From Acidobacteriota bacterium (lineage in GTDB: Bacteria; Acidobacteriota; Terriglobia; Bryobacterales; UBA6623): DNA of 64,000 nt. The stretch spans positions 186,001 to 250,000 of the forward strand of contig WGMB01000003.1 in the NCBI GenBank assembly GCA_016125275.1, written 5' to 3'. Positions 1-64,000 of the stretch are shown piece by piece. Below the pieces are notes generated by a model. It searched no databases, was not told where the DNA came from, and was given only the letters and a program-made list of their open reading frames with translations. A program made the translations under genes and the position numbers. The number at the start of each line of letters is the position of its first letter. Within the stretch, counting starts at the first letter, position 1.

Positions 1-635
1 TCTTCCTCGGCTGGAGAGAAACGGACGAGCGCCTGGACAACCCGCACTGCCAGTTCGTGGGCAATCCCCTGCCCCGCAGTCGCTTACCGCCCGGCGGACG
101 GACAATGAATGGGAGCGGTCTGCCGCGCGTGCTCGTGCTTGGCGGCTCAGAAGGCTCGCCCGAGCTCAATGAACGCGCACCGGCGTTGCTCGGAGCCGTG
201 CAGCGCCTATTGAGCCGGCCTTTGCGGGTTCTCCACGTCTGTGGTTGGGGCGAAAAGGCCGCCGTGGAGAGTCTGTACCGCGCGGAGTCCGTGGAAGCCC
301 GCGTCGACTGCTTCGTCGAGAAAGTCGAAGATCTCTACGGAGAATGCGACTTTGCGGTCGCCACGGCCGGCTCGTTCACCCTGGCCGAGTTGGCCGCCTG
401 GCGCATTCCGGCCCTGCTGGCCCCCTTGGAAGGAGCGGCCGGCCGGCACCAGCACGCCAACGCGGAAGCCTTTGCGGCTCGCAGCGACGCCCTGTTGCAT
501 TGGGAACCCGCCCTCGTCGCCGACCTACTGCATGCGCCGGAGAAGCTCCAACGGGCCGCAGATCGCATGGGACGGGCCTTCGATCAGGGAGCGGCGGAGA
601 CCCTGGCGCGGGCCTGCCTGGAGATGATCCGCTAG
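1..635 (+). CDS. murG: MurG, C-terminal part (5' truncated by window edge)
   Basis: This is the C-terminal half of UDP-N-acetylglucosamine--N-acetylmuramyl-(pentapeptide) pyrophosphoryl-undecaprenol N-acetylglucosamine transferase. The enzyme converts lipid I to lipid II on the inner face of the cytoplasmic membrane. The frame is open from base 3, so the true start lies outside the window. MurG signatures are visible: a GNPL turn, the glycine-rich donor loop GGSEGSPELN, the nucleotide-sugar segment AGSFTLAELAA, and HQHANA. The C-terminus is at the expected place for the family. Its stop overlaps the stop of the convergent murJ in one CTAG. Finding it beside murJ fits a peptidoglycan precursor role. 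Confidence 0.9.
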   Translation, partial: FLGWRETDERLDNPHCQFVGNPLPRSRLPPGGRTMNGSGLPRVLVLGGSEGSPELNERAPALLGAVQRLLSRPLRVLHVCGWGEKAAVESLYRAESVEARVDCFVEKVEDLYGECDFAVATAGSFTLAELAAWRIPALLAPLEGAAGRHQHANAEAFAARSDALLHWEPALVADLLHAPEKLQRAADRMGRAFDQGAAETLARACLEMIR

Positions 636-2299
636 CGGCTCCGTCGACGCAGCCGGGCGAGGATCGCTTCCTCGGCCAGCCGCAACTCGGTCAACCCCAT
701 GGCGCGGCTGAGGCCGAAGAACGTTGCGGCCCCCAGCGGAATGGAGATCGCCAAGTCGAGAGCGCGCGCGGTCCACGAGACGCCGACCTGAGCGGCGACG
801 AACCGCGAGCTTCCCCAGCAGACCACGGTCATCACCACCGTGGCCGCCGCAATCTTCACGAACCCGGCCCACAATCGGCGCCCCTCCACGCCTCCCGCCC
901 GTGTACGCATGGAAAGGAACAAGAACAGGAAGCTCAACGTGGTGACCGACGCTGTCGATAGGGCCAAACCCGCGTGCCCCCAGCCCAACCGCCGAATCAT
1001 GAACCAGTTCAGGCCATAGTTGAGAAAGATGGACAGGGTGGAGACCACGGCCGGGGCGCGAACGTCATCGAGGGCGTAAAAGGCCGGGGTCAGGATCTTC
1101 ATGCCGGCATAGCCCACCAGGCCCAGGCAGAACGCCGAGAGCGCCAGCGCGGTCTGCTGCGTGTCATATGCCGAGAAGGCTCCCCACTGGTAGATGACCC
1201 CAACGATCGATTCGCTGAGAACGATCAGACCGGCGGCCGAGGGCAGAGTCAGCAGGAAGACCAGACCCAGCGAGCGCGACAGGGTGTCCCGGAACTCGGG
1301 CATGTCGCCGCGGGCGGCGCTGCGGGAAATGGCCGGCAGGGTCGCCGAGCCGATCGCCACGCCGAACAGTCCCAACGGCAACTGCATGAAGCGGAAGGCG
1401 TAGCCGAGCCAGGAGACAGGGCCGTCGAGGATCTCTCCTTGGGCGTTGGTGATCTGGGAGGCGAAATTGCTGTTCACCACGACGTTGATCTGCACCGCCG
1501 CCGCGCCGAGCACCGCCGGCCCCATCAGCTTGAGAACCTGCCACAGCCTGGGGTCGCGCCAACTGAAGTCCAAGCGATAGCGCATGCCCAGTTGCCGTAG
1601 ACCCGGGACCTGCCAGAGGTACTGGAACAATCCGCCCAGCAGCGCGCCGACGCCCATGCCAACGATCGGATTCAGTCCTAGGACCGGGGCGACCCAGAAC
1701 GCCACGCCGAGGCCGATGCTGAGCGAGGTCACATTGAAGACCGCCGATGACAGCGACGGCATCAAGAAGCGGTCGTGCGATTGGAGCGCCCCCATGGCCT
1801 TCGCCGACAGCACGGCGAACAGCAGGAAGGGCATCATGATCCGCGTCAGCAGGACCGTGAGCTCCTTTTTGCCTTCGACCTCGCCGAACCCGGGGAACAT
1901 CAAGTCCACCACAGCCGGAGCAAAGACGGCGCCCACCAAGCACAGCAGCCCTACCGCCGGAACCAGCAGCGTCGTCAAGCGGTTGGAGAGGTCGAAGGCG
2001 CGCTCGCGGCCTTCCTCTGTTAGGGTCTTCGAGAAGACCGCCACGAAGGCCGAGGAGAGGGCGCCCTCCGCCAACAGATCCCGGAACAGATTGGGAATCC
2101 GAAAAGCCCCCAGGTAAGCGTCGTAGGCGACGCCAGCGCCGAAGAATCCGGCAAAGGCGGCTTCACGCGCCAAGCCGGTCAATCGGCTGAGCATGACGGC
2201 CACCCCTACGGCGCCCGCTGCAGCGACGACCTTGGAATGCTGGGAGCTCGAGGAGTCGGGAGAGGGCGACGCCGAGGACGGACCAGAACTGGAAGGCAT
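632..2299 (-). CDS. murJ: MurJ/MviN lipid II flippase
   Basis: This integral membrane protein is predicted to flip lipid II from the cytoplasmic to the periplasmic leaflet. It has about 555 residues and many hydrophobic segments (family: 14 helices). The N-terminal MviN signature is clear (MLSRLTGLAREAAFAGFFGA, then FRIPNLFRDLLAEGALSSAF). A Ser/Pro-rich stretch of about 20 residues precedes the first helix and is unusual for the family. The ATG at 2299 was preferred; a GTG at 2308 is in frame, and neither has a strong Shine-Dalgarno. A 16-bp hairpin lies just upstream. It is the last leftward gene after the exopolysaccharide genes and converges on murG, sharing its stop sequence. Confidence 0.93.
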   Translation of the reverse strand: MPSSSGPSSASPSPDSSSSQHSKVVAAAGAVGVAVMLSRLTGLAREAAFAGFFGAGVAYDAYLGAFRIPNLFRDLLAEGALSSAFVAVFSKTLTEEGRERAFDLSNRLTTLLVPAVGLLCLVGAVFAPAVVDLMFPGFGEVEGKKELTVLLTRIMMPFLLFAVLSAKAMGALQSHDRFLMPSLSSAVFNVTSLSIGLGVAFWVAPVLGLNPIVGMGVGALLGGLFQYLWQVPGLRQLGMRYRLDFSWRDPRLWQVLKLMGPAVLGAAAVQINVVVNSNFASQITNAQGEILDGPVSWLGYAFRFMQLPLGLFGVAIGSATLPAISRSAARGDMPEFRDTLSRSLGLVFLLTLPSAAGLIVLSESIVGVIYQWGAFSAYDTQQTALALSAFCLGLVGYAGMKILTPAFYALDDVRAPAVVSTLSIFLNYGLNWFMIRRLGWGHAGLALSTASVTTLSFLFLFLSMRTRAGGVEGRRLWAGFVKIAAATVVMTVVCWGSSRFVAAQVGVSWTARALDLAISIPLGAATFFGLSRAMGLTELRLAEEAILARLRRRSR

Positions 2300-2316
2300 G
2301 GAAGCCACGCGAGACG

Positions 2317-2356
2317 CAACGACGGGCTACGCCCTATTCAGCGTAGCCCGTCGTTG
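2317..2356 (-). terminator. Long perfect hairpin between PEP-CTERM gene and murJ
   Basis: A perfect 16-bp inverted repeat (2317-2332 against 2341-2356) encloses an 8-base loop. It lies between the leftward PEP-CTERM gene and the murJ start. There is no T-tract on either side, so it is not a textbook intrinsic terminator. It may stabilise the 3' end of the upstream mRNA or limit read-through into murJ. Confidence 0.5.
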
Positions 2357-2395
2357 TGCTCCCCCATGATCGTGGCGAGCACGAGGAGCGAAAAA

Positions 2396-2953
2396 TCAGC
2401 CGCGCCGACGGCGCCAGAACAACAGACCGCCCACGCCGGAGGCCAACAACACGAGCGTGCCGGGCTCCGGATTGGCAGCCGGATCCGTGAGGATCTGTCC
2501 GGGCGTCAAGCCGCCGGTGAAAGTCGGGCTGGTCGACAAAGCCGCGGACATCGAAGGAGTCGACGCAGGCGTAGTCGTCGTCGTCAGGACTCGCTGATAC
2601 ACCACCGGGGCTCCGAAGAATCCGGAGTAGCTCAGGCCGAAGCCGTAGGAGTACGGATTGTAGTAGAACGACGTCGGCATCGGGTTGTTGGCGGCGGGAA
2701 CACCGCTCGAAACGCCAGGCGCCGACGTACCGGAAGGATTCAACGTGTTGGCAGCGTTCTGCAACGTCTGCTGGGATGAGGACTGGTTGGGGGAGCCCTG
2801 CGAACCCTGGGGCGCGGGGCTCGAGTAGCTGTAGTTATAGGAATAAGCGCTGGAGTACATGTTCCCGACGAGCGCCACGGGGGCTGCCGTCAGGTGGGCG
2901 ACGCCGAATACGAGAAGGACTGCTATTAAGACTCCCGGTCTCTGCTTCATCAA
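2396..2953 (-). CDS. PEP-CTERM sorting domain protein
   Basis: This is a predicted secreted exosortase substrate of 185 residues. It starts with a signal peptide (basic MMKQRPG then a hydrophobic core) and ends with a PEP-CTERM tripartite signal: PEPGTLVLLASGVGGLLF followed by an arginine cluster. The middle is low in complexity, rich in Ser, Tyr, Asn, Pro and Thr, with YSYNYSYSS-type repeats and no enzymatic domain. In the family, exosortase removes the C-terminal helix and the product ends up at the cell surface or in the extracellular matrix. It follows the BY-kinase unit, with xrtA about 8 kb away. Its specific role is unknown. Confidence 0.85.
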   Translation of the reverse strand: MMKQRPGVLIAVLLVFGVAHLTAAPVALVGNMYSSAYSYNYSYSSPAPQGSQGSPNQSSSQQTLQNAANTLNPSGTSAPGVSSGVPAANNPMPTSFYYNPYSYGFGLSYSGFFGAPVVYQRVLTTTTTPASTPSMSAALSTSPTFTGGLTPGQILTDPAANPEPGTLVLLASGVGGLLFWRRRRG

Positions 2954-3136
2954 TTTCCTCCCCTTCTCTTCGGACAGGGTATTGTGTTCCTTGTGTTCTG
3001 CCGATCAGTGTCGTACCAGAGTCGATTCGAACCCACCCGCCAGATCGGCAATGCGCTGAGCTGGAGGCAAATCCGCCTGTCCGAGTTCGATCGTACCATA
3101 GCCTTCGGTCCACATCAATAGCCCGATCGCTGCAAA

Positions 3137-3742
3137 TCAAGGCGCAACGGCAACGTCCCAAACGACATCGCTTCGCGTCAAAATCGTGCATCGCGCGCCG
3201 CCAGAGAGCTGAAAAACATACTTGGCGTCGTAGCCCTGCGCGCTCAGGTTCCGGATCGCTACGGCAGGGGCGCCCAGGGTGCCTCGGGCCTGCTCGAGGG
3301 TCCAGCCGCGCTGCGCCGCACAGGTCGCATTTTGCGTCGTCGGTCCAACCGAATCCGCTTGACGCAATGACGGAAAAAGCGCGTCGCCGGCGGACGGCGG
3401 TTCCGGTTCCGGCGAGCCCTCAACGCGGGCCATGCCCCAGCTCTCCCGCAGAACCACCGCCTCGCCGAGAGCCTCCTCTTCCGCCGCAGTGGTGGTCGAT
3501 GCTCCCACCGACCGGACAGCGATCGAGGCCGGGGCGCTTCTGACGCCTGCGGCTGCAGTCGACGTCAGGGTTCCCACCTTGCCCAAGACGCCCGCAGTTC
3601 CCTGCCCTACGGTTTTGGCGGCGGAGCTTCCGATGCCGGAAGCGCCGGTCACGACGGCGGCCCCTACAACGGCTTGAGCCTCGGTCACAATCGGCGCAGC
3701 GAGGAACAGCATCGCCGCAAATAGAGAATCAAATCGGCTCAC
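3137..3742 (-). CDS. Secreted protein of unknown function, weak BamE-like tail
   Basis: Not confidently recognised. The protein has 201 residues, a GTG start and a signal peptide (cleavage near TEAQA). A long Ala/Thr/Gly/Val-rich central region follows. The compact C-terminal stretch of about 65 residues starts at a Cys and contains GWTLEQARGTLGAP, a Tyr-Phe strand and a second Cys. This layout resembles the small SmpA/BamE-type fold, where G-(W/M)-T-x-E-Q-V precedes a Pro-containing turn; the similarity is weak and only suggestive. It sits between the BY-kinase and a PEP-CTERM gene on the same strand, so a role in envelope or exopolysaccharide assembly is plausible. Confidence 0.6.
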   Translation of the reverse strand: MSRFDSLFAAMLFLAAPIVTEAQAVVGAAVVTGASGIGSSAAKTVGQGTAGVLGKVGTLTSTAAAGVRSAPASIAVRSVGASTTTAAEEEALGEAVVLRESWGMARVEGSPEPEPPSAGDALFPSLRQADSVGPTTQNATCAAQRGWTLEQARGTLGAPAVAIRNLSAQGYDAKYVFQLSGGARCTILTRSDVVWDVAVAP

Positions 3743-3805
3743 CAGCGTCAGCGTAGTACCGATGACCCCAAGGCGCCATCGGGGATTCCACCGACTCGGC
3801 CGTCT

Positions 3806-4699
3806 TCAACCGCGGCGGTAATACTTCGAGTAATTGTAGTACTGGTAGTAGCCCAGCCCACGACCCAAGAACCACGGCTTCACACAGTTCATGACCACGC
3901 CGATGAGCTTCTTGGGCGGGACCGACTCGTAGGCGCGCATCCAAAGCATCCGGTTCGTGTGGTCCTGCCGCACCACGAGGATCACGCCGTCGCAGTTCGC
4001 CTGGATCAAGTCGAAGTCGGCTACGGCCCCGGCGGGCGGGGTGTCGTAGATCACGTAGCTGAACTGCTGACGCAACGCCGCCGACACATTGTCCCATCGC
4101 TTGGAATTGAGCAAGTCCGCGGGACCGCCGCGCCCCTTGCCGCTGGGAAGAAAGAAGAGATTCGGAAACGGCTCGATCCGGGCGATGCAGTCGGATAACG
4201 CAGCGGTCCCCGACAGGACGTCCGCCAAGCCGGGCTTCACAGGCACGTCGAAGTAGCGCGCTAGGCTGCCGCGGTGCAGGTCGGCGTCGACGAGCACGAT
4301 CTGCTCTTCGGGATTGAGCGCCATCACGCCAGCCAAGTTCACGGCATTGACGCTCTTGCCGTCGCCGGACTCGGCCGAGGAGATCGCCAAGGTCCTCGGC
4401 TGCTGGGCGTGCTGCAGGATGCGCGTGCGAATAATGCGGTACTGCTCGGCGGCGTGAGAGTTCTCCCCGGCGAACGGCAACAGGGGCGTCTGCGACTTGA
4501 TGTGAACCTGGATCGACCGCAGGTCTTCCTTGGCCCCCACCTCAAACTCGGACAATCCGCTCAGCGAGAGCGAGTCCGGCCCCAGGTCGGGCGATCGCTC
4601 CGGCCTTCCCAACGATGCGAACGCCTCATCATGCAGAGGCAGCTTCGACGGGCGCGGATCGCTGCCGGACTGATGCAAGGCGTCAAAAATATCGCTCAT
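3806..4699 (-). CDS. BY-kinase (CpsD/CapB-type tyrosine autokinase) of the EPS locus
   Basis: Cytoplasmic tyrosine kinase of 297 residues that, in this family, controls polysaccharide chain length by cycling between phosphorylated and free states with a Wzz-like membrane partner. Walker A is at about 108-116 (SAESGDGKS), Walker A' at about 134-144 (IVLVDADLHRG) and Walker B at about 216-222 (VIYDTPP). The C-terminus carries a tyrosine cluster (YYQYYNYSKYY, 284-294), the usual autophosphorylation site. The first 80 residues are variable and proline/serine-rich. It begins 16 bp after the wzz-like gene, so the two are probably co-transcribed. Kinase and transmembrane activator are separate proteins, as is usual in XrtA loci. 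Confidence 0.9.
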   Translation of the reverse strand: MSDIFDALHQSGSDPRPSKLPLHDEAFASLGRPERSPDLGPDSLSLSGLSEFEVGAKEDLRSIQVHIKSQTPLLPFAGENSHAAEQYRIIRTRILQHAQQPRTLAISSAESGDGKSVNAVNLAGVMALNPEEQIVLVDADLHRGSLARYFDVPVKPGLADVLSGTAALSDCIARIEPFPNLFFLPSGKGRGGPADLLNSKRWDNVSAALRQQFSYVIYDTPPAGAVADFDLIQANCDGVILVVRQDHTNRMLWMRAYESVPPKKLIGVVMNCVKPWFLGRGLGYYQYYNYSKYYRRG

Positions 4700-4715
4700 G
4701 AGGAACCCACGGGAG

Positions 4716-6452
4716 CTAGAAGGAAATCCAGCCCAAGTAGAAGCTGGTCGCCACGGCCAGGGCTGCCACTGACAAGATGACCGACGAGGCGATCAAGGCC
4801 CGCTTGGGAAGTCGAGAGGTTGATCGGCCAGATCGCGCCCCAGTAGGCTCCGCCGCCGCAGAGTCCGGCTCCAACTGAATCATCGGCACCTGCCCCAGAA
4901 CGGCGACGTTTGGGGGCAACTCCCACTCGCCCAGCAGAACATTGCTGCGAAGCTCGGTGCCAAAACCCAACAGGCAGCCCACCACGAGGCCGGCGCCGCA
5001 GGTGACGAGCATCAGAAGCTCGCGGTCCGGACGGATGGGCTTCTCCGGCAGGCGGGCGGGCTCCAGAACCGTGAACTTCTCGGCCTTCTGGCGCGTCTCG
5101 AGCTCGCTGGCTAAGTCAGCCTCGATGCGTTTGTCCAGCAGAGCCTGGTAGTTGCGGACCGAGATGTCGTAGTCGCGCACGACCTTGGATAATTCCTGCT
5201 CGTGCATGGGGATGCGGCCCAGCCGCCCCTGTTCGGCCCCGAGCCGACCCACGAGTTCCTGCCGTCGGGTCTGCGCTGCCTTGATGTCGTCGTCGAGTAG
5301 AGAGATCTGGACCTGCAGTTGATTGATCCGATCCAGCTCCCGAGCCATGGACTGCGCCATGTCGGAGCTGATCGGAATCTTTTCGGAATCGGCGCCGCCG
5401 GTCGCCGCGCTCGGGATCGTCGCCTCGGCTTCCTGGGGTTCTTCGGCCGCCGCCTTGGCCGCCGCCTCGACGCGCTGCCGCAGGACTTCGACCTGAGAGC
5501 GCCCGCGAATCACATCCGGATGCGAATCGCTGTAGCGCGCTTCGAGGGCGGCCAACTGCTCCAGCGCGCGGTTCAGCTCAGTCTGCTCCGGCGTCAGGCG
5601 GATAGCGCCCGAGGAGGTCGTCACTGGCTGCCCCGAAGCGGCCGCGCGAGCCTGCTCCTTGGCCATTTGGCGCAACATATCCAGGCTGTTCTGCGCGCTA
5701 GTCAGCGAATTCTCATACAAAATCTTGCTCTGCCGAGCCCGCTCCACGTCGGTATCACAGCGGACGATCTCTCCCTGCAGACGCTGCACTTCCGACAGCA
5801 AGACACGCTCCTGCTGGGGCAACTCGCCCATATTTCGCGTCCGATACTCGCGCAGCAACTCTTCCTGCCGCTCCACTTCCTGCCGAAAGTCCTCGAGCTG
5901 ATTGGTCAGAAACTCCGCAGTTCCGAGGGCCTGATTGGAGCGCGTGCGAAGGTTCTCGTCAATAAACAGGGTCGAGAGCCGGTTGGTCACCTGCGCGACC
6001 ACGCTCGGGTCATCGCCCTCGAAGACGATCTGGAAAGCCGGCGCATTCCGCTGCGCCCAGCCCTGCACCAAGCTGACGCTGATCTTATCACGCAGCATCT
6101 GCACGATCTCTTCTTCCACCATCCTCGTCCGCTCGCTCTCGTAGAGGTTGAACTCCTCGATCAGACGTAGCAACGGCTCGTAGGCCAAGATCTGCTGACT
6201 GATGCGGTTGAGGCGGTTGGAGAGATCCTCGTTGACGGTCGGAGCGACGTAGCGCTCCGGGATTCGCTGCTGCTCGATCAGGATCACCGAACGCGCTTGG
6301 TAAACCGCCGGCAGACGGTAGACCACGATCGCCCCGATGATCGAGATGACAAGCCAAGTGGACAGAATCAGCAGCTTGCGCTTCCAAACCGCCCTCAAGA
6401 TGGAGAGCGGCATGAATTCGCCACGGATCTGACGCTGTTCTACTGCATCCAT
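4716..6452 (-). CDS. Wzz/GumC-type polysaccharide chain-length determinant
   Basis: Inner-membrane co-polymerase of 578 residues with a large periplasmic coiled coil. The first transmembrane helix is near residues 26-46 and opens the Wzz domain. A long helical region with Gln/Glu/Arg heptads follows. A second helix is near 485-505, preceded by the Pro-rich PARLPEKPIRPDRE segment typical of the family. A third hydrophobic segment at the extreme C-terminus (about 552-572) is less usual. The ATG at 6452 was chosen (GAGGA about 9 bases upstream); TTG at 6455 is possible. It is transcribed away from the outer-membrane barrel gene and leads into the BY-kinase gene, which has no membrane domain of its own. 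Confidence 0.9.
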   Translation of the reverse strand: MDAVEQRQIRGEFMPLSILRAVWKRKLLILSTWLVISIIGAIVVYRLPAVYQARSVILIEQQRIPERYVAPTVNEDLSNRLNRISQQILAYEPLLRLIEEFNLYESERTRMVEEEIVQMLRDKISVSLVQGWAQRNAPAFQIVFEGDDPSVVAQVTNRLSTLFIDENLRTRSNQALGTAEFLTNQLEDFRQEVERQEELLREYRTRNMGELPQQERVLLSEVQRLQGEIVRCDTDVERARQSKILYENSLTSAQNSLDMLRQMAKEQARAAASGQPVTTSSGAIRLTPEQTELNRALEQLAALEARYSDSHPDVIRGRSQVEVLRQRVEAAAKAAAEEPQEAEATIPSAATGGADSEKIPISSDMAQSMARELDRINQLQVQISLLDDDIKAAQTRRQELVGRLGAEQGRLGRIPMHEQELSKVVRDYDISVRNYQALLDKRIEADLASELETRQKAEKFTVLEPARLPEKPIRPDRELLMLVTCGAGLVVGCLLGFGTELRSNVLLGEWELPPNVAVLGQVPMIQLEPDSAAAEPTGARSGRSTSRLPKRALIASSVILSVAALAVATSFYLGWISF

Positions 6453-6814
6453 CAATGAGTCCTCGAGAACCGGCGATTAATCATGGAGCGAGTCCGTCTT
6501 TCGCCGAAGAGATCGCGCATGAATGCTCCCTCCGACTGAATCGCTTATCGGCCTTCAAGGGGGCTGCCTTGAGCCTGCGCGCCGGTATCCAGATTATCCT
6601 ACAGCAACGGAATGCTGGCAAGACGACGGTCCCTCGCCCCGCGCCGTCAGGACGCCGTTTGACGCTCGAAATTCGCGCGCTCCATGCTATACTCTCGCTA
6701 ACCTTGGCGGTTAGGCTCGTCGGGCTGGTCGATGGGCGGCGCGCCACGGCGTCAGCGACGGTTGAAGTCCTTGTGGAAAGGCGACGCGTCGACGGCGAGC
6801 AGGGAGACGCCCCT
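6453..6814. promoter_or_regulatory. Divergent promoter region of the exopolysaccharide locus
   Basis: This 362-bp non-coding stretch separates the leftward wzz/BY-kinase unit from the rightward barrel/glycosyltransferase/xrtA unit. A near-consensus -10 box, TATACT, is at 6688-6693 on the plus strand; no well-spaced -35 is visible. A small inverted repeat (CTAACC-N5-GGTTAG) follows directly. The rightward mRNA would have a leader of about 110 bases. The plus frame is open through most of the region, but the residues encoded before 6815 lack protein character. No sigma-54 type site was seen. Confidence 0.45.
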
Positions 6815-9013
6815 ATGCAATTGACCATCGGCCGACAACGGCGGACGTGCAATCTAACGGTGCGAGCCAAGGCCGCCGAGTTGAGGCGCGTCTATGGCTT
6901 GCTGTTCGTCGTTTCCGTCGCTGCGCCGATCGTCTGGGGAGTCGGTTCGTCCGTCGTTCGGGCCGAGGAGCACGAAGGCCGGACCATCGGAGACTTTGGC
7001 GAACGCTCCGTTACTGCCTCTCCTGCGCGCACGCTAGACGCAGCGCTGCGCGAACAAGGTTCGGAGCAGGCGCAGCCCGAGGAGGAAACGCCCACAGCCC
7101 AGCGTTTGACTCCTTCGGAACTCTACGCAAGCGGTTCCAAGCAATCGCCCGGGCGCCTTCCCTACGCTGAGGAGTTGCGCGGCCAGCAGGCCCGGCGGGC
7201 GTCTGCCCTAACCGGCAAGCCCTTGCAGCAGTCCAAGGAGGCCGAGCAGGAGATTCTGCTGCTGGCCCAGTCGAAGGCCTCTCCTGACAAGGTGATCGAC
7301 CTGTCGGCGTTGTCGCCGATTCGGATCGTTACGCCGCAGATTGCCGCCGTCGGCGCCACTTCGAGCGCGCTGAGTCAGGCGGCGCCGCAGGCTGCGAGCC
7401 CGCAAGTTGCAGGGTCGGCCACCCCGGCGGAGCCGGTCACTTCTCCCTATCAAGGCGTGTTGACCGAAGTTGGCCAACCCTCCTCGGTCGGCCCCTCTCG
7501 CCCCGAGCCGGAGCCCCCGGCCAGCGAGACGCGCCGCAGGGCCCGCACGGCACTTCATAGCGCAGCAGCCAACGCGGCCGCGGCCATGGTGGCCGACTCG
7601 CCGTACCAGAACGTGCTCTCGGGACAGGACCGATTTACGGCGCCGGGCGGACTGGGCGACGCCTCGCTATCGCCGCCGAGCGCGGGCGGGGTCACGGCAG
7701 TCGATCAGGGACTGAACCAAGTCTCCGAGGCCGTGGGCGTCATCCCGGGACTGCACATTCAGCAGGCCTCGGTCTCAGCCGGTTATTCGACCAACGCTGT
7801 TCGCTTTCAGCGCAGTGGCTCAGTGCCGCTGGGACAAGACTACGACCTTGGTCTGTCGACAACCATCGGGTACCAGCGCAGTTGGCGGCGATCCAACATG
7901 ATGGTGCGGTACACGCCTTCGCACAGCAGCCGCGCGTACTATTCCGAGTGGAACACGACTGATCACCGCCTCCAGCTGTCTGGTGGCCGGCAGTTGAGCC
8001 GGCGCTGGTCGGTAGGCGGCGCCACTAACGCGTCGAACACGGGCATGGAGTCCTTTTGGCTCGAGTTGCCGGTCTTCGGGACCATCCCGAACCCGCCCAC
8101 GTCGTTCGACGAGTTGTACAAGATGGTGCAGGCCGGGCAGTTGACCGACGATCAGTTTGCGTCGCTTTTGACCGGCGCCCCGGTCGTCGAGAAAGACGGC
8201 GGCCAGGGACTCGCGCTCAGCCGCGTGCTGAACGTTTCGGCGTCGGCCAACGCCCGCTACGCTTACTCGCCCAGGCTGTCGTTCTCCATCTCCGGATCGG
8301 CGCGCAACACGCAGTTGCTGACCGACCCGACCTCGGGCCGCCGCCTGGTCGCGGGCGGCTTTGGGACGCTCCAGGAAAGCTCAGTGACGGCGGTGTCGGC
8401 CGGTGCTCAGTACGAGCTGACGCGTCGGTCTGGAGTGTCGTTCTCGCACAGCGTTGGCCAGAACAGTTCCACGGTCTGGCGCGGAACCACGCAGAATTCC
8501 TCGGTCGGATATAACCAGCGCGTTGGGCGCTATTGGAACTTCGGCGTCAACATCGGCCTGGGCCAGATCACCAACGACAGCAACTACGGCGGCAATTACG
8601 CCGGGGCAGGATACACTCGCACCACCTACACCGCGAATGGACAGCTCAGCTACCGTCTGCGGTCACACCAATTCAGCCTCAACGGCGGCCGTAGCGTGGG
8701 CGACTCGTTCGGCTTGGGCGCCTTTACGTCGCTGCGCGGGGGCGCGGCTTGGAACTGGGCGATCCTCGGTTCGCCCTGGAGCGCCAACGCCTCCGCCAGC
8801 TACATGCACAGCACCAACAACGCCTTGACGGGCAATGGGCTGGAGATGAGGTCGTTCGGCGGCGGCATCGGTCGGCGCGTGTCGGCAACGACGGCAGTGC
8901 GAACCAGCTACTACTACGGCATTTTTGACTCGCCCTATCGCGGATTGTTCTCGAACAACTCGGTCCACCGTGTGCAGGCGTCCTTCATCTGGAGACCTTC
9001 CCAGCCGCGCTAA
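6815..9013 (+). CDS. Outer-membrane beta-barrel protein of the XrtA exopolysaccharide locus
   Basis: Predicted outer-membrane protein of 732 residues, probably part of polymer secretion. The frame is open from 6455, but the ATG at 6815 follows AGGGAG and directly precedes a basic n-region and hydrophobic signal segment (LLFVVSVAAPIVWGVG). Residues of about 50-270 are Ala/Pro/Gln-rich and look disordered. From about 300 the sequence shows alternating polar/aromatic strands with frequent Tyr, Ser, Asn and Gly, ending in a strand close to the C-terminus. This matches the large barrel seen beside exosortase genes in PEP-CTERM loci. It is the first gene of a unit with the glycosylphosphotransferase, xrtA and epsI. 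Confidence 0.75.
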   Translation: MQLTIGRQRRTCNLTVRAKAAELRRVYGLLFVVSVAAPIVWGVGSSVVRAEEHEGRTIGDFGERSVTASPARTLDAALREQGSEQAQPEEETPTAQRLTPSELYASGSKQSPGRLPYAEELRGQQARRASALTGKPLQQSKEAEQEILLLAQSKASPDKVIDLSALSPIRIVTPQIAAVGATSSALSQAAPQAASPQVAGSATPAEPVTSPYQGVLTEVGQPSSVGPSRPEPEPPASETRRRARTALHSAAANAAAAMVADSPYQNVLSGQDRFTAPGGLGDASLSPPSAGGVTAVDQGLNQVSEAVGVIPGLHIQQASVSAGYSTNAVRFQRSGSVPLGQDYDLGLSTTIGYQRSWRRSNMMVRYTPSHSSRAYYSEWNTTDHRLQLSGGRQLSRRWSVGGATNASNTGMESFWLELPVFGTIPNPPTSFDELYKMVQAGQLTDDQFASLLTGAPVVEKDGGQGLALSRVLNVSASANARYAYSPRLSFSISGSARNTQLLTDPTSGRRLVAGGFGTLQESSVTAVSAGAQYELTRRSGVSFSHSVGQNSSTVWRGTTQNSSVGYNQRVGRYWNFGVNIGLGQITNDSNYGGNYAGAGYTRTTYTANGQLSYRLRSHQFSLNGGRSVGDSFGLGAFTSLRGGAAWNWAILGSPWSANASASYMHSTNNALTGNGLEMRSFGGGIGRRVSATTAVRTSYYYGIFDSPYRGLFSNNSVHRVQASFIWRPSQPR

Positions 9014-9052
9014 GCGGGAGGGAGCATCCGGATTCATCCCCGGAGCAGAGCG

Positions 9053-10444
9053 ATGTTCCGGATCTTCAGCCAGTACGTCTCTCGCAAGGCCTTCCTCCAC
9101 TTCGTCGCTGACGCGGTTCTAGGATGTCTGGCGCTGGCTTTGGCAGCCAAGTTGCGCGCGCTGGACAGCCCTGAGGTCTACGCCACCCTGACCGAATGGC
9201 CGGACTTCGGTTACCGCGTCGCCGCCGTCGTCGGCAGCTTCCTGGTGTGCAGCTACTACAACGACCTGTACACGCAGGACACGATCACGAGTTTCGGGGA
9301 GCAGTTCTTCCGCATGGTCCAGGCTCTCGGCGTGGCCTGCTTCGGGCTGGCGGCGGTCTACTATGCCGTGCCGGACTTGCGACTCGGCCGCGGCGCGTTC
9401 GGCCTCGGCATCCTATTGATCCTGGTCTTCTCCTCTAGCTTCCGCTGGGTGACCGACCGCTTCTGGCACGGCGCCGTCACGCGCATGAACGTGGCGATCG
9501 TCGGCGTCCAAAGCTTGGCTCAAACGACGGCCAGCGAGATCGGTCACCGCGCCGACCTCAACATGCGCGTAGTCGGCTTCGTCGGCGTAGGGTCTCCCGG
9601 CGAAGCGGCACTGGGTCCGGACGTGCTGGGCGGCGCGGACAAGCTCGAGCAGATCGTGCAGACCTACGCGGTCGAAAAACTGATCGTCGCTCTCGAAGAG
9701 AACGAGCCTTCGCCAACGCCCTATCTGCTGCGGGCGCGCACGCGCGGCGTCGTTATCGAAGACGCCCGAGCCATGCTGGCGGCGCTCACCGGACGGGTCG
9801 CGATCGAGACCGTTCCGTCCTCCTGGTTCATCTTTTCGGAAGGCTTTCGCCGGTCACGCTACGCGCTCGCCTTCAAGCGCCTACTCGACCTTGCCCTGGG
9901 ACTGATTGGTCTGGCGATCTCGCTGCCAATCATGGCGATCGTCGGCCTCTGCGTCCGACTGGATTCGGCCGGCCCGATCCTGTTCCGGCAGCGGCGCGTG
10001 GGCTACGAAGGCCAATGCTTCGAGTTGATGAAATTCCGCACCATGCGAGTGGACGCGGAAGCCGACGGCGTGGCCCGCTGGGCGGAGAAGAATGACCCTC
10101 GCGTCACTCGCATCGGAGGCTTCCTGCGGAAGTACCGATTCGACGAGCTGCCGCAGTTCGTCAACGTGATCCGCGGCGACATGAGTCTCGTCGGACCGCG
10201 GCCGGAGCGCCCCGAGTTCGTCGAGCGGCTGCGGGCCGAGATCCCCTTTTACGATGAGCGGCACACCCTTCGCCCGGGCATCACCGGCTGGGCTCAGATC
10301 TGCTATCCCTACGGTGCGACCGTCGAAGATGCTCTGCGTAAGCTCGAGTACGATCTGTTTTATCTGAAAAACGTGTCGATTCTCTTCGACATGGCCATCG
10401 TTCTGCAAACGGTTAAGATCATTCTCTGGGGCCGCGGTCAATAG
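9053..10444 (+). CDS. Polyprenyl glycosylphosphotransferase (EpsB/WbaP type)
   Basis: Initiating sugar-1-phosphate transferase of 463 residues that loads the first sugar onto undecaprenyl phosphate at the inner membrane. The N-terminal third has about four hydrophobic helices, then a Rossmann-like region (residues about 145-230). A further membrane segment near 275-300 opens the bacterial sugar transferase domain, which shows FKRLLDLALG, PILFRQRRVGYEG, MKFRTM, DELPQFVNVIRGDMSLVGPR and LRPGITGWAQ. These match the XrtA-associated subfamily. It lies 39 bp after the barrel gene and 27 bp before xrtA. Confidence 0.93.
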   Translation: MFRIFSQYVSRKAFLHFVADAVLGCLALALAAKLRALDSPEVYATLTEWPDFGYRVAAVVGSFLVCSYYNDLYTQDTITSFGEQFFRMVQALGVACFGLAAVYYAVPDLRLGRGAFGLGILLILVFSSSFRWVTDRFWHGAVTRMNVAIVGVQSLAQTTASEIGHRADLNMRVVGFVGVGSPGEAALGPDVLGGADKLEQIVQTYAVEKLIVALEENEPSPTPYLLRARTRGVVIEDARAMLAALTGRVAIETVPSSWFIFSEGFRRSRYALAFKRLLDLALGLIGLAISLPIMAIVGLCVRLDSAGPILFRQRRVGYEGQCFELMKFRTMRVDAEADGVARWAEKNDPRVTRIGGFLRKYRFDELPQFVNVIRGDMSLVGPRPERPEFVERLRAEIPFYDERHTLRPGITGWAQICYPYGATVEDALRKLEYDLFYLKNVSILFDMAIVLQTVKIILWGRGQ

Positions 10445-10471
10445 CGCCGCCCCCGCAAACCGCCCGAAACC

Positions 10472-11368
10472 ATGAGCCAATCGGAAGCCACCACCTACGA
10501 GATCAACTGGAAGACTCTGCCTTGGGCCCCGATCGTCGCGATCGGAGCCCTCCTCGTCGCTCTGTTCTGGAGCGTCGTCCCGTCCATGGTCGAGGTTTGG
10601 ATGACCGATGAGGCCTACTCGCATGGGCTCCTCATTCCGCCGCTGGCAGGCTACATCGCCTGGATTCAGCGTGACAAAATCCTTGCCGAGCCTGCTCGGC
10701 AGGACGCTCGCGGCTTGCTGGTGACGGCCCTCGGTTGCCTGGTGCTGCTGGTTGGCAAGCTCGGCGCGGAGTTCTTTCTGACACGCATCTCGATCGTGAT
10801 CATTCTTTGTGGGCTGATCCTGACGTTCTGGGGCTTTCGGCGGCTCACGCAGCTGTCTTTTTCGTTGGTGCTGCTGGCTACGATGGTGCCGATTCCGCAG
10901 ATCCTCTACAACAAGATGGCCACCCCTCTGCAATTGTTCTCGTCCACGGTGGCCAGCGATTTTCTCCAGTTGGTGGGGATTCCCGTCTACCGCGACGGCA
11001 ACATCATGAACCTGGCGAACATCTCGCTGGGCGTCGCCGAAGCCTGTAGCGGTCTGCGTAGCATGTCGTCGTTGACGGTATTGGGACTGGTGGTCGGCTA
11101 CTTCACCTGCCGTACCACACCGATCCGGGCGCTGCTGGTCGTACTGGCCATCCCCACGGCGATCTTCATGAACGTCGTGCGCATCGTGGCGACGGCGCTA
11201 ATGGCCCGGGCCGATCCGGCTTTGGCCGAGGGCTTTTTCCATTCCTTCTCCGGATGGATTGTCTTCTTGTGCGGCTTCGGAATCCTCTACGGTTTGGCGG
11301 CGGGGCTGGCGAGTTTGGAAGGCAAGGGACCGGCGGACGACCGCGCCGGGGAGTTGGCGAGATCATGA
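10472..11368 (+). CDS. xrtA: Exosortase A (XrtA)
   Basis: Multipass membrane cysteine transpeptidase of 298 residues, predicted to cut PEP-CTERM proteins and pass them to a surface acceptor. The family's catalytic triad is visible: Cys192 in EACSGLRS, Arg237 in NVVRI and His257 in FFHSFSGW. About eight hydrophobic helices surround it. Two likely substrates are encoded nearby, at 2396-2953 and 23289-23933. The stop overlaps the epsI start by 4 bases (ATGA), so the two are translationally coupled. In many XrtA proteins the EpsI domain is fused at the C-terminus; here it is separate. Confidence 0.95.
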   Translation: MSQSEATTYEINWKTLPWAPIVAIGALLVALFWSVVPSMVEVWMTDEAYSHGLLIPPLAGYIAWIQRDKILAEPARQDARGLLVTALGCLVLLVGKLGAEFFLTRISIVIILCGLILTFWGFRRLTQLSFSLVLLATMVPIPQILYNKMATPLQLFSSTVASDFLQLVGIPVYRDGNIMNLANISLGVAEACSGLRSMSSLTVLGLVVGYFTCRTTPIRALLVVLAIPTAIFMNVVRIVATALMARADPALAEGFFHSFSGWIVFLCGFGILYGLAAGLASLEGKGPADDRAGELARS

Positions 11369-11988
11369 AAAACTGGACCTGGCGGGTGACCGCGACGGCT
11401 GCGCTGCTGGCCCTAACGCTGGCAACGGCGTACTCTGCGGGCGCCCGGGCGCCCCAGAACCTGCGACAGCCCTTGGAGGACTTTCCCTCCGACGTGGGCG
11501 GCTGGAAGCTCTTGACCGACCAGCGGCTCGAAGAGGAGACCGCGTCGGTGCTCAAGGCGTCGGACTACGTGCTCCGGCGGTATGGCAAGGATGATCGCTG
11601 GCTCGAGTTCTTCGTGGCGTTCTACGCCATGCAGCGCGCGGGCGAATCGATGCACTCTCCCCGCAACTGCCTGCCTGGCTCGGGCTGGGAGATGTGGGAC
11701 TACGACGTGGCTTCGATCCCTCTCGACGATCACGACGTGACGGTGAACAAGTACTGGATTCAGCGTGGCCGTCAACGCCTGCTGGTCTACTACTGGTACC
11801 AGAACGGCGGTCGCGTGGTCGCCGACGAGTACATGGCCAAGGCGTTCCAGGTCTGGGACGCCGCCGTGCGCGGTCGCACGTCCGGCTCCATCGTGCGGAT
11901 CATCGTGCCGGACGCGGAGTGGGCCGATCAGGCGGCGATGGACTTCGCTCGCCAGGCCATTCCTCGCGTGGAAGAATTCCTGCCCTAA
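11365..11988 (+). CDS. epsI: EpsI family protein
   Basis: EpsI family protein of 207 residues, a constant companion of exosortase A. It has an N-terminal signal anchor (WRVTATAALLALTLATAYSAG), followed by the family pattern: FPSDVGGWK, a Tyr/Arg segment, the Cys-containing SPRNCLPGSGW, and a Tyr/Trp-rich strand (VYYWYQNGGR). It probably acts on the periplasmic side of the membrane. Its exact chemistry is not established. The ATG at 11365 overlaps the xrtA stop. It ends the rightward unit and converges with the TPR lipoprotein gene. Confidence 0.9.
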   Translation: MKNWTWRVTATAALLALTLATAYSAGARAPQNLRQPLEDFPSDVGGWKLLTDQRLEEETASVLKASDYVLRRYGKDDRWLEFFVAFYAMQRAGESMHSPRNCLPGSGWEMWDYDVASIPLDDHDVTVNKYWIQRGRQRLLVYYWYQNGGRVVADEYMAKAFQVWDAAVRGRTSGSIVRIIVPDAEWADQAAMDFARQAIPRVEEFLP

Positions 11989-11997
11989 ACGGAAAAC

Positions 11998-12023
11998 GGG
12001 GAGTACGCGCCCGGCGCCTCCCC
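11998..12023 (-). terminator. Hairpin between convergent epsI and TPR lipoprotein genes
   Basis: The arms GGGGAG and CTCCCC (11998-12003 and 12018-12023) enclose an inner GCGC-CCG-GCGC stem. On the minus strand the hairpin is followed by GTTTTCC, so it may end the TPR lipoprotein transcript; on the plus strand it could serve epsI weakly. Confidence 0.42.
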
Positions 12024-12054
12024 TTCCTGCTTCAGTCCTTCTTCGAAACAGCCG

Positions 12055-14355
12055 CTAGTTGGCTGCGTCGATCACGGACTTGGCTTCCTTTGCCTCCGGC
12101 ATCCCGGGCTCCAGCTTGAAAGCGGCGTCATAGGACCGCCGCGCGCCCGACACATCCCCGTTCTTGGCCTGCGCCATCGCCAAGTGATACAGCGTCACTG
12201 GATTCTTCGGATTGCCCGCCGCAGCGGCTTTCAGGTGCACGGCCGCGGTCGCGTAGACGCCGCGCAGGTAGTAGATCCAACCGATCGTGTCGTCCACTTC
12301 AGGCGACTGCGGATTGAGTTCCTTGGCCTTCTGTGCGAAGCTCAGCGCCTCGTCGAGTTGCACGTCCTTGGTGCTCAGCAGATAGGCGAGATTGTTGAGG
12401 GCGACGAAGTTGTCGGGCTGGATGGTCACCGACTGGCGATAAGCGGCCACGGCGGCGTCGACATTGCCCGCGTTGTCCTCGATCAGCCCCAGCATCTGCC
12501 AGGCGCCGACGTTCCGGGGGCTCTTGTCGAGCAGCTCCTTCAAGGTTTTCACTGCCTCGTCATGCTTGCCGTCGGCGGCGTCCAGACGGGCGGTCATGAT
12601 GGAGGCCTCTCCCGTCAGGTCACCGGCCTCGTGCGCCGCCCGGTAGGCCGCGCGGGCCTCCCGCGGATAGTTCGCGCGCTCATACCAGCCGGCCAGAGCC
12701 AGTTGGAGGCGCGGCGACTTGGGGTACTTCTCGGCGTGCTGGCGCACGACCTCGAGGGCCTTCGCCATCTTCTTCTGGGAGGCGTACGTCGCCGCGTAGG
12801 CGTTGAGCGTCCGCAGATCCTGGGGATTCTGCTCGAGAGATCGCGCAAGGAACGTCTGGGCGCTGGCAAAGTCGCCCTTCGCGCTCCGCAGCACACCCTC
12901 CTGAAGGTTGAACTCAGCGACGTCACGCTGCTCCTGCGGGATCTTGTCGAGCATCGCCCGGGCCTGATCGAAGTTCTTCATCGCGATCAGGGCCCACACC
13001 TTGGCGGCGATAATCGGAGCCGTGTTGACCTGGTTCTCCGGGGCCTCGTTCAAGACGTCGAGCGCGCTGGCGGGATTGGCGCCCGCAAGCAGCGACTGCG
13101 CCATCTCCAGGCGCGCCGGCAGGTAGCCGGGCTCGATGCGCAGCGCTTCGTCCAACTCCTGACGTTGCAGACGCTGATCGCGCCGGGCCTCGTGGATCTT
13201 CGACAGGAAGTAGTGCGCCTCGTGCGAGTTGGGCTTCACCTCGAGCACCTGAGTGAGGTCTTCCTGCGCCTTGTCCAGGCGGCCCGCCCGCCGGTAAACC
13301 TCGGCGCGCTGCAAGCGGGCGTCGGAGTCCTTCGGCTGCGAGTTGATCACGTCCGTAAGCACCTGCTCGGCCTTGTCGTCCTGCCCCGTCTGCAGATAGG
13401 AGTTGACCAGCGCGCTACGCAGTTGCCGGTTCGCCGGGTTCGCCTTGCTGAGCCGCTCATACTCGGCGATCGCCTCGTTCGACTTGCCGTTGAGCATCAA
13501 AATCTGGGCGTAGAGGGTCTTGTACTGTTCCTCGTCGAGGTTCGACAGCTTCTTGTAGACTTCCTCGGCCTTGTCGCGCTCGTTGTGCTTGAGGTTGAGC
13601 TGCCCTACGCCGAGCAGCGCCGGCCCGTAGTCCGGGTTGTCGGCCAGAATCTGCTCGTACTGCGCCATCGCCTTGTCGTCCTCGCCGAGGCCGGCGTAGA
13701 ACTGACCGAGGACGATCTTGGCCATCTTCTTGTCGTCCGCCTCGCTCTTGTTGACGGCATCCTGCAGAGTCTTCTCCGCTCCGTCGCGGTCGCCCTTGTT
13801 CAAGCTCAGGCGGGCCAGCGCCATGGCGGAATTCAGGTGCTCCGGGCTCTTCTTGAGCGCCTCGCGCAGCAGCCGCTCGGCGTCGTCGGCGGAGCCTTGC
13901 CGGGCGCGCGTTGTCGCCAATACGAACAAGGCCTCGCTGTTCTCCGGGTTCTGGCCCAATACGCCGTTGAGCATCTCCTCCACCTGCGGCAACACTTCGG
14001 CGCCGCCGGCACGCACCATGAACCGCGCCAGCAAGAGGTTCGCCTCCACGTGGTCGGGGTTGAGGCGCACGGCCTGTTGCACTGCGTCCACGGCTTCCTG
14101 CGTCTGGCCCTGGTTCAGGTTGCAGACGGCCATCTGGTAGAACGGCTCGGCCTCGTTGCTCTTGATCCGGGCGGCGTTCTTGAACTCGATCAGGGCGCTG
14201 GCGTAGTCCTTCTTCTCCATGAAGGCCTGGCCGTTCTCCATGAAGGCAGCGTACTTTTCCTCGGGCGATTTCATGCAACCGACCGAGACGAACAGCAGAA
14301 AACCCATCAAGAAGGCTGCGGAAATACGGCGTGCGGACGGGTAGGAACGGACCAT
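12055..14355 (-). CDS. PEP-CTERM system TPR-repeat lipoprotein (PrsT-like)
   Basis: Predicted periplasm-facing lipoprotein of 766 residues made almost entirely of tetratricopeptide repeats. The signal sequence ends in lipobox FVSVGC. The mature part starts with the ISLAND-like SPEEKYAAFMENGQAFMEKKDYASALIEFK repeat pattern, read here only as its key TPR positions (Trp/Tyr-8, Gly-8, Ala-20, Pro-32), and then repeats about twenty times. It matches the giant TPR lipoprotein found in exosortase loci, thought to act as an assembly scaffold. The ATG at 14355 was chosen because AGGGAG sits 7 bases upstream and the signal peptide follows; an in-frame ATG at 14394 lacks this. It lies 59 bp after the NHL-repeat gene. 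Confidence 0.88.
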   Translation of the reverse strand: MVRSYPSARRISAAFLMGFLLFVSVGCMKSPEEKYAAFMENGQAFMEKKDYASALIEFKNAARIKSNEAEPFYQMAVCNLNQGQTQEAVDAVQQAVRLNPDHVEANLLLARFMVRAGGAEVLPQVEEMLNGVLGQNPENSEALFVLATTRARQGSADDAERLLREALKKSPEHLNSAMALARLSLNKGDRDGAEKTLQDAVNKSEADDKKMAKIVLGQFYAGLGEDDKAMAQYEQILADNPDYGPALLGVGQLNLKHNERDKAEEVYKKLSNLDEEQYKTLYAQILMLNGKSNEAIAEYERLSKANPANRQLRSALVNSYLQTGQDDKAEQVLTDVINSQPKDSDARLQRAEVYRRAGRLDKAQEDLTQVLEVKPNSHEAHYFLSKIHEARRDQRLQRQELDEALRIEPGYLPARLEMAQSLLAGANPASALDVLNEAPENQVNTAPIIAAKVWALIAMKNFDQARAMLDKIPQEQRDVAEFNLQEGVLRSAKGDFASAQTFLARSLEQNPQDLRTLNAYAATYASQKKMAKALEVVRQHAEKYPKSPRLQLALAGWYERANYPREARAAYRAAHEAGDLTGEASIMTARLDAADGKHDEAVKTLKELLDKSPRNVGAWQMLGLIEDNAGNVDAAVAAYRQSVTIQPDNFVALNNLAYLLSTKDVQLDEALSFAQKAKELNPQSPEVDDTIGWIYYLRGVYATAAVHLKAAAAGNPKNPVTLYHLAMAQAKNGDVSGARRSYDAAFKLEPGMPEAKEAKSVIDAAN

Positions 14356-14414
14356 TGGGCTATCTCCCTGGAAAGCTGTGTATCTGCGCATCACTGGCCG
14401 GACCGCTGAACCCC

Positions 14415-17400
14415 TCAGCGGATCGCCACCGTTACAGTATCGCCCAAGCGTTGATTGATAACCACTTTGATGGGGACGGCATCGCCGATCAAAGCGTCAG
14501 GAAAGTCGTCGGGAATCTTGACGTTGAGCTGCCAAAGTCCGACGAACCCAGGAGCCAAACCGGAGAACAGCACCTGGCCGACCTTGCTCGCCACCAGCGC
14601 GCAAACGTAGCCCGGGGACAGGCACTCTGCGGCGCTGGTCGCCGGCTGCGTCGGAGTCTGCGCCAGCGGTCCGCTGGGCGCGGGCTGACCGTTGGCGATG
14701 ACCGGCTGGGTCTTGCCCTGACCGGTCCCGAACAACTGAATGACGCTGCCCTTGGCGGCGGGGTTGGCGGGGCTGTTCAGACGCCCATCCTGATTGAGCG
14801 CCAAGGCTTGCCCGGTCCCGTCTTGGCTGACGGTAAACAACCCGGGGTTGGCCGGCCCGACCAGAATCAGTCCGCCCGCGATGATCTCGTCGGTGTCGGC
14901 TCGCCGAACCATCAGCCGCTGCACGCCGGAAGGAGACTCCACCGGAAGCTGCAAATTGGCCTGACCGGGCGAGACGAACAAGAGAGCGGCGCGAAACTCG
15001 TCGTTGATCTCGACGAAGCGGTTGGCGAGCTCCTTTGGCAACGGCGTCGCCACGGCCCCACCTTCTTCTTCGCTCAGATGGGCTCCGAACAGGGAGATCA
15101 GTGAGCCCGCCGAGACGTCGCCGCCCACGTGGAACGTAGCGGCGCTGACGGCGGCGGCAGGCCCGACGAAGTGCATCAACCGACTGTTGCCCGTGTCGCC
15201 GACGTACAGCGTCCCGCGACGATCGGCAAAAAGACCGACCGGTTGGGCCAAGCCCTGCGGCGTCGCCAAGCCGTCCGGCGTGTTGTAGTTCACCGCGCGG
15301 CTGCTCAGGTCCGCCTGGCCGATCACGCGTGTCGCTACGCCTCCGGCTGACGGCAAAGAGAGCAGGTCCGGAAATACCATGACCCGGTGATTGTTCGAAT
15401 CGGCCACGTAGATCAGCCCGTCGGGATCGGAGGTCACCTGCTGCGGCGCGGAGAGGCTGGCTGGTCCGACCGCCGAAACCGCGGAGCTGAAGCTAGGCTG
15501 GCCGAGCACGGTGCCGGCCGTAACCGCCGCCGGAGGAGCGTCAGAGGCGAGCGGGTAGATGACCACCCGGTTCGATAGCGAGTCGGCGACCAGCAAGAAG
15601 TTGAAGGCGTCCACGAACAGGCCGGCCGGGCCATTGAGCGTCTGCGCCGAGACGGTCGTCGGTGCGGTCCCCACGTCCATCGACGGCTGCCCGAAGACGC
15701 GAATCGCGGCGGCGCCGGACGAAGGATTGGGAGGATACTCGAGCACGCGGTTGTTGCCGCGGTCGGACACATAAACCTCGCCGTTGGCGCCGATCGCCAC
15801 ATCGAACGGCGAGCGCAGCGACTGCGCGTTTACCGCGGCCGAAATCGAGCTGAAAAAGCCCACCTGGCCGAGGACAGCTTCGGCGCGCACGCGGCCGGAC
15901 TGGTCGAACGGCTTCGCGAAACGCAGCACGCGGTTGTTGCCCGTGTCAGCCACATACAGGTTGCCGCTGCCGTCGACGGCGAGGCCCCGCGGGATCGCCA
16001 GCGAGGTCGCGGTGGGCGACTGCGCACGGCCCGTGTCCGCGTTCGGGATCGAGGTGACGAAGTCCGGCTGGCCGATCACAAGATCAGCCGGCGCTCCATC
16101 GGCGTAGCGCAGCGAGGAGCGCCAAGCCAGGACCCGGCTGTTGGACAGATCGGCGAGGTACAGCGGAAATCCCTCGGTCGAGTAGTCAACGGCGACGTCG
16201 GTGACCGCTCCGAGGCTCTCCGGCCCGACGCGGTTGGCGCCGTTGCGGGAGAAGTCGGGCTGGCCCAGCACAGTGGTCGCCGGAGTCACCCCGGCCGTCA
16301 GGATCAGCAGCCGATTGTTGCCGCTGTCAACGACGTAGAGGTTGCCGGTCGAATCGCCCACTACATCGCCCGGAGTCAGCAGGCCGGAGGCGTTCGCCGC
16401 CGGAAAGGTGCCGACGTTCGGCTGATCGGCGGTGAGGCCGACTTGGCCGATCACGCGATTGGCGTTCCGTAGACCCGTCGCGCCCTCAGCGATCTTGTCA
16501 AAAACCAGGATGCGGTTCTCTTGGCTGATCGCCACGAACAAGGCCCCGGTGGCGTTGATGTAGACCGAGTTCGGGCCGCGCATCGAGCTCGCCGTGATGG
16601 TCGCAGGCACCGTTCGTGAAGTGAAGTCGGGCTGCCCGATCACGCTGTCAGCCGCCTTCCCGGTCGTGAAGGGAGCGTTGAAAACAAGGACCCGAACGTT
16701 CGAGGCGTCGGCCACGTACAGCGAACCGTTCGGATGCACCGCCGCGGATACGGGCAGGTTAAATCCCGTTGCGCTGACCGAGGCGCCGCTGTTGGCGCGA
16801 ATCTCGGTGAAGTTGGGTTGGCCTAGCGCAACGTCCGCCTCCGGCTGGTCGGCGTCGAGGGAGGCCGCCGGATAGCGCAACACGCGATGGTTTCCGCTAT
16901 CGATGATCCAGAGATTGCCGGCCGCATCGAAGCTCAGCCCCGTCGGGGTGCGCATCGTCCGCGGCCCGGGAACAGGATAGTTCGCTCGGACCTCGGTGAA
17001 GTCAGGCTGACCGTAAACCTTGTCGGGTTCCACGCGCGCCGTGTTCTCGAACGGATTGAGGAACCGCACCACACGGTTGTCGTTCGTGTCGGCCACGTAG
17101 AGGTCGCCCGTCGCCGGGTTCACTGCGGCCGCGACGGGGCCGTCAAGGCCTTTCGCGCCGATGCCCCTGCCGACCGTGTGCCGCAGGCTCGGCTGCCCCA
17201 GAGCGATGTCCGCCGTCGCCCCGTTGCTCAGCGACCGGGCGTCACGCCAAGCGAGCACGCGGTTGTTGGCCGTATCAGCGACATAGACGTGGATCTCGCC
17301 GTCGCGTTCGTCGATGGCGACGCCGCCGGGGGTCGCCATTTCGGCGCCCTCCACGGAGTTGAAGCCGTTCTGCCGAAGATTGATCTGTCCGAGGACCCGC

Positions 17401-17492
17401 AGCGCCGAGTTGGAAACCTGCCCTGGCAGAAGGCCCGGCGCCGCAGCCAGAATCGCAAGGGCAAGGGAAAGGGAGCGAAGAGTACGGTTCAT
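14415..17492 (-). CDS. Secreted NHL-repeat protein with TIGR03437-type C-terminal domain
   Basis: Secreted protein of 1025 residues. After a signal peptide (MNRTLRSLSLALAILAAAPG) come about a dozen NHL-type blades, each built around YVADT-(G/S)-NNRV and an 80-95-residue period with VLGQP or VIGQ motifs, predicting one or two beta-propellers. The last 230 or so residues form a Solibacter-type C-terminal domain (VSAGSLISLFGAHLS, then FVSPGQANLQLP, then IQLFGTGQG and APGFVGLWQLNVKIP). No enzyme motif is visible. The ATG at 17492 was preferred over the open frame to 17666 because it gives the signal peptide. Its position between the export-protein and TPR-lipoprotein genes suggests a surface role in the polymer matrix. 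Confidence 0.85.
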   Translation of the reverse strand: MNRTLRSLSLALAILAAAPGLLPGQVSNSALRVLGQINLRQNGFNSVEGAEMATPGGVAIDERDGEIHVYVADTANNRVLAWRDARSLSNGATADIALGQPSLRHTVGRGIGAKGLDGPVAAAVNPATGDLYVADTNDNRVVRFLNPFENTARVEPDKVYGQPDFTEVRANYPVPGPRTMRTPTGLSFDAAGNLWIIDSGNHRVLRYPAASLDADQPEADVALGQPNFTEIRANSGASVSATGFNLPVSAAVHPNGSLYVADASNVRVLVFNAPFTTGKAADSVIGQPDFTSRTVPATITASSMRGPNSVYINATGALFVAISQENRILVFDKIAEGATGLRNANRVIGQVGLTADQPNVGTFPAANASGLLTPGDVVGDSTGNLYVVDSGNNRLLILTAGVTPATTVLGQPDFSRNGANRVGPESLGAVTDVAVDYSTEGFPLYLADLSNSRVLAWRSSLRYADGAPADLVIGQPDFVTSIPNADTGRAQSPTATSLAIPRGLAVDGSGNLYVADTGNNRVLRFAKPFDQSGRVRAEAVLGQVGFFSSISAAVNAQSLRSPFDVAIGANGEVYVSDRGNNRVLEYPPNPSSGAAAIRVFGQPSMDVGTAPTTVSAQTLNGPAGLFVDAFNFLLVADSLSNRVVIYPLASDAPPAAVTAGTVLGQPSFSSAVSAVGPASLSAPQQVTSDPDGLIYVADSNNHRVMVFPDLLSLPSAGGVATRVIGQADLSSRAVNYNTPDGLATPQGLAQPVGLFADRRGTLYVGDTGNSRLMHFVGPAAAVSAATFHVGGDVSAGSLISLFGAHLSEEEGGAVATPLPKELANRFVEINDEFRAALLFVSPGQANLQLPVESPSGVQRLMVRRADTDEIIAGGLILVGPANPGLFTVSQDGTGQALALNQDGRLNSPANPAAKGSVIQLFGTGQGKTQPVIANGQPAPSGPLAQTPTQPATSAAECLSPGYVCALVASKVGQVLFSGLAPGFVGLWQLNVKIPDDFPDALIGDAVPIKVVINQRLGDTVTVAIR

Positions 17493-17649
17493 GAGAAAAG
17501 CTCGTGACGAAGACCCAAACAACGCGGGACGGGGATCGAACGGGCGGGCGCGAAACAGGGCTCCAACATCAGACTGTCTTCCATCGCGCCGCGCCGTGCC
17601 GCCCTGGGAGCGAGTCGCGGCCTCTCTGCCGAAAAACCTTCGCAGCGAG

Positions 17650-18342
17650 CTACTGCGGTACGACAATCATGTCGCCGGGCTCGAGCTGAAAATCCTTTGT
17701 CGGATCCTTGCCATTCATGACCGCAACGTAGTCGAACGGGATCATCACCTGTTTGCTGCCCTCGCCGCGCACCACGAAGATCTTCTTGCGCTTGGCGTAA
17801 TCCTTGAGCCCGCCGGCGATCGAGATTGCGTGCATCACCGTCATGCCCGGCTCTAGCTCGAGAACGCCCGGGCGAGCCACGCCGCCGGAAAGGATCACAC
17901 GCTGGCTATGAACCTCGCGGACGATCACCGTCACGACGGGATTGTTGATAAATGCCTCGAATTTCCGCGTTAGGACCTGTTCGATCTCTAGCGGCGACAA
18001 GCCGGTGACGTAGACTTCTTTGACCAGCGGGACGGAGATCTTGCCGTCGCTGCGGACCATGACGGCGCTGACCGAGACTTCCGGCTCTCGCCAAACGTCG
18101 ATCTGCAGAACGTCGCCCACGCCCACAATGAAGGGCTCTTCGGCGGGACCGGCGGGCGGCACGCCCGTACCCGGCGCCGACTCGAACGTTGGCGTCGAAG
18201 GATTGTCGGGCGTCAGTTGCTCCTGGCCCGCGACCTCGTTGGCCGCGCCCCACGTCAACAGGAGGCAAAACGCAACGAGAAGCGAACGGCGGCAACCGAC
18301 GGCGGGGCTGGCAAGGACCGTCACCTCAATGCAGTGTAGCAT
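17650..18342 (-). CDS. Wza-type polysaccharide export protein
   Basis: Predicted periplasmic/outer-membrane export protein of 230 residues. It has a signal peptide (LLVAFCLLLTWGAANEVAG), then the Poly_export domain (IVGVGDVLQIDVWREPEVS, then DGKISVPLV and LEIEQVLTRKFEAFI) and an SLBB-like domain (VILSGGVARPGVLEL). It is short for the family (Wza is about 380 residues), having one SLBB domain and no C-terminal membrane helix, which is normal for exosortase-linked versions. No lipobox is visible. The ATG at 18342 was chosen; the open frame to 18456 adds only arginine-rich residues. It heads the leftward unit that continues into the NHL-repeat and TPR genes, and is divergent from the heparinase gene. 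Confidence 0.88.
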   Translation of the reverse strand: MLHCIEVTVLASPAVGCRRSLLVAFCLLLTWGAANEVAGQEQLTPDNPSTPTFESAPGTGVPPAGPAEEPFIVGVGDVLQIDVWREPEVSVSAVMVRSDGKISVPLVKEVYVTGLSPLEIEQVLTRKFEAFINNPVVTVIVREVHSQRVILSGGVARPGVLELEPGMTVMHAISIAGGLKDYAKRKKIFVVRGEGSKQVMIPFDYVAVMNGKDPTKDFQLEPGDMIVVPQ

Positions 18343-18460
18343 GGCCGAACCGCGCCGCAATGTAGCTGGAATGGGCCTTCCACGGGCATTTCGGTTCAAT
18401 TGCCGCCTTTCTGACGGCGCGCCGGGAGAGAGGTGTAACCTGAGGAGAGAGCTCATCGGA

Positions 18461-20878
18461 TTGTCGGTTTCCTCGCAAAGCCCTGGCCCGAGCGCCCGGA
18501 ATCAGCCCGCCCCCTCCCCTCTTGCCCGTCTGCGCCAAATGCGGACGCAGGAGATCAAGGAGCGGACCCGGCAGGAGATTCAGAAACGGCTCGACGAGCT
18601 GACCTGTCTGGTGGGGTTGCCCCAGCGCAAGCCGGCCCGCTCCGGCTCCGCCGCTCCGAGCCCTTTCTTCTCCACTCCTCAACAGATCGACGCAATCGTC
18701 CGAACCATACAGTCTCGTCTGCCGCAAGAAGCGCAAGACCTGATTCGCCGGGCCGATCGTATCTGCGAACGACGCTTCGACCTGTTGGGCTACCGAGACC
18801 TCGACTTCGGCAAGGAGATCGACTGGTCGCTCGACCCGGTCACCGGCCGCCGGGCGCCGAATCTGCCCTGGCGCCGCACGCCCTACCTGGACTACGACAA
18901 GGTCGGCGATCATAAAGTCACCTGGGAGCTCGGCCGGCATCAGCACCTGGCGCTGCTGGCGCGAGCCTGGCGGCTGACCGGAAACACTCGTTATCTCTAC
19001 GAGGCGATCGACCAGTTTCGGGACTGGCGCAAGAAGAACCCTTATCCGCGCGGCATCCACTGGACCAGCGCACTCGAGGTCGCCTTCCGCGCGTTGTCGT
19101 GGCTGTGGATGATTGAGCTCATCGACGGCAACGACCAGCGCCAGCAAGAGTGGCGCAACGAAGCGGTAGACGCCGCGGGCCATGCCGCGCTGTACCTCGA
19201 ACGCTTCCTCTCAACGTACTTCTCGCCCAACACGCACCTGCTCGGCGAAGCCCTCGCGCTCTATGCCATCGGCACGGTTTGCACGGGCTTTCGTGACGCC
19301 GTTCGCTGGCGCGACTTGGGGCGGGAGATCCTGCTGCGGGAGGCCGATCGGCAGATCCTGCCGGATGGCGCTTACTTCGAGCAGTCGACGTACTACCACG
19401 TCTACGCGCTCGACATGTTTCTGCATTTCTCGATCCTGGCGGGAGCGCACAAGGACGCCCTGCCGGACTCGTTCCGCCGCACGGTCGAGCGCATGGCCGA
19501 GTGGCTGTGGCGGCTCTCGGCCGGAGGCGCGCCGGCTCGCTTTGGCGACGATGACGGAGGCCGGCTCTTCGATCCCGCGCGCAACCGCCAAGAGCATCTG
19601 CTCGACCCGCTTTCGACGGCCGCCGTCTGGCTGAACCGTCCGGAGTTCAAGGCGGCCTGCGGAGGGCTCCGCGAGGAGACGGTTTGGCTGCTGGGCCCTG
19701 ACGCGGGTCGCCGCTTCGATTCCTTGCCGAACGGCGCCGCCCGGCCACAAACAACGCGTCACGAAGGCAGCGGCTTTCACGTGCTCGTCTCGGCCGAAGA
19801 GCCGCCGGGAGCCGTCGTGTTCGATGTCGGCCCCCTCGGCGCGCTCAGCGGAGGCCACGGCCACGCCGACGCCTTGAGCCTGCAATGGATTCGCGGCAAG
19901 CGCGTAATCCTGCTGGACCCCGGCACGGGGCGCTACCCCGACGGCGCCCCGGAGCGAAACCAACTCCGAGGGACAGCGGCGCACAGCACCGTCTGTGTCG
20001 GCGAAACGAACCAGGCCGAGCCGCGCGGATCGTTCGGATGGGAGAGTCTGCCGGCCTCCCACACCAACGAATGGGTCGCGGGGAGCGCGCTCGACCTCAT
20101 CGCGGGCTCCCACGAGGGCTACCAGCGCTTGAGCCCTGCGGCCACGCATCGACGCTGGGTCGTCTTTTTCCGGCACGGCCGGCTCTTCGTGCGCGATCGC
20201 ATCGAGACGAAGGGCCCCCAGAGCGTAGCCGTCTGCTGGAGGGTCGGCCCGGACTTCGCCATCGCGGGCCTCAATGCGGATGCGGTCGATTTGGCCGCAG
20301 AAGACGGTGCGCGCCTACAGATCCTGGCCCCCAGACGGCCGGAGTGGTCCCGGGAAATCTTCGCCGACGACTGGTCTCCCTGCTACGGCCGGCTCGAGGC
20401 CGCGCCGACGGTGCGATTCCACTCGAGCGTCGCGTCGTCCGCCGAGTGGGCGACCGCCCTCGTCTACCAAGCGAAGGGAGAGCCGTACCCTCAGGACGCC
20501 TCGGTCGCCCTGGTTTGCGACGGCAAGGGCCGGGAGCTCACCGCCTATCTCGACCGCCGCGGCGAGTCCGAGGCGCTGCTGTGCTTCGCCGACGACGCCA
20601 AAGCCTGGAAGATCGGCCCGCTAGAGAGCGACGCTCGCTTTCTGGCGGTCGAGACGGGCCCCGGTGAGCCAAGGCTCTTCGCCGCAGGGATTCGGAAACT
20701 GAGTTGGGGCGGCAGGAATCTGCTCGACGGCGGCGTGGAGGCCTTCGAGAAGCTGGAGTGGTCGCCCAGCCTCGGACTGAGCGTTTCCGGCAAGGTCAAG
20801 GACGCCGCCCGAATGGAACGAACCCTGCAATCGATGGACTGGGCGGAGTTGACCAATTCGGCCCGCATTTCGTGCTAG
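18461..20878 (+). CDS. Heparinase II/III family protein
   Basis: Polysaccharide lyase-like protein of about 805 residues. It has an N-terminal alpha/alpha toroid (about 60-400, with YFSPNTHLLGEALALY and GAYFEQSTYYHVYALDM) and the heparinase II/III beta-sandwich (GGHGHADALSLQW, LLDPGTGRY). The conserved His and Tyr residues expected for a lyase or hydrolase are present in these motifs. Such genes recur in exosortase loci, probably for trimming or recycling the polymer. A TTG start at 18461 is proposed because TGAGGAGAG lies 10 bases upstream and the first residues then match the family's usual arginine-rich LARLRQMRTQEIKER start; the alternative ATG at 18539 would remove that. No signal peptide is evident. 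Confidence 0.85.
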   Translation: MSVSSQSPGPSARNQPAPSPLARLRQMRTQEIKERTRQEIQKRLDELTCLVGLPQRKPARSGSAAPSPFFSTPQQIDAIVRTIQSRLPQEAQDLIRRADRICERRFDLLGYRDLDFGKEIDWSLDPVTGRRAPNLPWRRTPYLDYDKVGDHKVTWELGRHQHLALLARAWRLTGNTRYLYEAIDQFRDWRKKNPYPRGIHWTSALEVAFRALSWLWMIELIDGNDQRQQEWRNEAVDAAGHAALYLERFLSTYFSPNTHLLGEALALYAIGTVCTGFRDAVRWRDLGREILLREADRQILPDGAYFEQSTYYHVYALDMFLHFSILAGAHKDALPDSFRRTVERMAEWLWRLSAGGAPARFGDDDGGRLFDPARNRQEHLLDPLSTAAVWLNRPEFKAACGGLREETVWLLGPDAGRRFDSLPNGAARPQTTRHEGSGFHVLVSAEEPPGAVVFDVGPLGALSGGHGHADALSLQWIRGKRVILLDPGTGRYPDGAPERNQLRGTAAHSTVCVGETNQAEPRGSFGWESLPASHTNEWVAGSALDLIAGSHEGYQRLSPAATHRRWVVFFRHGRLFVRDRIETKGPQSVAVCWRVGPDFAIAGLNADAVDLAAEDGARLQILAPRRPEWSREIFADDWSPCYGRLEAAPTVRFHSSVASSAEWATALVYQAKGEPYPQDASVALVCDGKGRELTAYLDRRGESEALLCFADDAKAWKIGPLESDARFLAVETGPGEPRLFAAGIRKLSWGGRNLLDGGVEAFEKLEWSPSLGLSVSGKVKDAARMERTLQSMDWAELTNSARISC

Positions 20879-20881
20879 AAT
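20849..20881 (+). promoter_or_regulatory. Possible tRNA-Lys promoter inside the heparinase gene end
   Basis: TTGACC (20849-20854) and TAGAAT (20876-20881) resemble -35 and -10 boxes. The spacing of 21 bases is longer than usual, so only the -10 may be real. Transcription would begin a few bases before the tRNA. Confidence 0.3.
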
Positions 20882-20895
20882 CGGAGAGTTCGAGA

Positions 20896-20970
20896 GGGCG
20901 CGTAGCTCAATGGTAGAGCAAGTGACTCTTAATCACTAGGTTGAAGGTTCGAGTCCTTCCGCGCTCACCA
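20896..20970 (+). tRNA. tRNA-Lys (anticodon CTT)
   Basis: The 75-base cloverleaf can be drawn in full. The acceptor stem is GGGCGCG paired with CGCGCTC (one G-U pair). The D arm is GCTC/GAGC with loop AATGGTA. The anticodon stem is AGTGA/TCACT with loop CTCTTAA, giving anticodon CTT. The T arm is GAAGG/CCTTC with loop TTCGAGT. CCA is encoded. It follows the heparinase gene by 17 bases. Confidence 0.97.
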
Positions 20971-21060
20971 CTCCGAACATCTCCCCCCTACCCCATCCAT
21001 CCGTTGGCCTCGTGCAAACCACGGCTTTGAGCGGAAGTGGGTCCTCGCGGGAACGGCCGA

Positions 21061-21095
21061 AAATGAAAAGGCGGACGTCGAAGCGTCCGCCTTTC
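21061..21095 (-). terminator. Intrinsic terminator of the gmd-fcl unit
   Basis: A perfect 11-bp stem (21068-21078 with 21085-21095) has a 6-base loop. On the minus strand it is followed by TTTTCATTTT. It lies 36 bp after the fcl stop, so it should end that transcript. Confidence 0.85.
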
Positions 21096-21131
21096 GGTCT
21101 CTCCAGAACCAGCGCAGGCCTTTGGCAAGGC

Positions 21132-22088
21132 TCAGGAAACGGTCGCGCGGACTCCTTTCGTCTCCACGTTCTCCACGTACCATTGGTACGCCTGCTCTAG
21201 TCCGTCCCGCAGAGCGATCTTCGGCCGCCAGCCGATTGCGAACAGGCGCGACACGTCCAGAAGCTTCCGGGGCGTGCCGTCGGGCTTGGACGCATCGAAC
21301 GTCAACCGGCCCGGGTAGCCGACGACGTCCCGAATCGTCTCGGCCAGTTCGGCGATCGAAACATCCTCGCCGCAGCCGACATTCACGATCTCCGCCTCGT
21401 CGTACTCCTGCATCAGGAGCAACGCAGCGTCCGCCAGATCGTCGCAGTGTAGAAACTCCCGGCGCGGACGCCCGCTGCCCCACACCGTAACCTCAGGCGC
21501 CTCGCTCAGCTTGGCTTCGTGGAAACGGCGCATCAACGCGGGCGCCACGTGGGCGTTCTCGAGGTCAAAGTTGTCGCCAGGGCCGTACAGATTGGTCGGC
21601 ATCAGGCAGATGCCGGGAAAGTCGAACTGCCGCCGGTAGGCCTGGACCATCTCGATGCCGGCGATCTTGGCAACCGCATACGCCGAGTTGGTGGGCTCCA
21701 GGGGTCCGGTCATCAGCTCGCTTTCGCGAATCGGTTGGCTGGCGAACTTCGGGTAGATGCACGAGGAGCCCAGGAACAACAGCTTGCTTACGCCGGCTCG
21801 CCGGGCGGACTCGATGACGTTCGTCTGAATGAGCAGGTTGTCCCGGATGAAGTCCCCCGCGAAGACCGAGTTCGCCCGGATGCCGCCGACCTTGGCTGCT
21901 GCCAGGAAGACGTAGTCCGGGCGCTCGCGCTCGAAGAAATCCTCCACGGCCTGCTGCCGGGTTAAATCCAGCTCGCGCCGCGTGGGCAGCAGGAGATTGC
22001 TGAATCCCGACGCCTGCAGACGACGCACCAGGGCGGATCCAACCAAGCCCCGGTGGCCGGCGACGTAGATTTTGGCCGTCTGTTTCAC
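21132..22088 (-). CDS. fcl: GDP-L-fucose synthase
   Basis: NADPH-dependent epimerase/reductase of 318 residues that converts GDP-4-keto-6-deoxy-D-mannose to GDP-L-fucose in the cytoplasm. The N-terminal Rossmann motif GHRGLVGSALVRRL, the FLGSSCIYPK segment and the catalytic Tyr-x-x-x-Lys (SAYAVAK) are present, as is the family's YGPGDNFD. The GTG start at 22088 lies 2 bp after the gmd stop and gives normal family length; the frame is open further upstream only into gmd. Together with gmd it supplies activated fucose, probably for the exopolysaccharide. Confidence 0.92.
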   Translation of the reverse strand: MKQTAKIYVAGHRGLVGSALVRRLQASGFSNLLLPTRRELDLTRQQAVEDFFERERPDYVFLAAAKVGGIRANSVFAGDFIRDNLLIQTNVIESARRAGVSKLLFLGSSCIYPKFASQPIRESELMTGPLEPTNSAYAVAKIAGIEMVQAYRRQFDFPGICLMPTNLYGPGDNFDLENAHVAPALMRRFHEAKLSEAPEVTVWGSGRPRREFLHCDDLADAALLLMQEYDEAEIVNVGCGEDVSIAELAETIRDVVGYPGRLTFDASKPDGTPRKLLDVSRLFAIGWRPKIALRDGLEQAYQWYVENVETKGVRATVS

Positions 22089-22090
22089 GC

Positions 22091-23128
22091 TCAGACTCTC
22101 TGGACGCCCGTTCGAATGCGGCTCGCTACCGCCCTCGCCTCTTCCTCGGCCAGGCGAAGATCGTGGTCGCACATCATCCGTACTAGGCCGGGCAGGTCCA
22201 CCTTCGGCTCCCAGCCCAGCGTCTTCTTCGCCAGGGAGGGGTCGCCGCACAGGCTGACCACCTCATTGGGCCGCAGGTAGCGCGGATCGATCTCGACGAC
22301 CTTCTTCCAGTCCAAGCCGAGATACTCGCCGGCGATGCCCAAAAAGTCCTCCACCGAGTACTGGCGCCCGGTGGCAACCACGAAGTCCCCGGGCTCGTCC
22401 TGCTGGAGCATCAGCCACATCGCTTCCACGTAGTCGCCGGCGTAGCCCCAATCGCGCAAAGCGTCCAGGTTGCCCATGTAGAGCTTGTCCTGAATGCCGG
22501 CTTTGATGCGGGTCAACGAGCGAGTGATCTTCCGCGTGACGAAAGTCTCGCCGCGAGCCGGAGATTCGTGGTTGAACAAGATGCCGTTGGAGACGAACAG
22601 TCCGTGGGCGTCGCGGTAGTTGACGCAGTGCCAGTGCGCCGCGACCTTGCTGACCGCGTAGGGGCTCTGCGGGCGAAACATCGAGCCCTCGTGCTGCATC
22701 GGGGGCGTCGCGCCGAACATCTCCGACGAACCGGCCTGGTACATGCGCGGCTTCTTCCCCGTCGATTCAGCGTAGTCGCGAACCGCTTCCAACAGCCGCA
22801 GCACGCCGGTGGACGTGATGTCCGCGGTGTACTCGGGCTGTTGGAATGACACCATCACGTGCGACTGCGCCGCCAAGTTGTAGATCTCGTCCGGTTGGGC
22901 CTCGCGCAGGATCTTTCGCAGCGAAGCCCCGTCGGCCATGTCGCCGTAGTGCAGCTTGAGCCGAACAGAGGACTCGTGAGGGTCCTGGTACACATCGTCC
23001 AGGCGGCCCGTATTGAAGCTGCTGGAGCGCCGGATGATCCCGTGGACCACATAGCCCTTACCGAGCAGAAGCCGCGTCAGGTAAGAGCCGTCTTGTCCCG
23101 TGATTCCTGTAATGAGCGCAGATTTCAT
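22091..23128 (-). CDS. gmd: GDP-mannose 4,6-dehydratase
   Basis: First enzyme of GDP-fucose synthesis: it converts GDP-D-mannose to GDP-4-keto-6-deoxy-D-mannose with NADP bound. The 345-residue protein begins with [19 protein letters not shown], has the family [12 protein letters not shown] segment, the [10 protein letters not shown] segment and the catalytic Tyr-x-x-x-Lys in SPYAVSK. Length and motifs are normal. It is followed within 2 bp by fcl, so the two form one unit ended by the terminator at 21061-21095. Confidence 0.95.
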
Positions 23129-23199
23129 GGCAGGGATAGTCCTAATGGTAGCTGACGATGCGGAGCGCCGCGCCGATCTTGACGCGCTCTGCTTTCGTC

Positions 23200-23240
23200 A
23201 AAAAAAGAGAACAGCGACCGCGGGGAGGGTGCGGTCGCTG
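23200..23240 (-). terminator. Intrinsic terminator after the second PEP-CTERM gene
   Basis: A 10-bp stem (CAGCGACCGC at 23212-23221 with GCGGTCGCTG at 23231-23240) has a 9-base loop. On the minus strand it is followed by TTCTCTTTTTTT. It separates the PEP-CTERM unit from gmd-fcl, which must have its own promoter in 23129-23199. Confidence 0.85.
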
Positions 23241-23288
23241 CGCAGGGCACAAGAGAAAACGTCGTCCGCGGACCCGACTCCGCCGGCC

Positions 23289-23933
23289 TTAGGCCTTGCG
23301 GCGGCGCAACAGCGCCAAGCCGGCCATGCCACCGGCCAGCAGCAGCATGGTGCTGGGCTCGGGAACCGGTTGGGGCGACAACTGGTAGGTGAACGAAGTC
23401 AGCGTCGGCGTGGTGAGGCTCACCTGGATGGTGTTGCCGTCGAAGACCAAGCAGTCGCCGGCGAACTGGCCGGTGCAACCGGCGAGGTTCGTGGCGAAGT
23501 ACGGATCATCGGAGAGGAGCTTCACCGAACCCAGCGGCAGGCCTTCCGTGAAATTGATGTTGTCGAACTGGAAGACGATGCCGTCGAGGATGTTCGACCC
23601 GGCCAGTGCGCCGCCCAGCGTCGTCGCCCAGTCGTCAGCCAAGTCGATGTTGATGAAGATGTCGTAGGCTTCGATGTTGATCGAGGCGGTGAAGAAGGTG
23701 TCGAACCCAAGGCCCGTATCCTGGCCGAAGAAGTTCGTGCCGATGTCCGACGAGTCGTCCTTGACGATCTCGGAACCCGGCGTACCGACGACGACCGTGT
23801 CGGGGCCCCAGGTCGAACCGCCAAAGACGGTGACATCGATGGAGTCCCCGATCAGGGAAGCTCCGGCGACCGACGAAAAGAGGAAGAAGGCGGCGGGTAC
23901 AGCTACCGCCGGGGACAGAATTCGATTAAGCAT
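23289..23933 (-). CDS. PEP-CTERM sorting domain protein
   Basis: Predicted secreted exosortase substrate of 214 residues. The N-terminal signal peptide (LSPAVAVPAAFFLFSSVAGA) precedes a Thr/Asp/Phe-rich beta-type domain of about 150 residues with two cysteines. The C-terminus is a canonical PEP-CTERM tail: VPEPSTMLLLAGGMAGLALL then RRRKA. A good Shine-Dalgarno (AGAGGGA) precedes the ATG. It is the last gene of a leftward unit with the ligase-like and FecR-like genes, and a strong terminator follows. Its function is not recognised. Confidence 0.88.
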   Translation of the reverse strand: MLNRILSPAVAVPAAFFLFSSVAGASLIGDSIDVTVFGGSTWGPDTVVVGTPGSEIVKDDSSDIGTNFFGQDTGLGFDTFFTASINIEAYDIFINIDLADDWATTLGGALAGSNILDGIVFQFDNINFTEGLPLGSVKLLSDDPYFATNLAGCTGQFAGDCLVFDGNTIQVSLTTPTLTSFTYQLSPQPVPEPSTMLLLAGGMAGLALLRRRKA

Positions 23934-23999
23934 CAGAAGTTCCCTCTGTCTGCGAAGACGTTTTTTTCTTTTCTTTCCGCCGGCTTCAGCGGCGGAGCC

Positions 24000-24524
24000 T
24001 TACGGGGTGCAGCGCACCAAGCCCAGGGAGACGAGCACGGGCGGGAAGCCGGAGCAGGGCGGCCCAGCAGGGGGCGGACCTACAACGGGAACGGGATTCT
24101 TGTCGACGACGGAGATCGGCGTCAACTGTTCCGCCTGCGGCGTCGCCGCAGCGGTAGTGCGTACCTGCGCGGGCGCTGCGGAGGCGGCAGCCATCAAAGA
24201 GGGCTCCGAGGAGGCGCCGGTGACGGCTGCGGGGTCCAAGACACGGACGATTGCGGCGGTCGCGCCCGACTTCTCGACGACTGCGGTCGAGTTCGGGGCG
24301 ACATCGTAGCGGCTGCCGTCGTCCATCAGAAGAACTGCGGCGTAGTCGCCGGTCGTGATGACGCTGCCGGGCCGCACCGGCCAAGCCGGAACGCCCGCCG
24401 TCGGGATAGAGATGCCGTCCAGCTTCGCGCCCTTGGTCGCCGCCAAGCGACCGACAGGCTGCGCTGCGAATGAGAGCGCTGGTAGGACTATGAGTACTGC
24501 AAGTGCGACTGGAATGGTACGCAT
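24000..24524 (-). CDS. Secreted FecR-like small protein
   Basis: A 174-residue exported protein. The signal peptide (IPVALAVLIVLPALSFAA) is followed by a short region that resembles the core of FecR domains: a PGSVITTGDYAAVLLMDDGS strand pattern and an APNSTAVV turn, about residues 47-80. The last third is Ala/Pro-rich and ends with two cysteines. FecR-like secreted domains are common beside polysaccharide genes in environmental bacteria and may bind the polymer. The ATG at 24524 was chosen because it gives the signal peptide; the frame continues to 24632 inside the ligase gene. It starts 31 bp after the ligase-like gene ends. Confidence 0.68.
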   Translation of the reverse strand: MRTIPVALAVLIVLPALSFAAQPVGRLAATKGAKLDGISIPTAGVPAWPVRPGSVITTGDYAAVLLMDDGSRYDVAPNSTAVVEKSGATAAIVRVLDPAAVTGASSEPSLMAAASAAPAQVRTTAAATPQAEQLTPISVVDKNPVPVVGPPPAGPPCSGFPPVLVSLGLVRCTP

Positions 24525-24555
24525 ACGGGTTCCTCGCGTTAAACGTACCATAAAC

Positions 24556-25989
24556 CTATTCCGGGCGCCTAGAGGAATGCATAAATTTCCTGCGAGATTG
24601 CCGAGGGATTCCGCCATTCTGGGAAAAATCATCCTGGGTCAGAGCCGCACTGACGCCCAAGACCCACGCAAAAATAAGCGCGTTCGCAGGAATGTATAGA
24701 TTGAAGTCGACGAGGCTGTGGAGCGCCAGGGAGTGCATCGAAACGAGGCATCCGAGCGCCATGCAGCGAACATTCGCGTCCCGTTCCCGCTCGAAACGCC
24801 GCAACAATCGAACCCACAGGATCACGATTGGAACGAACCCAATCGCGAACCCGACGACCCCTAACTCCCCCAGGTATTGCAGGAAGTCGTTGTGCGCGTA
24901 GGGGATCTGGAACATTGGGCTCGAGGCGCGATAGGCGACGAACGCCGAGCCGTAGGCCCCAAGCCCGCAGCCGACGAGCCAGTAGTCCTTGATCAGGCGG
25001 AGCGTCTCGGTCCACATTGCGACGCGGCTGTCATGGGAGATCTCATCGGAGGCAGCCAGGTCGCCGAATCGATCGATGAGAGCGTCGGTCGGCAAGAAGA
25101 TGATCGCCGCCGCCAGTATGACGAGTAAGGCGATCAGGACGCCGAGGTTGCGCAGCCCATCCTTGACACTCAACCGCAACGGGACGTAGCGAAACAGCAC
25201 CACTTGCGCCAATCCCAGCAGCGCGATCACGAATCCAGCGCGGGACAGAGACAGCAGCACGCCGCCCATTAGAAGGGCCGCCAGGGCCCAGCCCAGCGAT
25301 GCCAGAAGGGCAGCGCGCAGATCCAGCGTCGACGACCGCTCGCTGCTCTTCTGCAGGGCGGCAAAAGACATCGCAGGAGCGAACGGCAGGGCCAGCTCGA
25401 GCAGTCCGGCAAAGTGGTTGCGATTGGCGTAGCCGCCGAGGGCCACCGGGTCCCCGCCCTGAACCTGAAACAATCCGGCCAACGCCTGCATTCCCGCAAC
25501 CGCCAGCAGCGGAGCGGCAAGCAACCAACTTCCCAAGCCCCGGCGCATCGCAAGCTCCCGAACCATCAGCAGCATCAGCGCATATCCAACAAATCGTAGG
25601 GCATGTTCGAGCGTGCGAGCAGGGAAAACACTGACGGGATTGAATGTCGACTGCAGATCGAAACCGGAAAGCATTTGCTCCAACGCGCCGCGCGCCGGAG
25701 AAATCAGATCCACAAAAATTCCAGGTAAGGGAATCGCCTGAAAGAGGACGTACAGCGGCAAAACTGCCGTAAGAAAGAACACGCTTCGCCCACTCAATCC
25801 CGGGCCCCACAACGGGTGAGAGGTCCGAGAAAAGACGGCGATCGCGGTGGCGCAAAGCACGAGAAGACACAGCAACCATTGGCGCTGGCCATAGGCGCCG
25901 TTAGACCAAGTCGCGTAGCTCAGGACGGCCCAGAGCGCCGTCAGAGCGGCCAATAGAGCGGGCTGTCGTGAGCGACTCGAATGATACAC
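24556..25989 (-). CDS. O-antigen ligase/polymerase family membrane protein
   Basis: Multipass membrane protein of about 477 residues with ten or more hydrophobic helices. The family's large periplasmic loop is visible near residues 330-385: VGCGLGAYGSAF followed by PYAHNDFLQYLGELGVVGF. These match the O-antigen ligase/Wzy family. In an exosortase locus it is the most likely polymerase for the exopolysaccharide. The start is GTG at 25989. Only 13 bp separate it from the divergent TTG-start gene at 26003, so one of the two starts may really be further inside. Confidence 0.83.
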   Translation of the reverse strand: MYHSSRSRQPALLAALTALWAVLSYATWSNGAYGQRQWLLCLLVLCATAIAVFSRTSHPLWGPGLSGRSVFFLTAVLPLYVLFQAIPLPGIFVDLISPARGALEQMLSGFDLQSTFNPVSVFPARTLEHALRFVGYALMLLMVRELAMRRGLGSWLLAAPLLAVAGMQALAGLFQVQGGDPVALGGYANRNHFAGLLELALPFAPAMSFAALQKSSERSSTLDLRAALLASLGWALAALLMGGVLLSLSRAGFVIALLGLAQVVLFRYVPLRLSVKDGLRNLGVLIALLVILAAAIIFLPTDALIDRFGDLAASDEISHDSRVAMWTETLRLIKDYWLVGCGLGAYGSAFVAYRASSPMFQIPYAHNDFLQYLGELGVVGFAIGFVPIVILWVRLLRRFERERDANVRCMALGCLVSMHSLALHSLVDFNLYIPANALIFAWVLGVSAALTQDDFSQNGGIPRQSRRKFMHSSRRPE

Positions 25990-26002
25990 TCAGAGGACTC
26001 CT

Positions 26003-28009
26003 TTGCCTCGATCAATCGCGCAATTGTACCGCCTTTTTCGACGATCGCGAAGGACCCGCCCCCTTCTCCCCGTCCTCGCGGCGCTCGCCCTTCCGGCGGT
26101 TACCCTTTGGTCACAGGAGTTTGATCAATCCTCGGTTGCGGGGCAGTACCGTCTGGTTCGACTCGAGATTGACGCGCCGGGCTCGGCGCCAAGCGCGCGC
26201 AACCTCGTCGCGGCCATCGAGTTCGACGGTTCCGGCCGGTACACGCTGTCCGCGGACCCTACGTCCGATCCGCCCCTCGAAGCGACGACAGGCTCCTATG
26301 AGGTCTCCTCGGACGGAGGCGTTAGGCTATCAGACCCGGCCCGGCCCGGCGTCTGGATCGAGGGAAACCTCAGCGCGGACCGTATGGTTCTGACCGGCGT
26401 CGCCCTGGAGGCCCCGGCAGGCTCGGTCGATCTCGTGATCGCCGTCCGAGAAGCCGACTCAGCTGCGCCAGCCCTGCTGCAAGGCGCGTATACGCTCGGC
26501 GCCTTCCTGCTGCCGGACGACGATCCTTCGGCTCTCCGTTCCGCCCTGATTTCCTTGCAGGCCGACGGCGAGGGCCGCTTGCAGGACGTGGAGGAGGTCG
26601 GACACCGGCGCGGCGAGCGAAACGCCATTCGGCGCGGCGCCACCGGGGACTACGCCTTGACCGCTGACGGCTCGTTCCGCGTCAACTTGACTGGGATCGC
26701 GCAAGCCGGCGGCGCCCACGCGTGGTTTGCATCCGCGGATGGGAACTACATCGTGGGCGCGCCAAACAACGGCGCGAAGGGGCTTGTGGTCGGAGTCCGC
26801 AAGCTCAGCGCGGCAGCGCCGGAAGGGTTCGTGGGCTTTTATCGAACCGGCCATATCGGCTTCGACGGAACGTTCTTTCACTCCGGCGTCGGGACGGCCA
26901 CGCTCCGCCGGGGCTCGGACGCCCTGACCGCCAGGCGGCTGCGGATCGCAGACGGCGCCATCGACTTGAGCCGCCGCGATTTTCTGACGTTGTCCGATGA
27001 CGGCGCGGGCTGGTATTCGCCGGCGCCTTATTCCGGCGGCGCAAACTTCGCCCTGGGGGTCGATGACCCGATCTTCACCGCCGGAGGAGGAGTCGGCGCG
27101 GGCGTGGACGCCACCGGGCAACTCAGCGAGGACCTCGGCGCATTTCTGCTGCTGCAGCCTCCGTTTCCAGCGGTCTCCTCCGGGCTGTTCGTCGTGCCGA
27201 CCAGTATCGTTCACGGCGCCTCTTTTTCCAGGCCGCCGACGCCATTGGCCCCCGGCCTTCTCAGTACTATCTTCGGGCAGGGACTAATCGCCCCCGGGGG
27301 GCCGGAATCTGAGAGCGCTTCGCAGGCGCCGCTTCCCACGGAGTTGGCCGGCGTGCGAGTCACCGTCAACGGGATCGCCGCGCCGCTCATCTTCGTGTCC
27401 GCCGCCCAGATCAACTTTCAGGTCCCCACCGAAGCGGGACCGGGCATGGCGTCGATCGTAGTCTCCAACGGCCAACAGCAAGCCGAGGTCCGGCGGCGCA
27501 TCGCCGCCACGAGTCCGGGTTTGTTCTTTTCCAGAACACAGAACAGCGAGTTCGCCGCGATCATCTCCCGAGCCGACGGCTCGCTGGTCACCCCGGCGTC
27601 CCCGGCTCGACCGGGCGAGACCGTCGTCTTTTGGTCCACGGGCTTCGGAGCCACCCAACCGGCGGTCCGCTCCGGCGTCCCCAATCCTGGTCTCGACGGA
27701 ACCACCTTGGCGCGGCCCGTCGACCCCAACATCTCCTTGCTGGTCGGCGGCCTCCCGGCGACAATCCTGTTCGTGGGAGGGACGCCGGGCTTCGTGGGTT
27801 TGACCCAGATCAACGCAACCCTTCCGCGCGAAGCGCCCCTGGGCGATACGGTTCCGGTGGCGTTGGTCACGAGCAACGCGATCCAGGACCAATCGGACAT
27901 GCCCATCGCAGGCGCTCCGCTGCTCACCGAAGAGGACGACGACCGAGGCTCCTCTTCGACGCCCCCAACTCCGTCGAATCAAGTCCGCCGCACGTGGAGA
28001 ACGCCATGA
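26003..28009 (+). CDS. Secreted protein with TIGR03437-type C-terminal domain
   Basis: Secreted protein of 668 residues. A signal peptide (LLPVLAALALPAVTLWSQ) is followed by about 370 residues with beta-strand character and no family I recognise (for example GQYRLVRLEIDAPG and TGDYALTADGSFRVNLTG, suggesting repeated 100-130-residue units). Residues of about 400-635 form a Solibacter-type C-terminal domain (LAPGLLSTIFGQGL, PLIFVSAAQINFQVP, TVVFWSTGFGATQP, GFVGLTQINATLP). The start is TTG with AGAGGA 8 bases upstream. The stop overlaps the next start as ATGA, so it is coupled to the TPR gene. Function unknown; cell-surface location is likely. Confidence 0.75.
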   Translation: MPRSIAQLYRLFRRSRRTRPLLPVLAALALPAVTLWSQEFDQSSVAGQYRLVRLEIDAPGSAPSARNLVAAIEFDGSGRYTLSADPTSDPPLEATTGSYEVSSDGGVRLSDPARPGVWIEGNLSADRMVLTGVALEAPAGSVDLVIAVREADSAAPALLQGAYTLGAFLLPDDDPSALRSALISLQADGEGRLQDVEEVGHRRGERNAIRRGATGDYALTADGSFRVNLTGIAQAGGAHAWFASADGNYIVGAPNNGAKGLVVGVRKLSAAAPEGFVGFYRTGHIGFDGTFFHSGVGTATLRRGSDALTARRLRIADGAIDLSRRDFLTLSDDGAGWYSPAPYSGGANFALGVDDPIFTAGGGVGAGVDATGQLSEDLGAFLLLQPPFPAVSSGLFVVPTSIVHGASFSRPPTPLAPGLLSTIFGQGLIAPGGPESESASQAPLPTELAGVRVTVNGIAAPLIFVSAAQINFQVPTEAGPGMASIVVSNGQQQAEVRRRIAATSPGLFFSRTQNSEFAAIISRADGSLVTPASPARPGETVVFWSTGFGATQPAVRSGVPNPGLDGTTLARPVDPNISLLVGGLPATILFVGGTPGFVGLTQINATLPREAPLGDTVPVALVTSNAIQDQSDMPIAGAPLLTEEDDDRGSSSTPPTPSNQVRRTWRTP

Positions 28010-29244
28010 AGGTAAGCCCCGTCCGGATCCAGGCGCTGACCCTGGCGCTAACCGGTTTGGTCTGCGGTTCCGCCGTCTTGATCTACGGCTACGGACAGGG
28101 TCGCGATGTCGCCTTTCAACGCGACCTGTGCGCGGATACAGGCGTTTGTGCGAAGGACTCCCTCAACGAAGCCGCTTGGAACCTGCTGTGGTCCGGCAAC
28201 AGTGAGGGCCCGGTCGAGGCGCTCTCCATCTATCGCGATGTCTTGGCGGGAGACCCGGCCGATCCCGCTAATTGGGCGAACCTGGGCGACGCCCTCACTG
28301 TGACCGGCGACAACGAGGGCGCCTCGAAGGCCTTCGCGAACGCGCTCGAGTTAGGGCCCAATCGCCCTGAAATCTTGATGCGGGTCGCCAACTGGGCGTT
28401 CTCCAACGATCGGCTCGACCTGGCAACAACGGTGACCCGCCGAATCCTCCATCTCGTGCGGGACTACGACGAGGTCCTGTTCCAATTCCTGGCGCTGTCC
28501 GGCCTTACCGCGGAGGAGGCTCTGGAGAGGGCCATCCCCGACGACCGCGAAGCTCTGGCGTCCTACCTGACGTCGACTCTCCGAACGAGAGGAAGCGCGC
28601 CGGCTCAGCCGATTTGGCTGCGCATGAGCGAGCTGAAGATGATCGAGCAGTCCGATCTGGGCCCGTACGTGGCGGGACTGATGAAGGACGGCCGCGAGGA
28701 TCTGGCCGTCGAGGCTCAGCGACAGTTCATCGGCGACCGCGAGCCAACTTGGCCCCAGGACAACGCGGTCTTCAACGGCGGTTTCGAACAAGAGCCGCTG
28801 GGAACGCCCCTCGATTGGACCATCCGACGGCACAACACCGTCAAGATCGACATCGATTCCGAGACTGCGTCAGAGGGAGAAAAGTCCCTGCGGCTCACCT
28901 TCGTGGGGGGAGACAACCTCCAGTTCACGAACGTCTCCCAGGACGTGGTCGTGGGTCCGGGACCGCAACTGCTCCGAGCGATGGTGAAGACTGACGAGGT
29001 GACCACCAACGAGGGTCTGCGGCTGGCCGTGCGCAGTGCATCCGAAGGGCACACGCGCATCTTGGCCATCACGCCGTCGATTGCCGGCACACAGGACTGG
29101 ACGCTGGTCGAACTGCCGTTCCAGGCGCCCCCCGACGCGCGGTCGGTGGAGGTGACGCTGATGCGTCAGCGCTCCCTCAAGGTGAACAGCAAGATCCAAG
29201 GCACGGCCTGGGTGGACGAGGTTGGCATCACCCCTGCGCCATAG
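28006..29244 (+). CDS. TPR protein with a C-terminal beta-sandwich
   Basis: Membrane-anchored or exported protein of 412 residues. An N-terminal hydrophobic helix (IQALTLALTGLVCGSAVLIYGY) is followed by TPR-like helices (about 45-200, with NWANLGDALTVTGD) and a C-terminal region (about 245-405) that looks like a carbohydrate-binding-type beta-sandwich (NGGFEQEPLGTPLDW, SLRLTF, TLVELPFQAPPDA). Similar TPR plus sandwich proteins are seen in exopolysaccharide loci. It starts with ATGA overlap on the preceding gene and converges with the PIG-L gene 5 bp away. Confidence 0.68.
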   Translation: MKVSPVRIQALTLALTGLVCGSAVLIYGYGQGRDVAFQRDLCADTGVCAKDSLNEAAWNLLWSGNSEGPVEALSIYRDVLAGDPADPANWANLGDALTVTGDNEGASKAFANALELGPNRPEILMRVANWAFSNDRLDLATTVTRRILHLVRDYDEVLFQFLALSGLTAEEALERAIPDDREALASYLTSTLRTRGSAPAQPIWLRMSELKMIEQSDLGPYVAGLMKDGREDLAVEAQRQFIGDREPTWPQDNAVFNGGFEQEPLGTPLDWTIRRHNTVKIDIDSETASEGEKSLRLTFVGGDNLQFTNVSQDVVVGPGPQLLRAMVKTDEVTTNEGLRLAVRSASEGHTRILAITPSIAGTQDWTLVELPFQAPPDARSVEVTLMRQRSLKVNSKIQGTAWVDEVGITPAP

Positions 29245-29249
29245 CGATC

Positions 29250-31733
29250 CTACTTACCCGCGCTGACGATGTTCGCGAACAGGCGATAGGCGCCCGGAAC
29301 GCCGGCCGGCAACTGTCGGAAGAACGACAAGCCGGTAAAGACGTACACGCCCTTGCCGTACCGAGCCATCAGCAGGGAGCCGGCTTGTTGCGGCTGGCCT
29401 TCGTCGGCGCTCTCGATCGCCGGCAGGTAGCGCTCGTCCCACGAGCCCATGAAATACAGGCCCCGCTCCTGCACCCAACCTTCGAAGTCCGCCTGGGAGA
29501 TGTGGTTGGGCGCAGTCAGCAGAGGGTGGTCGGGATTCACGAACCGCACCGGGGCGTTCTCATCCACGATGCGGTCGATACGGTCCCGCGTCATCTGCTG
29601 CGGCTCCAGCCGATAGGGTCCCAGCGTCGGGTTCGGACCACGCCGTTCAAAGACGTTGTACTGCATCACGAACGTGCCGCCTTGGTGAATGTATTCGTGG
29701 ATGCGCTTCTCCGCGGCGAGCAAGTCCTCCCGCGTGTTGAGGGCGCGCACGCCGGCGACGATCGCGTCGTACTGCGTCAGGTCGCCCGCGGCAAGCTCCG
29801 CCGAGCCCAACAGGGTGACGTCGGCGCCCAGCTCCTGCAGCGCCTCGGGAATGTTGTCTCCCGCCCCCATCACGTAGCCGATCTTCTTCGACAGCAGCCG
29901 CACGTCGATGCGCTCCACGTGCAGCTTCGCGTCGGAATAGATCATCTGAATCGGGATGTGCTCGTACTCGATCGCCCGCATCCCCGTGGCGATCTGGCGA
30001 CCGTCGCTGAGCTCGACCTCGGCGCGCAGCTCGCCCGACGAGGCGTCCGAGGGCGGCGTCGTCCGCACCTCGAAGGTCGCAGCCTGCCCTTTCGCCGTCA
30101 GCTTCACCGGCTGGCTGGCGGGCTCGACCTTCCACCCGGGAGGCGCGACGATCCGTAGCGTCCCTTCGGCGGAATCCAAGTTGCTGGTCAGCACCACGGG
30201 TACGCTGCGAGGCTCGGCGTTGGGAAAGATCCGCGTATCGCGCGTAAAGGCTACCGCTACGGCGGGCACGATCTCGAGCGAGCGGACCCGTTCGCCACGC
30301 GCCGGATCCACCCAGCGGTAGACCACCGGCTTGGTGAACGTCAGGGGCCTTCCGTCGACGGCGAGTCGGATCGTCGCCTCCAGGGCCGGCGGCTTGTCGG
30401 CGCGACCAATCAGCGACTCATCCTTGTAGCGATAGGTCGTCCCGGTGGGCTCCAATGCCAGCCAAGGCGGCTGCGTATAGGCGGCGTCCGCTGGAATCGT
30501 CAGCTCACGGCGGATGGTCAGCGGCTCGTTTTCGACCAGCGGAGCCTGTTCCGAGCCCGCCGCGGCGTGAGGCACGGACAGCCCCTGGAAGACGACCTTG
30601 GCCGACGAACGATTGAGGACCGTCGCTTCAACGGTGAGCTTTCCGCCCGGCACGGCGTCCCAGCGGTCCGCGGTCGCGTCGATCCACAGCCCGCTCGCCA
30701 ACTCGATGGCATGCAGTAGCTCCGGCCGCTTGACGTCCGGCCAGTAGCCTTGCAGTCCTTCCAGCTCCTCCCAGGCGTCCAGCAGGTGCGGCACGATCTT
30801 TTCCGGGTGGCGAGGATCGTACTCATCGCGGGCCTTGGCCAAGTGGACGCCCACGCGCTCTCCGCCGTCGATGCGCCCCCACGTCAGGTCGATGCCGTCG
30901 AGCAAGCCTTGTTCGGCGCGCTCGCCCGCCACGTGATCGAACAGCGCCGGCACGCTCCCTTTGCGCTCGGATGTTCCCATCGCCTGGCTGCGATGCATGG
31001 AACGGCTCTCGCCGGCGATCTCGGCGTACGACTTGCCCAGCACCGGATTGTACTCGCCGAGCTCTTCCCGAACGCGATTGGGGTTCGGCTGGAGGTCCTG
31101 GTCCCGAGGTCGTCCGAACTGAAACACGTTCCAGACGTAGCGTTTGGCGCGCCAAGCCGGCCCCAGCTCCGGAAACTGTTTCGGGTCGGCGGCGGCTTCG
31201 TAGGCCACCGGCCCCAAGTGGCCCACCGCCGTGTGCTGCCCGTGGCCTCCGTCGCCGGGCGGCGGCGGGAACCGCGCGATGATGACGTCGGGGCGAAACT
31301 GGCGGATCACACGCACCATGTCAGCCAGCAACTGCTGCCGGCCCCACTGCGCCAAGGCCTCTTCGGGAAACTTCGAGTAGCCGAAATCGATCGAGCGGGT
31401 GAAGAACTGCTCTCCTCCGTCGATGCTCCGGGCCGCCAGTAGCTCCTGCGTGCGGATCAGACCCATCAGCGCGCCCTGCTCGGGTCCGATGAGGTTCTGG
31501 CCGCCTTCGCCGCGCGTCGCCGAGAGGTACCCCGTCCGCAGCAGCCGCCCTCGCGCCAAATAGCTGATGACGGCGGTGTTCTCATCATCCGGGTGGGCCG
31601 CCATCATCAACGCCGAACCCAACACGTTCAGCTTGTCGAGCGTCTGCTCGAGCTCCGGAGAGCCGATCCGTGGAGTAGGTTGCGAAAGAGAAGGCAGACA
31701 GGCCAGTAGAAAGGCGAGGACGAGGCGCTTCAC
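29250..31733 (-). CDS. PIG-L family deacetylase fused to an amidotransferase-like domain
   Basis: Exported protein of 827 residues (GTG start at 31733; signal peptide VLAFLLACLPSLS). Residues about 30-280 form a PIG-L/LmbE deacetylase domain with the zinc motif AAHPDDE and the GYLSATRGEGGQN segment, plus GGHGQHTAVGH, consistent with removing N-acetyl groups from sugar conjugates. A long beta-rich middle follows. The last 200 or so residues (GADVTLLGSAELAAGDLTQ, YDAIVAGVRALN, GGTFVMQYN) resemble a class I glutamine amidotransferase/ThuA-like alpha/beta domain. This architecture occurs in Acidobacteria and Planctomycetes; the substrate is not known. It follows the first TonB receptor on the same strand, across a possible terminator. 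Confidence 0.83.
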   Translation of the reverse strand: MKRLVLAFLLACLPSLSQPTPRIGSPELEQTLDKLNVLGSALMMAAHPDDENTAVISYLARGRLLRTGYLSATRGEGGQNLIGPEQGALMGLIRTQELLAARSIDGGEQFFTRSIDFGYSKFPEEALAQWGRQQLLADMVRVIRQFRPDVIIARFPPPPGDGGHGQHTAVGHLGPVAYEAAADPKQFPELGPAWRAKRYVWNVFQFGRPRDQDLQPNPNRVREELGEYNPVLGKSYAEIAGESRSMHRSQAMGTSERKGSVPALFDHVAGERAEQGLLDGIDLTWGRIDGGERVGVHLAKARDEYDPRHPEKIVPHLLDAWEELEGLQGYWPDVKRPELLHAIELASGLWIDATADRWDAVPGGKLTVEATVLNRSSAKVVFQGLSVPHAAAGSEQAPLVENEPLTIRRELTIPADAAYTQPPWLALEPTGTTYRYKDESLIGRADKPPALEATIRLAVDGRPLTFTKPVVYRWVDPARGERVRSLEIVPAVAVAFTRDTRIFPNAEPRSVPVVLTSNLDSAEGTLRIVAPPGWKVEPASQPVKLTAKGQAATFEVRTTPPSDASSGELRAEVELSDGRQIATGMRAIEYEHIPIQMIYSDAKLHVERIDVRLLSKKIGYVMGAGDNIPEALQELGADVTLLGSAELAAGDLTQYDAIVAGVRALNTREDLLAAEKRIHEYIHQGGTFVMQYNVFERRGPNPTLGPYRLEPQQMTRDRIDRIVDENAPVRFVNPDHPLLTAPNHISQADFEGWVQERGLYFMGSWDERYLPAIESADEGQPQQAGSLLMARYGKGVYVFTGLSFFRQLPAGVPGAYRLFANIVSAGK

Positions 31734-31749
31734 AGGATTGAGTTTAGCC

Positions 31750-31786
31750 AAAACGGGCGACGGGGCCCCGCTGTCGGGACCCCGCC
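31750..31786 (-). terminator. Possible terminator between TonB receptor and PIG-L genes
   Basis: A GC-rich imperfect stem (GGGACCCCGCC at 31776-31786 pairing with GGCGACGGGGCCCC at 31757-31770, one bulge) is followed on the minus strand by CCCGTTTTGG. It lies about 20 bp after the receptor stop and may separate the transcripts. Confidence 0.42.
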
Positions 31787-31805
31787 TTCCATCCTCCATC
31801 CGGCG

Positions 31806-34800
31806 CTAAAAGTACAGCTTGAGCCCGAGTTGGATGCTGCGTCCAGTGTTGGCGCTGGTGATCGTGCCAAAGTTCGGCGAACCGTAGGCGGTGCCCGGGA
31901 TCCCGAAGTTGGCGTGGTTGAATGCGTTGAACAACTCCCCGCGGAACTGTAGCCGATAGCGGTCGTGGAATCGGAAGTTCTTCATCACGCCGATGTCGAA
32001 GTTCGCCAGGCCCGGGGCTCGGCCGACCGACCGAGAGGCGTTGCCGAAGGTAAAGCGTTCCGGCTGCGCAAAAGCCTCTGTGTCGAACCACCGCTCAACC
32101 GTCCTCTGACCGCTCGGCAAGGCCGGATCCCGCAGGATGTCAGCGCGCTGCGGACCGGTCGAGCCGCACTCGCAGGTATTCTGCTGCGTCGTCACGCCGT
32201 AGACCGGGCCCGTGAACATCGTTCCCAGCACCGAGAGCTGCCAGCCGCCCAGCACCTGGCTGACCGGACCGTCGTTGAGCCACCGCCTCCCCGGCCCCCA
32301 GGGCAGGTCGTAGACGACGTTGAACGTGACGTTGTGTTTGATGTCGAGCGGACTGGTGGCGTAGTCCAGCCGCCGATTGTAGTAGTTCTGGTAGCCCGAG
32401 CCCGGCGTGCCGCCGAAGTCGCCGCCGGCAATGGCGTCCACGTTATCGAGCATGTGGGAGTAGGTGTAGGTCCACAGGAACTGCAGCCCGTTCTGATAGC
32501 GCTTCTCGGCCCGCAGTAGCAGGGCGTTGTAGCTCGACATGCCGAAGTTGGGCGACAGGATGTTGACCGCCGAGTACTGCGGGTAAGGCCGGCGAGATTG
32601 GATTGTGCCGGGCTGGCCGATCAGCTCGGGCAGCATCTGGTTGATGTTGATGTTGTTGCCGGTCAGAAGGCGCCCCAGGTTGCCCAGGTACTGCGCCTCC
32701 ACCAGCACGCCACGAACCTGGTGCTGAATGCCCAGGTTGAACTGCTGCGAGTACGGCGTGCGCCGGGTGCGTTCGAAGTATTCCACCGTGCTGCCCACGC
32801 CGAATCCCGCGTTGCGGGTCTCCGGTCCGGGCGGGGTGAACGCCGGGTAGCCGTTCCGCAGGTACATCGACGGCGTCTGGTTCTGGTCCGGGCTGACGAT
32901 GAGCTGCTCGGTCGCGAATCCCAACGCCGCGCGCGGGCCCGCGCCTTGGCCGATATCGTCCGGGTTGCCGAAGAAGATGCCGTAGCCGCCGCGCAGCACG
33001 GTCTTGCCGCCGAACATCTTGTAAGCGAAGCCGAACCGGGGACCGAGGTTGTTCTTGTCGAGGTCGAACGGCCGCCGCGGCTCGCCGTCCACCCCGGCGA
33101 AGGTGACGATGCCCGGACGGTTGGCGATCGGGTTGATCGCGTGCAGGTCCACGCTGTTGGAGTTGTTGTTCGGCGAGATGCGCGGCGTCTCCAGGTCGTA
33201 CCGTACGCCGATGTTTAGCGTCAGGTTCGGCGTGACCTTCCAGTCATCCTGAACGTACATGCCGTAGTACTGGCTGCGGAAGACGAGCGCCGGAGAATCT
33301 CGAATGTTGGCGTTGGAGACGAAGCCGAGCAGCATCGTGGCAAAGCCATTGCCGCTGAGGTTGTCCCCCTGCAAGCCCGTACCCTGCTGCGGGTGCACGA
33401 AGTCGCCCGAAGGCAGCACTCGGAACTGGTCCGTCGTGCCGTTCCAGCGGAACTCGAAACCCGCCTTCACTTGGTGACGGCCGGTGAGGTAGGTGATCGA
33501 GTCCGACAGCATCAGCGTCGGGCCGCGCTGCACGCGAAAGACGTTCGCCGTGCCGCCGACGTTGGTGTAGCCGGCCGGCCGGAAGCGGGGAAACGAGAGC
33601 CCGTCCACGCCGGTGAGGCCCAGCATCGAAGGGTAGTCCTTACCCAGCGAGCTGTGCGAAAGGTCTCGAAACTGCTTCAGATAGCTGGCCTTGAAGTCAT
33701 TCACCGCCCGCGGCGAGATGGTGCGCGTCCAGCCGGTCATAAAGGTGTGCGCCAGGTTGCCGATGCTGCGCGTGGATGGTCCCACGGCGTTGGCGTCCGG
33801 GTCCGGGAAGACCGTGACCTGTGGCCGGAAGTTGTGCTGCCCGATGTAGCGACCGAAGAGGCGGTCCTTCTGGCTCAACTGGTGATCGATCTTGATCGTT
33901 CCGTGGTCCTGGGCCCGTTTGGGGCCGACGTTGACGTTGAAGTTGTTCGCCCCCGCGATGTTGCCGGCGACGTTGGGGGCGGGATAGTAGGTCGCCACCT
34001 TGGCCGCGACGGGATCGAACCGCGTCTGCGGAATCAGGTTGTTCGCGAACGGGTCCCGAAGCTGCCGCGTGGCATCGCTCGGGTCCGGCCGCGTGGTCGC
34101 CGGGTCGTACAGCTGCAAGTGGGCGCCCTGATTGTTGACCAGTCCGCTGAAGTCGCCCGCTTGGTAGGCCGCCGTCGGAACAGTGCCCAGGAAGGGAGCG
34201 CCCGTGGTGGTCCGAGTGCCCTCGTAGGCGATGAAGAAGTGCGTCTTGTCCTTGATGATCGGGCCGCCGAGAGTGCCGCCGTACTGGTTGTAGCGCAGCG
34301 GCGCCTTGTCGAGCGAGAAGAAGTTGCGAGCGTCCATCTTCTGATTGCGGAAGAACTCGAACAGGTTGCCGTGGAACTCGTTCGTACCGGATTTGGTGAC
34401 CGCCGAAAACACGCCGCCGGCCGACCGGCCGTACTCGGCCGAGTAGCCGTTGGTGATGACCTTGAACTCCTCCACGGCGTCCACCATCGGCGCCAGCTCG
34501 GCCATCGAGCGGTTCAAGCCCGACTTCTGCACCGAGCCGCCGTCGACATAGAGACCTTGCGTGAAGGCTCGACTGCCGGCCACGGTCGCCACCGGAATCT
34601 CGGAGGCGTCGCCGATGCCTTTGATGAAGGTCGTGGCGCCGGCAAGCTGCACCAAGTTCCAGGCGGAGCGGCCGTTGAGCGGCATTTCCACGATGGACTT
34701 GTTGTCCACGACCTGGCCGATCGTGGCGTTTTCGCTCTCGAGCAAGGGAGCGGCTCCCACCACTTCCACGGTCTCGCTCACTTGGCCGACCTGGAGCTCG

Positions 34801-35132
34801 AAGTCGAGCGAGACGCTCTGCTCGACGTCCAGCTTCACGCCGGAGCGTGAGACCGAGCGAAATCCTTCGGAGCGAACGTCCAGGCGGTAGTTGCCCGGCG
34901 GCAAAAGCGGAAAGCGGTAGTAGCCCTGCGGGCCTGTTTGGGCGCTCTGGGTGATGCCGGTGTCCACGTTGGTCAGCGTCACTCCTGCCCCTGGAATCAC
35001 ACCCCCTGAACTGTCGGTGATTCTTCCTACGATTTGACCTGTTCCACCCTGACCGAACGAGGCCGGGGGAACCAGCAGCGCAATGGCGACGAGCCATGCT
35101 ACTGCGACCATGATAGATCGACTACGATACAT
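31806..35132 (-). CDS. TonB-dependent receptor, Oar-like (copy 1)
   Basis: Outer-membrane receptor of 1108 residues. A signal peptide is followed by a carboxypeptidase-regulatory-like domain (GQIVGRITDSSGGVIPGAG, PQGYYRFPLLPPGNYRLDVR), a plug domain (GQVVDNKSIVEMPLNGRSAW) and a large barrel ending LGLKLYF with the expected terminal Phe. Oar-type receptors carry large substrates such as peptides or oligosaccharides; the ligand here is not known. RBS GAGGAGT precedes the ATG. It is about 90 percent similar by eye to the next gene and has a matching promoter at 35169-35197. Its energising TonB/ExbBD is not in the window. Confidence 0.9.
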   Translation of the reverse strand: MYRSRSIMVAVAWLVAIALLVPPASFGQGGTGQIVGRITDSSGGVIPGAGVTLTNVDTGITQSAQTGPQGYYRFPLLPPGNYRLDVRSEGFRSVSRSGVKLDVEQSVSLDFELQVGQVSETVEVVGAAPLLESENATIGQVVDNKSIVEMPLNGRSAWNLVQLAGATTFIKGIGDASEIPVATVAGSRAFTQGLYVDGGSVQKSGLNRSMAELAPMVDAVEEFKVITNGYSAEYGRSAGGVFSAVTKSGTNEFHGNLFEFFRNQKMDARNFFSLDKAPLRYNQYGGTLGGPIIKDKTHFFIAYEGTRTTTGAPFLGTVPTAAYQAGDFSGLVNNQGAHLQLYDPATTRPDPSDATRQLRDPFANNLIPQTRFDPVAAKVATYYPAPNVAGNIAGANNFNVNVGPKRAQDHGTIKIDHQLSQKDRLFGRYIGQHNFRPQVTVFPDPDANAVGPSTRSIGNLAHTFMTGWTRTISPRAVNDFKASYLKQFRDLSHSSLGKDYPSMLGLTGVDGLSFPRFRPAGYTNVGGTANVFRVQRGPTLMLSDSITYLTGRHQVKAGFEFRWNGTTDQFRVLPSGDFVHPQQGTGLQGDNLSGNGFATMLLGFVSNANIRDSPALVFRSQYYGMYVQDDWKVTPNLTLNIGVRYDLETPRISPNNNSNSVDLHAINPIANRPGIVTFAGVDGEPRRPFDLDKNNLGPRFGFAYKMFGGKTVLRGGYGIFFGNPDDIGQGAGPRAALGFATEQLIVSPDQNQTPSMYLRNGYPAFTPPGPETRNAGFGVGSTVEYFERTRRTPYSQQFNLGIQHQVRGVLVEAQYLGNLGRLLTGNNININQMLPELIGQPGTIQSRRPYPQYSAVNILSPNFGMSSYNALLLRAEKRYQNGLQFLWTYTYSHMLDNVDAIAGGDFGGTPGSGYQNYYNRRLDYATSPLDIKHNVTFNVVYDLPWGPGRRWLNDGPVSQVLGGWQLSVLGTMFTGPVYGVTTQQNTCECGSTGPQRADILRDPALPSGQRTVERWFDTEAFAQPERFTFGNASRSVGRAPGLANFDIGVMKNFRFHDRYRLQFRGELFNAFNHANFGIPGTAYGSPNFGTITSANTGRSIQLGLKLYF

Positions 35133-35168
35133 CAGCGATACTCCTCAACTTGGGAAGTTGGCGCTAAC

Positions 35169-35197
35169 ACCGTAGGCGCATGCGGCTCTGTTGTCAA
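35169..35197 (-). promoter_or_regulatory. Sigma-70 type promoter of TonB receptor copy 1
   Basis: On the minus strand TTGACA (35197-35192) is followed, after exactly 17 bases, by TACGGT (35174-35169). The start codon is about 37 bp downstream. The same arrangement occurs ahead of copy 2, which supports function. Confidence 0.65.
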
Positions 35198-35255
35198 CCA
35201 ATATGAGTCGTATAGAAACAGGGATCGTTCAATAACGATTCACGGGATCGCTGTC

Positions 35256-35289
35256 AAAAAACGAGGCGCTCCTCGGAAGGAGCGCCTCG
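35256..35289 (-). terminator. Intrinsic terminator of TonB receptor copy 2
   Basis: A perfect 12-bp stem (35262-35273 with 35278-35289) with a 4-base loop is followed on the minus strand by TTTTTT. It lies 27 bp after the copy 2 stop and upstream of the copy 1 promoter, so the two receptors are transcribed separately. Confidence 0.9.
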
Positions 35290-35315
35290 CGGTCAGACCA
35301 GCGCCGTGCAGCGGG

Positions 35316-38300
35316 TTAGAAATACAGCTTGAGCCCGAGCTGGATGCTGCGTCCTCGGGCGGCGCTGGTGATCGTACCGAAGTTCGGAGAACCCAGCGCG
35401 GTGCCGGGAATCCCGAAGTTGGCCTTGTTGAAGGCGTTGAACAGCTCCCCGCGGAACTGCAGGCGATAGCGGTCGCGGAACTGGAAGTTCTTCATCACGC
35501 CGATGTCGAAGTTCGCCTGCCCCGGCGCCCGCCCCACGGCGCGTGCGGCGTCGCCGAAGGTGAAGCGCGCCGGCTGGTCGAACGCAGCCGTGTCAAACCA
35601 TTGCTCGACGGTGCGCTGATCTTTGGGCAGTTCCGGATCGTGCAGGATGTTGGCGCGCTGCGGTCCGGCCGAGCCGCACTCGCAGGTGTTCTGCTGGGTG
35701 GTCACGCCGTAGACGGGCCCGGTGAAGACCGTCCCCAGCACCGAGAGCTGCCAGCCGCCCAGCACCTGGCTGACCGGTCCCTCATTGAGCCAGCGCCGCC
35801 CCGGTCCCCAGGGCAGATCGTAGACCACGTTGAACGTCACGTTGTGTTTGATGTCCAACGGGCTGGTCGAATAGTCGAGCCGGCGATTGTAGTAGTCCTG
35901 ATAGCCCGAGCCCGGCGTGCCGCCGAAGTCGCCGTTGGCGATGGCGTCCACGTTGTCGAGCATGTGGGAGTAGGTGTAGGTCCACAGGAACTGCAACCCG
36001 TTCTGGTAGCGCTTCTCCGCCCGCAACAGCAGAGCGTTGTAGCTCGACATGCCGAAGTTCGGCGACAGCAGGTTCACCGCCGTGTATTGCGGGTAGGGCC
36101 GGCGGGACTGGATCGAGCCGGGCTGGCCCACCAGCTCCGGCAGGACCTGATTGATATTGATGTTGTTGCCCGTCAGCAGCCGGCCCAGGTTGCCCAGGTA
36201 TTGCGCCTCCAGCAGCACGCCGCGAAGCTGATGCTGAATGCCCAGGTTGAACTGCTGCGAGTACGGCGTGCGCCGGGTGCGCTCGAAGTACTCCACCGTG
36301 CTGCCGACGCCGAAACCGGCGTTGCGCGTGTCCGGACCCGGCGGGGTGAACGCCGGGTAGCCGTTGCGCAGGTACATCGAAGGCGTCTGGTTCTGGTCCG
36401 GGCTGATGATGAGCTGCTCGGTAGCAAAGCCCAGCGCCGCGCGCGGTCCGGCTCCTTGACCCACGTCGTCCGGGTTGCCGAAGAAGATCCCGTAGCCGCC
36501 GCGCAGCACGGTCTGCCCTCCGAACATCTTGTAAGCGAAGCCGAACCGCGGCGAGATGTTGTTCTTGTCAAAGTCGAACGGCCGGCGGGGTTCGCCGTCC
36601 ACCCCGGCGAACGTGACGATGCCGGGACGGTTGGCGATCGGGTTGATCGCATGCAGATCGACGCTGTTGGAGTTGTTGTCCGGCGAGATGCGGGGCGTTT
36701 CGATGTCGTAACGAACGCCCACGTTCAGCGTCAGGTTCGGCGTGACTTTCCAGTCATCCTGGACGAACGCGCCGTAGTACTGGCTCCGAAACGTCAGCGC
36801 CGGGGAGTCCCGGATGTTGGCGTTGGCCACAAAGCCCAACAGCATCGTCGCAAAGCCGTTGCCGCTGAGGTTGTTGCCCTGCAGTCCCGTGCCCTGCTGC
36901 GGGTGCACGAAGTCGCCCGAGGGCAGAATCCGGAACTGATCCGTGGTGCCGTTCCAGCGATACTCGAAGCCGGCCTTCACCTGGTGACGCCCGGTGAGGT
37001 AGGTGATCGAGTCCGACAGCATCAGCGTCGGGCCGCGCTGGACGCGGAAGACGTTGGCCGTGCCGCCCACCTGGGTGTAGCCGGCGGGACTGAAGCGCGG
37101 GAACGAGAGCCCGTCCACGCCCGTCAGCCCGAGCATCGCCGGATAGTCCTTGCCGAGCGAGCTGTGGGAGAGGTCGCGGAACTGCTTCAAGTAGCTGACC
37201 TTGAAGTCATTGACCACGCGCGGCGAGATTGTCCGCGTCCAGCCGGTCATGAACGTGTGCGCCAGGTTGCCGATGCTGCGGGTGGCCGGGCCGACAGCGT
37301 TGGCGTCGGGATCCGGAAAGACGGTCACCTGCGGTACGAAGTTGTGCTGCCCGATGTAGCGGCCGAAGATGCGGTCCTTCTCGCTGAGCTGGTGGTCGAT
37401 CTTGATGGTGCCGTGGTCCTGGGACCGCTTCGGGCTGACGTTGATGTTGAAGTTGTTGGCGCCGGCCACGTTACCCGCCAGATTCGGCGACGGATAGTAG
37501 GTCGCCACCTTGGCGGCGACGGGATCGAACATCGTTCGCGGAATCTGGTTGTTCGCGAACGGATCACGCAGATGGTTCGTGGCGTCGCTCGGGTCGGGCC
37601 GGGTGGTCGACGGATCGTAGAGTTGGAGCCGCCGGCCTTGCCCGTCGACCAGGCTGCTGAAGTCGCCGGCCTGGAAGGCGGCCGTCGGTACGGTACCAAG
37701 GAACGGCGAGCCTGTGGTGGTGCGGGTTCCTTCGTAGGCGATGAAGAAGTGCGTCTTGTTCTTGATGACGGGGCCGCCGAGCGTTCCGCCGTACTGGTTG
37801 TAACGCAGCGGGGCCTTGTCGATCGAGAAGAAGTTCCGCGCGTCCATCACCTGATTGCGGAAGAACTCGAACAGGTTCCCGTGGAACTCGTTCGTGCCGG
37901 ATTTGGTGACGGCCGAAAAGACGCCGCCGGCGGACCGGCCGTACTCGGCCGCATAGCCGTTGGTGATGACCTTGAACTCCTCCACCGCGTCGACCATTGG
38001 CGCCAGCTCGGCCATGGAGCGGTTCAGGCCCGACTTCTGCACCGAGCCGCCGTCGACGTAGAGGCCCTGGGTGAAAGTTCGGCTGCCGGCCACCGTGGCC
38101 ACCGGGATTTCGCCGGCGTCGCCGATGCCCTGGATAAACGTCGTCGCGCCGGCCAGTTGGACCAGGTTCCAGGCCGAACGGCCGTTGAGCGGCATCTCGA
38201 CGATTGATTTGTTCTCGACCACCTGGCCGATGGTGGCGTTCTCGCTCTCGAGCAGCGGCGCCGAGCCAATGACTTCGACGGTTTCGGTCACCTCACCGAC

Positions 38301-38645
38301 CTCGAGGGTGAAGTCCAGCGAAGCGGTTTGTTCCACGTCGAGCTTTACGCCCGAGCGAGTGACGGTGCGAAAGCCTTCCGAGCGCACGGTCACGCGGTAG
38401 TTGCCCGGAATGAGCAGCGGAAAGCGGTAGTAGCCCTGCGGGCCGGTCTGAGCGTCTTGCTCAATCCCTGTGTCCACGTTGGCGAGATTCACGTCCGCGC
38501 CGGGGATAACGGCGCCGGAAGAGTCGGTCACGCGACCTTGAATCTGCCCGGTTCCGCTGCCCTGTCCCCAGAGCGTCGCCACGCCGGCGAGACCTAGGAC
38601 GAGCAGCAGCAATCGATGTGAGATAAGCGGTTTGCAACGATGCAT
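35316..38645 (-). CDS. TonB-dependent receptor, Oar-like (copy 2)
   Basis: Outer-membrane receptor of 1109 residues with the same layout as copy 1: signal peptide (LLLLVLGLAGVATLWGQ), regulatory-like domain (GQIQGRVTDSSGAVIPGAD), plug (GQVVENKSIVEMPLNGRSAW) and barrel ending LGLKLYF. The ATG at 38645 was chosen because its length then equals that of copy 1 and the signal peptide is normal; an in-frame upstream ATG at 38696 overlaps the promoter. The two proteins differ mainly in scattered positions and the signal peptide, so duplication is recent. The substrate is unknown. The transcript ends at the hairpin 35256-35289. Confidence 0.9.
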   Translation of the reverse strand: MHRCKPLISHRLLLLVLGLAGVATLWGQGSGTGQIQGRVTDSSGAVIPGADVNLANVDTGIEQDAQTGPQGYYRFPLLIPGNYRVTVRSEGFRTVTRSGVKLDVEQTASLDFTLEVGEVTETVEVIGSAPLLESENATIGQVVENKSIVEMPLNGRSAWNLVQLAGATTFIQGIGDAGEIPVATVAGSRTFTQGLYVDGGSVQKSGLNRSMAELAPMVDAVEEFKVITNGYAAEYGRSAGGVFSAVTKSGTNEFHGNLFEFFRNQVMDARNFFSIDKAPLRYNQYGGTLGGPVIKNKTHFFIAYEGTRTTTGSPFLGTVPTAAFQAGDFSSLVDGQGRRLQLYDPSTTRPDPSDATNHLRDPFANNQIPRTMFDPVAAKVATYYPSPNLAGNVAGANNFNINVSPKRSQDHGTIKIDHQLSEKDRIFGRYIGQHNFVPQVTVFPDPDANAVGPATRSIGNLAHTFMTGWTRTISPRVVNDFKVSYLKQFRDLSHSSLGKDYPAMLGLTGVDGLSFPRFSPAGYTQVGGTANVFRVQRGPTLMLSDSITYLTGRHQVKAGFEYRWNGTTDQFRILPSGDFVHPQQGTGLQGNNLSGNGFATMLLGFVANANIRDSPALTFRSQYYGAFVQDDWKVTPNLTLNVGVRYDIETPRISPDNNSNSVDLHAINPIANRPGIVTFAGVDGEPRRPFDFDKNNISPRFGFAYKMFGGQTVLRGGYGIFFGNPDDVGQGAGPRAALGFATEQLIISPDQNQTPSMYLRNGYPAFTPPGPDTRNAGFGVGSTVEYFERTRRTPYSQQFNLGIQHQLRGVLLEAQYLGNLGRLLTGNNININQVLPELVGQPGSIQSRRPYPQYTAVNLLSPNFGMSSYNALLLRAEKRYQNGLQFLWTYTYSHMLDNVDAIANGDFGGTPGSGYQDYYNRRLDYSTSPLDIKHNVTFNVVYDLPWGPGRRWLNEGPVSQVLGGWQLSVLGTVFTGPVYGVTTQQNTCECGSAGPQRANILHDPELPKDQRTVEQWFDTAAFDQPARFTFGDAARAVGRAPGQANFDIGVMKNFQFRDRYRLQFRGELFNAFNKANFGIPGTALGSPNFGTITSAARGRSIQLGLKLYF

Positions 38646-38679
38646 TAGCGATTCCCCCAACCTTGGAGAAGCGCTAAAC

Positions 38680-38709
38680 ACGCTAGGCGCGCGCATCGGG
38701 GCAAGTCAA
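38680..38709 (-). promoter_or_regulatory. Sigma-70 type promoter of TonB receptor copy 2
   Basis: On the minus strand TTGACT (38709-38704) is followed after 18 bases by TAGCGT (38685-38680). Downstream GTGTTTAGCG matches the copy 1 leader (GTGTTAGCG). The start codon lies about 35 bp downstream. Confidence 0.6.
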
Positions 38710-38822
38710 CGGAATTCGCCCGAAATCAAACCGAAACAGGCCAAAACACCGGCATTATGGGATCTTCGGAACCCTGAATACACAGGGGGCGCCCTCGAGG
38801 CCTCTTCCGCGCTTAGGAACGA

Positions 38823-40214
38823 TCAGGCGAGCAATTCGTCGAGCGGACCGCGGTGCATGGCCTCGTCGATTTCCGGGTCCAAATTGCCAAAATCATCACG
38901 CGGACGACCCGCTGCGTGCAGCAGCGTGTTGTAGAGCGCGTTGATGGTGCGATGCCCCGGCTTGCCGTAGTCGGGATAGGCCACGTGGCGACCGCCGCGC
39001 CGCAGTTTGCCGTTGAGGTCGCCCAGGACGACGAACGGCCACTCGAAGCAACTGCTGTGATGCTCCTCGGCGGCGTCGCTCAAGTAGACGACCACCGTGT
39101 TGTCCAGCATCGTCCCGTCGCCTTCGGGAACCGAGTCCAGCTTGCGCAGGAAGCGCGCGATCAGCCCGAAGTGGAACGCTCGAATCTTCTCGGCATCGAG
39201 CCAGCCCTGACCGCCGATCTGGCTGCGGTAGTCGTGCCCGATCGGGTGCTTGCCCCGCTCGAGGCCCAGTCCGCGGAACACCACGTCAAAGAACGGAAAG
39301 CCGACGCCCGAGGCGATCGTGACCACCTGCGAAAGCCCGCCGATCATCACCGCCGCCGCCATCTCGAAGTGCGCGTCCAGGCGGTCGGTCTCGACCTCGG
39401 AGTTGTACTTGTCGTCCGCGACCGGCGCCGCGCCGGCCAGGGTTTCGCGCGCGTCGACCAGCCGCTGCGAGGTGCGTGAGATCGTTTCGTACGATTCCAG
39501 ATAGGCGTCGAGCTTGCGGCGCTCCGGCCCGGCTAGGCTGCCCCGCACCCGCCCGATGTCGGACTGCATGTAGTCCATCAGGTTGCGTTTGGCGGCAAAG
39601 GTCGCCTTGGCCTCGCCCTCGGCCACGCTGCCGAACATCCGGGAGAACGCGATTTCGGGCTTGCAGATGGTGGCGAGGCTGCGGTCGCGCCGGTCGGCGG
39701 AGCAGTTGAAAATCACCGCTTCTTCCGACTTGGACGCGATGCCGAGGGTCACGTTGGGGAAGATTCCCGGGTCGCCCTGCCCCAGTACGGAGTCGATCGT
39801 CGGTCCCTGTATGCTGCGCCCGCTGTTGGCGTGGTAGGCGCCCAGCGCCCCGTGGTCGCTCGAGTGCCCGCCGGTGCACATCCTGCCCGAAAGGCCCTGC
39901 ACGATCGTCAGCCGATCGCGAAACTCCTCCACCGGCTGCAGAGAATCCGGCAGCCGTGTCCCGTCCAGCGAGTCGACGCGCAGCTTGTCGCGATCCTTGC
40001 GCTTGACGAACTCCAGCCCCAGCGGATGGACCTGCTCGGGCGGCAACCCGTTGCCTTCCACCACGAACAGGAAGCGCGGCGCCCCGCCCTCGCGCCCGTC
40101 GGCCGCCTGAGCCAGCCGATTCAGCAGGGGCGACAGCAGCAATCCGCCGGCTCCCAGCGTGGAGCTCTTCAAGAAGCGGCGGCGTCCGAAGTCCGCGACG
40201 GGTTTGGCGATCAC
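38823..40214 (-). CDS. DUF1552 family protein, Tat-exported
   Basis: Exported protein of 463 residues from the DUF1552 family. The twin-arginine signal (GRRRFLKSS then a hydrophobic stretch) is visible, followed by the family's core: SGRMCTGGHSSDHGALGAYH and GPTIDSVLGQ. DUF1552 proteins are usually encoded next to DUF1592/DUF1588 cytochromes, as here; the pair overlaps by 4 bases (ATGA). They are associated with polymer use in Planctomycetes and Acidobacteria, but no reaction is established. The frame ends at 38823, and an AT-richer gap with a promoter for the receptors follows. Confidence 0.85.
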   Translation of the reverse strand: MIAKPVADFGRRRFLKSSTLGAGGLLLSPLLNRLAQAADGREGGAPRFLFVVEGNGLPPEQVHPLGLEFVKRKDRDKLRVDSLDGTRLPDSLQPVEEFRDRLTIVQGLSGRMCTGGHSSDHGALGAYHANSGRSIQGPTIDSVLGQGDPGIFPNVTLGIASKSEEAVIFNCSADRRDRSLATICKPEIAFSRMFGSVAEGEAKATFAAKRNLMDYMQSDIGRVRGSLAGPERRKLDAYLESYETISRTSQRLVDARETLAGAAPVADDKYNSEVETDRLDAHFEMAAAVMIGGLSQVVTIASGVGFPFFDVVFRGLGLERGKHPIGHDYRSQIGGQGWLDAEKIRAFHFGLIARFLRKLDSVPEGDGTMLDNTVVVYLSDAAEEHHSSCFEWPFVVLGDLNGKLRRGGRHVAYPDYGKPGHRTINALYNTLLHAAGRPRDDFGNLDPEIDEAMHRGPLDELLA

Positions 40215-42250
40215 TGCGTCTCTCCTGCGGTCGAACCGTCCGCGACCATCCTCGGCGCGCGGCGGTAGAGGAACGAGTCCGATGTCAGCAACGACGCCAG
40301 CAGCGCCTTCATGCTACCGCCGGCGTCCACATAAGCCTTGTCGGCGCGAATCAGCGTCTCCGAGTCCGCCAGGGTCTCGTTGCGCCCCATCCAGTAGCGG
40401 AAGGCGTGCCGTACGAAGACCTGCCGCACGCGCTCGGAGTCGGCCAGACGGCGCGTCAGCTCGAAAGGGTCCGCGACCGGACCGTCCAGCTCCGGCAGCC
40501 CCGCGACGACCGTGCCGGCCGTCACCACCGGCCGGCCGACCTCCTCGCCGCGGAACTCCCCGAACAGCCCATACTGCTCGAAGGGCAGGCCGAGCTCGTC
40601 CATCTTCTGATGGCAACCCCAGCAGTACTCCTGCCGGGTCACTTGCATCCGCTCGCGCAGCGTCTTGGTCTCGTCCTCGGGCAACTGGGCGTTCACACTG
40701 ATGGGCACGTCGGGCACGGTTCCGCCCAACAGCTTGGTGCGAATCCAGCGCCCTCGCTGGATGGCCTGATTCTTGTCCGCGTCAGAGAACGTCAACAGCC
40801 AGGCAGGGTGCGTCAGCATTCCCGAACGCTGCCCAGCGGGCATCTGGACCGGTTGTTCCGGCGTCCATTCCCACTCGCGGTCGAGATTGTAGAGCTCGTA
40901 GTACCACTTCTGGCGCTTGTCGGGCCGATTGACGAGCTGCTTTTCGGGATTCTTGCTGTTGTAGTTGACGAAATACTTCGACGTGGTCAGCAGCGTCCGC
41001 AGCACGTCCTGGTCGGACTCCAGCGTATGCGCCACCAAGGCGTCGGCGTCGAGCACCATCTCGCGCGCCATGATGTGCTTGATCAGGCGGCCGGTCTTGA
41101 AGACGTTCGGCGCCCGGTCGTATTCGAAATACTCTCGGAAGAAGCGCAGGATGCGGGGCTTGTCGAGGCCGGGGTCGTCGAGCATCCGCCGCGCCTCGGC
41201 CAGGACGCCTTCCCGCGTCGACAGCTTGCCGGCCTCCTCGGCCTCCCGCAGGGCCTCATCCGGCGGGCGGTCCGTGAGGGCGTAGCTGAGAGCCCAGGCG
41301 ATCTCGCGGTCGGAGAGCCGCACCGCGTCGTCGTCGCCCTCGATCGGCCGTCCCAGCTCGAATCGGAAGACGGCCTCGGGCGTCAGCAGGACGGCGCTCA
41401 GGGCGGTCTGTAGGGCCAAGCGAGGGCCTGCGTCCGCCGCGGTCCGCAGCGCCAAGCCGGTCACGCCTTGCAGCTCCTCGGGCGTCGGATCGCGTTGCAG
41501 GACCTCTCGATACTGGGCCTCGACGGCTGCCTCGTAGTCGGCCGGCCCGGGCTTCTCGAGCGCCAACGGGGCGCGCAGCGGCGCCGGACTGCCCGGGCTG
41601 TCCATCTGGTAGCCCGCCACCAGCCACAGCATGTTCATCAGCAGCTCGGTGGTGGCGTCCTCGAACGAGTGCACGTTGGCAAAGTCCCGAAACGTGTGCT
41701 CCGGCGTCAGCGAGGGCAGCGAGGGGTGCAAGCCGTCTCCGCCCTGGTTCGGTTTGGCCACCAGCAGCGGCTTGTGCGCCAAGGTGTTGACCATCTCCTT
41801 GAAGGCGTGGGCGTTGATGCGCCAGACGCGGGCGGGGGCCGGCGCCGGCGGATACGCGGCTCCGCTGAAAAGCGCCTCGTGGTCCACATAATTGCCGAAA
41901 CCGGCGCGCTCGGCGGCATCGATCGAGCCCTCCAGCCCCAGCCCGGAGCGCAGGGCGGCCTTCACCTGACCGAGCCGGCCGTCATCGGGCCGAGGCAGCG
42001 GCTTGGGGGGCATGGCCCCAAGCGAGAGCTGATTCAGGACCCTCGTCCAGATATCGCGCTCGGCGGGCTCGGCCCCCGGCGCGTGCAACTGGTCCAAGCG
42101 CAAGTCCCGGAGGCTCAGCGCCGGTCCGTGGCACTGCACGCAGTTCGCCTGGAGGAACGGTTGGATGGTCTCGTTGAAATCAGCCGGCGCAGCCGCCGCG
42201 CCGACGACCGTCAGCATGATCGCCGCGGTGAGCCCGAAAACCCGCATCAA
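40211..42250 (-). CDS. DUF1592/DUF1588 family cytochrome c-like protein
   Basis: Exported multidomain protein of 679 residues. After a signal peptide, an N-terminal heme site CVQCH (Cys37, Cys40, His41) marks a planctomycete-type cytochrome domain. The middle holds the DUF1587/DUF1592 region (EIAWALSYALTDRPPDEAL), and the C-terminal part includes DUF1588, with a second CWGCH motif (QEYCWGCHQKMDELGLPFEQY), and DUF1585. Such proteins are predicted redox partners of the DUF1552 protein at the outer face of the inner membrane. It is co-transcribed with the DUF1552 gene (4-base overlap) and possibly with the PLP-enzyme gene 43 bp upstream. Confidence 0.86.
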   Translation of the reverse strand: MMRVFGLTAAIMLTVVGAAAAPADFNETIQPFLQANCVQCHGPALSLRDLRLDQLHAPGAEPAERDIWTRVLNQLSLGAMPPKPLPRPDDGRLGQVKAALRSGLGLEGSIDAAERAGFGNYVDHEALFSGAAYPPAPAPARVWRINAHAFKEMVNTLAHKPLLVAKPNQGGDGLHPSLPSLTPEHTFRDFANVHSFEDATTELLMNMLWLVAGYQMDSPGSPAPLRAPLALEKPGPADYEAAVEAQYREVLQRDPTPEELQGVTGLALRTAADAGPRLALQTALSAVLLTPEAVFRFELGRPIEGDDDAVRLSDREIAWALSYALTDRPPDEALREAEEAGKLSTREGVLAEARRMLDDPGLDKPRILRFFREYFEYDRAPNVFKTGRLIKHIMAREMVLDADALVAHTLESDQDVLRTLLTTSKYFVNYNSKNPEKQLVNRPDKRQKWYYELYNLDREWEWTPEQPVQMPAGQRSGMLTHPAWLLTFSDADKNQAIQRGRWIRTKLLGGTVPDVPISVNAQLPEDETKTLRERMQVTRQEYCWGCHQKMDELGLPFEQYGLFGEFRGEEVGRPVVTAGTVVAGLPELDGPVADPFELTRRLADSERVRQVFVRHAFRYWMGRNETLADSETLIRADKAYVDAGGSMKALLASLLTSDSFLYRRAPRMVADGSTAGETQ

Positions 42251-42293
42251 AACCCGAACGAAGCATACACCGCTCGGCCGGCAACCGCAATGT

Positions 42294-43457
42294 TTACGGC
42301 CAGTTGGGCCACGCGAGCAAGCGCTGCTCCGACCAGTAGAGGTCGTGATACGCCACGTCTTCCCGCGGGGCCTCCGCCGCCTCCAGCGCCGCCGCGACCG
42401 CCTCGGCGATGCGCACGGCGTCGGCTTCGCTCATCACCCGCAGGTCGAGGTGGATCTCGCGGCGCGCGTCGTCGGCCCCCGCCACCCAGACGGCCGGTTG
42501 ACGCTCCCGCAGCCGGTTCGCCAAATCACGGGCGCTGTGCGGATAGCCCTCGGGCAGCGGAACCGCCACACGGTGCGTCTTGGGTAGCCGATAGGCCGAG
42601 AGCTTGGCGTGGAACAGCTCCGCCAACCGGGCCCAGCGCGCCGCCTCGGCCTCTCGGTCGCGTCCGTACCAGGCTTCGGCGGCCGTCATGCAGCCGACCA
42701 CGCCTTCCTTGCCGACCTTCATGGCCCGGCCGATGCCGTAGTGCTGCAAGTAGCAGGCGCGGACCAGATCCAGCCGCCCGCAAACCATGCCGGACGTCGG
42801 CGCCCCCATCTGCTTGTGCGCGCTGGTGATCACCAGGTCGGCGCCGGCCGCCAGAAAAGGACGCACATCAGGCTCCGCTGCGGCGTCCACCACCAGCGGA
42901 ACCCCGGCCTCACGCGCCAGCTTCACGCAGTCGGCCAGGGGCGGAAAGTCGCCGTCCTGGTTGACCGCTCCGTTGACGATGTAGAACACGGCCGCCGTCC
43001 TCTCGCTCAGGGCGCCGCGCAGATGATACAGGTCGCCGTGGTTGGCCGTGCCCAGCAGAACGACCTCGGCGCCGCTGAGGCGCAGCATCTGCGAGATCGG
43101 CGCGCCGAAGTTCACGTCGTGGCCGTGATAGAGCAGCATCTCCCGGCGCTCGCCCACCGGCTGCGGCAGGCGGGCGATCTTTGCCATGTCCGACCCCGCC
43201 ATGGCGGCGGCGGCGGCGATGGTCAACCCGGCCGAGGTGGACGACACCGCACAGCCGGCCTCCGCGCCGGTCGCCCGGGCGATCGTCCGGCAGGCAGCGG
43301 CCTGCAGCTCGTCGATCTCCACATTCATCTGCAGGATCGCGTCCACCGCCGCGCGAACCTCGGCCGAGGCCACGTGCGCGCCGACGATGGTCGGCATCCC
43401 GATGGCGTTGAGAGTGCGGCGGAAACCGTAGCGTTCGGCGAGCTGTTCGGGGGTCAT
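42294..43457 (-). CDS. SelA-like PLP-dependent enzyme
   Basis: Fold-type I PLP enzyme of 387 residues similar to L-seryl-tRNA(Sec) selenium transferase-like proteins and to ammonia lyases of that subfamily. The internal aldimine lysine is most likely Lys215 in TSAHKQMGAP, and Asp191 in VVDAAAE should bind the pyridine nitrogen. No tRNA-binding extension is present, so it is not expected to be a true SelA. The C-terminal part (GYPHSARDLANRLRE) is domain-swapped in the family. The real substrate, probably an amino-acid or amino-sugar derivative, is unknown. It is divergent from the nitroreductase gene. Confidence 0.75.
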   Translation of the reverse strand: MTPEQLAERYGFRRTLNAIGMPTIVGAHVASAEVRAAVDAILQMNVEIDELQAAACRTIARATGAEAGCAVSSTSAGLTIAAAAAMAGSDMAKIARLPQPVGERREMLLYHGHDVNFGAPISQMLRLSGAEVVLLGTANHGDLYHLRGALSERTAAVFYIVNGAVNQDGDFPPLADCVKLAREAGVPLVVDAAAEPDVRPFLAAGADLVITSAHKQMGAPTSGMVCGRLDLVRACYLQHYGIGRAMKVGKEGVVGCMTAAEAWYGRDREAEAARWARLAELFHAKLSAYRLPKTHRVAVPLPEGYPHSARDLANRLRERQPAVWVAGADDARREIHLDLRVMSEADAVRIAEAVAAALEAAEAPREDVAYHDLYWSEQRLLAWPNWP

Positions 43458-43499
43458 GCTCTCTCTATCTCACTACAACCGATCACTACACTGAGGGGG

Positions 43500-44105
43500 A
43501 TGACGAAAATCGCGAATCCGGACCATCCCATCGAGCCGACGCTGGCGCGCCGCTGGAGCCCCTACGTCTTCTCCAGCCGCCCGGTGGAACCGCAGATCCT
43601 GCGCTCGCTGTTTGAAGCGGCTCGCTGGGCCGCCTCGTCGTTCAATGAGCAGCCCTGGCGGTTTCTGGTCGCCGTCCAAGACGACCAGGAAGGCTTCGCG
43701 AAGCTGTTGGCCTGCCTCACACCCAAGAATCAGGAGTGGGCTAAGCAGGCTCCGGTGCTCGTCATCACCGCCGTCAAGACGGCCTTCACGGCCAACGGCA
43801 AACCCAACCGCGTCGCCCTCCACGACCTGGGCTTGGCCGCCGGCAACCTCTCCGCCGAAGCCACTGTGCGCGGCCTGTCCGTCCACCAGATGGCGGGCGT
43901 GGACCTGGAGGCGGCCCGTCAAGCCGGAGCCATCCCCGAAGGCTTCGAGCCGGCCACGGCCATCGCCATCGGCTATCGTGGCGAACCCGACCAAGCCGCT
44001 CAGCCGGCGCACGCCGACCGCGACGCCCAGGAGCGCAAGCGCAAACCGCTCTCCGAGATCGTCTTCGGGCCGGAGTTCGGCCGGCCGGCGAGTTGGCTGG
44101 AGTAG
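43500..44105 (+). CDS. Nitroreductase family protein
   Basis: Cytoplasmic flavoprotein of 201 residues with the nitroreductase fold. Motifs: RRWSPYVFSSRPV, AARWAASSFNEQPWRFLVA (FMN phosphate-binding region), and HDLGLAAGNLSAEA. The family uses FMN and NAD(P)H to reduce nitro compounds or quinones; the physiological substrate is not evident. The ATG at 43500 is preceded by TGAGGGGG. It lies 42 bp from the divergent PLP enzyme and 40 bp before the oxidoreductase gene. Confidence 0.85.
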   Translation: MTKIANPDHPIEPTLARRWSPYVFSSRPVEPQILRSLFEAARWAASSFNEQPWRFLVAVQDDQEGFAKLLACLTPKNQEWAKQAPVLVITAVKTAFTANGKPNRVALHDLGLAAGNLSAEATVRGLSVHQMAGVDLEAARQAGAIPEGFEPATAIAIGYRGEPDQAAQPAHADRDAQERKRKPLSEIVFGPEFGRPASWLE

Positions 44106-44145
44106 CGTCACGGGCTTTGGCCGCCGTGCGATAATCACCGCCAAG

Positions 44146-45453
44146 ATGGCCAGCGCGACCCGTCGGGACCTGTTCAAAACCGCCGCCGGAGCGGCCTGCC
44201 TACTGGGCTCCTCCCGAGCCTGGGCGGGCGCCAACGACCGCATCCGCGTCGGCCTGATCGGCGTCGGAGCCCGTGGCGACAACTTCGTCGACGTCGTCCC
44301 GGATGTCGCCGGCATGGAACTGGCCGCCCTGTGCGATCCGGACGAGAACCGGCTGGCTGAAGGGGCCGCCAAGGTCGCCGCCGCCACCGGCAAGAGGCCC
44401 AAGACCCACGCCGACCTGCGGCGCGTCCTCGACGACTCCTCGATCGACGCAGTCGTCATCGCCAACTGCAACCACTGGCACGCTCTCTCGGCCATTTGGG
44501 CTTGCCAGGCCGGCAAGCACCCCTACGTCGAGAAGCCCATCTCGCACAACATCGTGGAAGGCCAAAAGGTCGTCCGGGCGGTCCGCAAGGCCGGTCTGGT
44601 CTCGAGCGGAGGCACGCAGCGGCGCTCGCATCCGAACTTCCGCGAGGCGATCCGGCTGTTGCACGACGGCGTAATCGGCGACCTCTACATGGCGAGCTGG
44701 GTGTTTCCCAACCCGCGCGAGTCGATCGGATTCAAGAAGCCCGAGGCCCCGCCCGCCTGGCTGAACTGGAATCTTTGGCGCGGCCCGGCCCCCGAGCAGC
44801 CCTACCACCAGAATCTGGTGCACTACAACTGGCACTGGTTCTGGGACTTCGGCAACGGCGAGATGGGCAACAACGGCTCGCACCTGGTGGACATCTGCAA
44901 CTGGGGCCTGCGCAAGGACCCGGCGCTGCCCACTCGCATCCACGCCATCGGCGGTCGCTGGGGTTACCAAGATCAAGCGCAAACGCCCAACACTGTAACG
45001 GCCACCTGGGAGCACGCCGATGGGACCATCGTCGAGGGCAAACTGGTGAACCTTTACACGAACGAGCAGCGCACCTGGCGCTTCTACGGAACCAAGGGCC
45101 ACATGGAGATCGGCATCAACGGGCTCTTCCACGTCTACATGGGCCGCAACTCGAAGCCGGAGCCCGACCTGAAGGCCCCGATCCCGCCGACTGAAAGCTT
45201 CCGTCCGATCGACAAGCTGCAGCTCGAGAACTGGGCCGCGGCCATGCGCGCCAAGGATCCGAAGTCCCTCAACGCCGAGATCGAGGACATCGCCTCGTCC
45301 AACGCCTTCTGCCACTTGGCCAACATTTCCTATCGCCTGCGCCGCGAAGTGCGCTTCGACCCCAAGACGATGCGTTTTGACGGCGACGAGCAGGCCGACG
45401 CCCTGTTGCAGCGGGAGTATCGAGGAGAATTCCGCGTCCCGGATAAGGTCTGA
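44146..45453 (+). CDS. Gfo/Idh/MocA family oxidoreductase, Tat-exported
   Basis: NAD(P)-dependent oxidoreductase of 435 residues with a twin-arginine signal (ATRRDLFKTAAGAACLLGSS). The Rossmann motif GLIGVGARGDNF, the EKPISHN segment and the conserved active-site region (YNWHWFWDFGNGEMGNNGSHLVD split as shown in its first 20 residues YNWHWFWDFGNGEMGNNGSH) are present, with the His later in the pattern. This exported, glycoside-associated type is common in Planctomycetes and Acidobacteria and may act on sugars or cyclitols in the periplasm. The ATG at 44146 was chosen because it gives the Tat signal. Confidence 0.85.
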   Translation: MASATRRDLFKTAAGAACLLGSSRAWAGANDRIRVGLIGVGARGDNFVDVVPDVAGMELAALCDPDENRLAEGAAKVAAATGKRPKTHADLRRVLDDSSIDAVVIANCNHWHALSAIWACQAGKHPYVEKPISHNIVEGQKVVRAVRKAGLVSSGGTQRRSHPNFREAIRLLHDGVIGDLYMASWVFPNPRESIGFKKPEAPPAWLNWNLWRGPAPEQPYHQNLVHYNWHWFWDFGNGEMGNNGSHLVDICNWGLRKDPALPTRIHAIGGRWGYQDQAQTPNTVTATWEHADGTIVEGKLVNLYTNEQRTWRFYGTKGHMEIGINGLFHVYMGRNSKPEPDLKAPIPPTESFRPIDKLQLENWAAAMRAKDPKSLNAEIEDIASSNAFCHLANISYRLRREVRFDPKTMRFDGDEQADALLQREYRGEFRVPDKV

Positions 45454-45490
45454 CGCCGACCCCTACGGGACTCCTCCGCCGGGCTATTCT

Positions 45491-45949
45491 GTGAAAGTGA
45501 GGTTGCAGCGGATGTGGGCGGCGGCGCTGGCCCTGACCTTGGCGCTGGCCCTCGGCTGTTCCGGGGTGGACGCCCCGCCGGCCCCGGCTTCCACCGAAGC
45601 GAGCCCCGTGGCCGCCGCGGTCGCCTCCTCGCGGCCGCCCGCGGCGTCGACGGCGGGCCCGGGTTTTCGCCGCGACAGCGATTTCCGCGAGCACTTCCAA
45701 AAGCACGGCCGCGAATTCGGAGACATCACGGGCGAGCAGTATTTGGCCCAAGCCCAACAACTTCGCGACGCGCCCGTGGGCGGCCCGATCCTCGAAATCG
45801 TCCGCGAAGTCGACGGCGTGATCACGCGCTTCGACCGGGACACGGGCTCGTTCGGCGCCTACAATTCCGACGGAACCATCCGTACCTTCTTCATTCCCAA
45901 CGACGGCGAAGCCTACTTCCGCCGTCAGGCCGCCAGGAGGCCTCAATGA
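45491..45949 (+). CDS. Small lipoprotein with a toxin-like (RNase-type) C-terminal domain
   Basis: Predicted lipoprotein of 152 residues (GTG at 45491; ATG at 45512 gives 145). The signal sequence ends in a lipobox LALGC. An Ala/Pro/Ser-rich linker of about 45 residues leads to a compact tail of about 85 residues: FQKHGREFG, EQYLAQAQQL, GVITRFDRDTGSFGAY, DGTIRTFFIPND. This His...DG(x)IRTFF pattern resembles short RNase-like toxin domains carried at the ends of bacterial polymorphic toxins (barnase-like/BECR fold); the match is by eye. The next gene begins within its stop (ATGA) after AGGAGG and encodes a very acidic protein that could be an immunity partner. Confidence 0.6.
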   Translation: MKVRLQRMWAAALALTLALALGCSGVDAPPAPASTEASPVAAAVASSRPPAASTAGPGFRRDSDFREHFQKHGREFGDITGEQYLAQAQQLRDAPVGGPILEIVREVDGVITRFDRDTGSFGAYNSDGTIRTFFIPNDGEAYFRRQAARRPQ

Positions 45950-46422
45950 CCGATCAAGAGATCGAACAAACACTGCGTCGCCGCGGTTGCCCGGAACACA
46001 TCTGCGTGGCCGGCCGCGACGGGCTCATCGAGATGTACGAGGACTTCGTGCGCGAGGTCGAGGAGGGCTACGAGCTCGGCTTCGAGGACTACTCCAACGA
46101 GCTGGACCTGCGCACCATCATCGGCGATCTCGGGCTGGACGAGGAGTCGGCCGTGCAGGAGGCGGACGAGCGGCTGCAAGCCTTGCTCATCCCCACCGAG
46201 GAGGCGCTTTGGCCGGACGCTCCGCGCCGAGCCTTCTGGACCCACGGCTACCCGATGAACGCAGGCACGGAGCTCGAACAGGACCTGCGGCGCCTCGGCG
46301 TCATCTCCGACGACGAAGAATCGGAGGAGAGCTGGAGCGCGGACGACGAAGACGACGATTACGTGGATGACGACGAGGACGAGAGCGACGACGACTACGG
46401 GAACGACGACGACGACGAGTAG
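45946..46422 (+). CDS. Small acidic protein, possible immunity partner
   Basis: Cytoplasmic protein of 158 residues without signal peptide. Its first 120 residues are helical (DGLIEMYEDFVREVEEGYEL, then LDLRTIIGDLGLDEES), similar in pattern to small bacterial immunity proteins with veeGY...Ld.R segments. The last 38 residues contain 26 Asp/Glu and no basic residue. The start overlaps the stop of the lipoprotein gene by 4 bases and has a perfect AGGAGG, so they are co-translated. The acidic surface is what one would expect of an inhibitor of a basic RNase, but this is inference. No known family was recognised. Confidence 0.6.
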   Translation: MTDQEIEQTLRRRGCPEHICVAGRDGLIEMYEDFVREVEEGYELGFEDYSNELDLRTIIGDLGLDEESAVQEADERLQALLIPTEEALWPDAPRRAFWTHGYPMNAGTELEQDLRRLGVISDDEESEESWSADDEDDDYVDDDEDESDDDYGNDDDDE

Positions 46423-46427
46423 CGCCA

Positions 46428-46459
46428 AGCGGGGAGGAGCTGTCGCGCCCCTCCCCGCT
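46428..46459 (+). terminator. Hairpin after the lipoprotein/acidic pair
   Basis: A 10-bp stem, AGCGGGGAGG (46428-46437) with CCTCCCCGCT (46450-46459), has a 12-base loop and starts 5 bp after the acidic protein's stop. No T-tract follows, so it is a weak or Rho-assisted terminator candidate. Confidence 0.4.
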
Positions 46460-46508
46460 GTCCGCTCGGGCGGACGGGCGGCGCTGGTAGACTGACCTTT
46501 GTCGACCC

Positions 46509-48554
46509 ATGTCCGCCCAAAACCCGCTGACCGAGATCCGTTTTCGCATCCCCTTCGATCAGATCGAGCCGGCCCACGTGGAGCCGGCCATCGACTTTCT
46601 GCTCGGCGAAGCCCGGCAGCGGCTCGATGAGCTGGCCTCCGATCAGGGACCGCGCACCTTCGCCAACACCCTGCTGGCGCTGGAGCAGGTCACCGAGAAG
46701 TTGGGATTCGCGCTGGGAGTGGTAGGGCACCTGGAGTCGGTGCGAACCACGCCCGAGCTCCGTAAGGCCTACAACGCCGTCCAACCCAAGGCCAGCGAGT
46801 TCTTCTCGAGCATTCCCCTCAACGAGGCGGTCTGGAAGCAGCTCCAAAGTTACGCCGCCACCGACGAGGCCAAGGCGCTCGAAGGCGTGCGGGCGCGCTT
46901 CCTCGACAAGACCCTCAGCGACTTCCGCCGCTCCGGCGCCGAGCTCGACCCTGCCGGCAAGAAGAGGCTGCAGGAGATCGAAGTCGAGCTGACCAAGCTG
47001 ACAACCAAGTTCAGCGAAAACGTGCTCGACGCCACCAACGCCTTCGAGCTCATCCTCGACGACGAGGCGCGCCTGTCCGGCCTGCCGCCCAGCGCCCGAG
47101 AGCAAGCGCGCGACAGCGCCAAGTCCAAGGGCAAGGAAGGCTGGCGCTTCACCTTGCAGGCGCCGTCCTACACCGCGGTGATGACCTATCTCGACGACCA
47201 CAAGGTCCGCGAGCAGGTCTGGCGCGAATACAACACGCGCGCCGCCAAGGGCGACTTCGACAACCGCGAGAACATCGCCAAGATCCTCGAGCTGCGCCGC
47301 GAGAAGGCCCGACTGCTGGGTTACGACAACTTCGCCGACTTGGTGCTGGAAGAGCGCATGGCCAAGACCGGCAAGCGCGCCCAGGAGTTCAGCGAAGACC
47401 TGCGCGAACGCACCAAGGCCGCCTTCGACCGCGAAAACAAGGACTTGCGGGACTTCCGCATGGCGATCGAAGGCGCCGCGGCCGTCCACATGGAACCCTG
47501 GGACCTGGCCTACTACGCCGAGCAGCTCCGCAAGGAAGAGTACGACTTCGACGAAGAGGACCTGAAGCCCTACTTCGCCTACGAAGAGGTCAAGAAGGGG
47601 CTCTTCGCGGTCGCCAAGCGCCTCTTCGGCGTAGACGTACGGCCGGTCGAGGGCGGCGCGCCGGTCTGGCATGAGGACGTGCAGTACTACGGCGTCTTCG
47701 ATGAGGACGGCTCGCAGCTCGGCGCCTTCTACGCGGACTACTTTCCGCGCGAGGACAAGCGCGGCGGGGCCTGGATGGACTCCTTCCTCACCGGCCGCAA
47801 GAAGGACGACGGAACCTGGGAGCCGCACCTGGGGCTGATGTGCGGCAATCTCAACCCGCCCACCGAGGGCAAGCCGGCGCTGCTGAGCCACCGAGACGTG
47901 GAGACCCTGTTCCACGAGTTCGGCCACCTGCTGCACCACCTGCTCACGCGCGTGGAGATCCGCTCGCTGGCGGGCACGAACGTCGCCTGGGACTTCGTGG
48001 AGCTGCCCAGCCAGATCATGGAGAACTGGTGCTGGGAGCGGCAGGCCCTGGACCTGTTCGCGCGCCACTACGAGACCGGCGAGACCATTCCCGACGAGCT
48101 GTTCGACAAGATGCAGCGGGCCCGCACCTTCCGCGCCGCCAACGCCCAGATGCGACAGCTCAGCTTCGGTTCGCTCGACCTCGCCCTGCACATCGACTAC
48201 GACCCGGCCAAGGACGGCGACGTGATGAAGTACGCCTACAAGATCGCCCGGGAGTACTCGGCCGTGCCGCTGCCTCGCGAGTACGCCATGCTGGCGGGCT
48301 TTTCGCACCTGTTCGCCAGCCCGGTGGGCTACGGGGCGGGCTACTACTCCTACAAGTGGGCCGAAGCGCTCGACGCCGACGCCTTTACGCGCTTTGCCAA
48401 GGCGGGCGTATTCGACCACGACACGGGCCGGGCGTTCCGGGCGAACATTCTGTCGAAGGGAGACAGCGAAGACCCCGAAAAGCTCTTCCGGGCCTTCATG
48501 GGCCGCGATCCGGACCCGCAGGCCCTGCTGGTGCGGCTGGGCTTGGCGGCCTAG
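46509..48554 (+). CDS. M3 family oligopeptidase (PrlC/OpdA type)
   Basis: Zinc metallopeptidase of 681 residues that degrades short peptides in the cytoplasm; no signal peptide is seen. The active-site motif HEFGH is at residues 469-473 (TLFHEFGHLLHHLL), with the third ligand Glu expected in the following ENWCWE segment. Length is normal for oligopeptidase A. The N-terminal half is helical as usual. It starts 49 bp after the hairpin that ends the preceding pair and converges on the sulfatase gene. Confidence 0.92.
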   Translation: MSAQNPLTEIRFRIPFDQIEPAHVEPAIDFLLGEARQRLDELASDQGPRTFANTLLALEQVTEKLGFALGVVGHLESVRTTPELRKAYNAVQPKASEFFSSIPLNEAVWKQLQSYAATDEAKALEGVRARFLDKTLSDFRRSGAELDPAGKKRLQEIEVELTKLTTKFSENVLDATNAFELILDDEARLSGLPPSAREQARDSAKSKGKEGWRFTLQAPSYTAVMTYLDDHKVREQVWREYNTRAAKGDFDNRENIAKILELRREKARLLGYDNFADLVLEERMAKTGKRAQEFSEDLRERTKAAFDRENKDLRDFRMAIEGAAAVHMEPWDLAYYAEQLRKEEYDFDEEDLKPYFAYEEVKKGLFAVAKRLFGVDVRPVEGGAPVWHEDVQYYGVFDEDGSQLGAFYADYFPREDKRGGAWMDSFLTGRKKDDGTWEPHLGLMCGNLNPPTEGKPALLSHRDVETLFHEFGHLLHHLLTRVEIRSLAGTNVAWDFVELPSQIMENWCWERQALDLFARHYETGETIPDELFDKMQRARTFRAANAQMRQLSFGSLDLALHIDYDPAKDGDVMKYAYKIAREYSAVPLPREYAMLAGFSHLFASPVGYGAGYYSYKWAEALDADAFTRFAKAGVFDHDTGRAFRANILSKGDSEDPEKLFRAFMGRDPDPQALLVRLGLAA

Positions 48555-48566
48555 CAGAGACTGCCC

Positions 48567-48591
48567 GGGGCCGGACGTCGCGTCCGGCCCC
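48567..48591. terminator. Hairpin between convergent M3 peptidase and sulfatase genes
   Basis: A perfect 11-bp stem (GGGGCCGGACG at 48567-48577 with CGTCCGGCCCC at 48581-48591) has a 3-base loop. It lies between two converging stops and could serve both strands; there is no clear T-tract. Confidence 0.45.
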
Positions 48592-48594
48592 CGA

Positions 48595-49953
48595 TCACCG
48601 CTCCAGCGACCGCTCCCAGCTCTCGATCCGCTTCTCGAGCTCCGCCGTCTTCTCCGGGTGACTGGAGGCCAGGTTCGTCTTTTCCCCGGGATCGTCGGCC
48701 AGATTGGACAGAAACGTCCGGTCCGCCCCATGCAGCGCGTTCTCCTCGCCGAGGGCCAGGATCGGATTCTTGACAAGCTTCCAATCCCCCTGCCGCACGG
48801 CGACCTGGTCGTAGCGTTTCCAGAACAGCGTTTCGTGGGGAGACCGCGCCCCGTCCACCAGCAGCGGCCAAATGTCCCGGCCGTCGATCACGCGGTCGGT
48901 CGGCAGCTCTGCGCCGCAGAGCTTCGCCAGTGTCGGGAACAGATCGAAGCCGGCGCACATGGCGGAGCGGACCTTGCCCGCCGGCAGGATTCCCGGCCAA
49001 CTGGCGATCGCGGGCATCCGCACGCCGCCCTCGAACAGGCTGAACTTGTAGCCGCGATACGGCGTATTCCGGCCTCCGCGGCCGGCGCGATCCTCGATCG
49101 TGGCGCCGTTGTCGGAAAAGAAGAACACCAGCGTATCCTGCCGCAGGCCTTCCTCTTCGAGCGTCGCCAGGATCTCGCCCACACCGTCGTCCATCGCCGC
49201 GAGCATCGCCAGGTGCATCCGGCGCTCGGGGTCGGTCACGTGCTCGAACCGAGCCACGTACTCGGCCGGAGCATGCATGGGGTAGTGCGGCGCGTTGTAG
49301 GCCACGGTCAAAAAGAACGGCTCGGCCTTGTTCTCCCGCAGAAAGCGCTTCGCCTCGCGCGTGAACAGGTGCGTGGAATACTGTCCGGACTCGTTGACCT
49401 CCTCGCCGTTGCGCCAAAGGTCGTGAAACGACGGCCGGCCGCCCTCGAGCCCCCAGTAGAAGCGGTGCGAGAAGTAGTCGATGCAGCCGGAATGGAATCC
49501 GTAGAAGTCGTCGAAGCCCTGCGCGTTGGGCAGGCTCTCGGCCGCCGCGCCCAAGTGCCACTTGCCGACCAGCCCGGTGCGATAGCCCGCCTCCCGCAAG
49601 ACCTCCGCCAAGGTGATCTCGTCGCCCTTCAGGCCGACCACGCCCGGCGAAGAGTCCACCACGAACGGCACCCCGCAGCGCAGCGGATGGCGGCCGGTGA
49701 GGAAGGCGGCGCGGGTCGGCGAACACATCGGAGCGTTGGCGTAGAAGCCGGTCAGCCGCACTCCGGAGGCGGCCAGCGCATCCAGATGCGGCGTGGCGGC
49801 GTCGGGCTCGGTCCCATAGCAGCCGATGTCGCCGTAGCCCTGGTCGTCGCTCACGATCACCAGCACGTTCGGGCGCGGCTGATAGCGCTGGGCGGAGAGC
49901 GAGCCCGCGGCTGCCGCGGCGGAGAGCAGAAACTGACGACGAGCGAGCGACAT
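48595..49953 (-). CDS. S1-type sulfatase
   Basis: Exported sulfatase of 452 residues. After a Tat/Sec signal (ARRQFLLSAAAAAGSLSAQ) come the metal-binding VSDDQGYGD, the formylglycine motif with Cys77 (CSPTRAAFLTGRHP), the GLVGKWHLG segment and FLTVAYNAPHYPMHAP. The Cys must be converted to formylglycine by FGE; no such enzyme is encoded in the window. It should remove sulfate from a glycan or other ester. The ATG at 49953 was chosen because it gives the signal peptide; upstream residues in the open frame have no sense. It is divergent from aroA, 48 bp away. Confidence 0.9.
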   Translation of the reverse strand: MSLARRQFLLSAAAAAGSLSAQRYQPRPNVLVIVSDDQGYGDIGCYGTEPDAATPHLDALAASGVRLTGFYANAPMCSPTRAAFLTGRHPLRCGVPFVVDSSPGVVGLKGDEITLAEVLREAGYRTGLVGKWHLGAAAESLPNAQGFDDFYGFHSGCIDYFSHRFYWGLEGGRPSFHDLWRNGEEVNESGQYSTHLFTREAKRFLRENKAEPFFLTVAYNAPHYPMHAPAEYVARFEHVTDPERRMHLAMLAAMDDGVGEILATLEEEGLRQDTLVFFFSDNGATIEDRAGRGGRNTPYRGYKFSLFEGGVRMPAIASWPGILPAGKVRSAMCAGFDLFPTLAKLCGAELPTDRVIDGRDIWPLLVDGARSPHETLFWKRYDQVAVRQGDWKLVKNPILALGEENALHGADRTFLSNLADDPGEKTNLASSHPEKTAELEKRIESWERSLER

Positions 49954-50001
49954 CCGGGCGCGCCCCCGCTGGAACGGAATCCTCCGTACAATGGGGAGCT
50001 T

Positions 50002-51297
50002 ATGGATCGTACCATCCGGCCCGCCGCGCGGATCGGCGGCGTCGTGCGCCTGCCGGGCGACAAGTCCATCTCGCATCGCTACGGCATGCTGGCCGCCATC
50101 GCCGACGGCCCCAGCGAGATCACCAACTATTCCACCGGGGCCGACTGCGCGTCCACCCTGGCTTGCATGCGAGCGCTGGGCGTCGAGATCGAGCACGAGG
50201 GTTCGACGGTGCGTGTAGCCGGCGTGGGGCGCGACGGGCTGAAGGCTCCGGCCGCGCGGCTCGACTGCGGCAATTCCGGATCGACGATCCGCATGCTGTC
50301 GGGAATCCTGGCCGGGCAGCCGTTCATCAGCGAGATCGCCGGCGACGAATCCATTGCCCGCCGGCCGATGAAGCGCGTCATCACGCCGCTCGAGCTGATG
50401 GGCGCCAAGATCGAGGCGCGCGACGGCGAGTTCGCGCCGCTGCGCATCCACGGCGGCAAGCTCCACGGCATCGACTACAAGCCGCCCGTCGCCAGCGCCC
50501 AGGTCAAGACCTGCACGCTCTTCGCGGGCCTGTTCGCGGAGGGCTTCACCTCAGTCACCGAGTCGGTGCAGACCCGCAATCACTCCGAGCTGGCCTTGCG
50601 GCGTTTCGGCGCCACAGTCGAGACCAGCGGCCTCGTCACGCGCCTCGAGGGCGGGCAACGTCTGACGGGCCAGAACCTGCCGGTGCCGTCGGACCTCTCG
50701 TCGGCAGCCTTCTTCATCGCGGCGGCGCTGCTGCTGCCGGGCTCGGAGCTCTGTATCGAGGACGTGGGCCTCAATCCCACCCGAGCCGAGCTGTTGACGG
50801 TTCTGCAGGACATGGGCGCGAAGATCCAAGTGACCGACGTCCGCGCGGCCGATGGCGAAACCATTGGGACCCTGGTCATCGAAGGTCCCGCCAGCGCCGG
50901 CCAGCCGGTGATCCAAGGCGGAACCATCGAAGGGGCGACCACGGCGGGCGTGATCGACGAGGTGCCGATGCTGGCCGTTTTGGGAGCCTACAGCCGGGAC
51001 GGGCTGGAAATTCGAGATGCCGGCGAGCTGCGCGTCAAGGAAACCGACCGCATCGCCACGGTCGCCGAGAACCTCCGCCGCATGGGCGCCGACGTCGTGG
51101 CCTTCCCGGACGGCCTGCGGATCTCCGGCGGCGGACGTCTCCGCGGCGCCGAGCTCGACTCATTCGGCGACCACCGCATCGCCATGGCGTTCGCGATCGC
51201 CGCCCTGCGCGCCAAGGGTGAGAGCGTGCTGCACAACGCCGAGGCGGCGTCCGTTTCGTTCCCGGAGTTCTACGACAAGCTGGACGGGCTGCTGTAG
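50002..51297 (+). CDS. aroA: 3-phosphoshikimate 1-carboxyvinyltransferase (EPSP synthase)
   Basis: Sixth enzyme of the shikimate pathway, 431 residues. It transfers the enolpyruvyl group of PEP to shikimate-3-phosphate in the cytoplasm. Visible motifs are LPGDKSISHR (N-terminal), DCGNSGSTIRMLSG, and the C-terminal ELRVKETDRI and FGDHRIAMA. Normal family length supports the ATG at 50002. It stands alone between a divergent sulfatase gene and the convergent M48 gene, with no other aro gene nearby. The 255 bp after it contain no recognisable gene. Confidence 0.95.
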   Translation: MDRTIRPAARIGGVVRLPGDKSISHRYGMLAAIADGPSEITNYSTGADCASTLACMRALGVEIEHEGSTVRVAGVGRDGLKAPAARLDCGNSGSTIRMLSGILAGQPFISEIAGDESIARRPMKRVITPLELMGAKIEARDGEFAPLRIHGGKLHGIDYKPPVASAQVKTCTLFAGLFAEGFTSVTESVQTRNHSELALRRFGATVETSGLVTRLEGGQRLTGQNLPVPSDLSSAAFFIAAALLLPGSELCIEDVGLNPTRAELLTVLQDMGAKIQVTDVRAADGETIGTLVIEGPASAGQPVIQGGTIEGATTAGVIDEVPMLAVLGAYSRDGLEIRDAGELRVKETDRIATVAENLRRMGADVVAFPDGLRISGGGRLRGAELDSFGDHRIAMAFAIAALRAKGESVLHNAEAASVSFPEFYDKLDGLL

Positions 51298-51552
51298 GGC
51301 GTCATCGGGATTCCAGTTGAGGTTCGCGCAGCCTTGCTCTTCGCGGCCGAGCGCGAGCGCCTGGTGCAGAGGGCTGCAGGTTGAAGCTCCTGCTGGATTA
51401 GAACCTCTCTCCCCGCCTTTGCGCCAGGCTACAGGACACGGGCTGCGCGTCGGTAACTGTTCAACCGACCGGATCGAGGCCCTGTTGCGAGAGCAGCGAG
51501 ACGAAATCGAGAGGTTCTCCAAGGACCCCTTCCAATCCGTCCTGCCCCTTCC

Positions 51553-52908
51553 CTAACGGAACTGCACTGACTGAATCATCCGGTTGAATGCCGGCTCGAG
51601 TTGCCCGAACTGTTCCTGCGGCCCCACCAGCAGCAAATAATAAATCCCGTTCGGGCGCGCCACGGTCAGCAGAACGTCGCGCTCGACCCCGCCGTACGGC
51701 GACCGGCCCTGCAGCTCCGTCACCAGGGCGCTCGCCCCTTGCACCTTCGTCTGGCGCGGCTCGCGCGTCACGCGCAGGGTCGAATCCATCTCCTGTAGCT
51801 CGTCGATCAGCTCATAGGCGCCATTGAGCAGGTCGCGGCTGTAGCGCGGCTGAAAATTGCTGGTCACCGCTCCGTATCCCAGGGCCACGCCGCCCCGCCC
51901 GGTCTGCACCAAGCCCTGCTGCGGCGCAATCGTCAGCACGTTGGAACCCTGACCGCCGTAGGTCTGCCACCCTGGCGGCATCTCCAGCGAGAACGTCCGG
52001 GCGTTCACTCTCTGGAACGAGCCCTGGTTGGCCAATCCCGACGGCGGAGAGGCGCCGGCGTTCGCCACCTGCTTCTGGTCGGGGGGATTGGGCTTGGGTA
52101 ACTGCGCCACCAACTTCTTCGCCAACGGAAAATCGCCGGTCTCGTAGCCGTACTGCCCTGGAGGGAAGGTCTGCATCTCCGCCCGCACCAACTGCACGCG
52201 GTTGCCCGGGCTGGGGTGCGACGACAAGAAGGCCGGAGGTTGCGAGCCGCCGGTCTCCTCTTCGAGCTTCTGGAAGAATTCCGCCATCGCCAGCGGATCG
52301 TAGCCCGCCTCGGACATGATCCGCGCGCCCAAGGCGTCGGCCTCTTTCTCGGCGGTGCGCGAGTACTTCATGATCAGGGCGTTCAGGCCCAAGCCCAGCC
52401 CGACCTGCCCGATCTGCGAAAGCGCGCCGCCGTCGCCCAGAATCGCTCCGGCCAGCACGGCCGGCAACTGCACCATCTGCGCCTTGGACGCCTGGCTGGT
52501 TCCGTGACGCAGCGCGACGTGCGAAATCTCGTGGGCCAGCACGCCGGCGAACTGCGCCTCCGTGTCCGCCGCCGCCAACAGCCCCGAGTGGATGAACACG
52601 GGACCGCCGGGCAGCGCAAAGGCGTTGATCGACTCTTCATTGATCAGCGTGAACTCGTAGGGGTAGTCCTCGGCTTGAGGCTGCCGCGCCAAGCGCACGC
52701 CCACGACCTTCACGTAGTTCTGCAGCTTCTGATCCTTGACGACGTCCACCTGCTGGCGGACCTCGGCGGCGGCTTCGCGCCCCAGCTCGATGTCTTGTTC
52801 CTTGGAAAATGTGTTGTATCCGGGCTTGAGCGGATCGCCCGGTTGGCGCGTGGCGCAAGCGACGACGAATACGAAGGCTGTGACCAAGATCCAGGATTTG
52901 CGGGGCAT
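51553..52908 (-). CDS. M48 family metalloprotease lipoprotein (BepA-like)
   Basis: Outer-envelope zinc protease of 451 residues. A signal sequence with lipobox VVACAT (Cys18) anchors it. The active site HEISH (His126, Glu127, His130) is followed by the family's EKEADALGARIM third-ligand region. After about residue 260 there is a Pro-rich linker and a C-terminal domain of about 150 residues (RDLLNGAYELIDELQEMDS, LLTVARPNGIYYLLLVGP) that is not a TPR, unlike E. coli BepA. A periplasmic quality-control role is likely. It converges on aroA and is divergent from the LysM gene. Confidence 0.88.
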   Translation of the reverse strand: MPRKSWILVTAFVFVVACATRQPGDPLKPGYNTFSKEQDIELGREAAAEVRQQVDVVKDQKLQNYVKVVGVRLARQPQAEDYPYEFTLINEESINAFALPGGPVFIHSGLLAAADTEAQFAGVLAHEISHVALRHGTSQASKAQMVQLPAVLAGAILGDGGALSQIGQVGLGLGLNALIMKYSRTAEKEADALGARIMSEAGYDPLAMAEFFQKLEEETGGSQPPAFLSSHPSPGNRVQLVRAEMQTFPPGQYGYETGDFPLAKKLVAQLPKPNPPDQKQVANAGASPPSGLANQGSFQRVNARTFSLEMPPGWQTYGGQGSNVLTIAPQQGLVQTGRGGVALGYGAVTSNFQPRYSRDLLNGAYELIDELQEMDSTLRVTREPRQTKVQGASALVTELQGRSPYGGVERDVLLTVARPNGIYYLLLVGPQEQFGQLEPAFNRMIQSVQFR

Positions 52909-52970
52909 GGCTTCCCTATTATGAGTCGCCGCTTGACGCCCCCGTTACGCTATGAAGCGAGACAACTCCT

Positions 52971-54104
52971 ATGCAGGAATATACGGTTCGCGCCGGGGAC
53001 TCCCTGTCGAAGATCGCCGAGAAGCTGCTCGGCTCCGCCGGCCGCTGGCGGCTGCTGGCCGAAGCCAACGAGCTGGCCGACCCGAACCAGATCCGCGTCG
53101 GCCAGATCCTGCGCATCCCTTCGCTCGAGCCCGCCGTCGCGCCGGCCGTCCTCAACCCCAGCCACCCGCCGCCCGACGGAGACCTCAGTGACGTCGTCTT
53201 CTCGGTGGAGGGCAACAAGGTCTTCGCGCTGCTGGTCGGCTCCGAGGAGCGCATCTACGTGGGCACACGCTTCCGGTTGGGCCTGTTCCGCAACGGCCGC
53301 ATCCGACCCGAAGAAGCGCTGGAGCGCTCGAGCGCCGAGCTCGACCGCCTGCGGCTGAGCGATTCCGAGCGCCATGTGCTCGACGCCACGGCCGAGAACG
53401 AGGGCGCGCTCGACGCCATCAACACCTGGGACAACTCCTTCCTCAGCTTCGGCATGTTCCAGTGGACGGCCGGGCCGGCCGGCGCGCCGGGCGAGCTCGC
53501 CTCCCTGCTGGGCCGCATCCAGAGCAACTACCCCGAGGAGTTCCAGCACTACTTCGGCCGTTTCGGCCTGGCGCTCGAGGGGCTTTCCGGCGGAGCCGGC
53601 TGGATCTCCCTCAACAACCGCCGGCTGGTCTCGGAGGAGGACAAGCAGCCCCTGCGAGACTTCAAATGGGCCCTGCGCTTCATCCGCGCCGGCGAAGACG
53701 CCAAAATCCAGACGGCGCAACTGCTGCACGCCATCGGCCGCCTCGACCAGTTCTACTTCGAGCCGCAGGAGCGGCTGGGAGGTCTCGCCTTCTCCGAGCT
53801 CATCACCTCCGAGTACGGCGTGGCGCTACTGCTGGACAACCACGTCAACCGGCCTGCCTTCGTGGTCGGAACGCTCGAGCGCGCGCTCGAACAGCTCGGC
53901 CGAACGCCGCAGCAGTTGGCAAGCTCCGGCGACGAGCGCCCCTACTTGAAGAAGTACCTGGAGGTTCGCGCCGACTTCGGAGGCACCCGTGCGATGACGG
54001 ACTCCGACCGCCGCGCACAGGTCACCCGCAGCCACGTCACCAGCGGCCTGATCTCCGAAAGCCGCGGGACGTTCGTCTCCCACCGGCAGCAGCGGAACGC
54101 GTAG
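52971..54104 (+). CDS. LysM protein with a lysozyme-like domain, no signal peptide
   Basis: Protein of 377 residues. An N-terminal LysM domain (residues 3-50, YTVRAGDSLSKIAEKLLG) is followed by a linker and a C-terminal domain of about 240 residues. In that part, TAENEGALDAINTWDNS and SFGMFQWTAGPAG resemble the start of lysozyme/chitosanase-like muramidases, with Glu142 or Glu144 as possible acid and Asp154 near it. There is no signal peptide, transmembrane helix or lipobox although LysM domains bind peptidoglycan. Export by an injection machine, holin or lysis is thus possible, but no such genes are present. The ATG at 52971 is directly at the LysM domain. Confidence 0.72.
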   Translation: MQEYTVRAGDSLSKIAEKLLGSAGRWRLLAEANELADPNQIRVGQILRIPSLEPAVAPAVLNPSHPPPDGDLSDVVFSVEGNKVFALLVGSEERIYVGTRFRLGLFRNGRIRPEEALERSSAELDRLRLSDSERHVLDATAENEGALDAINTWDNSFLSFGMFQWTAGPAGAPGELASLLGRIQSNYPEEFQHYFGRFGLALEGLSGGAGWISLNNRRLVSEEDKQPLRDFKWALRFIRAGEDAKIQTAQLLHAIGRLDQFYFEPQERLGGLAFSELITSEYGVALLLDNHVNRPAFVVGTLERALEQLGRTPQQLASSGDERPYLKKYLEVRADFGGTRAMTDSDRRAQVTRSHVTSGLISESRGTFVSHRQQRNA

Positions 54105-54139
54105 TCCGTCCGGCGCCCGAGTGCTATCCTCACCAGTCG

Positions 54140-55600
54140 ATGCGCAGCTTGATCCTGTTCCTCGCCCTGGCGCCGGCCCTGTTCGCCCAAGCCGAGTACT
54201 TTCCGCCCCAGACCGTCCGCTCCGACCTGCCCAACATCGTCCTCATCACGGGGGACCATCTGCGCTGGGACCACATCGCCGCCAACGGCCGGCCGGAGAT
54301 GATCACGCCGAACCTCGACGAGCTGGTGCGCGCCGGGGTGAGCTTTCGAGCGGCCTTCACGGTCGGCGTCGCCTGCACGCCCAACCGCGCCTCGCTAATG
54401 ACCGGCCGCTACCCTTCGGCGCACGGCTTGATCTCCAACGGCATCATGATGCCCGACGACGAGGTCACCCTCACCCACGTGTTGCGCGACGCCGGCTACT
54501 ACACCGGCCAGATGGGCAAGCTGCACTTCATGCCGCACAAGGATCGCGACCACCGCGAGCCCTACAAACCCTACGGATTCCACCAGATGCGGCTCTCCGA
54601 CGAGCCGGGCTGCTATGACGACGCCTACGGCCGCTGGCTCTGGGCGCAAGGCAAGGAGGTCCGCGAGAAGGCCCGCGTCACCATGCCCGGCGACCGCTTG
54701 AAGCTCGAGTACTACGCCTTCGAGGGAGAGGACCGCACCACGCACGCTTCCTGGGTCGCCACCGAGACGATCACCTTCCTCGAAGACACCCACGAGCGGC
54801 AGCCGGACCGGCCCTTCTTCGTCCACGCCGGCTTCTACGCCCCGCACCCGCCGCTCAACCCGCCGCAATCGGCCCTGGACCGCTACGCCGGCCGAAAGCT
54901 GCCGCCGCGCTACTTCGCCGACGACGAGCTCGACGCACTGCCCGCCAAGTTCGCCGCCGGCATGCGGGGCATGGATCTGCTCTCCACGCCGGAATCGGTG
55001 TGGGACGACTACCGCCGACACTTCTACGCCATGGTCACCCACCTGGACGACAACGTCGGCCGCATCATGCAGTCGGTCAAGGACCTGGGGCTGTGGGACA
55101 AGACCGTCTGGGTGATCACCTCCGACCATGGCGACTATCTGGGCGACCACCGCATCACCTCCAAGTCCGATCGGCCCTACGACGGCGCCATGCGCATCCC
55201 GCTGATCGTGGCGGGCCCGGGCGTTCCGCGCGGCAAGGCCGTCGACGAGCTGGTTTCGGTCGTCGACGTCATGCCGACCCTGCTCGACATGACCGACCTG
55301 CCCTTGCCCAAGGGCAACCAAGGGATGTCCCTGGTGAAGACGATGCAGGGCGGGCCCGGCCGCGAGGCGATCTACATGGAAGGTCGCAAGAACAAGATCC
55401 TGCGCTCCAAGCAGGCGACCTACGCCATCTACGAGAACGGCGAGGAGATCCTGTTCGACCTCGAAAAGGACCCGCACCAGCTCCGCAACATCGCCGCCGC
55501 CCCGGAAGGAGCCGAGCTGTTGCAGCGGATGCGCAAGGCGCTGTTGCTGAAGACCATCGAGGTGCAGGACCCTCTGCCGGAGCAGATCCGGCCCTACTGA
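54140..55600 (+). CDS. S1-type sulfatase
   Basis: Exported sulfatase of 486 residues with signal peptide (LILFLALAPALFAQA). The formylglycine motif is CTPNR with Cys79 (ACTPNRASLMTGRYP). The first metal-binding motif is ITGDHLRWDH rather than the usual DDxxxD. The C-terminal half has DKTVWVITSDHGDYLGDH, with His and Asp ligands. The ATG at 54140 starts the signal peptide. It is followed within 13 bp by the small membrane protein and then another sulfatase, so these form one unit. The substrate is unknown. Confidence 0.9.
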   Translation: MRSLILFLALAPALFAQAEYFPPQTVRSDLPNIVLITGDHLRWDHIAANGRPEMITPNLDELVRAGVSFRAAFTVGVACTPNRASLMTGRYPSAHGLISNGIMMPDDEVTLTHVLRDAGYYTGQMGKLHFMPHKDRDHREPYKPYGFHQMRLSDEPGCYDDAYGRWLWAQGKEVREKARVTMPGDRLKLEYYAFEGEDRTTHASWVATETITFLEDTHERQPDRPFFVHAGFYAPHPPLNPPQSALDRYAGRKLPPRYFADDELDALPAKFAAGMRGMDLLSTPESVWDDYRRHFYAMVTHLDDNVGRIMQSVKDLGLWDKTVWVITSDHGDYLGDHRITSKSDRPYDGAMRIPLIVAGPGVPRGKAVDELVSVVDVMPTLLDMTDLPLPKGNQGMSLVKTMQGGPGREAIYMEGRKNKILRSKQATYAIYENGEEILFDLEKDPHQLRNIAAAPEGAELLQRMRKALLLKTIEVQDPLPEQIRPY

Positions 55601-55613
55601 GGGCGACGCTCCC

Positions 55614-56015
55614 ATGCGTTCTCTGGTCTACCTTTGGGCGCTGCCCACCACCGCCGTCGGCCTCGCGCTCGGCGCTCTGGCGCTGGTGAGCGGCGGCGGT
55701 GTGCGGCGGCGCGCCGGCACGCTCGAGTTCCACGGCGGCTGGCTCGGCGCCATCCTGGCCGCCACCCCGGCCGGCGCCACGGCCATGACCGTCGGACACG
55801 TCATCCTGGGCCGGCATGAGGCTGGGCTCGATCGCTGCCGCAGCCACGAGCTCGTCCACGTCCGCCAGGCCGAGCTGCTGGGCCCCTTGTTCATACCGGC
55901 CTACTTTGCCGCCAGCGCCTGGGCCGCCGCCCGCGGACGACATCTCTATCGCGACAACTGGTTCGAAGTCGACGCCCGCCGCCGCAGCGAAGACGTTACC
56001 CTAACGGACGCCTGA
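55614..56015 (+). CDS. Small membrane protein with HExxH motif
   Basis: A 133-residue protein, not recognised as a named family. It has two N-terminal hydrophobic helices (LVYLWALPTTAVGLALGALA and WLGAILAATPAGATAMTVGH) and a conserved-looking C-terminal part RCRSHELVHVRQAELLGPLF, in which HELVH matches the HExxH zinc-peptidase signature and is followed by a third hydrophobic stretch. The ending HLYRDNWFEVDAR is reminiscent of small uncharacterised proteins. It may be a tiny membrane peptidase. Its stop overlaps the next start as TGATG, linking it to the sulfatase. Confidence 0.62.
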   Translation: MRSLVYLWALPTTAVGLALGALALVSGGGVRRRAGTLEFHGGWLGAILAATPAGATAMTVGHVILGRHEAGLDRCRSHELVHVRQAELLGPLFIPAYFAASAWAAARGRHLYRDNWFEVDARRRSEDVTLTDA

Positions 56016-57613
56016 TGACACGCCGTACCTTCTGTTCCGCCGCTCTGGCCGCCACGGCCGCCTGCTCCTCGAAGACGCCGGAGGCCGCCGGACCGGCGCG
56101 CCGCCCCAACATCGTCTTCTGCTTCGCCGACGACTGGGGCCGCTACGCCTCGCTGTACCGAGACCCCGCGCGCCCGGGCCTGAGCGACGTGATCGAGACG
56201 CCGCATGTGGACCGCGTCGGGCGCGAGGGCGTCGTCTTTGACAACGCCTTCGTCGCCGCGCCCTCCTGCACGCCCAGCCGCGCCGCCGTCACCACCGGCA
56301 TGTACTTCTTCCGCTGCGGTCGCCACGCAAACCTGCGCATTCGCTGGCCCGAGGGCGTGGAGGACCCTTACCTCTCGCTACCGAGCTGGCCTGCCATCCT
56401 GAAGGAAGCCGGCTACCACGTGGGCCACGCCGGCAAGACCACCTACCGCGGCAAGGGCGACAAGGCCCAGAAGAGTTACATCGGCGGCCAGACGCCGATG
56501 AGCCGCTTCTCGCAGCACGCTTCCGGCGAAGACCAGCCGGCCATGACTAAGGACGAGATCTACGCCGAGGTGCGCGAGACCTTCCAGGCCTTCCTCGCCG
56601 ACCGCCCCGCCGACGCACCGTTCGTTTACTGGTTCGGGCCGCACAATACCCATCGGCCGTGGGTGCGCGGCTCCGGCAAGGCGCTGTGGGGCGTCGACCC
56701 GGACCGGCTCCAAGGCAAGCTCCCCGCTTTCCTGCCCGATGTTCCGGAGGTGCGCGAGGACGTGGCCGACTATCTGGGCGAAACCCTGGCCTGGGACGCC
56801 ATGATCGGCGTGCTGCTGGCCGAGATCGATCAGACCGGGGAAGCCGGCGACACGCTCGTCGTGCTCTCGGGCGACCACGGCATGCCGGGCGTGACCCACG
56901 GCAAGTGCAACGTCTACGACTTCGGCGTGCATGCTCCGCTGCTGGCCCGCTGGCCGGCGGCGGTCCCGGCCGGGCGGCGCATCACCGACTTCGTGAACAT
57001 GATGGACGTGGCGCCGACGATGGTCGAGGCCGCCGGCCTCCAGCCCCCGCCGACGATGCAGGCCCGCAGCTTTCTGCCGCAGTTGCGATCGAGCGCGTCA
57101 GGACGCATCGACCCCGCCCGCGACCACGTGCTCATCGGCCGGGAGCGCCACGTGGAAGACGCCCGGCCCGACCGGCTGCCCTACCCCACCCGGGCGTTGC
57201 GCACCGACGACTACCTTTATATCCGCAACTTCAAGCCCGACCGCTGGCCGATGGGCGACCCCGGCCCGGTCACGGCCGACTCAGCCCCCTCGGCAGAAGA
57301 GCTGGCCGCTGACACCATGGTCGCCTTCAAGGATCTCGACGCTTCGCCCACCAAAGCCTGGCTCATCGCCCACCGCAACGAGCCGGAGGGCAAGCGCTAC
57401 TACGACTACTGCTTCGCCAAGCGGCCCGCCGAAGAGCTCTACGACTTGGCCAAGGACCCGGATCAGATCGAAAACGTCGCCGGCCGTCCGGAGTACGCCG
57501 AGACGCTGCGGCGGCTCAGCGCCCAGCTCCAGGCCGAGCTCGAAGCCGCCGGCGACCCGCGGCTCGACGACGCCTTCGACCGTCCGCCCTACGTGGAAGA
57601 ATCCGCTTCGTAA
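56015..57613 (+). CDS. S1-type sulfatase, putative Tat lipoprotein
   Basis: Exported sulfatase of 532 residues. An N-terminal twin arginine (TRRTFCSAALAATAACSS) with a lipobox-like AAC at Cys17 points to a lipoprotein. The active site has FCFADDWGRYAS and the formylglycine motif CTPSR at Cys85 (PSCTPSRAAVTTGMYFFRCG). Further features are FVYWFGPHNTHRPW and VVLSGDHGMPG. The sequence is of the N-sulphoglucosamine sulphohydrolase-like type. It overlaps the preceding gene by one base and is followed by the DinB gene 24 bp later. Confidence 0.9.
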   Translation: MTRRTFCSAALAATAACSSKTPEAAGPARRPNIVFCFADDWGRYASLYRDPARPGLSDVIETPHVDRVGREGVVFDNAFVAAPSCTPSRAAVTTGMYFFRCGRHANLRIRWPEGVEDPYLSLPSWPAILKEAGYHVGHAGKTTYRGKGDKAQKSYIGGQTPMSRFSQHASGEDQPAMTKDEIYAEVRETFQAFLADRPADAPFVYWFGPHNTHRPWVRGSGKALWGVDPDRLQGKLPAFLPDVPEVREDVADYLGETLAWDAMIGVLLAEIDQTGEAGDTLVVLSGDHGMPGVTHGKCNVYDFGVHAPLLARWPAAVPAGRRITDFVNMMDVAPTMVEAAGLQPPPTMQARSFLPQLRSSASGRIDPARDHVLIGRERHVEDARPDRLPYPTRALRTDDYLYIRNFKPDRWPMGDPGPVTADSAPSAEELAADTMVAFKDLDASPTKAWLIAHRNEPEGKRYYDYCFAKRPAEELYDLAKDPDQIENVAGRPEYAETLRRLSAQLQAELEAAGDPRLDDAFDRPPYVEESAS

Positions 57614-57637
57614 CCCGCCTGCGGTACAACAGGCCTT

Positions 57638-58144
57638 ATGAGCGCACAGAACGCCAAGGCTTTGGCGGAGATGTTTCTGGGCGACCTCGGCCTGGAAGCC
57701 GCTCTCACCCTGAAGGTGATGCGCGCCGCGCCGGCCGAGCGCTGCGACTACCGGCCGGACCCCAAGTCCATGAGCGCCCTCGAGCTGTGCCGGCACATCA
57801 CCGAGAGCGACACGTTCTTTCTGCGCGGCGTGCTCGACGGCCGCTGGCCTCCGTTCGAACCGGCCGAGCCGATCGGGGCTTCGACGCCGCAGCAGGTGGC
57901 CGACCACTACCAGCTCCACGTTCTGCCGTTGCTCGACGAGGTCCGCACCATGCCCGGAGAGCGGCTCGACGCCGAGCTCAAGCTGGGCGACGTCTTCCAA
58001 ATGCCCGCCGTCATGTTCCTTTCCTTTTTGTTGCGCCACCAAGTGCACCATCGCGGACAGCTCACCACCTATTTGCGGCCCATGGGCGGCAAGGTCCCCT
58101 CGATCTACGGCGGCAGCGCCGACGAACCCTTCCGGGCCGGCTAG
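57638..58144 (+). CDS. DinB family protein
   Basis: Cytoplasmic four-helix protein of 168 residues of the DinB/YfiT superfamily, which often bind a metal and thiol such as bacillithiol or mycothiol. Candidate metal ligands are His in ELCRHI and the pair in RHQVHHRGQLTTYLR. The overall length and helix pattern fit. The true substrate is not identifiable from sequence. It precedes thiE by 6 bp and follows the sulfatase, so it may be co-transcribed with both. Confidence 0.87.
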   Translation: MSAQNAKALAEMFLGDLGLEAALTLKVMRAAPAERCDYRPDPKSMSALELCRHITESDTFFLRGVLDGRWPPFEPAEPIGASTPQQVADHYQLHVLPLLDEVRTMPGERLDAELKLGDVFQMPAVMFLSFLLRHQVHHRGQLTTYLRPMGGKVPSIYGGSADEPFRAG

Positions 58145-58150
58145 GTTTCG

Positions 58151-58792
58151 ATGCCGTTCTCACTCCCTCGCTTCTATCCCATCCTCGATGCGGCGGCTCT
58201 GAGCCGCGCCGGCCTCGATCCGCTCGAGACGGCGCGGGCGCTTGTCGGCGCCGGGGTCGAAATCGTCCAATTCCGCTGGAAGGGCCCCTACACCTGCGCG
58301 GCCATCGAGACCGCGGAGGCCCTGGAGAAGATCGTGCACCAGGTCGACGCGCGCTACGTGATCAACGACCGCGCCGATATCGCCCTGCTCGCCGGCGCCG
58401 ACGGAGTCCACGTCGGCCAGGACGACCTGCCTCCCGAAGCCGTCCGCCGCGTCATCGGCGACCGGCTCTTTCTGGGCTACTCCACCCACAACCGAGCCCA
58501 GCTCGAGGCGGCGGCCGCCGAGCCGATCGACTATGTCGCCCTGGGCCCCGTGTTCGCAACGGCGTCGAAGGAAAATCCCGACCCCCGCGTCGGGCTGGAG
58601 GAGCTGGCCCGGCTGGCGCCGTCGGCCGGGGCTCGGCCCTTGGTCGCCATCGGGGGGATCACGCTCGAGACCGCGCCGGCCGTGCTGGCGGCGGGAGCGG
58701 CCGCGTGTGCGGTGATCTCGGATTGGATGCCGCGGAACGGCAAGCTCGATTCCGATTGGCGGCAGCACCTGGAATCCTGGGTGCGGCTGTAG
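58151..58792 (+). CDS. thiE: Thiamine-phosphate synthase
   Basis: Cytoplasmic TIM-barrel enzyme of 213 residues that joins hydroxymethylpyrimidine diphosphate and thiazole phosphate into thiamine phosphate. Diagnostic segments are INDRADIALLAGADGVHVGQ, the YVALGPVFATASK loop (phosphate binding) and VAIGGIT. Length is typical. No other thi gene is near, so it is a lone gene for thiamine synthesis. No THI-box riboswitch was seen upstream; the gene follows DinB by 6 bp. Confidence 0.92.
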   Translation: MPFSLPRFYPILDAAALSRAGLDPLETARALVGAGVEIVQFRWKGPYTCAAIETAEALEKIVHQVDARYVINDRADIALLAGADGVHVGQDDLPPEAVRRVIGDRLFLGYSTHNRAQLEAAAAEPIDYVALGPVFATASKENPDPRVGLEELARLAPSAGARPLVAIGGITLETAPAVLAAGAAACAVISDWMPRNGKLDSDWRQHLESWVRL

Positions 58793-58800
58793 GCGAGCCC

Positions 58801-58986
58801 TCAGGCGTCCGAGGAACGGCCCTTGGTCTTGGCGACGTGCTTGACGGCTTCAGAGAGGAGCTTGGGGCGCCGGCCGCGGCGAGGCTTGCCCTCGTCAACG
58901 GCTTCGATCTGCCGAATGACCTGATCAATCATGGCGAGCTCTTCCCGCAGCTCTTGGATGGCTTGATGGAGGACGTCGGACAGCAT
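58801..58986 (-). CDS. Small conserved-looking basic protein
   Basis: A 61-residue protein with an amphipathic coiled-coil-like helix (VLHQAIQELREELAMIDQVI) and a basic tail (GKPRRGRRPKLLSEA). No family was recognised. It is on the opposite strand to thiE and ends 8 bp after it. The ATG at 58986 was preferred; the frame is open further to 59196, where it runs into the HDOD leader. Coding is likely from its helix pattern and the lack of another gene there, but is not certain. Confidence 0.5.
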   Translation of the reverse strand: MLSDVLHQAIQELREELAMIDQVIRQIEAVDEGKPRRGRRPKLLSEAVKHVAKTKGRSSDA

Positions 58987-59091
58987 AGGGTCTGCTCTTC
59001 TATCGGCGGGCCGCTCGAATCCCTTAGGACGCCGCGCGCGAAAGCTAAAGGGGACGTTCGGCCCGGCCGAATAGACATACGAAGACCCGCT

Positions 59092-59961
59092 ATGACCGTC
59101 CAAGCCCCCGCCTCTTCCCCTGAGACCTCCGCGCGCGGCTCCGAAAAGCCCTGGGCGATCCAGCATCTGCCGCCGTTCCCGGCCGTTGCGCTGCAATTGC
59201 TGACCTTGCTCGACGACGATGACGTGCCCATGAAGCGTGTCGTGGACCTGCTGCGCGTCGACCCAGCGCTGTCAGCAGAGATCCTGCGCGTATCCAACTC
59301 GGCGCTCTATGGACTGAGTCGTCGGATCGACAACGTCTCCCATGCCGTCGTGGTCCTGGGCACCGAGGTCGTCAAGCGGCTGGCGCTGACGGTGGCGCTG
59401 GGGCGGTTTAGCCGGCGCAGCCTGAGCCATCAGGGCCTGCGCATCTGCTGGGACCATTCGATGGCGGTGGCGCTGCTGTCGGAGCGCTTGGCCGAAGCGA
59501 TGCACTTGCCGCGTGACCGTGGCTACACAGCGGGCCTGCTGCACGACGTGGGCCGGCTGGCCCTGCTGGCCTGCTACCCGGTCGAGTACGGCAACATGCT
59601 CGACGTCGCCCGGGAAAACGACTTCGATCAGCTCGAGTGCGAGCGTCAACTGTTCGACATCGACCACAGCGCCGCCGGCGAGTGGCTGGCTCGCCACTGG
59701 AACCTTCCCGACGACCTCGTCGACTCCATCGCCCGCCACCACGACCCGGCCCAGCGCAACGGCGACATCCCCTCAGCCGTGCGCGGCGCCGACCGGCTGG
59801 CCAACGCCATGGGTTTCGCGGTCGTCCGCCGAGACCACACCGAGGACCCGCTCGCCATCCTCAATGACCTCCCCCTGCACGACGTGGACCGGTTTGTCGA
59901 ACAGCTCCAAGGGTTCGAAGAGACCATCCACACCACCATCAACGCGATCTCGCCACACTAG
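59092..59961 (+). CDS. HDOD domain protein
   Basis: Signalling protein of 289 residues with an HDOD domain, a variant of the HD superfamily often lacking hydrolase residues. Visible parts are QHLPPFPAVALQLLTLLDD, LLRVDPALSAEILRVSNSAL, AGLLHDVGRLAL and RHHDPAQRNG. The HD pair (LLHDVG) is retained. Partners and role are not known; HDOD proteins often take part in cyclic-di-GMP or stress-linked regulation. It is transcribed alone between the small leftward gene and the gltB region. Confidence 0.88.
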   Translation: MTVQAPASSPETSARGSEKPWAIQHLPPFPAVALQLLTLLDDDDVPMKRVVDLLRVDPALSAEILRVSNSALYGLSRRIDNVSHAVVVLGTEVVKRLALTVALGRFSRRSLSHQGLRICWDHSMAVALLSERLAEAMHLPRDRGYTAGLLHDVGRLALLACYPVEYGNMLDVARENDFDQLECERQLFDIDHSAAGEWLARHWNLPDDLVDSIARHHDPAQRNGDIPSAVRGADRLANAMGFAVVRRDHTEDPLAILNDLPLHDVDRFVEQLQGFEETIHTTINAISPH

Positions 59962-60213
59962 AAGCGCCCGGCGCCCTTGTCGGAAACCTAATAGTGGAGC
60001 CGTATGCCCACTTACGGTATTCACTTCCCTTATATTAGGTGCGGCGCTGCTTCATCTGGTATTCTACTGTTGCGATCAAAGCCCCTCGTTTCTGCAATAG
60101 CGCGGAACGGCTAAGGGAGCCCGCCTAATCTCGACGGAAACGTCTCCGCCGAGGGCGAGCCCCATCCCGAGAGCGTCCCTGGCAGGGCGGTGTTGATTGC
60201 ACGGTACAACTCT
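59962..60213 (+). promoter_or_regulatory. Leader region upstream of gltB
   Basis: This 252-bp gap has no gene. Its 3' half is GC-rich with nested complementary segments, including a GACG-GAAA-CGTC stem with GNRA loop (about 60139-60150) flanked by CTC/GAG, a GGGCGAGCCC stem, and an outer CCGCC/GGCGG pairing. It does not fit a riboswitch class known to me and could be an uncharacterised leader for glutamate synthase. Confidence 0.3.

Positions 60214-64000
<3,787 letters not shown>

Follow-up and report, generated by a model that had tools for sequence, protein, structure and literature searches.

Two receptor genes which lie side by side in the window, the whole 64,000-nucleotide stretch of DNA that we have analyzed, come from a tandem duplication which is specific to this lineage, included the proximal promoter and is not recent. 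Duplications of this kind are ordinary for the genome, which seems to belong to a soil Acidobacterium. We think it quite likely that these genes, A and B, are tandem paralogues coding for a TonB-dependent outer-membrane transporter with the Oar architecture, which go back to an old duplication and have been retained by redundancy or dose.

The two receptor genes

Gene A (positions 31806–35132, minus strand) codes for 1108 amino acids, and its paralogue, gene B (35316–38645, minus strand), for 1109, with 88% amino acid and 84% nucleotide identity. They are separated by 183 bases and found on the same strand, as the first-pass annotation had reported, and the two proteins align end to end with one single-residue gap. 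The open reading frame list also gives an alternative start for B, the upstream-most ATG at 38696, which would extend the protein to 1126 amino acids; we do not prefer it.

Protein A contains a signal peptide, a CarboxypepD_reg N-terminal domain (residues 33–114), a putative plug region and, in the predicted model, a 22-strand barrel. In Pfam, the N-terminal domain PF13620 (CarboxypepD_reg) scores 81.6 bits in A and 87.7 bits in B (cut-off 32.3), and the outer-membrane barrel PF25183 scores 786.2 and 777.7 bits (cut-off 30). Both barrels fit this last family far better than PF00593, for which A has 26.9 bits, just below 27, and B has 33.3 bits. The PF07715 plug has no Pfam match in either protein at E 0.001, NCBIfam matches are all far below cut-off, and a search of the PDB by sequence finds no matching chain at E 0.01. 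The string ETVEV, spotted by eye at residues 121–125 of A, is a possible TonB box.

The structure of A is an AlphaFold model made from a 47-sequence alignment (mean pLDDT 81, pTM 0.77). Its 22 barrel strands, read manually off the DSSP string, correspond to a prediction, not to a solved structure. Foldseek finds 396 PDB matches to this model at E 0.001 or better (best E 3.8e-37), and the alignment with solved transporters extends over about 1000 columns. By title, the best 50 of the 396 matches are all outer-membrane transporters or receptors, which we take to be TonB-dependent. The fold of the model is common to FusA, YddB, PfeA, BtuB and FecA, TonB-dependent receptors for siderophores, vitamins and proteins in the PDB. 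On the other hand, A is longer than these receptors and has an additional N-terminal domain, and sequence identity is 8–12% among the matches listed.

PMC6434023 describes the Oar protein of Myxococcus xanthus as a transporter which has 22 strands and a PF13620 extension; the beta-barrel of TonB-dependent receptors is PF00593 in that paper and PF25183 in current Pfam. A and B are similar to the Oar subclass in their PF13620 CarboxypepD_reg N-terminal extension, their putative plug region and their predicted 22-strand barrel (PMC6434023). They differ from it in lacking a Pfam match to the PF07715 plug and in having a barrel which is closer to PF25183 than to PF00593. The likeness is one of described architecture, and in this sense "Oar-like" is a fair label for A and B.

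Divergence between A and B

The proteins have 979 identical residues out of 1108 (88.4%) and the genes have 2783 identical bases out of 3324 (83.7%); the first, second and third codon positions agree in 90, 95 and 67% of cases. The genes had been called near-identical, which holds loosely for the proteins and poorly for the DNA. By the NG86 method dN is 0.077 and dS is 0.65, and the overall dN/dS is about 0.12; codon-ML raises dS to 1.8. The difference between the two dS values indicates that saturation matters, so the exact value is uncertain, and it is low by neither estimate.

Among the 956 codons where A and B share the residue, 68% are identical, and the longest identical run has 16 codons (permutation p 0.46). 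From codon 181 onward, synonymous differences are evenly spread (block variance, permutation p 0.45). Over the whole gene they are uneven (block variance p 0.0002), because the 5' end (codons 1–180) is even more diverged. A high dS and an even spread of synonymous differences from codon 181 imply that the duplication is not recent. This is the very pattern which the first-pass annotation had associated with an old duplication, and it is found over most of the gene. Given the excess at the 5' end, the duplication could even be older than the gene body suggests. Among the 129 amino acid differences, the sites which may be polarised with two relatives correspond to 25 changes derived in A and 26 derived in B, so there is no one-sided acceleration. 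Purifying selection acts on both genes, and neither evolves faster than the other.

Upstream regions and terminators

Upstream of A there is a promoter-like -35 hexamer, TTGACA (35192–35197, minus strand), which starts at -65 and is followed, after a 17-base spacer, by the -10 hexamer TACGGT (35169–35174, minus strand). B has TTGACT (38704–38709, minus strand), which starts at -64, and TAGCGT (38680–38685, minus strand), with an 18-base spacer. A shared motif, GTGTT(T)AGCG, appears as GTGTTAGCG at -38 in A (35162–35170, minus strand) and as GTGTTTAGCG at -36 in B (38672–38681, minus strand). All these putative elements are found as originally described, including their equal distance from the start codon, and it is plausible from the sequence that the hexamers are promoters. 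We have compared the upstream regions of 82 of the roughly 106 receptor loci in this genome: GTGTT followed by zero to two bases and AGCG is only found at A and B.

When the upstream regions of A and B are aligned from -47 to -1, 35 of the 42 aligned bases are identical. A similarity as high as this is found in 3 of 3301 unrelated receptor upstream pairs. It spans about -66 to the start codon, fades further up, and is not seen in the single-copy relatives L013 and L014. The proposal that the duplication took the promoter along is borne out by this in-register similarity. In the within-array upstream comparisons, 6 of 19 stand out (null fraction below 0.005), A/B among them, and two of the six (L126 and L129) are short off-register matches. 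In most arrays, thus, the promoter no longer looks shared.

A strict sigma-70 consensus scan of positions 29000–40500 finds no promoters (shuffle mean 1.0). The looser pattern TTGAC-N16-19-TAnnnT is present in 17 of the 82 receptor upstream regions, whereas 200 mononucleotide shuffles average 0.37 and never exceed 3. This suggests that promoters of this type are probably general for the receptors of this genome. We have also considered a LacI-type operator shared by the receptors, since GTTAGCGC presumably resembles half of a LacI-family palindrome. Allowing up to two mismatches, TGTTAGCGCTAACA has 6 strand-hits in the whole genome (3 places, including the promoter of A), fewer than the 10 of the reversed control, so we discard it as an operator common to the receptors.

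Between B and A there is a strong intrinsic terminator (35261–35290, minus strand), a stem of 13 pairs with a T run after it, and the first-pass annotation had noted a terminator here; the 86 bases around it have a folding z-score of -5.15. A weak terminator candidate lies past the stop codon of A, before the next gene (31735–31808, minus strand). It is a GC-rich hairpin of 12 pairs with four T shortly after, and the terminator scan does not list this region.

Relatives and gene neighbourhood

Our comparison set contains the window's own genome and those of 60 relatives, 61 in all, and the window's genus is represented by its own genome alone. Matches at E 1e-250 or better are found in 6 of the 61 genomes in a first search where, for most genomes, only the best 12 candidates were scored. 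The closest genes outside the window genome are one each in G006 and G011, which belong to another genus (g5) of the same family, with 64–65% identity to A and to B. The next-best genes in these two genomes are far below, at 42% and 38%, respectively, in a recheck which scored the best 150 of 173 candidates in G006 and the best 150 of 162 in G011. A GTDB scan with A, which searches for close relatives only, gives 17 loci with a best identity of 41%. All of them are titled Acidobacteria or subgroups (Bryobacterales, Acidobacteriaceae, Candidatus Solibacter).

Since G006 and G011 have one copy each, equally distant from A and B, these comparisons most simply place the duplication after the split from genus g5; alternatively, a second copy may have been lost in G006 and G011. 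In the barrel, synonymous identity between A and B is 0.70. For 12 orthologue pairs between G006 and G011 it is 0.44–0.59 in 11 cases and 0.71 in one, so the duplication looks younger than the split between these two species, as judged from most genes and provided that rates are similar. Several receptor matches in G006 and G022 contain a single in-frame stop and are perhaps decaying copies in the family.

A is followed by a PIG-L gene, and B is preceded by DUF1552 and DUF1588/1592-type genes. The single copy in G006 is found near genes for a divergent receptor, a cytochrome, and PQQ-type and SecA-like proteins; the one in G011 is near DUF1501, GntP and PhoD genes. An attempt to deduce the function from the neighbours was abandoned: The scanned neighbours of A/B and of the G006 and G011 copies have nothing in common.

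The gene for the PIG-L family protein (29250–31799) comes directly after A, and its longest open reading frame begins 6 bases past the stop codon of A. Judging by eye, a likelier start is at 31733, where a GTG precedes a signal-peptide-like stretch; this leaves room for the hairpin. PIG-L genes are found beside tandem receptors at a second place. At G000:C1:561026-564682, some 0.8 kb ahead of the L125 array, 5 of the 12 PIG-L matches in the genome lie within 4 kb.

Tandem receptor arrays in the genome

A search of the window genome with A gives 146 matched segments, merged by hand into about 106 loci, about a dozen of which match the N-terminal part alone. They include 13 tight arrays of genes on the same strand, with 16 adjacent pairs whose open frames are at most about 500 bases apart. 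Identity in these pairs is 65–93% and dS is 0.33–0.87; A/B is the sixth in identity and has the fifth highest dS. Being one of 13 similar arrays, A/B is largely ordinary. The L125 pair, whose second copy is cut by the end of the contig, has been dropped from the statistics below, which cover 15 of the 16 pairs. In the complete genome of G006, the best 150 of 185 segments merge into 116 loci. Among the segments listed, one same-strand pair is under 600 bases apart, with a broken second member, and four are under 1.1 kb.

According to PMC3174227, the genome of Candidatus Solibacter usitatus Ellin6076 has extensive, mostly old paralogy, with TonB-dependent receptors among the groups analyzed. It shares with the window genome large paralogue families which include these receptors. 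Ellin6076 paralogues with the same functional definition generally have less than 50% identity and most are not recent (PMC3174227), whereas the 16 adjacent pairs described here have 65–93%. In the part of the literature that we have searched, none of the titles listed concerns tandem receptor arrays in Acidobacteria.

A few other receptor loci are worth mentioning. The tandem pair L128 (G000:C10:198000-205300) has only 65.5% amino acid identity yet a dS of 0.45. Its dN/dS, about 0.64, is far above that of the other arrays, which makes it a candidate for diversifying or relaxed selection. L136 (G000:C1:375300-382700) is a head-to-head receptor pair, 70% identical, with a common intergenic region of about 300 bases. 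Finally, the ends of contigs C1 and C14 (L202/L203) overlap by exactly 141 identical bases within a receptor gene. Such an overlap is expected from a fork in the assembly graph, so young near-identical receptor pairs could be missing from the assembly.

Alternative explanations

The pair had been read as a recent duplication including the promoter, useful for dose or specialisation. A and B do have the same order and strand, similar promoters and equal promoter distances. Nevertheless, a dS of 0.65, which is high even among the adjacent pairs, and a third-position identity of 67% contradict this reading and make it very improbable. We also find it hard to believe that the second copy came from a related species by transfer and landed next to the first. 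The neighbourhoods of both single-copy relatives differ from the A/B locus and from each other, which indicates that such genes can move. But the similarity between A and B far exceeds that of either to the best gene in the 60 relative genomes (65%, with the best 12 candidates scored in most of them), the GTDB scan for close relatives reaches only 41%, the promoter is common to both genes, and the same pattern is found at 12 other arrays. A third explanation, which we regard as rather unlikely, is an older duplication whose plug and barrel were partly homogenised by gene conversion, while the older 5' end was left. Synonymous identity is lower in the N-terminal domain than in the barrel in all 15 tandem pairs tested (mean 0.57 vs 0.74). 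The gap is smaller, 0.68 vs 0.74 (Mann-Whitney p 0.002), in 14 orthologue pairs with a comparable divergence in the barrel, selected from 61 by a barrel synonymous identity of 0.6–0.9 (L184, with an internal stop, was left out). In A/B, the N-terminal domain has a dS of 1.27, against 0.44–0.68 elsewhere in the mature protein. On the other hand, A/B contains no identical tract longer than the 16-codon run mentioned above. Heterogeneity in the body and the correlation between amino acid and synonymous identity are not significantly above those of orthologues, here a hand-picked set of 22 pairs (p 0.18 and 0.07; 0.04 and 0.18 when the N-terminal domain is included). Some 5' excess is also present in orthologue pairs, which share genes and are not independent, and no similar drop is seen at the C-terminal ends (mean 0.71 vs 0.74), where the flanking sequence is unlike as well. 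According to PMC6053082, concerted evolution is very seldom maintained for hundreds of millions of years. We have rejected conversion in the body of A/B, where there is no long identical tract and neither correlation nor overdispersion is significantly in excess, and have kept it as a rival on the signal from the 5' end only.

Specialisation of the surface is somewhat less doubtful, though still unlikely in the form that loops 2 and 10 give A and B different ligands. In the predicted model, extracellular loop 2 of A (33921–34202, minus strand; residues 311–404) differs from B at 18 of 94 residues, and in loop 10 (32010–32213, minus strand; residues 974–1041) changes cluster, with 13 of 68. Predicted loops have a dN of 0.074 and 56 changed residues out of 496, strands a dN of 0.037 and 20 out of 313 (Fisher p 0.025). 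The excess in loop 10, which is the least changed loop when A is compared with G011 (14 of 68), has a Fisher p of 0.0009, about 0.013 when corrected for 14 classes, and a p of 0.014 in a 60-residue scan. However, this loop was chosen after the fact, and its dS is raised as well (1.10, with a dN/dS of about 0.11), so the clustering is only a hint. When the 15 tandem pairs are compared with 15 orthologue pairs chosen by hand, there is no difference in the loop-to-strand ratio (p 0.21) or in loop 10 (p 0.28). A general loop specialisation was rejected, as the ratio is no higher in tandem pairs than in orthologues. Three of the 15 class comparisons differ nominally: In tandem pairs the plug is higher (p 0.03), periplasmic turns are lower (p 0.003) and loop 9, alone among the loops, is higher (p 0.005). 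The specialisation suggested initially keeps in its favour the changes in predicted loop 10, while equal rates in both copies and a dN/dS of about 0.12 speak against it. Judging from the sequences, specialisation of A and B is possible.

Discussion

We favour an old duplication which included the promoter. The duplicated unit would have begun about 66 bases ahead of the start codon and run through the gene to its end, giving a head-to-tail pair, most simply after the lineage split from its g5 relatives. Both copies then diverged at an equal rate under purifying selection, leaving synonymous sites well diverged while 88% of the residues and the proximal promoter stayed alike. Most likely A and B each have a promoter of their own, and B would be uncoupled from A by the terminator downstream of it. 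To judge from the fold and the family, each protein is most likely a TonB-energised transporter whose large extracellular loops bind a ligand, which then passes through the barrel. Retention is most likely due to redundancy or dose, together with a mild divergence of the surface loops, as in other arrays of the genome. A/B would then be a case of ordinary paralogue retention in an expanded family.

The pattern at the 5' end and the clustering in loop 10 are hints. A broader reading is a burst of tight tandem receptor duplications, where conversion keeps the transport body alike while the promoter, signal peptide and N-terminal domain drift apart. We would give it little credence, and the same applies to the idea, part of this reading, that these three are the parts which face regulation and the TonB system. 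The broader reading is drawn from the 16 adjacent pairs on one strand whose matched parts are separated by less than 600 bases, among about 106 loci, as against one such pair among the segments listed for G006.

In any case, similarity at the protein level overstates the recency of a receptor duplication, and the A/B pair can now be seen as part of a pattern of tandem receptor arrays across the genome. Should the pattern at the 5' end be confirmed, these arrays would be a natural system for the study of how large receptor families keep transport and change regulation.
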